From Candidatus Parcubacteria bacterium (GTDB taxonomy: Bacteria > Patescibacteriota > Minisyncoccia > UBA6257 > 2-01-FULL-56-20), in contig DAIDJL010000006.1 of NCBI GenBank assembly GCA_027450205.1, forward strand, positions 1 through 47,772: DNA of 47,772 bases, written 5' to 3'. The notes under the pieces are model-generated. The model was not told the origin of the DNA and did not search any database. It saw nothing but the letters and a program-made list of their open reading frames with translations. The position numbers and the translations under genes are program-made. Below, piece by piece: positions 1 to 47,772 of the stretch. How positions within the stretch are numbered: the first letter of the stretch is position 1; every line of letters begins with the position of its first letter.

Positions 1-455
<455 letters not shown>

Positions 456-476
456 TCCCAATGCTGACTTGCATTC

Positions 477-597
477 GATCCATGGTGTCTATTGTGCTTT
501 TCGGGCACGACGTCGCGATCTGCTGATCGCGCGTCTCGTTCTCGGCGACCTTCGTCGCCTCCGAAAGTCCCTCAAAACACAATAGACACCATGGATC
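477..597 (+). ncRNA. Structured element copy A in the 23S-5S spacer: 20-bp perfect outer stem (477-496/578-597) enclosing an 81-nt core with two hairpins
   Basis: GATCCATGGTGTCTATTGTG / CACAATAGACACCATGGATC; inner hairpins at 509-535 and 544-559; the core aligns without gaps to 12615-12695. Confidence 0.8.
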
Positions 598-636
598 TCA
601 TTTCTGATCTACAATCAGAAACAAACAAAAGAGCGA

Positions 637-719
637 GCAGGGCATCGTGCATACTCTTTTTGAATGGTCACGTTCCTACGTGGCATTTCCGTTCAAAAAG
701 AGTATGCACGATGCCCTGC
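637..719 (+). other. 28-bp perfect inverted repeat (long hairpin) in the 23S-5S spacer
   Basis: GCAGGGCATCGTGCATACTCTTTTTGAA (637-664) / TTCAAAAAGAGTATGCACGATGCCCTGC (692-719). Confidence 0.9.
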
Positions 720-731
720 GAACGGCTTTTT

Positions 732-850
732 GATGTCGGTGCTTCATTCGGGCGTGTCCCACCTCTTCCCATTCCGAACAGAGAAGTGAAAGCGTCCCAA
801 TCCCATGATACTTACCGCTTGCGGTGGGGAAAGTAGGATGTGCCGACATC
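732..850 (+). rRNA. rrf: 5S ribosomal RNA
   Basis: GATGTCGGTGCTTC..GTGTCCCACCTCTTCCCATTCCGAACAGAGAAGTGAAA..GTGGGGAAAGTAGGATGTGCCGACATC with terminal helix GATGTCGG/CCGACATC. Confidence 0.95.
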
Positions 851-897
851 AAAGTGCCGTTTTTTATTTCGTTGGATTTTGCCATACCAAAAAAGAG

Positions 898-934
898 AGG
901 GCATTGCGCACCTATGTGCGCAATGCCCTTTTTG
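898..934 (+). terminator. Rho-independent terminator after the rRNA operon
   Basis: AGGGCATTGCGCAC-CTAT-GTGCGCAATGCCCT followed by TTTTG. Confidence 0.85.
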
Positions 935-936
935 TT

Positions 937-1335
937 TCATACCGGAATGATCCGGGAAATCCATTTTGTGTATGCGACGGTCAAGCGGTTTCCGCCGCTA
1001 TCGGTCTCGTCCAGCGTAAGAATTGCCCATCCGGGAGATTCAAGAATGCCGCGGGGCGGGTAGCGTGCTTCCTGCGAGCCGGTAAGCCGCATGAGTTCTG
1101 CGGCGAGCTCTGTTGGCCCAAACGGTTGAGGGAAGTCGACGCTGTCTTCGAAAGGTTCTTGCCCGAAAATGCGTATGGAACGGTCACGCCCGCGGAGCGG
1201 GGCTAAGTATCTGAACTTTTTTCCGGGGAGTCCGCCCAGTGCTATCATCAGGCATTTGCTAAGGTGCGTTTTGTCATCGCTTGCCCCGATCGCTTCGCGG
1301 GCAAGCAATTCTTCAATGCTTATCGTTGCTACCAT
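937..1335 (-). CDS. Hypothetical protein (132 aa)
   Basis: Open frame with GAGGTG upstream of the minus-strand ATG; no recognised family. Confidence 0.6.
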   Translation of the reverse strand: MVATISIEELLAREAIGASDDKTHLSKCLMIALGGLPGKKFRYLAPLRGRDRSIRIFGQEPFEDSVDFPQPFGPTELAAELMRLTGSQEARYPPRGILESPGWAILTLDETDSGGNRLTVAYTKWISRIIPV

Positions 1336-1421
1336 CGTTCACCTCACGATGAGTATATTCCCGCCGGTCGGATTGTCAACGAAACATGCATATGTTTTCC
1401 AATATCATCTATAATGAATAT

Positions 1422-2159
1422 ATGTCCATTCGCCGTGCCAAGCAGCTTATCTATGGGACGCTTTTTTTGCTGATCGCCCTGGCGGTCTGCGGTGGCGCCT
1501 ATCTTTTGTTCATTCATCCGTTCGCGAGCGCGCCCGTCGCGGTGTGCACGCCGGGCACATGCGCTCCTACGGGAACGGCGCCGCTCATCGCCGGACCGGT
1601 GCTGACGTTCGTCACAAGCCCCGGCCATTACACGTTCCTTGCGCAGGCAACCAATCAGAATGCCGGCTACGGCGCGCAAGTTTTGGATTATGAGATCGAT
1701 CTGGATGACGCATCCGGAACGGTTCTGCGATCCATTCCGGGGGAATCGTTCATTTATCCATCGCAGAGCAAATATCTGGCGGCCTTGAACCAGACCGTTG
1801 CCCAGCCATTCGATCATGCGGCACTTGTCTTCACCGGCGTATCGTGGCTGTCGAGTTCCACGATCGGCGCGATCCCGGCGGTCGCGGCCGGACAATTTGC
1901 CTTGCAGAATATTCAGGCATCCACGTCGCCTGTTGGCATATCCGTCGGCGGCCAGCTTATCAACACGGGTGTCGCTTCGTACGGGCAGGTCGTCGTGATG
2001 GTCATCTTTGATGACGGGGCCGGGAACCCGATCGGCGTTTCGCAGACGGAGCTTGAGGGCGTGGCGGCGGGCACGACGAACGATTTTTCGGTGCTCTATC
2101 CGGCGGAGCCGAATATCAACCCGGGACATGATCAGATTTTGGTTTATGCGCTCCGCTAG
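1422..2159 (+). CDS. Hypothetical membrane-anchored protein (N-terminal TM plus extracytoplasmic domain)
   Basis: MSIRRAKQLIYGTLFLLIALAVCGGAYLLF..; TATAAT (1410-1415) lies 6 nt before this ATG, so this start is preferred to 1386. Confidence 0.75.
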   Translation: MSIRRAKQLIYGTLFLLIALAVCGGAYLLFIHPFASAPVAVCTPGTCAPTGTAPLIAGPVLTFVTSPGHYTFLAQATNQNAGYGAQVLDYEIDLDDASGTVLRSIPGESFIYPSQSKYLAALNQTVAQPFDHAALVFTGVSWLSSSTIGAIPAVAAGQFALQNIQASTSPVGISVGGQLINTGVASYGQVVVMVIFDDGAGNPIGVSQTELEGVAAGTTNDFSVLYPAEPNINPGHDQILVYALR

Positions 2160-2215
2160 CGATCCACGCGCTTTCGCCTAGCGGAATTTCAAACTTTCGT
2201 TTATTCTATGCTCGT

Positions 2216-3262
2216 ATGGTAGCCCTCTTTATACCCGTCGGAATTTTGCTCGCCGCAAGCCTTACTATTTTGTCGGCGATCTCCCTCCATTTTTTTGTTT
2301 TTCAGATCGCCTGGATCGTCCTCGGCATATGTCTCATCGTGGGATCGTTTTTTATTGATATTCGGACGATCTTCAATGCGCAATGGGTGATCTGGGGGCT
2401 GTACGCGTTCGCGCTCGCACTCATGGCGCTCGCACTCATCGCATCGCCGCTTGTCCGCAATACGCACAGCTGGCTCGTGCTTGGACCGATCAGCGTGCAG
2501 CCGGTGGAGATCATGAAGGTCGCGCTTATCCTTCTTTACGCCAATTATTTCAGCCGGCGGCACATGGCGATCGCGCGGTGGAAGAATATTTTCACCTCGT
2601 TCATTTTTTTCGTCCTGCCTGCCGCGATCTCGGTGAAGCTGCCGGACCTCGGCTCCGCGGTGATCTTCTTTGGCATCTGGTTCGGATTTCTGCTCCTGCT
2701 CGGCCTGCCGTGGCGGCGCGTGCTTGCCGCCGTCGCGGTCATCCTGCTTGCGGGAGGGCTCATCTGGACATACGTGCTGAAGCCGTACCATCGCGCGCGC
2801 ATCATCGGGTTCCTTGACCCGAACCAGAACACGCTTGGCATAAACTACAGTGCGATACAATCAAGGATCGCCATCGGCTCCGCCGGTTTCTGGGGGCAGG
2901 GATATGGGCAGGGGACACAGGCCCAGCTTGGGTTCCTATCCGAGCCGTCGGAGGATTTTGTCTTCGCGGCGTTCATTGAGGAGTGGGGAGTCGCCGGCGG
3001 CATCGTGATCATCGCCGCATTCCTATTCCTTGTGTTCCAGATCCTGCGGATAGGAATGCTGGCAGACGAAAACTTCGAGAAGTTCATCTGTCTCGGTACG
3101 GCGATGATGCTTGGCGTGCAGTTTTTCCTGAACGCCGGCTCAACCACCGGGATCATGCCGGTTATCGGTGTCACGTTCCCATTCCTCAGTTATGGCGGGT
3201 CGAGCATGTTTGCGAATTTCTTTACGCTATCCATGGTAAACTCCATCCGCAAGCGCTCATAG
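2216..3262 (+). CDS. rodA: RodA/FtsW/SpoVE-family SEDS protein
   Basis: Multi-TM; GPISVQPVEIMKVALIL, KLPDLGSA, IARIGSAGFWGQGYGQGTQ-like, FAAFIEEWG, PFLSYGGSS motifs. Confidence 0.9.
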   Translation: MVALFIPVGILLAASLTILSAISLHFFVFQIAWIVLGICLIVGSFFIDIRTIFNAQWVIWGLYAFALALMALALIASPLVRNTHSWLVLGPISVQPVEIMKVALILLYANYFSRRHMAIARWKNIFTSFIFFVLPAAISVKLPDLGSAVIFFGIWFGFLLLLGLPWRRVLAAVAVILLAGGLIWTYVLKPYHRARIIGFLDPNQNTLGINYSAIQSRIAIGSAGFWGQGYGQGTQAQLGFLSEPSEDFVFAAFIEEWGVAGGIVIIAAFLFLVFQILRIGMLADENFEKFICLGTAMMLGVQFFLNAGSTTGIMPVIGVTFPFLSYGGSSMFANFFTLSMVNSIRKRS

Positions 3263-3292
3263 TCCGTTCTTCTTTATTTACGGAACGCCGCA

Positions 3293-4288
3293 ATGAAACT
3301 CGTTACCAAGAAAAACATCATAAGCACATTATTAGTTCTGGTCCTTCTCGCCGCCGCGGGCTGGTTTTTTTTCAGCCTTGATCCGGCGCGCGCCGCCGGA
3401 AGCGATGCGCCGGTGATATTCCAAGTGAGCGCCGGCGATGGTTTCCGCAAGGTCGCACAAAACCTGTATGGCGAACATCTCATCCGCTCGGCATTGGCAT
3501 TTGACCTTTTTTCTTTGGTGGACGGCCGCGCATTCACGCTGAGGCCGGGATTGTACCGCCTGAATGCATCAATGAACACGCCGCAGATCGTCGCCGTTAT
3601 CTCCGGCGGAGGAGCGGGGGAGGTGACGGTCACGATCCCGGAGGGATCGAATATTTATGATATTGACAGGATCTTAAGTAACGCGCTCGTGATCCAGCCG
3701 GGCGCGCTCATCACCATGACGAGCACGCAAAATCTGGAGGGACATCTTTTCCCCGACACCTATCAGTTCTATACGAACTCCAATGTGGCGGATGTGGTGA
3801 AGGAATTGACCAACAATTTCAACCTAAAGGCCGGACCCCTGCTCGGCGCCGATCCGGCACATGCGGAGCGGAACCTTATCATTGCTTCGATTTTGGAAAA
3901 GGAGGTGCGCGGCCTGGAGGACCAGGAACTGGTAGCCGGTATCATGTTGAAACGGCTGAGTCTCGGCATACCTCTCGATATTGACGCAACGGTTTGCTAC
4001 GCCAAGCTGGTTTCCGGGTCCTCCAGCGTCCAGGTTTCCAGTGCGCAGGCCTGCTCTTTGACGGCGCTTGACTTTAAAATCAATTCGCCATACAATACCT
4101 ACCTGTATAAGGGTCTGCCTCCCGGACCAATAGGCAACCCGGGCATTTCCGCCATTACCGCCGCGCTTCATCCCCAGTCCTCCCCCTATTTTTACTATTT
4201 GAGCGATCCTGCGACAGGAAAAACAATATTCGCCAAGACCCTTGACGAACAGAACCAAAATAGAGTTAAATACTTAGGAAGCAATTAA
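3293..4288 (+). CDS. mltG: Endolytic transglycosylase MltG (YceG-like)
   Basis: LEGHLFPDTYQF, IIASILEKEV, LGIPLDIDATVCYA, SPYNTYLYKGLPPGPIGNPG, ..AALHP motifs. Confidence 0.93.
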   Translation: MKLVTKKNIISTLLVLVLLAAAGWFFFSLDPARAAGSDAPVIFQVSAGDGFRKVAQNLYGEHLIRSALAFDLFSLVDGRAFTLRPGLYRLNASMNTPQIVAVISGGGAGEVTVTIPEGSNIYDIDRILSNALVIQPGALITMTSTQNLEGHLFPDTYQFYTNSNVADVVKELTNNFNLKAGPLLGADPAHAERNLIIASILEKEVRGLEDQELVAGIMLKRLSLGIPLDIDATVCYAKLVSGSSSVQVSSAQACSLTALDFKINSPYNTYLYKGLPPGPIGNPGISAITAALHPQSSPYFYYLSDPATGKTIFAKTLDEQNQNRVKYLGSN

Positions 4289-4334
4289 GAAACGGAACCC
4301 TCGAAAAAAGGAAGGGCGGAGCCGTTTTTTTGCG
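4289..4334 (+). terminator. Probable terminator hairpin after mltG
   Basis: AACGG..CCCT..AGGG..CCGTT followed by TTTTTTT. Confidence 0.6.
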
Positions 4335-4509
4335 TATTGGGACCGTAGGGAGTGCCGGGCGGTTTTAAAAGGCCGAACAATGAAATGACCACCATATTTT
4401 ATTTCATCGACGTATTCAAAGATCCGCCGCGAAGCTACCATTTTTTAGGGCTTCGCGCGCACGCGTTTTGATGCCAAGAAAAATAGAGTAAAACTTTTTA
4501 AAAATAATT

Positions 4510-11250
<6,741 letters not shown>

Positions 11251-11259
11251 CAATATCAT

Positions 11260-11294
11260 CCGATGTCGCCCTTTCCCGATAAGGGCGCCATCGG
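11260..11294 (+). terminator. Stable hairpin between rpoBC and rpsF (possible terminator)
   Basis: CCGATG-tc-GCCCTT-tcccgat-AAGGGC-gc-CATCGG; weak T-run. Confidence 0.5.
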
Positions 11295-11333
11295 GCTGGA
11301 CTTTTCGGTCCGGCTTGGCTACAATACAACCCA

Positions 11334-11789
11334 ATGACCAACGAAGAAAAAGATAAAAAGGAATACGAGCTCGCGCTGCTTTTAAAGAGCGAGGATGACA
11401 TGTCCGGCGTTTTGGCGCTGGTAGGAACTCATAAGGCCGAAGGTATTTCAGAGCCGCGCGCCAAACGGCTCCAGCTTTCGTATGAGATCAAAAAGCATAC
11501 AGAAGCGGTGTTCGCGTATATCACCTTCAAGATGTTCGGCGATGATATGAAAGCCCTTGAACATGATCTGAATTCCCGCGCCGATGTGCTCCGTTTTATG
11601 GTGATCGCATCGCCGGCTCCGGCCGAGCGTAATGCATCCTCTGCCATGCCGCCGCGTGAAGAGCGCCGCCCGCGCAGTTCAACGCAATACGCCGCCCCCT
11701 CCGCGCCTTTTGAAACGCCGAAGCCTGCCGCGTCCAAGCCGCTCAGCAACGAAGCTTTGGAGAAGAAGATCGAAGAGATCCTGCAGTAA
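11334..11789 (+). CDS. rpsF: 30S ribosomal protein S6 (bS6) with C-terminal extension
   Basis: YELALLLKSED..RLQLSYEIKKHTEAVFAYITFKM..; adjacent to ssb as in the usual rpsF-ssb pair. Confidence 0.85.
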   Translation: MTNEEKDKKEYELALLLKSEDDMSGVLALVGTHKAEGISEPRAKRLQLSYEIKKHTEAVFAYITFKMFGDDMKALEHDLNSRADVLRFMVIASPAPAERNASSAMPPREERRPRSSTQYAAPSAPFETPKPAASKPLSNEALEKKIEEILQ

Positions 11790-11799
11790 CGACCAATAT

Positions 11800-11837
11800 A
11801 AATAAAAAAGGCCCAGTGATGGGTCTTTTTTATTTAC
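11800..11837 (+). terminator. Terminator after rpsF (possibly bidirectional)
   Basis: AAATAAAAAAGGCCCA-gtga-TGGGTCTTTTTTATTT. Confidence 0.8.
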
Positions 11838-11922
11838 TACACGGTGAAAGGCACCGCGCCACCTCGACAGATACTATCCATAATATGCATGTTTTTATGG
11901 ATTTCAATTCGGAATCAATGGT

Positions 11923-11964
11923 GGACCAAGGCGGCCGGTCAGCAGACCGGAACGCCGTCCTTTT
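11923..11964. repeat. Partial copy C of the structured element (hairpin 1 only, inverted relative to copy B)
   Basis: AGGCGGCCGGTcAGcAgACCGGAACGCCGT; 27/30 nt match the reverse complement of copy B hairpin 1; followed by TTTT. Confidence 0.65.
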
Positions 11965-12075
11965 AAGCAGTATATCTGTTCTCGAATCCTTTTAGAGAGT
12001 TTTAATCCACTATGTGCTAGAATGGGGCTATAAATAAAAAGGTCCAATAATAATAAACAACCAAGCGAATATAAC

Positions 12076-12585
12076 ATGGATTTAAACAAGGTCATTTTGG
12101 TGGGTCGGGTTACGGCGGATCCGCAGGTGCGGTCAACTCCGGGGGGGCAGTCGGTCACAACGATCGGCGTTGCCACGAACCGCACATGGACGGATAAGGC
12201 CGGCCAACGGCAGGAGCAGACGGAATTTCACAACGTGGTGCTCTGGGGTCGCACCGCGGAGATCGCCGGGCAGTATCTTACGAAAGGCGCGATGGTGCTC
12301 ATTGAAGGCCGTTTGCAGACGCGTAGCTGGACGGATAAAAACGGACAGCAACGCAAGACGACGGAGGTGATGGCGGAGCGCATGCAGCTCGGACCTCGTG
12401 CGGCAAACGCCGGCGGCGGAGGGCAGGGTGGTAGCTATGGCGGTGGCAAGAGCTTCGGCTCCGGCGCCCCGGCTTCTTCCTCGGTTTCGCACAGTGGCGA
12501 CGCCGATGCGGCTCCTTCGCTCGACGAAATTCCGGTGATCAACCTGGAAGATGACGAGATCAAGCCGGAGGACATCCCGTTTTAG
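12076..12585 (+). CDS. ssb: Single-stranded DNA-binding protein
   Basis: MDLNKVILVGRVTADPQVRSTPGGQSVTTIGVATN.., Gly-rich linker, acidic C-terminus DDEIKPEDIPF. Confidence 0.95.
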   Translation: MDLNKVILVGRVTADPQVRSTPGGQSVTTIGVATNRTWTDKAGQRQEQTEFHNVVLWGRTAEIAGQYLTKGAMVLIEGRLQTRSWTDKNGQQRKTTEVMAERMQLGPRAANAGGGGQGGSYGGGKSFGSGAPASSSVSHSGDADAAPSLDEIPVINLEDDEIKPEDIPF

Positions 12586-12586
12586 C

Positions 12587-12725
12587 CAAGGATTCTGACG
12601 CGCAGAGAACCACCCTTCTCGGATACGGCGTTCCGGTTTACTAACCGGCCGCCTCGGCGCTCGCCACCTTCGTGGCTCCGCGACGCCCCTCAAAAGGTGC
12701 TTCTCTGCGCGTCGGGAATACCTTG
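12587..12725 (+). ncRNA. Structured element copy B between ssb and rplK (core 12615-12695)
   Basis: Outer stem GACGCGCAGAGAAcCACC/GGTGcTTCTCTGCGCGTC (17/18 pairs), extended by CAAGG.ATTC-type pairs; inner hairpins 12627-12653 and 12663-12676; about 52/81 ungapped identities with the copy A core. Confidence 0.78.
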
Positions 12726-12751
12726 ATTTTAAATAAGTAATGATGTACTAT
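12723..12751 (+). promoter_or_regulatory. rplK promoter, probably giving a leaderless transcript
   Basis: TTGATT-17 nt-TACTAT, ATG 7 nt downstream. Confidence 0.65.
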
Positions 12752-12758
12752 TTCACTC

Positions 12759-13184
12759 ATGGCAAAGAAAGTAAAAACAGTGTTAAAACTGCAGCTTGAG
12801 GCGGGCAAGGCAAATCCTGCGCCTCCGGTAGGTACCGCGCTCGGCCCTCAGGGCATAAACATCCAGGATTTCTGCAAGCAGTTCAACGATGCTACGAAAG
12901 AAATGACGGGCGATGTCGTTCCGGCGGAGATCACCATCTACGAGGACCGCACATTCAGCTTCGTGCTAAAGACCCCTCCGGCATCGGCATTGCTCAAGCA
13001 AGCCGCACATATCGAGAAGGGTGCTGCGAACCCGCTTACCGGCAAGGTTGGTAAGGTGACAAAAGCGGATATCCGCAAGATCGCCGAACGTAAGCTTCAG
13101 GACCTGAACACGGATAATCTGGAAGCTGCTGAAAAGATCATTGCAGGCACCGCCCGCAATATGGGAATCGAGGTTACTCCGTAA
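12759..13184 (+). CDS. rplK: 50S ribosomal protein L11
   Basis: [34 protein letters not shown]..; ends ARNMGIEV. Confidence 0.96.
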
Positions 13185-13246
13185 AATAGTTTAAAAATCC
13201 AGCAAAATCGGGGTTTGTCCAAAAATTATCATTGGGCACCCTGGCG

Positions 13247-13277
13247 AAAGCCGATCGTAATTGATCGGCTTTTTTGT
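13247..13277 (+). terminator. Terminator after rplK
   Basis: AGCCGATC-gtaat-tGATCGGCT followed by TTTTTTG. Confidence 0.75.
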
Positions 13278-13314
13278 TGCATCCAAAGGTCGGCAATTTA
13301 AACGCCCTTATGAG

Positions 13315-13542
13315 ATGCAAGGAGACAAAAAACGATTTTCCCGTTGGGAAACCTGTATCCGCTGCGATCGCCGCTGCCGGAAAAATTATGAATTCGGACG
13401 AGAAGGGGAAATAGTCGCGGTTCTTTGTCGGGATTGCTTGCGGGCGATAACGCCAAAAAATCATGGAAGGATTTATCCCTCTCGGCGCAGTGTCGAGCGC
13501 GGCTACGCGATCCGTGCTGCTGCGCCAACTCACCGATACTGA
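13315..13542 (+). CDS. Possible small zinc-ribbon protein
   Basis: CIRCDRRC..LCRDC cysteine pattern; overlaps the next ORF in another frame. Confidence 0.4.
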   Translation: MQGDKKRFSRWETCIRCDRRCRKNYEFGREGEIVAVLCRDCLRAITPKNHGRIYPSRRSVERGYAIRAAAPTHRY

Positions 13543-13774
13543 AACGCGCGTATACCAGTGCTTCATGGAGCGGCTCGGCAATATCCGCGTGCCAAAAGTG
13601 GTTGAACTGCAATCTGTAGCAAACCAGGTTGGGATTAATTACAACAAGGCGAGAAAGTGCAAAAACTCTCTCGTGAAGAAGGGTTTTCTCGAGCAGTGGA
13701 CGACGACTTTCCGCGATCCCGAAAAAGGCCACGGATTTTTCCGCAAGGCGACGTATTACAGGATCAAATTTTAA
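13463..13774 (+). CDS. Small winged-helix/HTH-like DNA-binding protein (103 aa)
   Basis: LTDTETRVYQCFMERLGNIRVPKVVELQSVANQVGINYNKARKCKNSLVKKGFLEQW resembles a wHTH. Confidence 0.6.
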   Translation: MEGFIPLGAVSSAATRSVLLRQLTDTETRVYQCFMERLGNIRVPKVVELQSVANQVGINYNKARKCKNSLVKKGFLEQWTTTFRDPEKGHGFFRKATYYRIKF

Positions 13775-13824
13775 GCAAGTCCGTCTTTAGCTTTTCTTTA
13801 ACTACCTTGTGCTATAAGGGAGTT

Positions 13825-13950
13825 ATGGAAAAAAACAAAAAGGCCGGACTGTCGGATAAAGAGATTGCGGAGCTTATCGCAAAGATTACGGACGAGCTAT
13901 GCGAAATGGCCCTCCTCTTGTTCGCAATCATGCAAGATAGCGAGGTTTAG
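13825..13950 (+). CDS. Short hypothetical protein (41 aa)
   Basis: AAGGGAGTTATGG start context; followed by a terminator. Confidence 0.5.
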   Translation: MEKNKKAGLSDKEIAELIAKITDELCEMALLLFAIMQDSEV

Positions 13951-13957
13951 AAGAATT

Positions 13958-13985
13958 CCGCCGGACCATCCGGCGGTTTTCTTTT
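13958..13985 (+). terminator. Rho-independent terminator
   Basis: CCGCCGGaccatCCGGCGG followed by TTTTCTTTT. Confidence 0.8.
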
Positions 13986-13989
13986 GGGC

Positions 13990-14017
13990 TTGACAAGTAT
14001 ACTGTATTTGATATAAT
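13990..14017 (+). promoter_or_regulatory. Consensus sigma70-type promoter of the DGR target gene
   Basis: TTGACA (13990-13995), 16-nt spacer, TATAAT (14012-14017). Confidence 0.85.
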
Positions 14018-14051
14018 ATACCAGTACCTTAAAAACCTCATATTTTGCTTG

Positions 14052-14103
14052 GTAGCCATAGCCAAAAGGCATTGAAACGGCGATGCTTTCTGGCTATGGC
14101 TAC
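14052..14103 (+). promoter_or_regulatory. Long 5'-UTR hairpin upstream of the DGR target gene
   Basis: GTAGCCATAGCCA (14052-14064)/TGGCTATGGCTAC (14091-14103), continued inwards by AAAG(g)CAT/ATGCTTT. Confidence 0.75.
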
Positions 14104-14141
14104 GGATAGTAGCCCACTGGCAGAAAATAGGAGAAAGCGCT

Positions 14142-14798
14142 ATGACAGTTGCCACGACAGCGAAGACCTATGATCGCCAAACCGCAACGTTTCTCGCGGT
14201 GGTCGGTCAGAATATGCCGGAAATCTCCGGCGACGTGATGCAGGGATGGATCGAGAACCCGCGTGCGCTTCAAAACGCGCTTCGCACGGCTCTTTGCCCG
14301 CCGGAAACGGCCGCCACTCCGCGCGAATTCAAAACGTGGAAGACGGTGAAGATCGGAACGCAGAAATCGGTGAAGGACCTCTCGAAGGCGCTCACCAACA
14401 ACGGCTTCCGGATCAGCGACTGGGCCGCGGACATCCTCAAACGGACGCCGCTTGCCGAAACGGAAATGGAAATTGAGCTCGTGCTCGTTTCCGTCGCCGA
14501 CCTCGGCTTCACGAAGACAACCCGCCGCGACGCGATCTACAACCGCGCGAAAGAACTGGGTCTCGACCTGATTCCCGCGGAAGTCGGCCCGCAGCTCCGT
14601 CTCACTTATTCGGATCAGCCGATGGGTGAGTGGATACTCATGGGTATGGAACCCATCGCTCGCTCCGATGGCTACCTCGTCGCGTTCAACGTGGCACGCC
14701 ACGTGGACGGCCAGTGGCTTAGCACGAACTACGGCGACCCCGACGGTGGGTGGAGTCCCGGCCGCCGTTGGGTGTTCGCCCGCCGCAAGCAGAATTAG
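14142..14798 (+). CDS. DGR-diversified target (variable) protein, 218 aa, no signal peptide
   Basis: 3' end contains VR matching the TR downstream; SD AGGAGA; N-terminal FKTWKTVKIGTQKSVKDLSKAL..RISDWAADIL. Confidence 0.9.
   Translation: MTVATTAKTYDRQTATFLAVVGQNMPEISGDVMQGWIENPRALQNALRTALCPPETAATPREFKTWKTVKIGTQKSVKDLSKALTNNGFRISDWAADILKRTPLAETEMEIELVLVSVADLGFTKTTRRDAIYNRAKELGLDLIPAEVGPQLRLTYSDQPMGEWILMGMEPIARSDGYLVAFNVARHVDGQWLSTNYGDPDGGWSPGRRWVFARRKQN
14658..14785 (+). repeat. DGR variable region (VR)
   Basis: 128 nt aligned without gaps to TR 15165-15292: 18 differences, 17 at TR adenines; invariant 20-nt 3' end CGTTGGGTGTTCGCCCGCCG. Confidence 0.96.
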
Positions 14799-14867
14799 TC
14801 CTCGGGCACTGGGTCAATTGATCCTTACTTTGACTCTGTAGCCCTTAGCCCTTTGCATTTTCTTTGA

Positions 14868-14904
14868 CCCGCGTTTGGATAACCTCCGACGCGGGCTTCT
14901 TTTT
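14868..14904 (+). terminator. Terminator after the DGR target gene
   Basis: CCCGCGT..ACGCGGG followed by CTTCTTTTT. Confidence 0.7.
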
Positions 14905-15164
14905 GCCGACATGGTAAAATGGAAATCAGATAGTAGGCCTCACACAAGCCCGCGGCCACGGTTGCGGACGGCCGAATTCGAGTATCACTGGATGCGGAAT
15001 GGCGACGGGTACGCTTGCCGCCAGCGTCGTCCTTTAACACTTCAAAAAAATGAAGATACTTGGTGCGTTGTGCTCGTGAATTACCCAAGCAGGGGAGATT
15101 CCGAATTAGATACAGCTTCAAGAGTAATCGAGGAGCAGTGGCGCAGATGGCGCAACGCACGTTC

Positions 15165-15292
15165 GCTAACTCCGATGGCAACCTCAACGTGTTCAACGTG
15201 GAACGCAACGAGGACGGCCAGTGGCTTAACACGAACTACGGCAACCCCGACAATGAGTGGAATCCCGACAACCGTTGGGTGTTCGCCCGCCG
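15165..15292 (+). repeat. DGR template region (TR), part of a noncoding template RNA
   Basis: AAC/AAT-rich template with A-specific differences to VR; no supported CDS carries it. Confidence 0.95.
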
Positions 15293-15301
15293 AAACTCTC
15301 T

Positions 15302-15604
15302 TTATTTCCCCGCTCTCGCGGGGTTTTCTTTCGCCTTATTCGCTTGGCGCATCCATCCTCCAAGCTGTTTTCCCAATTCATTAAAGTTTTCCGAAAGCGT
15401 AATATATTTCTTATTGTCGAGAGCCTTTATTTCCCAAAGCACTTGCAAGAAGAATTTTACGAGATCGAGCCGCGTCGTTGCTTTTTCGAGATGCAATGAT
15501 TTTTGCTCCGGCTTTGCGTAGCTCGCCGAGTAAAGGAGTTCAAGCGTTTCGACCAGCAGACGGTCGATCTTTATGCCAAGCGAGTATCTTGAATCTTTCG
15601 GCAC
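15302..15604 (-). CDS. avd: Avd-like four-helix-bundle DGR accessory protein (true N-terminus probably upstream, towards 15698)
   Basis: VPKDSRYSLGIKIDRLLVETLELLYSASYAKPEQKSLHLEKATTRLDLVKFFLQVLWEIKALDNKKYITLSENFNELGKQLGGWMRQ; the reading extends upstream as LPIIQRFISAYKAWHEFLPH. Confidence 0.85.
   Translation of the reverse strand: MPKDSRYSLGIKIDRLLVETLELLYSASYAKPEQKSLHLEKATTRLDLVKFFLQVLWEIKALDNKKYITLSENFNELGKQLGGWMRQANKAKENPARAGK
15308..15329 (+). terminator. Hairpin terminator immediately 3' of TR
   Basis: CCCCGC-tctc-GCGGGG followed by TTTTCTTTC. Confidence 0.75.
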
Positions 15605-15674
15605 ATGAGGCAGGAACTCATGCCAGGCCTTGTACGCGCTGATGAAGCGTTGGATAATCGGAAGCTGAGGTGTC

Positions 15675-15685
15675 GGGGGGGGGGG
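15675..15685 (+). repeat. G11 homopolymer tract at the avd/RT divergent junction
   Basis: Eleven consecutive G, between TGTC and TTACATG. Confidence 0.9.
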
Positions 15686-15702
15686 TTACATGTTGCATTT
15701 TT

Positions 15703-16692
15703 ATGAAAAAAGAAATGGTGGGCGGTTTTGAAAAAATCGCCGCGACAGAAAATTTATTGGAAGCGTGGCGCGAATTTTTGCCCGGAAAGCGCGGCAAGCG
15801 CGACGTGCAAGAATTTCAACTGCGGCTGATAGATAACATTTTATCACTAAATTCTGATTTGCTAAACTGCCGCTATCGCCACGGCGGGTATATGGCGTTT
15901 AAAATTTCCGACCCGAAACCGCGCGATATCCATAAAGCGAGCGTGCGCGATCGGCTTTTGCATCATGCGATCTACCGACAGCTTTATCCATTTTTCGACA
16001 GAACATTTATCGCTGATTCATTCTCGTGCCGAAATGACAAGGGAACTCATGCCGCGATGGATCGGTTTCGCGCATTCGGCCGCATTGCGAGCAGGAACAA
16101 TACGAGGACGTGTTGGGTGCTCAAATGCGATATCAGAAAATTCTTTGCAAACATCGACCACGGAATTTTAACGGAAATTATTTCGCAATATACGACCGAC
16201 AAGAAATTGACCTGGCTCTTGCGGGGAATCATTGAAAGTTTTTCATCGACACGGCCCGGCGTAGGGTTGCCGCTTGGCAATCTTACTTCGCAGTTGTTCG
16301 TGAACATCTACATGAACGAATTTGATCAGTTCGTAAAGCATAATCTGCGAGCGAAGCATTACCTCCGTTACGCAGATGATTTTGTTATCTTCGCGCCGAA
16401 CTCGGAATGGCTAAAAATAATTCTGCCGGAAATATCGAATTTTCTCCGGAATCGGTTAAAACTGGAATTGCACCCTAAAAAGGTTTCCATCGCGTCCCTC
16501 GCTTCTGGCGTGGATTTTCTCGGCTGGGTACATTTCCCGGATCACCGCGTTTTGCGGACGGCAACTAAGCAGCGGATGATAAGGCGCATTGCTCAAACTG
16601 AAAAAGAAGAAACATTGGCATCGTATCGCGGACTTTTGGGGCATGGCAATGCAGAGAAGATTAAAAATAAATATTTGCCGCTTGCAGGGTAG
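15703..16692 (+). CDS. DGR-type reverse transcriptase
   Basis: DIHKASVRDRLLHHAIY, CDIRKFFANIDH, GLPLGNLTSQLFVNIYMNEFDQF, YLRYADDFVIF, FLGW motifs; adjacent TR/VR. Confidence 0.95.
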   Translation: MKKEMVGGFEKIAATENLLEAWREFLPGKRGKRDVQEFQLRLIDNILSLNSDLLNCRYRHGGYMAFKISDPKPRDIHKASVRDRLLHHAIYRQLYPFFDRTFIADSFSCRNDKGTHAAMDRFRAFGRIASRNNTRTCWVLKCDIRKFFANIDHGILTEIISQYTTDKKLTWLLRGIIESFSSTRPGVGLPLGNLTSQLFVNIYMNEFDQFVKHNLRAKHYLRYADDFVIFAPNSEWLKIILPEISNFLRNRLKLELHPKKVSIASLASGVDFLGWVHFPDHRVLRTATKQRMIRRIAQTEKEETLASYRGLLGHGNAEKIKNKYLPLAG

Positions 16693-16741
16693 GGGTACAA
16701 ATATATTAATTAATTTCTTAATTAATTAAGATTTGCCCCCT
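16691..16741. other. Nested A/T-rich hairpin after the RT gene (possible terminator)
   Basis: GGGG(ta)CAAAT..TTAATTAAtttcTTAATTAA..ATTTGCCCC. Confidence 0.6.
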
Positions 16742-16824
16742 CCGTGTCTTTTCTTGGGTTTCTCCGTCATTTCTGTTGTCTTAGCTTATATGTATATTTG
16801 CATTTTCGGTTTTTTGTTTCCAAA

Positions 16825-16871
16825 GCCAAAGTGTTTATAAGTTTCGTTTCGGCAGTTATACACACTTTGGC
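16825..16871. repeat. Imperfect inverted repeat flanking the structural/defence block, left
   Basis: GCCAAAGTGTTTATAA (16825-16840) / TTATACACACTTTGGC (16856-16871), 15/16 pairs; the same 16-mer recurs at 27631-27646. Confidence 0.75.
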
Positions 16872-16910
16872 CCCGCGGAAACTTTTGGCGGGGCGGCTCA
16901 GAATGGAAGC

Positions 16911-17060
16911 ATGATCGTTTGTTCGATTTGTTCCAATAGCGACTGGTGCGACGACGATTGCGATTGCGCGTGCCACGACGAGGATTTTGATGACGATGAG
17001 GACGAATTCGATGAAGACGATCTGGACGATGAGGACGACATCGAGCCCGAAGAAGATTAG
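16911..17060 (+). CDS. Cys-rich, extremely acidic mini-protein (49 aa)
   Basis: MIVCSICSNSDWCDDDCDCACHDEDFDDDEDEFDEDDLDDEDDIEPEED. Confidence 0.55.
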   Translation: MIVCSICSNSDWCDDDCDCACHDEDFDDDEDEFDEDDLDDEDDIEPEED

Positions 17061-17069
17061 GCCACCACC

Positions 17070-17207
17070 ATGACGCCAATCCTTACCATCTGCGGTTTCA
17101 TTGTTTTATACATTATGGCTCGCCGGATGGCGTCGCTGAAGCGTGATGATCAACTCGGCTTCCGGCTCCCGAAAAAGTCCTGGTGGCAAAAATTACTCGG
17201 AAAATGA
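17070..17207 (+). CDS. Small membrane protein (45 aa), filamentous-phage minor-coat-like candidate
   Basis: MTPILTICGFIVLYIMARRMASLKRDDQLGFRLPKKSWWQKLLGK; ATGA overlap with the next ORF. Confidence 0.6.
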   Translation: MTPILTICGFIVLYIMARRMASLKRDDQLGFRLPKKSWWQKLLGK

Positions 17208-17371
17208 ACTGGGATTTTTTCAACGGATTTTGGGCTGGCGCGCTTTCCATTGCGCTTGTCGTCTTCGCGCTCATCTGGTCGGTGGACGAGAAGGACGGCG
17301 ACGATGAGGATGATGACGATTACCACTACGAGTCGATCGACGACGATCATAACCACATCCAACCCGCATGA
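17204..17371 (+). CDS. Small membrane protein with acidic/His tail (55 aa)
   Basis: MNWDFFNGFWAGALSIALVVFALIWSVDEKDGDDEDDDDYHYESIDDDHNHIQPA; coupled by ATGA overlaps at both ends. Confidence 0.65.
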   Translation: MNWDFFNGFWAGALSIALVVFALIWSVDEKDGDDEDDDDYHYESIDDDHNHIQPA

Positions 17372-17523
17372 CCTTCCAATACTTCATCGGCGCAATAATT
17401 GTTACGTTCGTTCTCAACTTCTGCATTGTGGCGCTTGTTGACGGCGTGGTCGGGATCTTCCTCAACGTTACGGGAAGCAAGTGGCTCAAGGTCGTGGTCA
17501 AAAACGACGGGCTGAACTACTGA
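17368..17523 (+). CDS. Small membrane protein (51 aa)
   Basis: MTFQYFIGAIIVTFVLNFCIVALVDGVVGIFLNVTGSKWLKVVVKNDGLNY; overlaps the previous stop. Confidence 0.6.
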   Translation: MTFQYFIGAIIVTFVLNFCIVALVDGVVGIFLNVTGSKWLKVVVKNDGLNY

Positions 17524-17524
17524 C

Positions 17525-17650
17525 ATGCAGCCGCTCGATCAAATCTTTTTGCAGTGGTCGGCCGTGGTAAACCCTTCCTGGATTCTTGCCCTTTTTGCAT
17601 TAACCACCTTGCACGCTTTCTTCTTCACTTTCATTGATAACTGGCTATGA
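17525..17650 (+). CDS. Small membrane protein (41 aa)
   Basis: MQPLDQIFLQWSAVVNPSWILALFALTTLHAFFFTFIDNWL; ATGA overlap with the next gene. Confidence 0.55.
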   Translation: MQPLDQIFLQWSAVVNPSWILALFALTTLHAFFFTFIDNWL

Positions 17651-17961
17651 GTAAACAAAGGTCGAATAAAAATAACAACAACAAAGCTATGTTCAAGAAA
17701 ATTTCGCTTTGGGTCTCGGGCGCAGGCGCAGCTGTCGTCGGCATGATTGCCGCAGCGGCCGCAAACGCGCAGACGATTCCGGCAGGGAGCTTGACCGTGC
17801 CGTCCTCGACGGTTACGAATCTCCTGGCCTCGGTGTCCAACATCTTCACGGATCAGGGCATCTTGGGCCTCGTCGTGGTCGCCGCCGCGATCCCGCTCGT
17901 TTTCTACTTTGCGAAGCAGGTCATCGGCCTCCTTCCGAAGTCGCGAGCGCGCACCCACTAA
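17647..17961 (+). CDS. pVIII-like coat protein candidate 1 (signal peptide, one TM, basic tail)
   Basis: MFKKISLWVSGAGAAVVGMIAAAAANA|QTIPAG..GILGLVVVAAAIPLVFYFAKQVIGLLPKSRARTH. Confidence 0.7.
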   Translation: MSKQRSNKNNNNKAMFKKISLWVSGAGAAVVGMIAAAAANAQTIPAGSLTVPSSTVTNLLASVSNIFTDQGILGLVVVAAAIPLVFYFAKQVIGLLPKSRARTH

Positions 17962-18033
17962 GCGCAGCTTTGCCGCCCCGCTTAGGGCCTATAGGCGAGG
18001 GGATGCAGTGAGGACACCCCTTCGCGTATGCGC

Positions 18034-18270
18034 ATGAAAAAAATCGTTGCCATTTCAATACTCGGAAGTTTGGCGCTTGCGCCTGTTTTCGCGTTCGCGC
18101 AGGCGGCGTCCGGCACGATCCAAATGCCGTCCGATATGACGGCCCAGATTCTGACCCAGGCGACCGCTTTACTCGGATCGTTGAGCTCGTACATGTCGCT
18201 TATCATCGGCGTTCTTCTGGCCCTTGTGGTGGTCGAATTCGTGATCGGCGCTATCAGGCATAGGCAATAA
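18034..18270 (+). CDS. pVIII-like coat protein candidate 2
   Basis: MKKIVAISILGSLALAPVFAFA|QAASGT..MSLIIGVLLALVVVEFVIGAIRHRQ. Confidence 0.7.
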   Translation: MKKIVAISILGSLALAPVFAFAQAASGTIQMPSDMTAQILTQATALLGSLSSYMSLIIGVLLALVVVEFVIGAIRHRQ

Positions 18271-18294
18271 CATGGAACGCCCCCGCCCACCACC

Positions 18295-20214
18295 ATGAAC
18301 AGCAAAAAATTATATACAGGCATTTTTCTCGGCGCACTGTTCTTCGCGGTTGCGGTTTTCATCGTGCCGCACCTTTCCCATGCCGCCACGTTCGAGTGCG
18401 ATTTCAACAACGTGAACATAGGCGGCGATACCGGATGGTACAACTGTCCGGGCATGGATTTCTCCGACCAGTCGCAGATATATACATTCAGCGGTTTTCC
18501 CGCAGGGGGAACGATGGTGCAGGTATGCGCCGGGAACGACACGAGATTTCACGGCTGCGGCATTTTTTATACCGACAGCAGCGGAAACCTGACGTTCGGG
18601 GACGTGTATGCGGCGAGCGGGGACTCGTGGCTCCATTTTGCGAGCGGCAGCGACAACAGCATGAGAAGCGACAGCCCGATCTACGGCACGACCGCGATCG
18701 CGCCGTCGTATTCCCTCAACCTGGTTACGCCGGCCTCGAACGGATCGCTCGCGGATTTTTCCCAATGGACGTTCAACTACGGCGGGCAGAATCTCATCAC
18801 GACCTCGGACAATTATTATATCGACGTTCAGTATTACAATTCTGATTATTCCGTATACGGCGAAGATCAGAGCGCGCAGTTTTCCGGGAGCACCTTCGCG
18901 AGCGGGGGAGCGAACATCAGCTTCAATAAATCGAAAACGCTTCCTGCCGGGAATTATTCGGCATATGTGGGCTTGGTAGACGCATCGAACTACAACTACA
19001 TCGTCAATAAAAGCTTCAACTTCACTGTCGTGCCTGGGCCCGCCGTGTTCACCTGGAACGCGGACACGGGGAGATATGAGGGATCGTTCAGCCCTGCGAG
19101 CGTAACGCCCGGAACCCCCGGATTGTTTTACATATACACCTCGGACGGCACCGATCTCTCCGTGGACGACAACGCTTTTGCGGTTTCCTGCCCTGGACAG
19201 TACGGCATAAGCAACCCCGGACAGTTTGACAGCACGGGTTCGCTCATCAAGGACAGCAACAATTATCTCTATGCCACGTGGAACTGGTGGGGCTGCGGGC
19301 AGATCGCCACGATCGCATTCGGGAATAAGATAACGGCGCCGTACGATTACGCCATATCGCCCTATCCCAATTACGTGGGCGATAAAATCTATCTGTCCGA
19401 CAGCCCTGTTACTCCGGTGGCACCGACGGTTCCGCCCGCATCGGTCTCGCTCTTGTTCCCTACGAACGGCACGACCTCGCCGGATTTCAGCAACTGGGTC
19501 GTCGGGTGGAATGGCGACGTGCCGTACGGCGAGATGCACGTCGTCTACGGCATGTCGAGCTCGTCCTTGAACTACGACGACCATATTGATTTCAGCCCGT
19601 TCGTTTCGGCGAACCCGCTGCCGATCTACAAGAGCCAACCGCTATTTTTCATACCGCTCGCGATTCCGGCGACCTGGTACGCGCAGGTCATGGACGTGGG
19701 CGCGACCGAAACGGTGTTTTCCAACATCGTGAGTTTCCAAATCAATCCGAATTTTGCCAATCCGACCTCAAATGCGACCGATACGACCCTCGCGGGGCCG
19801 TTCTTGGGCGTAGGGGGAGGGGAAACATCGTCCACGATCCCAAATCCGACAACGAATTGCCAATATACGAGCTCCAGCTTCCTTTCCGATCCGGTAGGGA
19901 ATATCCAAAACGGCATCTGTAGTGCTTTCGTATTCCTGTTCATCCCGAACGGCGCCGAACAGACGGCCTTGAATACCCAATTCACGAACACCTGGACGCA
20001 AATATCGAACCGCGTGCCGTTCGGCTACGCAGGGATCATTATGACCGCCTTCCAAAGCTTCAAGGAAGGTTCAACGACAAGCACGCTCATCACGAGCTCG
20101 ACTTATATCGCGCTCTCGTTGGTGCTCGATCCCTTGAAAACGGGGATCTCATTCATGCTCATCCTTCTCCTCGCTTTCGCCATTCTTCATTTCGTCCGGA
20201 ACATCACGCTATGA
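18295..20214 (+). CDS. Large secreted, C-terminally membrane-anchored protein (639 aa), pIII/adsorption-protein-like
   Basis: N-terminal signal sequence, long Ser/Thr/Gly-rich ectodomain, C-terminal TM (ISFMLILLLAFAILHFVRNITL); position between pVIII-like and pVI-like genes. Confidence 0.65.
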   Translation: MNSKKLYTGIFLGALFFAVAVFIVPHLSHAATFECDFNNVNIGGDTGWYNCPGMDFSDQSQIYTFSGFPAGGTMVQVCAGNDTRFHGCGIFYTDSSGNLTFGDVYAASGDSWLHFASGSDNSMRSDSPIYGTTAIAPSYSLNLVTPASNGSLADFSQWTFNYGGQNLITTSDNYYIDVQYYNSDYSVYGEDQSAQFSGSTFASGGANISFNKSKTLPAGNYSAYVGLVDASNYNYIVNKSFNFTVVPGPAVFTWNADTGRYEGSFSPASVTPGTPGLFYIYTSDGTDLSVDDNAFAVSCPGQYGISNPGQFDSTGSLIKDSNNYLYATWNWWGCGQIATIAFGNKITAPYDYAISPYPNYVGDKIYLSDSPVTPVAPTVPPASVSLLFPTNGTTSPDFSNWVVGWNGDVPYGEMHVVYGMSSSSLNYDDHIDFSPFVSANPLPIYKSQPLFFIPLAIPATWYAQVMDVGATETVFSNIVSFQINPNFANPTSNATDTTLAGPFLGVGGGETSSTIPNPTTNCQYTSSSFLSDPVGNIQNGICSAFVFLFIPNGAEQTALNTQFTNTWTQISNRVPFGYAGIIMTAFQSFKEGSTTSTLITSSTYIALSLVLDPLKTGISFMLILLLAFAILHFVRNITL

Positions 20215-20474
20215 TCACCTATTACCTCATCCTGATCTTTCTGTATCTCCTGGGGCTCATCGTCTCGCCCTTACGACTTCTGCCCATCGCGTCGCTTTCG
20301 GTGAACCTCACGGGCACGCTCACAAGCGCGGGCAACTATCTCGCGCTCTTCGATATTTTCCTGCCCGTCGGCACGCTATTCACCGTCTTTGGCATTGTGA
20401 TCGTGATCGAGGGCGCTTACTTCACTTACAAGGCCGTGAAATGGGTTTATACCAAGATTCCGGGCATCAGCTAA
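20211..20474 (+). CDS. pVI-like polytopic minor coat protein candidate (87 aa)
   Basis: ATGA overlap with the previous gene; hydrophobic MITYYLILIFLYLLGLIVSPLRLL..FDIFLPVGTLFTVFGIVIVIEGAYFTYKAVKWVYTKIPG. Confidence 0.6.
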   Translation: MITYYLILIFLYLLGLIVSPLRLLPIASLSVNLTGTLTSAGNYLALFDIFLPVGTLFTVFGIVIVIEGAYFTYKAVKWVYTKIPGIS

Positions 20475-20481
20475 CCATGAC

Positions 20482-21471
20482 ATGCGACATCTCGATCTAT
20501 TTTCCGGCATCGGCGGCTTCGCTCTCGCGGCGCAATGGGTTTGGGGCGACGAGTACGAGAACGTCGGCTTTTGCGACAACAATAAATTTTGCCAAGCGGT
20601 TTTAAAAAAGAATTTTCCCCATGCGAAAATCTATTCTGACATCAGGGAGTTATCAATCGGGCGACTTATTGCCGACGCCGACGACGGCGGACGTGTTCAC
20701 GCCGAATCTCAAAAGCTCGCAGGTGAAAAAGGGAAGCAAGCACAGCGTAAATTTGCCGAAAGCTATCAACTCGATCTCCTCACGGGCGGTTTTCCGTGCC
20801 AACCCTTCAGCTTTGCCGGGAAGCGTCGGGGCAAATCGGATGACCGTTATCTCTGGCCTGAAATGTTGCGAATTATACAAGAGACAAGGCCCCGTTGGAT
20901 CATTGGCGAGAACGTTGCTGGGATCGTCAATCTGGCGCTCGACCAAGTGCTGGCTGACCTGGAAAACGAAAACTACGAAGTCCAGCCGTTTATTATTCCA
21001 GCTGCTGCCGTCCAAGCCCCGCATCGGCGAGATCGGGTTTGGATTGTCGGATTTAATGCTGCCGACGCCCGTCGCGAGCGAAATGACCGGAGCGGAATAC
21101 ACAAAGACGGTAAATTACAAAGACGGGGTCTTTTATCGCCGATCCGCGGGAAAAGGGGAGAGACACGGGGCGAGATTGGGGCAGATTCTGCCCAGATTGC
21201 CCGAAATCTTGCCTACGCCAAAGGCGCAGGACAGCCGGGCTGGCTATACGGACCGCGGCAAGTCAAATTTTGGGGAGACGATCCAGGGATCAGTTGGCTT
21301 GAAGCTGCAGCCGCTCTTTGTGGAGTGGATGATGGGTTTTCCGCCGAATTGGACGGATTTAAACTTACCGCAAAACAGCACCGGGTAGAGAGGATAAAAT
21401 CGTTGGGCAACGCCATTGTGCCCTGGGTGGCAAAAGAAATTATGGAAACGCTAAAGGTCGTGGATGTATAA
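20482..21471 (+). CDS. DNA (cytosine-5-)-methyltransferase
   Basis: DLFSGIGGFALAA, GGFPCQPFSFAGKRRG, GENVAGI, QAPHRRDRVWIVG, SLGNAIVPWVA motifs. Confidence 0.95.
   Translation: MRHLDLFSGIGGFALAAQWVWGDEYENVGFCDNNKFCQAVLKKNFPHAKIYSDIRELSIGRLIADADDGGRVHAESQKLAGEKGKQAQRKFAESYQLDLLTGGFPCQPFSFAGKRRGKSDDRYLWPEMLRIIQETRPRWIIGENVAGIVNLALDQVLADLENENYEVQPFIIPAAAVQAPHRRDRVWIVGFNAADARRERNDRSGIHKDGKLQRRGLLSPIRGKRGETRGEIGADSAQIARNLAYAKGAGQPGWLYGPRQVKFWGDDPGISWLEAAAALCGVDDGFSAELDGFKLTAKQHRVERIKSLGNAIVPWVAKEIMETLKVVDV
20621..21388 (+). CDS. Nested alternative-frame ORF inside the C5-MTase gene (255 aa; LPTP-repeat protein)
   Basis: LLPTPTTADVFTPN / MLPTPVASEMTGAEY / ILPTPKAQDSRAGYT repeats and LFVEWMMGFPPNWTDL; resembles phage proteins annotated next to dcm genes. 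Confidence 0.45.
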   Translation: MRKSILTSGSYQSGDLLPTPTTADVFTPNLKSSQVKKGSKHSVNLPKAINSISSRAVFRANPSALPGSVGANRMTVISGLKCCELYKRQGPVGSLARTLLGSSIWRSTKCWLTWKTKTTKSSRLLFQLLPSKPRIGEIGFGLSDLMLPTPVASEMTGAEYTKTVNYKDGVFYRRSAGKGERHGARLGQILPRLPEILPTPKAQDSRAGYTDRGKSNFGETIQGSVGLKLQPLFVEWMMGFPPNWTDLNLPQNSTG

Positions 21472-21483
21472 TTCAATTAATAA

Positions 21484-21726
21484 ATGGTGCAACATACTAA
21501 GGAGGCTATAATCGAACAGTATCAAAAGATGAAGGATTCCGCGAAGCTAACGCAACGCGAGATGGAAATTTTTGAATTGCGATATGGCATTACCGACGGG
21601 AATACTCGAACGCTCGAAAAAGTTGCCAAAGCCTTCGGAGTTACGCGGGAGAGAATCCGGCAGATTGAAGCTAAAATACTTTGGAAAATAGGCTTGGATG
21701 AAACTGACAACGAAAATCCCGCGTAA
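21484..21726 (+). CDS. Sigma-70 region 4-only protein (80 aa)
   Basis: [48 protein letters not shown]. Confidence 0.85.
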
Positions 21727-21739
21727 CGCGGGATTTTTC
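21715..21739 (+). terminator. Terminator after the sigma4 gene
   Basis: AATCCCGCG-taa-CGCGGGATT followed by TTTC. Confidence 0.7.
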
Positions 21740-21852
21740 GCTTGCCGCCCAGATATAAGCATAGCGGTTCAAAGAATAAAAGTCCGGTAGCTATGAACGC
21801 CCGTTTTTTTAAGCTAGATTTTGGAGTGTTAGTTATCCCCAGCTCTAGTCGT

Positions 21853-21874
21853 ATTTTCGGTATATTTTCGGTAT
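21853..21874 (+). promoter_or_regulatory. Tandem 11-bp repeat upstream of the LexA-MTase gene (candidate operator)
   Basis: ATTTTCGGTAT|ATTTTCGGTAT, perfect tandem copies, then AC. Confidence 0.7.
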
Positions 21875-21912
21875 ACTTAAACCATCGGTGATTCTTTAAA
21901 TTTTGTCCGAAA

Positions 21913-23586
21913 ATGCTACCCATAACAAAGCAGCAAAAAAAGGTTTTAGACTTCATAAAGGATTTCATCAAGAGAAATTCTTTCCCTCCCACGCTCGAAG
22001 AAATTGCTTCGGGTTTAAAGCTTTCTGCGGTTTCAACCGTGCATCAGCACGTAAACGCATTGATTCATAAAGGACACCTACAGAAAAGAGAAAATTTCGC
22101 ACGGGCTATTGAGGTCAAAAAAGAAGAAAAAATTTCTGACTTTGTTGAGATACCACTTCTCGGATTAATTGCTGCCGGCGCGCCGATCGAAATGGTGCAA
22201 TTACCAGAACTAATAAAAGTACCTCGCGAATTTGTAGTTGGAAATAGAAAACATCACGCATTGCGGGTTCAGGGACACAGTATGCAGGACGCCGAAATAT
22301 TTAACGGCGATATCGTGGTGATTTGCGAACAACCGAAAATTGAAAATGGCGGAATCGGAGTCGCGCTAGTGAATGGCAAGGCAACTCTTAAAAAAATTTA
22401 CTGGGAAAAGAATGTGTATCGTCTTCAACCAGCAAACGCTGATTACGAGCCGATATTTGTGAAAGAAAAAGATTTGGAAATTAGGGGCAGGCTTACGGGG
22501 ATTGTTAGAAGTAGATTTGAACTTGTTACTAAAGAAGGCAATCTCTTGCCGCTCACTAGGACAGCTAACACTTTTGATCAGAGGCTTCAGATTTATAATC
22601 GGCGTTTCATCGGAAATAAATCGAAATTGTTAGGATTCATTTCGGACATCGTTGCAGAAAAGTGCGGATTATACCAATCATTCTGCGATATTTTTAGCGG
22701 TACTGGTGCTGTTGCAAATCACTTCAGTCGTCCAGGAGTTAAGGTTATCGCTAACGATATTTTGGGTAGTAGCTACATCAGTTTAAAATGTTGGCTTGAA
22801 ACAACCGCCTACGATGCGGAGAGGATTGCTGGTTTGATCAACCACTTAAATAACCTAAAAACATCGGGTCAAAATTACGTTTCCAAAAACTTCGGCGGGA
22901 CGTATTTCACTGTTGCAAATGCAAAAAAGATAGGTGCTATAAGAGAAGAGATCGAGGTTCTCCAGGTTTCCCCACAGGAAAAGGCGATACTCTTAACGTC
23001 ATTGATTTATGCAATGGATAAAGTTGCAAATACCGTAGGTCATTATGAGGCATACAGAAAGGTTCTCGACACGATTCAAGAAGTGAAATTATTAGTTCCT
23101 GATATAAATGTTCAAAACAATCAAAATAATAAAGTCTATAACAAAGATGCGAATAAGCTGATTAGGGAAATCGAGAGTGATATTCTATACATTGATCCTC
23201 CTTACAATTCTCGCCAATACGGTGATTCGTATCACTTACTCGAAAATATAATTTCTTGGAAGAAACCGAAGGTTTTTGGAGTCGCCAAGAAAATGGAAGA
23301 ACGGGCGCATCTTAAAAGCGAATATTGCCTAAAAAGCGCTCCTGAGGCATTTCGTGATCTGATTTTGAATGCCAAGACAAAACATATCCTTTTGTCGTAC
23401 AATAATACCGCTGAGACTAAAAATAGCCGCTCTAATGCCCGAATTTCGGATAAAAGCATTTTAGAGACTCTGCGGATGAGGGGAGCGGTCGATATTTTCG
23501 AAAGAGATTATAGGGGTTTTACTACGGGCAAAAGCGATGCCTCTGGTAATTCGGAACGGGTTTTTTACTGCAAAGTTACAAAATAA
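21913..23586 (+). CDS. LexA-like SOS repressor fused to an N6-adenine DNA methyltransferase (557 aa)
   Basis: N-terminal LexA wHTH and S24 peptidase (IPLLGLIAAGAPI cleavage region, GHSM Ser, NGKATLKKIY Lys) then MTase (NRRFIGNKSKLLGFI, FCDIFSGTGAVANHF, LYIDPPYNSRQY). Confidence 0.92.
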   Translation: MLPITKQQKKVLDFIKDFIKRNSFPPTLEEIASGLKLSAVSTVHQHVNALIHKGHLQKRENFARAIEVKKEEKISDFVEIPLLGLIAAGAPIEMVQLPELIKVPREFVVGNRKHHALRVQGHSMQDAEIFNGDIVVICEQPKIENGGIGVALVNGKATLKKIYWEKNVYRLQPANADYEPIFVKEKDLEIRGRLTGIVRSRFELVTKEGNLLPLTRTANTFDQRLQIYNRRFIGNKSKLLGFISDIVAEKCGLYQSFCDIFSGTGAVANHFSRPGVKVIANDILGSSYISLKCWLETTAYDAERIAGLINHLNNLKTSGQNYVSKNFGGTYFTVANAKKIGAIREEIEVLQVSPQEKAILLTSLIYAMDKVANTVGHYEAYRKVLDTIQEVKLLVPDINVQNNQNNKVYNKDANKLIREIESDILYIDPPYNSRQYGDSYHLLENIISWKKPKVFGVAKKMEERAHLKSEYCLKSAPEAFRDLILNAKTKHILLSYNNTAETKNSRSNARISDKSILETLRMRGAVDIFERDYRGFTTGKSDASGNSERVFYCKVTK

Positions 23587-23590
23587 ATTT

Positions 23591-25414
23591 ATGAAAAGAG
23601 TCTGGTCGCTTTCAACAACCGTAAGGAATCCCGAAAGAATTCAGCCTTTCCTCAATGTCTTAAAAGAGATGGATGGAGAGGCCTTTGATGAAGCTGGGCA
23701 AGTAAAGTTTCAAACTTTATTGATTCAAAATCGGCTATACCAGCCGACTGGTCTTTCGGAGAGAATGTTGGAGTATTACGAAACATCTGGAGATAAGATG
23801 AGTTTCGATCAAGCTCAAGAGATTTTTGAGCATATGAAGAACAGGTCTACTGTGCTCCGAAATGATCTTGGGCTGAGAGGGAGAACGTCAGTTGCGCCAC
23901 TCACTAAAATGGGTCTGGCCGTCGCAAAGCAAACCTCCGGACAAATCAAAATTACTGATTTAGGCAAAGCATTCTTGGAAAATAAAATAGATATCGGAGA
24001 CGTTTACTTTAGATTTTTCATAAAATGGCAAATACCTAATCCGGAAAGCACCGAATTTAGTGATGATGGAACCTACAATATAAAGCCATTCGTAGGTGCG
24101 TTGCACTTAATTGATCGGGTGAATAAAAAAGAAATCGAGAGAGGCAATGAACCAAAGGGGTTGAGCCGGGACGAATTCGATTTATTTATACCTTCGCTGG
24201 TGAATTATGGAGAAATAGATTCCTATGCGGAAAAAGTTATTGCCTTGCGAGATTTGATGAATGGCAAGAGCAAGCAGGAAAAACGGCAGATATTGAACGA
24301 TTCGAGCCGCAAATTTGCAATAAATTTTCTCGGTACTGATGACGTTAAAGAGGTCGATAAGCTTATTAATAACTTGAGCGATTATGGAGATAACGCAATC
24401 CGATATTTCAGGCTCACGAGGTATTTCCATATTCGTGGCGGCGGCTTCTACATAGATATTGAACCGAGAAGGTCTGTTGAGATAAGCAATCTCCTCGAGC
24501 ACGACAGTGCCGCCGCGCAGACCTTTGAATCAAAGGAAGCATATCTAGACTATGTATCTGATATCACTCAGCCTAAATTGCCCTGGGAGACAAAAGAAAA
24601 GCTAACCGAAATCGTAGAAAAACTTATAGAAGAAGTGGGTGCATATGAAAAGAGGCTTGGCCTCTCGGCAGCGCATCGCTTGGTATACGAAACATTTTCT
24701 GAATCACAATTAAAGTCCTATGCCGAGGAGCTTCGTACCTATCGCAGAAGTCTGCAAGACAAGGAAAACCACAATGTTTCTCAAAATGTCGAGAAAGTTA
24801 AAGAGTATGTCGTCGCGCTCGAGAACATCTTCGATGCGGAAGATAAGCCAGTCGCTCTCGAAAAGTATGTTTCTCTTGGCCTCAACGCGCTGAACGACGC
24901 TCTACAGATCAAACCGAATTATCCAGTGGGCGATGACAACGAACCAACTTTTACTGCTCCGGCGAATACTCCCGACATCGAATGCTTCTATGAAACCTAC
25001 AACGCGATATGCGAAGTTACCATGCTCACAGGGCGTGATCAGTGGTACAACGAGGGCCAGCCAGTGATGAGGCATTTGAGAGATTTCGAGAACAAGAATA
25101 CAAACAAAAATTCTTATTGCTTATTCGTTGCACCCCGACTCCACAGGGATACTGTGAACACTTTTTGGACATCAATCAAATACGAATACGAAGGTCGGGC
25201 GCAGAAAATTATTCCGCTTTCAATCAGTCAATTCATTCAGCTGCTGAAGGCGCTTATCGCCATTAAGGAGCGCGGGGGATTCCTCAACCATGCGCAACTT
25301 TTTCAACTTTATGACTTGATTGTTGGAAAATCGTCCACGGCAACAAATGCCTCAGAATGGATCGATGGAATACCGTCCGTGATTGATGCCTGGAAGACTT
25401 CCGTTATAGCTTAA
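23591..25414 (+). CDS. AlwI/BstNBI-family type IIS restriction endonuclease
   Basis: WSLSTTVRNPERIQPFLNVLKEMDGEAF.., YFRLTRYFHIRGGGFYIDIEPRR, LPWETKEKL, PDIECFYETYNAICEVTMLTG..EGQPVMRHL..YCLFVAPRLHRDT..IIPLSISQF, parallel to N.BstNBI motifs. Confidence 0.88.
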   Translation: MKRVWSLSTTVRNPERIQPFLNVLKEMDGEAFDEAGQVKFQTLLIQNRLYQPTGLSERMLEYYETSGDKMSFDQAQEIFEHMKNRSTVLRNDLGLRGRTSVAPLTKMGLAVAKQTSGQIKITDLGKAFLENKIDIGDVYFRFFIKWQIPNPESTEFSDDGTYNIKPFVGALHLIDRVNKKEIERGNEPKGLSRDEFDLFIPSLVNYGEIDSYAEKVIALRDLMNGKSKQEKRQILNDSSRKFAINFLGTDDVKEVDKLINNLSDYGDNAIRYFRLTRYFHIRGGGFYIDIEPRRSVEISNLLEHDSAAAQTFESKEAYLDYVSDITQPKLPWETKEKLTEIVEKLIEEVGAYEKRLGLSAAHRLVYETFSESQLKSYAEELRTYRRSLQDKENHNVSQNVEKVKEYVVALENIFDAEDKPVALEKYVSLGLNALNDALQIKPNYPVGDDNEPTFTAPANTPDIECFYETYNAICEVTMLTGRDQWYNEGQPVMRHLRDFENKNTNKNSYCLFVAPRLHRDTVNTFWTSIKYEYEGRAQKIIPLSISQFIQLLKALIAIKERGGFLNHAQLFQLYDLIVGKSSTATNASEWIDGIPSVIDAWKTSVIA

Positions 25415-25416
25415 TT

Positions 25417-26187
25417 ATGAAAACAAACCTTATTCACAAAGGAGATTGCGTTGAGATAATGCAAAAAGAAATTGATAAAGGGTCAATAGACCTAATTTTT
25501 GCCGACCCTCCATATAACCTCTCTGGCAATGGGCTTCAGTGGAAGGGTAATACGACAGGGGGTGATTGGTTTATGGTGAATGAGGCGTGGGATAGAATGT
25601 CAGCGCCGGAGTATATGCAATTCACCCGACAGTGGATCGGCGCCTCGCATCAAACCTTGAAGGACGGCGGATCGATTTATATTGCTTGTAGTTATCATAA
25701 TATCGCCGAGGTGATGATCGTCTTAAGACAACTGGATTTTAAGATTAATAACATAATTACATGGCAGAAAACGAATGCCATGCCCAACATGACTCGGAGA
25801 GTTTTTACTCATTCGACTGAATTCATAGTGTGGGGAGTGAAAGGTAAAAAGTGGACTTTCAATAATGAGGATCTGAAGAATCTAAATCCCGATAAACAAG
25901 CAGACGGAAGCCCTAAAGCGCTCAGGGATGTGTGGCCACTCCCGCTAGTTCAGGGTAAGGAAAGAATTCGGGGCAAGGACAACAGGGCTATCCATCCAAC
26001 ACAGAAGCCGGAAGAACTCCTTCGGCGAGTAATAGTAGCTTCAAGCAATAAAGGGGACATAGTGCTTGACCCTTTTTTGGGAAGCGGTACAACGACCTAT
26101 ATGGCGAAAAAACTTGGTCGAAAGTGGATTGGCATTGAGAAAGAAGGTAAATATGTCGAAGTCGCTAAAAAAAGAATGAATATATGA
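25417..26187 (+). CDS. DNA methyltransferase (N4-cytosine/N6-adenine, beta-like motif order)
   Basis: FADPPYNLSGNG near the N-terminus, DPFLGSGTT near the C-terminus. Confidence 0.92.
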   Translation: MKTNLIHKGDCVEIMQKEIDKGSIDLIFADPPYNLSGNGLQWKGNTTGGDWFMVNEAWDRMSAPEYMQFTRQWIGASHQTLKDGGSIYIACSYHNIAEVMIVLRQLDFKINNIITWQKTNAMPNMTRRVFTHSTEFIVWGVKGKKWTFNNEDLKNLNPDKQADGSPKALRDVWPLPLVQGKERIRGKDNRAIHPTQKPEELLRRVIVASSNKGDIVLDPFLGSGTTTYMAKKLGRKWIGIEKEGKYVEVAKKRMNI

Positions 26188-27242
26188 GCGATGCCGTCGT
26201 TGTAAAATCTACCTCCCGGACTTCGGCGCAAACTGAAGACATAGTCCTAAGAGAAGGCGAGAAAACGCGCCTTCTCTTTCGCCCTATGATGGTTGTGAAC
26301 CCAAAAGAACCAAAGCACTCTATAAAGGGTTGTTTTATTTTTCAGAAGAAAAAAACGTCAGGTAATTGGGATGATTATAAGGTCGGTGATCTCACAACCC
26401 TGAAAGATGCCGAAGGAATAAAGCTAGAACTCCATAGCGCCGAAGTCTATAATTTGCTCAACGAACTAAATAGCAGATACAGTATTTTTGATAAGTATGG
26501 AATAAAATTCGGGACAAATAAATTTGTGCTAACGCCCGACAATGTTGAAGAAGTAATCGAGCAGCTGCTTAAAGACCCTTCTAACCTCGAGAAATTCAAA
26601 TCTCTTAAAAGAGAAGATTTGGAAAAAATAAATGTCGTTACAAACATTAGTAACCTCGAATCGCTTTTGCAGGTATGGGAGAAAAATAAGACCAACTCCT
26701 CTGAATCGTTCTGGCAAGGTGTTATCAAGGATGATTCATGGTTGCTCTCGCAGGTCTTTTCTACGCCCGTCGTACTTTTTAAAGACGAGGCGTATATGGG
26801 AGGGAAAAACGTCGATAATAAAGGGGGATCGATCACGGATTTTCTCTTTAAGAATAAACTTACCGACCATGTGTTGATTGTGGAAGTGAAGACACCGGAA
26901 GCCGACCTTCTGGGGACGGCTTATAGGGGCACCTATTCGATCAGTGCCGAACTCTCTGGTGGTGTAAACCAACTCCTCCAGCAGAAGGATAAGCTGCAAA
27001 AAGAATTTTATACAATAACTGGCAAAAGCGATGAATCATTCGGGGTGATTAATCCGAGATGTATGCTGATTGTGGGAAATTTAAACAAGCTTGGAAACGG
27101 AGAAAGAGACTCGTTTGAACTGTTCCGAAGAAATTCAAAGGACGTTGAAATCATTACCTATGACGAGCTTTTTGCGAAAACGGAAATGCTCAAGAATCTC
27201 CTTTCGCAAGAGCCTTTTATTAAAGGGCTGAAGAAAAAATAA
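26184..27242 (+). CDS. Shedu-like anti-phage nuclease (DUF4263)
   Basis: DFLFKNKLTDHVLIVEVKTPEADLLGTAYRGTYSISAELSGGVNQLLQQKDKL; ATGA overlap with the MTase. Confidence 0.85.
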   Translation: MSDAVVVKSTSRTSAQTEDIVLREGEKTRLLFRPMMVVNPKEPKHSIKGCFIFQKKKTSGNWDDYKVGDLTTLKDAEGIKLELHSAEVYNLLNELNSRYSIFDKYGIKFGTNKFVLTPDNVEEVIEQLLKDPSNLEKFKSLKREDLEKINVVTNISNLESLLQVWEKNKTNSSESFWQGVIKDDSWLLSQVFSTPVVLFKDEAYMGGKNVDNKGGSITDFLFKNKLTDHVLIVEVKTPEADLLGTAYRGTYSISAELSGGVNQLLQQKDKLQKEFYTITGKSDESFGVINPRCMLIVGNLNKLGNGERDSFELFRRNSKDVEIITYDELFAKTEMLKNLLSQEPFIKGLKKK

Positions 27243-27283
27243 GAACGGGAACATGGTGAAGTGCTTCGCTAATTAATTGAACC

Positions 27284-27559
27284 CTACTGTCTGATTTTCA
27301 CGCCTTTCACGCTGAACCAGAAGAAGCTGTAAAGCGTTGCGACAGTTATCAACAGGAGAAGCACAGAAATAACTATCTCGCCGTAGGTGAACCCATTATA
27401 ATAACTGGGATCGGTTGATGTGCTTTCTCCGTAGAGCGTAACGCACGTCGAGCTTCCGAACTGGAAAGCCCCGCTGTCGTTTCCGGCGGGGATTTTTAAC
27501 GCGCCCTTATCGAGCATGAGCGGGTTGGAATAGCTGCACGTTGTGGTTGAGTTTGTCAT
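27284..27559 (-). CDS. Small C-terminally membrane-anchored protein (91 aa)
   Basis: ..YYNGFTYGEIVISVLLLLITVATLYSFFWFSVKGVKIRQ. Confidence 0.6.
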   Translation of the reverse strand: MTNSTTTCSYSNPLMLDKGALKIPAGNDSGAFQFGSSTCVTLYGESTSTDPSYYNGFTYGEIVISVLLLLITVATLYSFFWFSVKGVKIRQ

Positions 27560-27630
27560 TAAAATGAAAGGCGTTTTAATCAGACGAGCACGCCTTCATT
27601 TTAACCCCTTGCGTCAAGGTCGAATCAAAT

Positions 27631-27688
27631 GCCAAAGTGTTTATAACTCAAAATAATATTGATAGAACCTAATTAAAAAACAGTTTGG
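27631..27688. repeat. Second copy of the GCCAAAGTGTTTATAA repeat with inverted partner, right flank
   Basis: GCCAAAGTGTTTATAA (27631-27646) and AAACAGTTTGGC (27677-27688; 11/12 complementary to GCCAAAGTGTTT). Confidence 0.65.
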
Positions 27689-27699
27689 CTATGACATAA

Positions 27700-27905
27700 C
27701 TGGACGGCGGAAACGAACCGCCGTATAGTCCGGCAAGGTCGATAAAAACAGCATAAACCCATTGTCCCGGAAGGGATCAGCCGCAAGGCATGGTACGACC
27801 AATGGGGTCTCGCAATTTCCGTGTTTTTCGAGTAAAATGACGCCCTGGAGCAATCCGCAAGGGTTGTCTCCCGCGAGCCCACTGAGTCGTATCGGTGGGC
27901 TTTTG
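27700..27905 (+). ncRNA. Candidate structured RNA or replication/packaging region with three GNRA tetraloops and an intrinsic terminator
   Basis: GGAC-GGCGG..CCGCC..GTCC; CCCATTG[TCCC-GGAA-GGGA]tca[GCC-GCAA-GGC]..CAATGGG; GGAG-CAATCC-GCAA-GGGTTG-t-CTCC; AGCCCAC..GTGGGCTTTT. Confidence 0.7.
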
Positions 27906-27923
27906 CGTTAAAAATAAATTAAT

Positions 27924-28868
27924 ATGAAACTCAACGATGCAATAAACTTGTACCTGAATTCCCGGCATCAAACGAGAAAATCCAGGACGGTTACGCAAGA
28001 TTTCATGCACCTCTCGGATTTCATGTTCTACATGAGGGACATTGATCGCGAAGTGGAATCGATCACTCTCGAAGAATGCGAAAGCTGGCTGGGAGTCGTG
28101 AAGGAACTGGGATACGACGACAACACGCGGATCAAAAAGGCGATTGCGCTCAAACTGTTCTTCGAGCATATGTTCCGGCGCCGCGTTCAGGTGGGCTTTG
28201 ACCCCGATCTTATCCCGATACCAAGAAAGGTATTCAAATTCCCGCGGGTTGCGACGGAAGATCAGTATCAGCGGTTACTTGCGGCGGTGAAGGATGAGGG
28301 GAAGTGCGGCGAAATCACCTATGCGGTTCGGGATAAGGCGATCCTTATGCTTATCCACGACACTGGAGCGCGAAACGGAGAAATCGTTTCTCTCGACATG
28401 GACGACATCGATCTTGGCAGGAAGTCGGCGCGAATTAAGACGGAAAAGTCGCGCGGCGAACTGCCATATCGGGAAATCTTTTGGAGCCGTGAAGCTAACG
28501 AACAGCTGAAAAAGTGGGTCGTCATCCGGGAGAAGTTTCTCACAACGATGGAACTTGATGAACCAAAAGCAGTGTTCTTTGGGATCAAGGCGGGGAGCGG
28601 TGCGTCAAACTATTCCGCGAAGGGGAGGAGATTGCAGGTTGGTTACGTTTCCGAACTGTTCCGCAAATACTCGAACAGGGCGGGGCTGCCAATCATCAAT
28701 CCTCACTCTTTCCGCCATCTGTTCGGCCGCGATCTGGCGAAGAAGAAGGCAAACAACTTCGTCATCTCGAGCATGATGGGCCACGCCAGGGTCGAGAGCT
28801 CGTATCCTTACACGATGCTTTTCGGGAAGGACCGGGAAGAGGCCTATCGCAGTTTGCGAGGGGAATAG
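27924..28868 (+). CDS. Tyrosine recombinase/integrase (XerC/D-like)
   Basis: LIHDTGARNGEIVSLDMDDIDL, HSFRHLFGRDLAKK, MMGHARVESSYPYTM. Confidence 0.93.
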   Translation: MKLNDAINLYLNSRHQTRKSRTVTQDFMHLSDFMFYMRDIDREVESITLEECESWLGVVKELGYDDNTRIKKAIALKLFFEHMFRRRVQVGFDPDLIPIPRKVFKFPRVATEDQYQRLLAAVKDEGKCGEITYAVRDKAILMLIHDTGARNGEIVSLDMDDIDLGRKSARIKTEKSRGELPYREIFWSREANEQLKKWVVIREKFLTTMELDEPKAVFFGIKAGSGASNYSAKGRRLQVGYVSELFRKYSNRAGLPIINPHSFRHLFGRDLAKKKANNFVISSMMGHARVESSYPYTMLFGKDREEAYRSLRGE

Positions 28869-28913
28869 CTTTTTTAAAGCATGTCATAGCAGGGCGTTTA
28901 TCCACAACCGACG

Positions 28914-28974
28914 CTTAGCACGGCTGCATGATTTCGTGCTATCATCAAATTGCAACTTTAAAGTTTTTTCAATA
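28914..28974. other. Palindrome-rich intergenic region downstream of the integrase (candidate att/regulatory)
   Basis: TAGCACG..CGTGCTA and AACTTTAAAGTT. Confidence 0.45.
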
Positions 28975-29065
28975 TTACGATCGATTTTAACGATTTTTTT
29001 AAATTATTGGAGGCCTCACGAGAACTATGGGGATCACGGTTGAGGGCTAAAAATTACCGCGATAG

Positions 29066-29096
29066 AAAAAGACCGGCGCACGCCGGTCTTTTTTGT
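29066..29096 (+). terminator. Rho-independent terminator upstream of gatB
   Basis: AAAAAGACCGGCG-ca-CGCCGGTCTTTTTT. Confidence 0.85.
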
Positions 29097-29150
29097 TTGC
29101 AAAAACTTAGTTGAGATGTCGGCCATTTTCGGCTACTATAAGTATACATT

Positions 29151-30584
29151 ATGAGCGAATATCATCCTACGATCGGCCTTGAAATCCACGCGGAACTGAA
29201 GACGCGGACGAAGATGTTCTGTGATTCCTTGAACGATCCGGACGAGAAACATCCGAACGTGAACGTGTGTCCGGTATGCATGGGGCACCCGGGAACGCTG
29301 CCGGTGCCGAATCGGAAGGCTATCGAGCACGTCATCAAGGTGGGTTTCGCGCTTGGCGGAACGCCGAATGCCCGCTCGCGTTTCGACCGCAAAAATTATT
29401 TTTACCCCGATCTTCCGAAGGCGTACCAAATCTCGCAGTCCGGCCAGCCACTCGTGATCGGCGGCACGCTCAAGGGGGTCAAGATCAATCACATCCACTT
29501 GGAAGAGGATGCCGGCAAATTGATGCACGATGATGCGGGCGCCGATGGTAATGGAAGCACGCTTGTGGATTATAATCGCGCCAGCGTGCCGCTGATGGAG
29601 CTTGTGACGGAACCGGACATCCATACCGCGGAAGATGCCGTGGCATTCATGAAAGAACTGCAGCTTATCCTGCGCTATCTTGGTGTTTCCGACGCCGATC
29701 TTGAGCGCGGCCAGATGCGCGCCGATGCGAACATCTCCGTCTCGCCGGATGGCACGCTTGGTACGCGCGCGGAGGTGAAGAACCTGAACTCGTTCAATTC
29801 GGTGTTCCAGGCGATCAACTACGAGATAAAGCGCCAGACGGAAATTTTAGATAAGGGAGAAACCGTGCATCAGGAGACGCGCGGTTGGGATGACGCCAAG
29901 CAGAAAAGCATCCCGCAGCGCTCAAAGGAAGAAGCGCAGGATTACCGTTATTTCCCGGAACCGGACATCCCGCCATTCGAGACGGCCATACTTGGACTCG
30001 AAGCATTGAAGGATTCCATTCCGGAATTGCCGGAGCAGAAACGCGAACGGTTTGTAAAGGAATATGGGATTGATCGGAAGGCCGCCGATGCGCTGGCGGG
30101 GGATATTGCGCTCGCAAATTATTTTGAAGAAGCGGTCTCGGAATTCCGCGAGGAGGTTCCGGGTGGCAATATATCAACGATCTATAATTATCTAACAAGC
30201 GATTTGCGCGGACTGATGAATGCCACCGGCACCGGCTTCGCGGACCTTAAGGTGCGGCCGGAGCATCTGGCTCAGCTTGCGATATTCATCGATCAGGGCA
30301 AGCTTACGAGCCGTATGGCAAAAGATACGTTGGGGAATATGTTTAAAACCGGCGCCGACCCGGAGGAGATCATAAAGAGCGAAAGCATCGGTATCGGCAG
30401 CGAGGATGAAGTGGAAGCGGTCGTGCTCGCGGTCATCGCGGAGCACGCCGCCGCGGTCGCCGATTATAAGAAGGGGAAAACGGCGAGCTTGCAGTTCCTT
30501 ATCGGCAAAGCGATGGGACGGTTGAAGGGTCGCGCCCGGCCGGACATGTTGAAAGAGATCTTTGAAAGACATTTGACTTCATAG
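29151..30584 (+). CDS. gatB: Asp-tRNA(Asn)/Glu-tRNA(Gln) amidotransferase subunit B
   Basis: TIGLEIHAELKTRTKMFC, CPVCMGHPGTLPVPN, KNYFYPDLPKAYQISQ, LNSFNSVFQAINYEIKRQ, FPEPDIPP. Confidence 0.96.
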   Translation: MSEYHPTIGLEIHAELKTRTKMFCDSLNDPDEKHPNVNVCPVCMGHPGTLPVPNRKAIEHVIKVGFALGGTPNARSRFDRKNYFYPDLPKAYQISQSGQPLVIGGTLKGVKINHIHLEEDAGKLMHDDAGADGNGSTLVDYNRASVPLMELVTEPDIHTAEDAVAFMKELQLILRYLGVSDADLERGQMRADANISVSPDGTLGTRAEVKNLNSFNSVFQAINYEIKRQTEILDKGETVHQETRGWDDAKQKSIPQRSKEEAQDYRYFPEPDIPPFETAILGLEALKDSIPELPEQKRERFVKEYGIDRKAADALAGDIALANYFEEAVSEFREEVPGGNISTIYNYLTSDLRGLMNATGTGFADLKVRPEHLAQLAIFIDQGKLTSRMAKDTLGNMFKTGADPEEIIKSESIGIGSEDEVEAVVLAVIAEHAAAVADYKKGKTASLQFLIGKAMGRLKGRARPDMLKEIFERHLTS

Positions 30585-30723
30585 CCCGCTGGTCTAGAAT
30601 TGATATCAGCAGTGCATTGCGGCATCCGTGGATATAGCCTTTTGCGAAGTGAGAGAGAATTTCGTTTTTCAAGGGGCTCTATTCACGCGGCCGTTTGCAA
30701 ATTAAAACCCCAGGAGGTCATCT

Positions 30724-31005
30724 TTGATTGCCGAATGCGCTTTTTGCCGGCAACCCACCGAGCCGGTCGTTCAAGGCGGTAAGGTTGTCCTTGCGGAATG
30801 CCATAATTTGGCCTGTCCGCGAAATTTGAATTCAAAACCTGGCAGAACATTGCTATTCCGTTGTCCCGGATGCGGGCAAGCTCTCACCAGAAGGGATACT
30901 TCGCTTTCCGAAAAAAGACTCGAATGCCTGCCCTGCGGCGAGGATGTCGATGTTCCCGATTGTTACGTGCCGGATCCCGACATAAGGCGTACGCCGGTAG
31001 GCTGA
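30724..31005 (+). CDS. Small double zinc-ribbon protein, TTG start
   Basis: AGGAGG 7 nt before TTG; CAFC, CHNLAC, CPGC, CLPC cysteine pairs. Confidence 0.65.
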   Translation: MIAECAFCRQPTEPVVQGGKVVLAECHNLACPRNLNSKPGRTLLFRCPGCGQALTRRDTSLSEKRLECLPCGEDVDVPDCYVPDPDIRRTPVG

Positions 31006-31029
31006 CCCCCCCCTGTTCCCATCATTGCC

Positions 31030-31060
31030 CGGGCGCCATTATTCTTTGGCGCCCGTTTTC
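31030..31060. terminator. Convergent terminator hairpin
   Basis: GGGCGCCA..TGGCGCCC followed by GTTTTCTTTG. Confidence 0.75.
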
Positions 31061-31965
31061 TTTGTTAAAAAATTTTCCGCGAGCAGAAATGCCTCATGTT
31101 CGCCACTCACCCAATGCACGTCGGCGGTATTTTTAAACCACGTCATTTGGCGTTTTGCGTATCGCCACGTATTTGTTTTTATCGCCGCCGCGGCAGCCTC
31201 AGGCGACGTTTCGTGATGCAAAGAGCTGATCATCTCCCGATAGCCGATCGCGTCAAATGCGACAGGCGTCGGGCCGTATTGTTTTATGAGCGCGGCCGTC
31301 TCGCCGACAAATCCTCCGCGCATCATCGCATCCACGCGCCGGGCGATCCGTTCGCGCAATACATCCGCCGCGGGATTGAGGCCGATCACGAGCGCGTCAA
31401 AAAGCGGTTCGTTCCTCATGCGTTGTGCGGTGAAGGGTTCTCCGGTCGTGATCGCGACCTCGAGCGCCCGCACCACGCGCCGTGGATTTTTGGGGTCCAC
31501 GACGTATTCTGCCTCGGGATCGAGCGCGACCAATCTTTTGAACGCCTCGCCGAGCCCGTTGCGCGCGATATCGGCTTCAATTTTTGCGCGAAGTTCCGGG
31601 TTCGCTGCCGCGTTCGGAATTTCCAAATTTTCAAGTACGGCCCGTACGTATAACCCGGTGCCGCCGACGAGCAGGGGAACCTTGCCGCGTACAGCGATGC
31701 CGTTTATCGCCGCAATGGCATCGCGCTGATATTCCGACACGGTATAGCTTTCGTTGGGGGCCTTGATGTTGATAAGATAGTGAGGGACCGCGCGCTGTTC
31801 GTCCTCGGTCGGCTTTGCGGTGCCGATGTCCATACCGCGATACACCTGCCGGGAGTCGGCAGAGACGATCTCGCCATTGAATTTTTTGGCGAGCGCGATC
31901 CCGAGGGCGGTCTTTCCGCTTGCGGTGGGGCCGACAACGGCGATGATCTTGGACTTCTTGACCAT
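31039..31965 (-). CDS. miaA: tRNA dimethylallyltransferase
   Basis: VVGPTASGKTALGIALA, ADSRQVYRGMDIGTAKPT, GGTGLYVRAV, WFKN. Confidence 0.95.
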   Translation of the reverse strand: MVKKSKIIAVVGPTASGKTALGIALAKKFNGEIVSADSRQVYRGMDIGTAKPTEDEQRAVPHYLINIKAPNESYTVSEYQRDAIAAINGIAVRGKVPLLVGGTGLYVRAVLENLEIPNAAANPELRAKIEADIARNGLGEAFKRLVALDPEAEYVVDPKNPRRVVRALEVAITTGEPFTAQRMRNEPLFDALVIGLNPAADVLRERIARRVDAMMRGGFVGETAALIKQYGPTPVAFDAIGYREMISSLHHETSPEAAAAAIKTNTWRYAKRQMTWFKNTADVHWVSGEHEAFLLAENFLTKKTGAKE

Positions 31966-32056
31966 TTTAAAAAGATTATGTATAATTTGACATTATAAGG
32001 GAAGGTGGTACAATGAAGGCAGGTGGGTATATGGCGCCGGAAGGAGGAAGGGGAAT

Positions 32057-32179
32057 ATGCACATTGTTGTGGGCGTGGTCGTCGGCATCGCGACGGTGAT
32101 GGGGTTCATCGTTCTCCCCATCCTTATGGCAAAGGGCTTTCATCGTCTGGACGATCCGCCTTTGCCGAAGCTGAGGTAA
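32057..32179 (+). CDS. Short single-TM protein (40 aa)
   Basis: AAGGAGGAAGGGGAATATG start; MHIVVGVVVGIATVMGFIVLPILMAKGFHRLDDPPLPKLR. Confidence 0.55.
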   Translation: MHIVVGVVVGIATVMGFIVLPILMAKGFHRLDDPPLPKLR

Positions 32180-32194
32180 GACAGAGCGATCTAC

Positions 32195-32228
32195 GGGGTC
32201 TTGGCGCATGCCGGCGAGACCCCTTTTG
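32195..32228 (+). terminator. Terminator
   Basis: GGGGTCT..AGACCCC followed by TTTTGTTTT. Confidence 0.75.
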
Positions 32229-32246
32229 TTTTATGAAAGTATTCCT

Positions 32247-34028
32247 TTAGAGCGCCTTCTCCTTTATTTCCTTTCCAATTTTCTCCAAGAAAATATCGGC
32301 CGGCGTCTCCCTTTCTTGACCCGTGCGGTCGCGCACGTTCACGGTCTTGTTCGTCTCTTCTTTTTCTCCGACGACGATCAGGTAGGGGATCTTCATCATC
32401 TCCGCGGCGCGGATGCGCTTGCCGAGCGATTCGTCGGCCTCGGAAAACTCCACGCGGACGCCGGCATTCTCGAGCGTGGCGCATACGCTGCGGCCATACT
32501 CGGAGAATTTTTCACTGACCGGAATGACCGTCGCCTGCACCGGCGCAAGCCAGACGGGGAACGCGCCTGCGAAATGCTCGATGATGACGGACAAGAACCG
32601 CTCGATCGATCCCATGATCGCCGCGTGGATCATCACGATGCGCTCACGCTCGCCATTCTCATTGATGCAGAACAGGTCGAAGCGTTCCGGCTGGTTCATG
32701 TCGAGCTGGATCGTTGCCACTTGGACGGAGCGGCCGATGGCATCTTTGCCCATGAAATCGATCTTCGGGCCGTAGAGCGCAGCTTCGCCTGGAGCTTCAA
32801 CAGCTTTCGCGCCATGATCTTTCACGAGTTGGCGCAGATGATCTTCCGCGCTACGCCAGAGTTCCGGCGTACCAAGATATTTTTCGGGATGCTCCGGATC
32901 GTGCAATGAAAGGCGAATGGAGAGCTCGAAGCCGAACGCGCCATAGAATTCAGTGACGATATCCCAGATCTTGAATATTTCTTCCTTGATCTGCGATGTG
33001 CGGCAGAACACGTGTGCATCGTCCTGGGTGATGGAAAGCACCCGTGAAAGCCCGGCAAGTTCGCCCGACTGTTCGTCGCGATAGACCTTCGTAGTGTTTG
33101 CGTAGCGTTGGGGGAGTTCGCGATAACTCCATTGCTTGCGGGCGTAGATCTGAGTGTGGTGAGGACAGTTCATCGGCTTCATTGCATAGAGGTGTCCTTC
33201 GCGCGTCTCTATTTTAAAGAGCTCGTCCTTGAATTTGTCCCAGTGGCCGCTTTTCTCATAAAGATCTTTCTTTGTGATATGCGGAATATCCACCTGGAGA
33301 TATCCGTGCTTCTTGCGGAGAGACCAGACAAAGTCATCAAGCAGATTTCTTACGGTCGTTCCTTTTGGTGTCCAGAGCGGAAGGCCAGGACCGACGAGCT
33401 CGGAAAATGTGAAGAGATCAAGCTTGGGGCCGAGTGTTTTATGGTCCCGCTTTTTCGCCTCTTCAAGGAGGGTTTTATATTCCTTTAACTTTTCCTTGCT
33501 CTCGAACGCGAGTCCATAAATGCGTTGGAGCTGCTGGTTCTTCTCGTCGCCGCGCCAGTAAGCACCCGCGATTTTGTCTAACGCGAAGCCATCGACGGGG
33601 ATCTCGGAAGTATTCTCCACGTGGCCGCCGCGGCAGAGGTCCATAAAGGCATCGCCGGTCTCGTAGACCGTCAGCTTTTCCTGCTTTTTACCAGGAGCGC
33701 CATCGCCCGTAAAATCATTTATTAAATCCAGCTTAAAAGGCTGTTCGGCAAAAATTTTGCGGGCCTCCGCGGGCGCGACCTCGCGGCCGGTGAACGGCAG
33801 TTTTTTATTGACGAGCGAGCGCATCGTCTTCTCGAACGTTTTCAGATCATCCGGGCCGATGGCGCGGGGGAGTAGGAAATCATAGTAGAACCCGTTCTCT
33901 ACCGTGGGGCCGACGCCGAGCTTGGCGTCCGGGAACTCCTTCAATACCGCGGCCGCAAGCAGGTGCGCGAGCGAGTGGCGGATATGATCGAGCCTTTCTG
34001 CAGAACCGTCCGATGAGGTGTTTGCCAT
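32247..34028 (-). CDS. thrS: Threonyl-tRNA synthetase (no N-terminal TGS domain visible)
   Basis: RHSLAHLLAAAV, CRGGHVENT, MKPMNCPHHTQIY, RDEQSGELAGLSRVLSITQDDAHVFCR, HAAIMGSIERFL. Confidence 0.96.
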   Translation of the reverse strand: MANTSSDGSAERLDHIRHSLAHLLAAAVLKEFPDAKLGVGPTVENGFYYDFLLPRAIGPDDLKTFEKTMRSLVNKKLPFTGREVAPAEARKIFAEQPFKLDLINDFTGDGAPGKKQEKLTVYETGDAFMDLCRGGHVENTSEIPVDGFALDKIAGAYWRGDEKNQQLQRIYGLAFESKEKLKEYKTLLEEAKKRDHKTLGPKLDLFTFSELVGPGLPLWTPKGTTVRNLLDDFVWSLRKKHGYLQVDIPHITKKDLYEKSGHWDKFKDELFKIETREGHLYAMKPMNCPHHTQIYARKQWSYRELPQRYANTTKVYRDEQSGELAGLSRVLSITQDDAHVFCRTSQIKEEIFKIWDIVTEFYGAFGFELSIRLSLHDPEHPEKYLGTPELWRSAEDHLRQLVKDHGAKAVEAPGEAALYGPKIDFMGKDAIGRSVQVATIQLDMNQPERFDLFCINENGERERIVMIHAAIMGSIERFLSVIIEHFAGAFPVWLAPVQATVIPVSEKFSEYGRSVCATLENAGVRVEFSEADESLGKRIRAAEMMKIPYLIVVGEKEETNKTVNVRDRTGQERETPADIFLEKIGKEIKEKAL

Positions 34029-34089
34029 AATATAGTCATTCTATGCCAAATATATTGATTTTTAAAGTGGTTGGCCTATGATACCTTAT

Positions 34090-35400
34090 ATGCTCGATAT
34101 CAAGTTCATCCGTGAGAACGCGGCAGCAATAAAAGACGCGGCCACAAAAAAGAATCTTGACCCGAAGGTCATTGACGAACTTTTAGCGGTGGACGCCGAG
34201 CGCCGTGAATTGATGACGTCATCCGAAGCAATCCGCGCGGAGCAAAAAAAGGCGAAGGATCGCGAAGCGGGTGCGAAGCTGAAGGAACAGTTCAAGGAGC
34301 AGGAAGAAAAATTAAAGCCGCTCGAAAAACGGTTCAACGAGCTCATGGTGCGCGTGCCAAATGTCATTTCGCCGGACGTGCCGATAGGAAAGGACGAGAC
34401 CGAGAACAAAGAGGTGTTCCGGTGGATCCCGAATGGCGACGGTACGGGAAGCAATTCCGGCGAGCCGCGCAAATTCGATTTTCCGCCAAAGGATCACCTG
34501 GAGCTTGGCACCGCGCTCGACATTTTAGATTTTGAAAAAGGCACGAAGGTTGGCGGATTCCGCGGCTATTATGTAAAGAACGACGGCGTCCTGCTCGTGA
34601 TGGGGATCATGATGTATGCCATCAATAAAATGGTGGAGAAGGGGTTCAAGCCGATGATCCCCCCGACGCTCGTGAAGGAGTTCGCGCTGTTCGGCACGGG
34701 ATATTTCAAGGGAACGAATTATGATCCCGAAGTGGACGAGATCTACCAGATCGCGACGAGCGACAAGGAGGCGACCGGTGAGAAAAGCGCCGAAAAAAAA
34801 TTCCTCGTGGGAACATCCGAACCTTCGCTTCTCGCATATTATTCGGACGAGATGCTAAAGAGCGACCAGCTTCCGATTCGCAACGCCGGTTATAGCCAGT
34901 GCTATCGGAGCGAGATCGGCAGTTACGGCAAGGACGTAAAGGGCATGTACCGCGTGCACGAGTTCATGAAGGTGGAGCAGGTGGTGCTTGCGGAAGCGGA
35001 CATCGAAGCGGCGAATAAATTGCAGGACGAGATGGTGGCGATCTCCGGTGAGATGCATGAGGAGCTTGGCCTGCCATACCGGCGTTTGCTCATCTGCACC
35101 GGCGATCTTGGCGCGGGCAAGTACAAGCAGTACGACACGGAGGCGTGGCTTCCGGGCATGAATCGCTGGGCCGAAACCGGCTCTGCGAGCAATTTTCTCG
35201 ACTGGCAGTCGCGCCGGTTGAACGTAAAATACACCGACGCGAAGACGGGCGAAAAGAAATATGTCTATATGTTGAACAACACCGCGTTGCCGAGCCCGCG
35301 CGTCTTCATTGCGATTCTGGAGAATTATCAAACAAAGGACGGCAAGATCGCAGTGCCGGAAGTGCTACAGAAATACGTAGGGAAAGCGGTCATCGGATAA
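34090..35400 (+). CDS. serS: Seryl-tRNA synthetase
   Basis: MLDIKFIRENAAAIK..VGTSEPSLLAYYSDE..CYRSEIGSYGKDVKGMYRVHEFMKVEQ..; start at 34090 preferred (TATGAT 7 nt upstream). Confidence 0.95.
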   Translation: MLDIKFIRENAAAIKDAATKKNLDPKVIDELLAVDAERRELMTSSEAIRAEQKKAKDREAGAKLKEQFKEQEEKLKPLEKRFNELMVRVPNVISPDVPIGKDETENKEVFRWIPNGDGTGSNSGEPRKFDFPPKDHLELGTALDILDFEKGTKVGGFRGYYVKNDGVLLVMGIMMYAINKMVEKGFKPMIPPTLVKEFALFGTGYFKGTNYDPEVDEIYQIATSDKEATGEKSAEKKFLVGTSEPSLLAYYSDEMLKSDQLPIRNAGYSQCYRSEIGSYGKDVKGMYRVHEFMKVEQVVLAEADIEAANKLQDEMVAISGEMHEELGLPYRRLLICTGDLGAGKYKQYDTEAWLPGMNRWAETGSASNFLDWQSRRLNVKYTDAKTGEKKYVYMLNNTALPSPRVFIAILENYQTKDGKIAVPEVLQKYVGKAVIG

Positions 35401-35410
35401 AATCCGCCAG

Positions 35411-35471
35411 AACGAAAGACAGCTTCTCGTCGAACGGTCCATCCTGGGGAGGCGAGAAGCTGTCTTTCGTT
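35411..35471. other. 19-bp perfect inverted repeat between serS and the FtsQ-like gene
   Basis: AACGAAAGACAGCTTCTCG (35411-35429)/CGAGAAGCTGTCTTTCGTT (35453-35471). Confidence 0.9.
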
Positions 35472-35484
35472 ATATTATTGAACT

Positions 35485-36360
35485 ATGCAGATCGCGCCAT
35501 ATGTTTCGGACCGGAAGAAGAAACGCAAACGCATCCGGGCATATTTTTTTATCGCTCTCGGACTGGTCATTCTCTACGGGATATTTTTTATTGTACAATG
35601 GGCGATCTTCCATTCGCCGATCTTCCGCGTGGACAACGTGGTGGTGCAGGGGAATAGTGCGGTCGCGAGCGCGGATGTGATCGCACTCGCGGAGTCCAGC
35701 GCGCTTTCCGACCATAATATTTTCCGCGCCGCGCTCACTTTCAAGAACATGCTGCTCTGGCCTGACCACATTCCGTCAAGCGAGCTTCAGCTGGTCCCGC
35801 AGCTCGCGAGCGCGAGCATTTCCAAGGATTTTTTCTCGCACACCGTCACGATCGCCGTTACCGAGCGCTCGCCGTTCGGCATTTGGTGTTTTTCCGCTCC
35901 GCCATCGGGAGCCGGCATGCCGGTAGCGACGCCGGCGCAAACGTCAACGGCGATTTCGGCGACGTCGGGAACCGCGCCGTGTTATTGGTTTGACGACACC
36001 GGCACGATCTTTGAAAAGGCGGGCGAGACGCAGGGGAGTCTTGTCTATGTGGTCTATGACCGGGCGCAAGCTCCGCGCGGGCTCAATCAACAAGTGCTAT
36101 CAAGCGAATTCCTTCCGAACTTCATTTCCATCATGAATGTTTTGCGCACGAGCGGTCTTGGGGTGCGGGAGATCGAATTGAACGACCTTGCGCTTCAGGA
36201 GGTCGACGTTCCGACGACGAACGGGCCGACGATATATTTCAGCCTGCAATTTCCGGCCGACGAATATTTACCGGTCATCCAAAAGCTCATGCTGCAACCA
36301 GCGTTCGGCAAATTGCAATACATCGACTGCCGGACGCAGAACAGGCTGTTCTATAAGTGA
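35485..36360 (+). CDS. FtsQ/DivIB-like cell division protein (POTRA-type)
   Basis: N-terminal TM then FRVDNVVVQGNSAVASADVIALAESS.., TVTIAVTERSPFGIWC. Confidence 0.7.
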   Translation: MQIAPYVSDRKKKRKRIRAYFFIALGLVILYGIFFIVQWAIFHSPIFRVDNVVVQGNSAVASADVIALAESSALSDHNIFRAALTFKNMLLWPDHIPSSELQLVPQLASASISKDFFSHTVTIAVTERSPFGIWCFSAPPSGAGMPVATPAQTSTAISATSGTAPCYWFDDTGTIFEKAGETQGSLVYVVYDRAQAPRGLNQQVLSSEFLPNFISIMNVLRTSGLGVREIELNDLALQEVDVPTTNGPTIYFSLQFPADEYLPVIQKLMLQPAFGKLQYIDCRTQNRLFYK

Positions 36361-38330
36361 TAGATGAAGATGGATGTTCCCGCACGCGCGTCCGGCGCGG
36401 GGACGTTGCCCATGGTGCCGCCCAGAAGCGTACCGGGTGCTGCCGACGGCGGACGGAGCGCGGTCAGCCATGAATAGGTATCAGACGCATTGCGCCACTG
36501 CCCTTGTCCGGGCCCGAGCGGCTGGATGGCTTCTTCGAGCGTGTTCACCGAAACGGCGAGCCAGTGTATGCCTTGGTCGGCGGGATTGCCCATGGATGAC
36601 GACCAGTTCACTTCCTTGCTGCCGAGATAGTAGTGCGGGTCGCCGCCGCCGAAATAATCCACTGCGATCTTATTCACTTGCGGATGGGCGTTCACCCACG
36701 ATTGCAGCCGCAGAAGATCTTGCCCCCAGTCATAATTCGAGTCGGTCACGAAATGGTATCCGCCCTGCGTGCCGCCGCCGATCTCATTGAAATATGAGAG
36801 AAAGTGCGGCGCGGTAAAAAGCGTTTCAAGCGTGAGCCACGCGAGGAGCAGGACGAGGAAGACGTATTTTGTGAGCGAAGAAAGGAATGAGCGGGCGAGC
36901 GTTCCGAAGTTTTCCGCCGCGAGCGCCGCGCCGAAATCGATCTGCATGATCCATTTCTTCCACACGACCGCGGCGAGGATAAAAATGAGCGGAATCGTGG
37001 GCATGAGATGTCGGATGCCGATATTGAGCGGGCTGTGCATGCTGTATCCCCAGTAGAGGACGACGAACGCCGCAAGCGAAAACTCGGTGAAGTGGAGCGT
37101 GAGATAGGTGATGATGCGGTCTTTAATGCCGATGCCGCCCGGCGGCAGCGATCGTTTGATGGTCCACCAAGCCGCAAGGCCGAGTCCGAAGAGGACGATG
37201 ATAAGCGTCGGAATGGGTTCTTTCAAAAGGAAGAGTGTCGGGAAATAGATCCATCCGCCGCTTTGCACTACATGGCCGAGGAAATAGATGGTGTTCCCGC
37301 CATCCGACCGCTGGAGCACCATGAGTACGCCCAGCATATATTGCGCGACAGGGCGGAACACGCGATTGCCTGCCATCCAAATGTCCGCGTCGGCGAGGCA
37401 CCGCATGCCGTGGCACATCTGGCCTGCCGGCGTGGGTCCGGTGGCAAATGAGGTAAGGAGCGTGGCCGTGTCGGCGGCCTGCCGGGTCATCGGTTCGCCG
37501 CTCGTAAAGAGGAAGTAGACCGGATAGACGATGAACACGTAACCGATGGCGAAGATCAAAATGCATCGCCATGCGTAGTGGCACAGTTTCAGGAAAAATG
37601 TTTTCGCCCGCCGCGAGGCATCGGTCACGCGCCATTGCGCAGCGAGGTCGCGCAGCCACAGTACGATGAAAAGAAAAATGAAAAGCGGCGCGAGGAGCGG
37701 CGTCGAGAACTTTGTGATCTGCGCCACGCCGAACGCGAGCCCCGCATACCACAGATGCTTCGTGGACGGCTCATCGATATATTTCACAAAAAAGAACAAA
37801 GAGAGGACGACGCCGAACGCCGCGCCGACATCCGTCGTCACATAGTGCCCGTGCGCAAGCACGCTCGGGTCGAGCGCAAAGAGGAATGTTGGCAGGAGCG
37901 CCCAGAGTTTTCCCAAAAGCCGCCGCGCCAGGAAATAGACGAGAATGATCGTGAGGATGGTGACAAGGATCGGCATCACGCGCGCGGTGTCTATGATCGC
38001 CCCCGCGTCGTTACCGGAATTATAGAGGAACGCGGCGCCCATATCCCATTGGCCGTTTACCTCGGATGTCCATGCGACATTGTTCGTAGGGAATGTGGGT
38101 TGTACGAACATCAGCACGGGCAGCATTGCGAGCGCTTTGATGAGCGGCGGGTGCTCGGGGTTCAGCCGGTAATCGAGGTTATGCACGTAGCCGTAGCCGG
38201 CGGGGATATGTGCCAGCTCGTCCATGATCGCGGAGTCGGTGCGCGACGCCCAGAACATCAGGCCGAACGATGTGACGCAGATCAGCACAAGGGCGGTAAC
38301 CGCCCACCACGTGGCGAGTTTTTTCATCAT
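36351..38330 (-). CDS. Glycosyltransferase family 39/PMT-like integral membrane protein
   Basis: MDELAHIPAGYGYVHNLDYRLNPEHPPLIKALAMLP, multi-TM, SNYDWGQDLLRLQSWV. Confidence 0.8.
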   Translation of the reverse strand: MMKKLATWWAVTALVLICVTSFGLMFWASRTDSAIMDELAHIPAGYGYVHNLDYRLNPEHPPLIKALAMLPVLMFVQPTFPTNNVAWTSEVNGQWDMGAAFLYNSGNDAGAIIDTARVMPILVTILTIILVYFLARRLLGKLWALLPTFLFALDPSVLAHGHYVTTDVGAAFGVVLSLFFFVKYIDEPSTKHLWYAGLAFGVAQITKFSTPLLAPLFIFLFIVLWLRDLAAQWRVTDASRRAKTFFLKLCHYAWRCILIFAIGYVFIVYPVYFLFTSGEPMTRQAADTATLLTSFATGPTPAGQMCHGMRCLADADIWMAGNRVFRPVAQYMLGVLMVLQRSDGGNTIYFLGHVVQSGGWIYFPTLFLLKEPIPTLIIVLFGLGLAAWWTIKRSLPPGGIGIKDRIITYLTLHFTEFSLAAFVVLYWGYSMHSPLNIGIRHLMPTIPLIFILAAVVWKKWIMQIDFGAALAAENFGTLARSFLSSLTKYVFLVLLLAWLTLETLFTAPHFLSYFNEIGGGTQGGYHFVTDSNYDWGQDLLRLQSWVNAHPQVNKIAVDYFGGGDPHYYLGSKEVNWSSSMGNPADQGIHWLAVSVNTLEEAIQPLGPGQGQWRNASDTYSWLTALRPPSAAPGTLLGGTMGNVPAPDARAGTSIFIYHL

Positions 38331-38378
38331 ATGAGTTCATTATACAAAATCCACGAAAAGGCGTGGTAAAATATTTCC

Positions 38379-40487
38379 ATGGCCGATCCCGGGAAGAAAT
38401 TGCACTCCGATCATGCGGCGGACGATATCCGCGCGGACGAGCTTGTAAAGCTTACACAGCGCGAGGTCGGTAAGGACGGCGACCGGCTGCGCGACATTCC
38501 GGTGACGAACCGCAACTACTGGCGGTTCCGTGGCGAAGACAGGCGGCCGTTGCCGCGCGGCATAAAGTGGGCGGCGGCCGGACTCGTCGTGATATTCATC
38601 GGCGGATTTGCGGTATCGTACTTTCTTATAAAACAGGAAGTGGCGGCGACGATCTCGTCGCGGCTGGGAACGTTGCAGGCGGGCGTGGCCGACCTTCAAA
38701 ATCTCGACCCGCGATCCGCGGCGACGAAGTTTTCCTCGCTCAATGCGCCGTCATCGGCGGAGGGGGTATGGAATTCGCTTGTTTCGTTGTTCGCAGGAAG
38801 CAGCGCCGCTGTCCGATCGGTTGCCGATCTGACGAATCAGCTGACAAACCTTTCACAAAATATGGCGAATATCGAGAATGACGCGTTCGGATTTTTCTCC
38901 GGGAACGGGAGCAGTACGTTGGCCGCCGATCTTGCGAGCACGCGCGACACGCTCGCCGCGCTTGATGCGGACACAAATCAGCTTTCCGGCGCGGCATCGT
39001 ATTTTGGCTCGGCATCGCCGATCAGCGGACAAAGCTATCTTGCGCTGAAGACGCAGGTGGAGGGCGCGGAAAGCTTTCTGAACGCGTTCGTGCCGTGGCT
39101 CTCGGATACGTCGACGACGCATCATATTTTGGTCCTGTTCCAAAATCCATCGGAGATGCGTCCGGGAGGTGGATTTTTGGGAAGTTATGCGGATGTTTCA
39201 ATAAGCGGCGGGACGATCAGCAATATTGCATTTCATGATATTGCGGACGTGGACGCCGCATTCAGGCAGAAGATCGTGCCGCCGGTGCCGCTCCAGCTGG
39301 AAGAGACCGCGTGGCGCCCCGCCGATGCGAATTGGTTCCTTGACTTCCCGACGTCCGCGTCGGAGACGATCCGGCTTTTTGAACGGTCGGGATTGTACGC
39401 CGGTAATGTCTCCGGCACCGCGTCCGGCACGGCGACATCATTTGACGGCGTTGTCGCGGTGACGCCGCAGGTGGTGAGCGACCTGCTGTCCGTGACCGGG
39501 CCGATCACTTTGCCCGGCGCGACGGCGCATTCCGCATCAACCACATTCACTGCGGACAATCTTGTCGTGCAGATCCAAAAGATCGTGCAGGCGGGGCAGG
39601 CAAGGTCCGGCGGCGGCAACGCGACGTATCCGAAGGCGGTACTGGCACAGCTGTATCCGGCACTTTTCCGGCAGCTCGCTTCTTCGACCGATGCGCAAAA
39701 GCAACAGATTCTCGGGTTGGCGCTCAATTGGATCTCCAATAGGGATGTAATGTTCTATTTTAACGACCCTGCGTTCGAGACGTTTGCCAACGCATATGGC
39801 GCGACCGGCGATGTCTACCAGTTCCCGCAGAATTTCAACGGCGATTATTTGGCGATCGCGAACGCGGACATCAACAGCGATAAGTCGGAGCTTTATATGG
39901 CGCAGGACGTCAATTATACTGCCTCGATCGGAAGCGACGGCACGCTGACGGACAGCCTCATCATCAAGCGTACGCATAACGGCAATCAAAGCCCGTATTG
40001 GTGGTATCGGACGACAAACCAGGATTATATGCAGGTCTTTGTTCCGCCCGGGAGCACGCTCGACAATGAGAGCGGCGGGATCATAAAGAACGTTCCCGCG
40101 CCGATCAACTATGCGCGAAACGGGTATAGTACGGATCCATTCCTGCTCGCGATCGCCTCAACCACGCAGCAAAATTTCAGTTACCCAAAAATAACGACAC
40201 ACATGGAATCCGGCAAGCAGGTGTTCGCCGTATGGTCGCGCACGTATGCGGGCGCGGCATCCACGCTGTCACTCAACTATTCGCATGATCTTTTCATGAC
40301 GCCGGCGGCGGGAGTGGAATATCAGTTCGTGTTTGAACGCCCGTCCGGCGCGACAGGGGATTATCACATTGAAGTTGATGCGCCGCTCGGCTATGTGTTC
40401 GCGGAAAACAACCTGGCAAGCTTCACGTATGAATCAACCAGTACGCCGGGGCGGCTGATGTTTACGCTTACGCTGCAGAAGATCTAA
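38379..40487 (+). CDS. DUF4012 domain-containing membrane protein
   Basis: HILVLFQNPSEMRPGGGFLGSYADVSISGGTI..IADVDAAF. Confidence 0.9.
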   Translation: MADPGKKLHSDHAADDIRADELVKLTQREVGKDGDRLRDIPVTNRNYWRFRGEDRRPLPRGIKWAAAGLVVIFIGGFAVSYFLIKQEVAATISSRLGTLQAGVADLQNLDPRSAATKFSSLNAPSSAEGVWNSLVSLFAGSSAAVRSVADLTNQLTNLSQNMANIENDAFGFFSGNGSSTLAADLASTRDTLAALDADTNQLSGAASYFGSASPISGQSYLALKTQVEGAESFLNAFVPWLSDTSTTHHILVLFQNPSEMRPGGGFLGSYADVSISGGTISNIAFHDIADVDAAFRQKIVPPVPLQLEETAWRPADANWFLDFPTSASETIRLFERSGLYAGNVSGTASGTATSFDGVVAVTPQVVSDLLSVTGPITLPGATAHSASTTFTADNLVVQIQKIVQAGQARSGGGNATYPKAVLAQLYPALFRQLASSTDAQKQQILGLALNWISNRDVMFYFNDPAFETFANAYGATGDVYQFPQNFNGDYLAIANADINSDKSELYMAQDVNYTASIGSDGTLTDSLIIKRTHNGNQSPYWWYRTTNQDYMQVFVPPGSTLDNESGGIIKNVPAPINYARNGYSTDPFLLAIASTTQQNFSYPKITTHMESGKQVFAVWSRTYAGAASTLSLNYSHDLFMTPAAGVEYQFVFERPSGATGDYHIEVDAPLGYVFAENNLASFTYESTSTPGRLMFTLTLQKI

Positions 40488-40524
40488 GCCATAGTTGTTT
40501 TCAGCATGCAGCAGCGGACCATCC

Positions 40525-40553
40525 TTGTGGTTACGCGTGATTTTCTGTAAAAT
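40525..40553 (+). promoter_or_regulatory. lepA promoter giving a likely leaderless transcript
   Basis: TTGTGG-17 nt-TAAAAT, ATG 7 nt downstream; an 8-bp hairpin GTGATTTT-ctgt-AAAATCAC overlaps it. Confidence 0.6.
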
Positions 40554-40560
40554 CACCGCA

Positions 40561-42384
40561 ATGGAACACATCCGGAACTTCGTCATCATTGCGCATATTG
40601 ATTCGGGAAAGTCCACGCTCGCCGACCGCCTGCTTGAGATGACGGGTGCGGTGCCGATGCGCTCCATGCAGGCGCAGTATCTTGACCGGATGCCGCTCGA
40701 GCGCGAGCGGGGGATCACGATAAAAATGGCTCCGGTGCGCATGGAGTATGCCGCCGACGACGGAAAAAAGTATGTATTGAACCTGATCGACACGCCGGGC
40801 CACTCGGATTTTGCGTACGAAGTTTCGCGTGCGCTGAACGCGGTCGAGGGCGGCATACTATTGATAGACGGCACAAAGGGCATCCAGGCGCAGACGCTCT
40901 CCAATTTGCGCGGCGCGCAGAAGGCGGGTTTGCGCATCATCCCTGCGGTCAATAAGATCGACCTCGCGCTTCCGCATATTGAAAAAGTGGTGGAGGCGAC
41001 CGCGGAGCTTCTGGGCGTAGCCCCCGAGGAAGTGTTCCGCGTTTCCGCAAAGACGGGCGCGGGAGTGAAGGAGCTGCTTGAGGCGGTCGTAAGGCTTGTG
41101 CCGCCGCCGAAGCATGGTCATGGTGCCGCCGGCCGTGATGATATTTCCAAAGCGCTCATTTTCGATTCAATGTACGACGACCATAAGGGCATCATCGCGA
41201 ATGTGCGCGTGTTCGGCGGAGAGTTTGCCGCGGAGGATATGCATCTTGTGGCGAGTGCGGATGGATTTAAGGCAAAGGAGGTCGGATATTTTTCTCCGGA
41301 TATGAAGGCTACGCCGAAACTCCGCACGGGCGAGATCGGGTATATCGCGACCGGCCTCAAAGAGCCGGAGCTCGTTCACATCGGTGATACGATTCTGGCA
41401 AACCGCGACTCCACCGGCGCGGGTGGTCCCGGCGGCGGCCGCGCGAGCGAACTGGCATTGCCCGGCTATCGCGAGCCCGCGCCGGTGGTGTTCATCTCGT
41501 TCTATCCGGACGGCGATACAAAATATGATGACCTCAAGCGCGGATTCGAAAAATTGCGATTGAATGACGCGGCGCTCAGCTTCGAACCGGATTCCAATGA
41601 AGCGCTCGGACGTGGATTGAAGGTCGGCTTCCTCGGCCAGCTTCATTTTGAGATCATTTCCAGCCGGCTTGAGCGCGAATACAATCTTTCATTCCTCACC
41701 AGCTTTCCGTCCATCGCATACCGCGTGCAGGACAAGGGCCGGGTGTTCGTCATCAAGCAGCCGCAGGATTTTCCCGACCACCCGGAGAAGGTGTGGGAGC
41801 CGCTCGTCGATCTGGAGATCCTTACGCCGCAGCAATATCTGAGCGCGGTGCTCAATATGCAGACCGTCTTCGATATGGAAATAATAGAGGTGAAGAACAT
41901 CGGCGAGAATCTGCTCGTGAAAGCGATCATGCCGCTCCGCGAACTGATCCGGGATTTTGACGACCGGCTGAAGTCCGTGTCACAGGGATATGCGTCGTTC
42001 ACGTACGAGCTGGCGGGGGAGCGCGAGTCGGAGGTGGAGAAACTGGAGATCGTTGTCGTGAACGAAGTGGTGCCCGCGCTCACGCGCATCGTTCCCAAAA
42101 AAGACCTGGAGCGCGAAGGGCGCCAGACGGTGGAGCGGCTGAAAGATCTTTTGCCGAAGATGCAGTTCTCGCAGGCGCTCCAGGCAAAATCGCAGGGCCG
42201 CATCATCGCGCGCGAGACGATCAGCGCGATGAAGAAAGAGCTCGGCAACTTCGGCAAGAACGGTGGCGATCGCACGCGCAAGATGAAGCTGTGGAAAAAG
42301 CAGGAGAAGGGCAAGGAGCGCCTTCAGGCGGGCGCCCGCGTGGACATCTCACCGGAGGTCTTTAGGGAGATCTTAAAAAAGTGA
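40561..42384 (+). CDS. lepA: Elongation factor 4 (LepA)
   Basis: MEHIRNFVIIAHIDSGKSTLADRLLEMTG, LDRMPLERERGITIK, DTPGHSDFAYEVSRAL, VNKIDL. Confidence 0.95.
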   Translation: MEHIRNFVIIAHIDSGKSTLADRLLEMTGAVPMRSMQAQYLDRMPLERERGITIKMAPVRMEYAADDGKKYVLNLIDTPGHSDFAYEVSRALNAVEGGILLIDGTKGIQAQTLSNLRGAQKAGLRIIPAVNKIDLALPHIEKVVEATAELLGVAPEEVFRVSAKTGAGVKELLEAVVRLVPPPKHGHGAAGRDDISKALIFDSMYDDHKGIIANVRVFGGEFAAEDMHLVASADGFKAKEVGYFSPDMKATPKLRTGEIGYIATGLKEPELVHIGDTILANRDSTGAGGPGGGRASELALPGYREPAPVVFISFYPDGDTKYDDLKRGFEKLRLNDAALSFEPDSNEALGRGLKVGFLGQLHFEIISSRLEREYNLSFLTSFPSIAYRVQDKGRVFVIKQPQDFPDHPEKVWEPLVDLEILTPQQYLSAVLNMQTVFDMEIIEVKNIGENLLVKAIMPLRELIRDFDDRLKSVSQGYASFTYELAGERESEVEKLEIVVVNEVVPALTRIVPKKDLEREGRQTVERLKDLLPKMQFSQALQAKSQGRIIARETISAMKKELGNFGKNGGDRTRKMKLWKKQEKGKERLQAGARVDISPEVFREILKK

Positions 42385-42431
42385 TGGTATTTTGATGGCG
42401 TCAAGTGGTATAATTTATAATCATAGAAGAC

Positions 42432-45400
42432 ATGCCGATATCCCCCTTTCCCCGTTTTTATATCGGAAAGATCGCCCTTGCGGGATTGGCTGTTTTTGCA
42501 TGTCTCGCGGTAGCCTCTTCCGCCCATGCTCAGATCTCTTTCGTCCAGGCGACAAGTACATCCCTCTATTTGGGTGGTGCGGTTACGAGCACGGATACCT
42601 TTGCCGCGCCGACGGCGCCGGGGGATATGATCGTGGTCGCCCTCTCTGATTGGGGCGATAGCACTTATCCGACAGGCACCATATCGGACACGCAGGGCAA
42701 CATGTTCTATCTCGCGAGTTCCACGCAGTGTCCGTGCAGCGGTGATTACGCTGATAGCTATCTCTATTATGCTCCGGATATCAAGGGCGGTTCCGATACA
42801 GTTTCGTTCCGATGGAACGGGGGATCCTGGTCTTCTATCGGCATTGCCGAATATGCCGGCATCGCTTTCGCGAATCCTTTTGATCAGGTGAACCAGAGCA
42901 GCACGAGCGGCCTCTCGGTAAACACGGGGGATATCACGACCACTGCCCCGAACGAGCTGCTTTTCTCGTTCACGCCGTCGCCGCCCGCAGCATCCACGAC
43001 GGTCTCTTCGGGGTGGACCATGGAGACGATGATACCGCGCAATGGCGGTGGTAATATGGCGATCGCCGGCCAGATCGTGAGCGCGACCGGAACCTATTCC
43101 AACACTTTCGGCGGCGCCACGACCACGCAGTACGGCATGTCGGCCATGATAGCTTCGTTCTTCTCCAACGCATCCTCGTCTCCGGGCATCACTTCCTTTA
43201 CTTCAAATCCCGCGACCATTTCCTACGGCGCCACTTCTACGCTCTCCTGGAACGTCGCCTCAAGCACTCCTACGACCACGATATCGATCTCTCCCGGCTT
43301 CTTCTCCACGAGCACGCTCGCTGGGTCTTTTGTGGTCGCTCCCACTTCCACCACGGTTTATACCCTGAGTGCCGTGAATGCGAACGGAACGACGGTTGCC
43401 ACGACGTCGGTCGCTATTGCCCCGCCGTCCGTCGCGTCTTTCTCTGCAAGCCCTTCCTTGATCGTTCCCGGAGCGGCGTCGGCGCTTTCTTGGAATATCG
43501 CGGGCGCAGGAACGTCTCCCGTCGTCACGATCTCTCCCGGATCTTTCTCCACGAGCACGCTCTCGGGATCTTTCACGGTTACCCCCGCTTCCACCACGGT
43601 TTATACCCTGAGCATTTCTGCTTCCAATGGCACGGCAACCGCCACGACGTCGGTCGCTATTGATACGACATCTCCTACGACCCCTGCCAATCTCGGTGCG
43701 GTTCCGTACGGCACAGCGGCCGTGTCTCTCTCCTGGTCGTCAAGCACGGATGTCGGAGGCCCCGGCGTCCAGGGATATAAGATCTTCCGTTGTGCCGGGT
43801 CATCGTGTACTCCCGCGGTATTGATCGCCACTTCGTCAAATCCTTCCTATCGCGATACCGGCCTCCCCGCTTCGACAACATACACGTATGCGGTCGCCGC
43901 GTATGACGCCGCAGGACTTGCTTCCGCCACCTCAAGCGCTGTGAGCGCGACGACCGCATCGCCGTATGCGATCTCCTTTGTGCAATCGACAAGCACTTAT
44001 ATAGGCGCTTCAAACGGCACTCTTGCATTTCCGTTTTCCGTGACGGCAGGGGACACTATTATTGCGACGCTAGCGGGAGCGAATAGCGGATGTTACGGTA
44101 TCAGCATCACGGACAGCGAGGGCAACGCTTATAAAGGGGCGGTTACATCTACCATCTCAAACGGCGTCCTTGGTATCTATTGGGCGAGAGTTGCCGCAAG
44201 CGGTGCGGATACTGTGTCGTTCAATGACACCTGCGGGTCGAACCAGGACGATTTTACGCTCCAGGAATACGGGGGTATTGACGCATTTCCTCTGGATGGC
44301 GCGAATGTTTCTTCAACAAACCCTACGGGAGGCAGTCAGACTACGGGAAATGTGACGACGGGACATAAAAACGAATTGCTGTTCTCTTTGGGATTTGACC
44401 AGGCGAGCGGTCCCGTTTCTTCGCAGTGGACGGTCAGTGCGGGGTGGGTGAAAAGAGAGGCGCCCACTGGAGGAGGCAACACAACTGCAGCCTTGACCGC
44501 AGATGACATTGTATCGGCCACCGGCACCTACGCCAACATATTTGGGGGGCTTCCGAGCGGTGATAATGTCGGAGCGGCGATCGCCGCGTTCAAAGCGGCG
44601 ACCGCGCCCGCGATTTCGTCATTTGCCGCAATGCCATCCGCTTTGATTCCGGGAGCGACCAGCACGCTTTCCTGGAGCGTCTCGAACGCCTCCTCTGTTG
44701 CGATCTCTCCCGGAAATCTTTCCACGAGCACGCTTGCCGGCTCCGTCATCGTAGCTCCGACATCGACCACCATATACACGCTGACCGCAACGAATCCGGA
44801 CGGCACGAGCACGGCAACGGTGAATATAACATTAGATACCACTTCCACCCCTCCCCAAAATCTTTCCGCAACCCCGGGTAACGGGCAGGTATCTCTTTCG
44901 TGGAGTGCGCCTTCCTCGACGGGCGGATCGCCTCTCGCCGACTATGTCATTTACGATCGCCTTACGGGATCGGGTAGCTTCATTCGGGTGGCAACGACCT
45001 CGGTCTCGTCGACGGATTTCGCCGTCACTTCCCTTACGAACGGCCAGTCCTATGACTTTGTCGTGGCGGCGGAGAACGGCGTCGGCGTCTCGTCGTTCAG
45101 CGATACCGTTTCAAGCGCGCCGGTTGCTCCCTCCGTTCCTTCGTCCGTCGTTGTCAATGTTGCGGCGGGATATGCCGTCGGCATTCCTCCGGGCATTATC
45201 ACGCCGTCATCCACCCCCCCTGTTTCTCCCGCATCTTCTCCTGCGCCCCCCGCATCTTCTCCCGAGGAAACGTCTTCGTTCTCATCCCTCGCCGCCACGC
45301 TTGCCTCCCTTGAAGCGCAATATGAGGCTCTCATTCGGATGACGCAGGGGGTTTCGCTTTCATCGTCATCTTTCACCTTTACCAAGAACCTCTCCTTGGG

Positions 45401-45629
45401 CATGCGTGATCCCGAGGTAAAAGATCTCCAGCGCTATCTGAACACCCATGGATTCCCCGTGAATTCCATCCCCACCTATGCAGGATCCCTGGGCTATGAG
45501 ACAGAATTCTTCGGCATGTCCACCAAGACAGCCCTGCAGAAGTTCCAGGCATCCGCGGGACTTCCTCCCACCGGATTCTTCGGACCGATGACGCGGCGGT
45601 GGATAGGGAGTAATAGTAATAAGCAGTAG
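42432..45629 (+). CDS. Large secreted multidomain protein: Ig/FN3-like repeats and C-terminal peptidoglycan-binding domain
   Basis: Repeated ISPGSFSTSTLSGSFTVTPASTTVYTL modules, FN3-like segments, C-terminal LGMRDPEVKDLQRYLNTHGF..TKTALQKFQASAGLPPTGFFGPMTRRWI. Confidence 0.88.
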   Translation: MPISPFPRFYIGKIALAGLAVFACLAVASSAHAQISFVQATSTSLYLGGAVTSTDTFAAPTAPGDMIVVALSDWGDSTYPTGTISDTQGNMFYLASSTQCPCSGDYADSYLYYAPDIKGGSDTVSFRWNGGSWSSIGIAEYAGIAFANPFDQVNQSSTSGLSVNTGDITTTAPNELLFSFTPSPPAASTTVSSGWTMETMIPRNGGGNMAIAGQIVSATGTYSNTFGGATTTQYGMSAMIASFFSNASSSPGITSFTSNPATISYGATSTLSWNVASSTPTTTISISPGFFSTSTLAGSFVVAPTSTTVYTLSAVNANGTTVATTSVAIAPPSVASFSASPSLIVPGAASALSWNIAGAGTSPVVTISPGSFSTSTLSGSFTVTPASTTVYTLSISASNGTATATTSVAIDTTSPTTPANLGAVPYGTAAVSLSWSSSTDVGGPGVQGYKIFRCAGSSCTPAVLIATSSNPSYRDTGLPASTTYTYAVAAYDAAGLASATSSAVSATTASPYAISFVQSTSTYIGASNGTLAFPFSVTAGDTIIATLAGANSGCYGISITDSEGNAYKGAVTSTISNGVLGIYWARVAASGADTVSFNDTCGSNQDDFTLQEYGGIDAFPLDGANVSSTNPTGGSQTTGNVTTGHKNELLFSLGFDQASGPVSSQWTVSAGWVKREAPTGGGNTTAALTADDIVSATGTYANIFGGLPSGDNVGAAIAAFKAATAPAISSFAAMPSALIPGATSTLSWSVSNASSVAISPGNLSTSTLAGSVIVAPTSTTIYTLTATNPDGTSTATVNITLDTTSTPPQNLSATPGNGQVSLSWSAPSSTGGSPLADYVIYDRLTGSGSFIRVATTSVSSTDFAVTSLTNGQSYDFVVAAENGVGVSSFSDTVSSAPVAPSVPSSVVVNVAAGYAVGIPPGIITPSSTPPVSPASSPAPPASSPEETSSFSSLAATLASLEAQYEALIRMTQGVSLSSSSFTFTKNLSLGMRDPEVKDLQRYLNTHGFPVNSIPTYAGSLGYETEFFGMSTKTALQKFQASAGLPPTGFFGPMTRRWIGSNSNKQ

Positions 45630-45664
45630 CCGATCTTTATGAAGAGCGGTGTTATATAAATAAA

Positions 45665-45697
45665 ACCCCGTTTTTGTGTTTCGAAAAACGGGGTCTT
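45665..45697. terminator. Terminator
   Basis: ACCCCGTTTTTgtgtttcgAAAAACGGGGT followed by CTTT. Confidence 0.75.
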
Positions 45698-45715
45698 TAC
45701 TGCTGTTGGACATTT

Positions 45716-46294
45716 TTATTTTGCATCTGCCGGAAGTCGTTTTGCGATGCCGGCGAGGATGAAAAAATATTCTTCGTCCGTCATGTCGCGGTCTGCGGCG
45801 GTGAGCCCTAAGTATCTTCGCAGAACAAAGAGCTCCCTTGCGGACATGCCTCGGGAGGCCATTTCCTCGCAGATTTGCCGCGCGCGTTGCGGTGTTCCGG
45901 AGAACACCATCATTTCAAGCTCTTCAAGTTCTTCGGTCATTGCCAGGGAGGTGTGCGCTTCCATCGAGCAAACGGGCGCGCTCAATGAATGATAGCGGGG
46001 CGGTGGCGTGCCAACATTGCCATTCCCGCGGGGGATTTCGCAGCGCATCATGATCCATTTCCGGAGCGCGGCGAGACCCTCGCAAATTCTCATGCTGTCG
46101 TTCGTTGCCCGCGGCATGAGCGATGCGATTCGTGCGTTTATCTTTGGGATCACATTTTGATTATCGATCAGAGATATTCGCGCCTGCGAGTGCCGTACGG
46201 CAGTTCTTGGCACCCGTTGGCTGGAAAGGATATCCCTCTCGATCTGTTCAAGGAGCTCCTCTTCCGTTTCCGTAGAGATAGAGATTGTCTCCAT
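45716..46294 (-). CDS. Hypothetical protein (192 aa)
   Basis: METISISTETEEELLEQIERDIL.. with GGAGG upstream of the ATG at 46294; the ORF-track extension to 46807 runs antisense through 46357-47034 and is probably spurious. Confidence 0.65.
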   Translation of the reverse strand: METISISTETEEELLEQIERDILSSQRVPRTAVRHSQARISLIDNQNVIPKINARIASLMPRATNDSMRICEGLAALRKWIMMRCEIPRGNGNVGTPPPRYHSLSAPVCSMEAHTSLAMTEELEELEMMVFSGTPQRARQICEEMASRGMSARELFVLRRYLGLTAADRDMTDEEYFFILAGIAKRLPADAK

Positions 46295-46356
46295 TTTTCC
46301 TCCAAGAAGAAAGTAGCCGCCCGTATGCCATAACGAGCGGCTGATCGTTTCGAAAG

Positions 46357-47034
46357 TCAGGGGATGGTAGCGGTTGTCTGATTGGAATAGCCGCTGACGA
46401 TCCCCGATTGCGAGGATCCCGGACACGATGAGCCCGCCACGTAGTCGGCCGTTGCGGTCACCACGTAGTAATACGTATTTCCGGAGACCACGTTGGTGTC
46501 CGTATAAAACAGATATGGGGTGTCCGATCCCGAAATGAGGGAGTAAGGCCCTCCGTTCGTTGCGCTTACGTACACTTGATACGTGAAGTTCTGCCAGCAC
46601 GGGCTGCTGGTGGACGAACTCGCGCCCCAGGAGAGGTCGACCGAATGCTGGAATCCCGTTCCCCCAAGACTGATCGATGGTTTGTTGGTCGCGGTACTCG
46701 TCACGGTGAGCGTCGCACTCGCGGCGCCCGTCACCGTCGGCGAGAACATTATTCCGAACGTCAGAATTCCGTGCGGCGGTATCGCCTTTGGCAAAGCGAC
46801 GCAGCATGCGGCGAATTCACTGCTCCCGGAGATAGAAAACGAATCGATGGTCACCGTGAGAGAGCTTGTGTTTGTGATGGTAACACTCGTTTCGTTCTGG
46901 GACCCGACCGTTACCGTTCCGGCATCCCAAGTGGTTATGTTTGTTTTAATGGTTCCGGCGTTCGCCCAGGAGGGAATTCCTCCACAAAACACCGCTATTG
47001 CCGCGATGGCGAGAAAGGCCAGCTTCTTCCGCAT
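46357..47034 (-). CDS. Secreted protein with HYDIN/ASPM-like Ig domain and FN3-like domain
   Basis: Signal peptide; DAGTVTVGSQNETSVTITNTSSLTVTIDSFSISG..GILTFGIMFSPTVTG. Confidence 0.75.
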   Translation of the reverse strand: MRKKLAFLAIAAIAVFCGGIPSWANAGTIKTNITTWDAGTVTVGSQNETSVTITNTSSLTVTIDSFSISGSSEFAACCVALPKAIPPHGILTFGIMFSPTVTGAASATLTVTSTATNKPSISLGGTGFQHSVDLSWGASSSTSSPCWQNFTYQVYVSATNGGPYSLISGSDTPYLFYTDTNVVSGNTYYYVVTATADYVAGSSCPGSSQSGIVSGYSNQTTATIP

Positions 47035-47131
47035 TTGACCTCCTTGTCAAATTTCTGGTATTAATATAACATAAGATTTAATACTTTCCAAGTGTTTCAC
47101 TGATCGATAAATAAACTAACCACTTTTTGCC

Positions 47132-47772
47132 ATGGCGGAATTTAGGGGGGGGAGAAGCGTCATTTTTGTGGTCGTGCTCGCATTTTCAGCGGCGACGTTC
47201 TTTGCGGCTCCGTACGCGGCCCATGCAGCCCTCTATAACGCCGACGGCGTGATCGGGCATGTCGATCAGAATGGAAACTATCTCTATACCCCGGCAGGAA
47301 CGAACAACGGGCCGAGCGCATCCGGGTTTGATGCGGTAGGGGATGTCGCGCTCGATCCGGTGAATCACCGGCTCTTCGTGGGAGATCAAAACAATGCGCG
47401 CGTGCTTGTCTTCGGTCTTGATACGAACAATAACATTATCAGCCAGACGGCGGCATTCGTATTGGGGCAGAGCAGCCCGACGTCCACGGTTGCCACGACG
47501 ACGCAAAGCAATCTCATGTATCCGGACGGCCTTGCGTACGATCAGGTGAACAACCGTCTTTTCGTTTCGGATAATGCCAACAACCGCGTGCTCGTATTCA
47601 ACGTCGCTCCGGGAACGATCGCGAACGGGGAGACCGCCTCTTACGTCCTTGGCCAGGCAAGCTTCACGGCGAACACCGCCGCCACTGCGCAGAACGGGCT
47701 TTCCGGACCCTATGGCCTTGCATATGATGCATCAAGCAGCCGGCTGTTCGTTTCCGATCAGACCAACAACCG
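47132..47772 (+). CDS. Secreted NHL-like beta-propeller repeat protein (truncated by window end)
   Basis: MAEFRGGRSVIFVVVLAFSAATFFAAPYAAHA..GDVALDPVNHRLFVGDQNNARVLVF..LMYPDGLAYDQVNNRLFVSDNANNRVLVFNV..; absent from the ORF track because it runs off the window. Confidence 0.85.
   Translation, partial: MAEFRGGRSVIFVVVLAFSAATFFAAPYAAHAALYNADGVIGHVDQNGNYLYTPAGTNNGPSASGFDAVGDVALDPVNHRLFVGDQNNARVLVFGLDTNNNIISQTAAFVLGQSSPTSTVATTTQSNLMYPDGLAYDQVNNRLFVSDNANNRVLVFNVAPGTIANGETASYVLGQASFTANTAATAQNGLSGPYGLAYDASSSRLFVSDQTNN

Follow-up and report, generated by a model that had tools for sequence, protein, structure and literature searches.

The phage-like structural cassette of the window (the whole 47,772-nucleotide stretch analyzed here) sits inside an integrative element of ~15.9 kb that carries its own tyrosine recombinase and occupies the 3' end of rplK (Table 1). 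Judging from the sequences, purifying selection acts on the cassette operon in four genomes, and the inovirus origin of two of its products, the C-terminal domain of the pIII-like protein and the pVI-like protein, can be argued from homology and no longer from mere resemblance. Neither Zot/pI nor an HUH Rep was detected in any of the four elements or elsewhere in their carriers. We give about an even chance to the explanation that this is an inovirus-derived integrative element that has kept its structural genes and has its assembly motor supplied in trans.

The element has four carriers, namely the window genome (G000) and three genomes of the same family (G902/L013, G117/L015, and G098/L014), and copies of its recombinase (84-96% identical) were found only in these four among the 38 family genomes searched. 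In G117, the two att copies are nearly identical (ATGGGAATCACTGTTGA and ATGGGAATCACCGTTGA). The congener G906 has gatB directly after rplK, i.e., an empty site; the assembled rplK-gatB site of G098 is also empty, with the element on another contig (L014) that tested negative for circular ends. In G901, G904, and G905, contigs end inside the apparent left end of the element. Collectively, the hallmarks of an integrative mobile element are present: an integrase, direct att repeats at the 3' end of a gene, and an empty site in relatives. G911, which encodes an integrase of 41% identity but lacks the cassette, was rejected as a carrier. The cargo between the core genes varies among elements. That of the window element comprises a DGR, a fusion of LexA with a D12 methylase, an AlwI-type restriction system, and Shedu; G098 and G117 carry thiol/metal-related genes, and G902 has another DGR. 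The initial annotation had not touched on the element with its att sites in rplK, the missing Rep, or the recurrence with swapped cargo.

Table 1. Features of the integrative element and their positions in the window
Feature	Position	Strand	Basis or remark
attL: 3' end of rplK (L11), core TATGGGAATC	13158..13184	+	Matches attR and the rplK 3' end of G117
75-aa CxxC (zinc-finger-like) ORF, left end	13315..13542	+	Conserved in elements; no Pfam match
103-aa winged-HTH-like putative regulator	13463..13774	+	4/4 elements, 68-79% identity; weak TrmB-like HTH match below cut-off
Acidic CxxC protein, 49 aa, first cassette gene	16911..17060	+	Kept in 4/4 elements; pN/pS mostly 0.2-0.4
45-aa TM protein, basic tail	17070..17207	+	Conserved across elements
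55-aa TM protein, acidic/His tail	17204..17371	+	Conserved across elements
51-aa TM protein	17368..17523	+	Conserved across elements
41-aa TM protein	17525..17650	+	78-88% identity among elements
Coat-like protein a (pVIII-like) with signal peptide, single TM, and basic tail	17647..17961	+	70-80% identity across elements; hydropathy; all-helical low-confidence model
Coat-like protein b (pVIII-like)	18028..18270 (alternative start 18034)	+	65-84% identity; hydropathy
pIII-like tip protein, 639 aa: signal peptide, variable N-part, conserved C-terminal domain and TM anchor	18295..20214	+	C-domain homologous to the L027 pIII-position protein
pVI-like protein, 87 aa	20211..20474	+	Homologous to the L027 85-aa pVI-position protein, immediately upstream of the L027 Zot
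C5 cytosine DNA methyltransferase, at the position Zot takes in L027	20482..21471	+	PF00145, E = 1.8e-41; 4/4 elements
Small sigma-70 region 4 protein	21484..21726	+	PF04545; orthologue in G117 only
Conserved protein of 91 aa with two Cys in its N-part, one TM, and a basic tail	27284..27559	-	Adjoins the integrase in 4/4 elements
Tyrosine recombinase of the element	27924..28868	+	PF00589; 84-96% identical copies
attR: displaced rplK 3' end, ATGGGGATCACGGTTGAGGGCTAA	29022..29050	+	Counterpart of the present rplK 3' end (13158-13184)

All the cassette ORFs that the initial annotation had placed between positions 16911 and 20474 are present there. Its description left out the first of them, whose product is very acidic, has CxxC motifs, and is not a membrane protein. 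The four tiny ORFs that follow had been described as coupled through ATGA overlaps, and such overlaps do occur at 17204, 17368, and 17647, whereas the junction at 17523/17525 has none; the ORF at 17204-17371 starts with ATG, and a GTG lies at 17183. Hydropathy agreed with the topologies proposed for the larger products, i.e., both coat-like proteins show a signal peptide, a single TM, and a basic tail, the 639-aa protein described as secreted and anchored shows a signal peptide and a C-terminal TM, and the 87-aa one shows several hydrophobic stretches, as in a polytopic protein. Structure prediction for the product of 17647-17961, in which a coat-like helix had been anticipated, gave a model that is indeed all-helical but of low confidence (pLDDT 57), and the model of the pIII-like protein, with a pLDDT of 32, was too poor to be of use.

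The inovirus argument had so far been one of gene order alone. To find genuine CPR inoviruses, we screened 388 genomes from the class and 384 from the phylum for Zot (PF05707) and then inspected the neighborhoods. Zot is rare in the class, exceeding the cut-off in 3 of the 388 genomes, and several CPR Zot neighborhoods display the order pIII - pVI - Zot - Rep, with coat genes ahead. One locus, L027 in genome G807, encodes a pIII of 356 aa, a pVI of 85 aa, a Zot of 234 aa, and an HUH Rep of 266 aa. Its Zot matches PF05707 as well as the PHROG Zot/pI families, its Rep matches PF23343, and its coat matches phrog_1646, with Zot, Rep, and coat close together; on these matches, L027 is a genuine CPR inovirus. 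Pairwise BLASTP aligned its pIII-position protein with the C-terminal domain of the 639-aa protein (E = 2e-6), the two sharing C..F.LFIPNG...PF.Y, and its pVI-position protein with the 87-aa protein (E = 5e-10). When profiles built from the four elements were run against the 533 ORFs of seven loci, these two L027 genes (pIII, E = 2e-6; pVI, E = 7e-10) gave the only convincing matches. Since the two matches are adjacent and in the right order, chance is very unlikely. The claim that the gene order mirrors that of a filamentous phage thus gains homology to the consecutive pIII and pVI genes of L027, with a pIII-type tip bearing a C-terminal anchor (homology of the C-domain, and hydropathy) and an adjoining pVI-type polytopic protein (homology). 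L027 also has a coat-like protein with a signal peptide, a TM, and a basic tail before pIII. In L027, however, Zot directly follows pVI, and then come a small protein and Rep, whereas the window element has the C5 methyltransferase there and adds the tyrosine recombinase and cargo.

For the two coats and the tiny ORFs, an inovirus assignment is supported by topology, order, and conservation, without a sequence match to known coats. The coat-like proteins have the topology of a short major coat protein, with one TM and a basic C-tail, and may be such coats; the helical model for one of them is of low confidence. Searches of the cassette proteins in Pfam, PHROGs, and NCBIfam gave no significant family, and the small ORFs, which the initial annotation had expected to compare with inovirus coat models, had no significant match to known inovirus coats in these databases. 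Likewise, profile searches of the PDB gave no match, viral contigs scanned with the pIII and pVI profiles and the L027 Zot yielded no relatives, and alignment (hhalign) with the pVI of more distant inoviruses (L016-L018) hit the right region without reaching significance. The sole tblastn match in phage records, which fell in a microvirus, was set aside as chance. The pVI profile gave six weak matches in the 388 class genomes (E 0.003-0.009); the two that were inspected (L121 and L122) sit among unrelated housekeeping genes and were likewise set aside as chance.

Searched against 200 whole genomes of the order, the 639-aa protein matched in only two others, G117 and G098, and there only over its C-terminal 250-280 residues. 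Scanning 85,488 species, each represented by one genome, with an alignment of the pVI-like protein added one further carrier, JAKABL01 (L013, taken as G902). Every cassette gene recurs in identical order in all four carriers, with identities of 41-88%. The pN/pS ratios (Nei-Gojobori) are mostly 0.15-0.5 for the cassette ORFs, including those of 41 to 55 aa, and a few pairs of tiny ORFs lie at 0.5-0.7. The conserved order of the orthologues across G902/L013, G117/L015, and G098/L014, together with these ratios, indicates that the cassette is more than a chance array of ORFs. Between element pairs, the C-part of the pIII-like protein is 61-81% identical (pN/pS 0.23-0.40), whereas the identity of the N-part is 91% for the G902-G117 pair and only 30-40% for the remaining pairs, so the outer part has apparently been exchanged or evolves much faster. 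Swapped N-termini on a retained C-terminus would be analogous to a receptor-binding tip.

A C5 methyltransferase after the pVI-like gene and no Zot/pI ATPase in the window had been reported, and we reached the same result: no window ORF has a Zot-like family match, and the element contains no plausible Walker-A ORF. The search extended to the rest of the genome had the same outcome, with PF05707 revealing no Zot across the whole 860-kb window assembly. In the four carriers (G000, G117, G098, and G902), two CPR-specific Zot profiles (A4 and A7) found none while recovering the control genomes, which contribute to the profiles and show that the search runs, not its reach to new families. Carrier completeness is about 96-97%; a Zot on a missing piece of the assembly is possible in one genome and unlikely in four. 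The HUH Rep (PF23343) was absent from the carriers and recovered in the controls G807 and G906, and a Pfam scan of the window genes revealed no other Rep type among those of the element. The HUH Rep of G906 was ruled out as a sign of a helper inovirus, as it is part of an element that encodes a serine recombinase, and the carrier genomes themselves yielded no helper inovirus. By marker definition, with pI and Rep both missing, the element is not an inovirus; it is inovirus-derived and may work like one.

If the motor is indeed supplied in trans, the zot-rep block would have been lost, or replaced by the C5 methyltransferase and cargo, and the element would persist as a dependent. Its coat, tip, and pVI proteins would still be inserted into the membrane and assembled with an ATPase provided from outside, the swapped N-part of pIII would serve as a receptor-binding module, and movement from chromosome to chromosome would end in integrase-mediated insertion at rplK. 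The motor might come from a co-resident Zot-bearing inovirus or from host ATPases of the HerA/FtsK superfamily (VirB4/VirD4-type T4SS). The host has such ATPases from a CPR T4SS (P-loop_TraG beside PrgI and a PF18895 pilin, with a VirD4-like protein elsewhere), and all seven genomes tested contain ATPases of this kind, whether or not they carry the element. The T4SS described for Patescibacteria (PMC12857230) is a host machine with HerA/FtsK-superfamily ATPases and pili and hence a possible motor donor, although the cassette proteins match neither its PF18895 pilin family nor its other parts. That the cassette uses host T4SS ATPases is a guess, and we consider it decidedly unlikely that CPR bacteria harbor a class of motor-less, coat-carrying inovirus-derived elements whose filaments depend for assembly on a host HerA/FtsK-superfamily ATPase, e.g., that of the conserved CPR T4SS; phage filament assembly would then rely on the secretion machine of the host. 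The weak point of the in-trans reading is the source of ssDNA: with no Rep or known origin, none is evident, which weakens packaging of the element itself. Any particle, filament, transcript, or excised form of the element is hypothetical.

The same set of genes could instead represent a domesticated surface structure, in which the coat, tip, and pVI proteins would form a short membrane-anchored fiber or adhesin for attachment of the epibiont to a host cell, with no phage-type extrusion, and the integrase would merely spread the cassette with defense and stress cargo. The loss of both zot and rep from 4/4 elements whose structural genes are nevertheless under purifying selection, the variable secreted N-part of pIII on a conserved anchor, and the beneficial cargo (Shedu, R-M, and DGR; thiol/metal genes in G098 and G117) all fit this possibility. 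However, two coats, pVI, and four tiny proteins are more than an adhesin needs, and a mobile element usually keeps genes that aid its own spread; we regard domestication as rather unlikely. A prophage in decay after the loss of zot and rep would account for the missing hallmark and replication genes, but the consecutive structural ORFs are intact and in the same order in four genomes at the pN/pS ratios given above, and decay would not spare tiny genes; purifying selection therefore disfavors simple decay, and we hold such a cryptic remnant to be highly improbable.

Very little probability goes to a conjugation module, in which the small proteins would serve a conjugative element as VirB2-like pilins and as accessory membrane proteins. 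CPR do carry a conserved T4SS, and the L027 coat also gives a sub-threshold TrbC/VirB2 match, yet VirB4, VirD4, VirB6, a relaxase, and a VirB2 pilin are all absent from the element, the T4SS genes with their PF18895 pilin lie elsewhere in the host genome, and the pIII/pVI homology points to an inovirus. The initial annotation had named a match of the small ORFs to conjugative pilins or other T4SS proteins as grounds for abandoning the inovirus reading, and the cassette proteins do not match PF18895. We attach hardly any probability to a divergent ATPase encoded by the element and missed by both the Zot profiles and the Walker-A scan: inovirus surveys often encounter atypical pI genes (in about 30% of species; PMC6813254), but no sufficiently long conserved core gene is left unexplained, the large core proteins being only the C5 methyltransferase, the integrase, and pIII, and the element has no plausible P-loop ORF.

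Inoviruses integrated in CPR chromosomes are already known (Roux et al. 2019, PMC6813254), and the present element resembles these cryptic CPR inoviruses in its inovirus genes and short TM structural proteins. That survey detects them through a pI-like ATPase, the pI/Zot morphogenesis ATPase being the one conserved inovirus marker (PMC6813254), and elements without the ATPase, like the present ones, would be missed by design. In a limited literature search, we came across no description of inovirus-derived elements that lack pI but have structural genes. Filamentous-phage satellites of Vibrio (RS1 and TLC type) depend on functions of another phage; they keep replication genes and borrow virion proteins, whereas the window element keeps virion proteins and lacks the ATPase and Rep.

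An inovirus-derived, mobile, and selected element with neither ATPase nor Rep implies that such elements escape marker-based surveys, and it raises the question of how the coat proteins are moved and which DNA is packaged, if indeed any. CPR viruses are poorly known, and the integrative elements described here appear to constitute a family that has a defined att site in rplK, swappable cargo (defense systems, DGR, and metal/thiol genes), and a swappable surface tip.

The C5-MTase gene of the window element is overlapped in another frame by a 255-aa ORF, which is kept in all four elements (the window copy and those in genomes G902, G117, and G098) with 70-77% identity and matches phrog_1008, annotated as "DNA methyltransferase," at 6e-29. 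The C5-MTase frame shows little synonymous change, and when the gene was shuffled synonymously, an equally long overlapping frame stayed open in just 2 of 2000 shuffles. From the sequences, we infer that the 255-aa ORF and the C5-MTase gene are a dual-coding pair. The window element also carries defence cargo, as listed below.

Features of the window, of the related elements, and of a congener
Feature	Position	Strand	Remark
Apparent rpoB-rpoC fusion	window 4510-11250		single 2246-aa ORF
Diversity-generating retroelement (DGR)	window 14142-16692		within element
Variable repeat	window 14656-14788		3' end of ORF 14142-14798
Template repeat	window 15163-15295		of DGR
RT	window 15670-16692		of DGR
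255-aa ORF	window 20621-21388		overlaps C5-MTase gene
LexA-D12-class methyltransferase fusion	within window 21913-27242		defence cargo
AlwI-type endonuclease + N4/N6 MTase	within window 21913-27242		defence cargo
Shedu	within window 21913-27242		defence cargo
91-aa protein	window 27284-27559	(-)	one TM, basic tail; adjoins integrase
Variable protein and RT	L013:11305-14679		G902 copy
Coat-like protein	L014:1784-2386		G098 element
Serine recombinase adjoining HUH Rep	L118:9295-11759		separate element, G906

Template adenines are the site of 18 of the 19 differences between the template and variable repeats of the window DGR. The G902 copy hosts a DGR-type variable protein in which a type IV pilin N-terminus is fused to an FGE-sulfatase domain; the reading frame of its RT is broken inside an ERERER-coding repeat, which is also present close to where the variable protein begins.

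Outside the element, the apparent rpoB-rpoC fusion has a counterpart in G117 (2250 aa). G906, a congener whose rplK-gatB site is empty, contains a different element.

The additional coat-like protein of the G098 element (~201 aa) has a big outer domain followed by a TM segment and a basic tail, and resembles coat-with-domain genes of the Zot-bearing CPR inovirus L027 and the more distant inoviruses L017 and L018. The 91-aa protein is kept beside the integrase in 4/4 elements, and its predicted topology is like that of a coat or exclusion protein.
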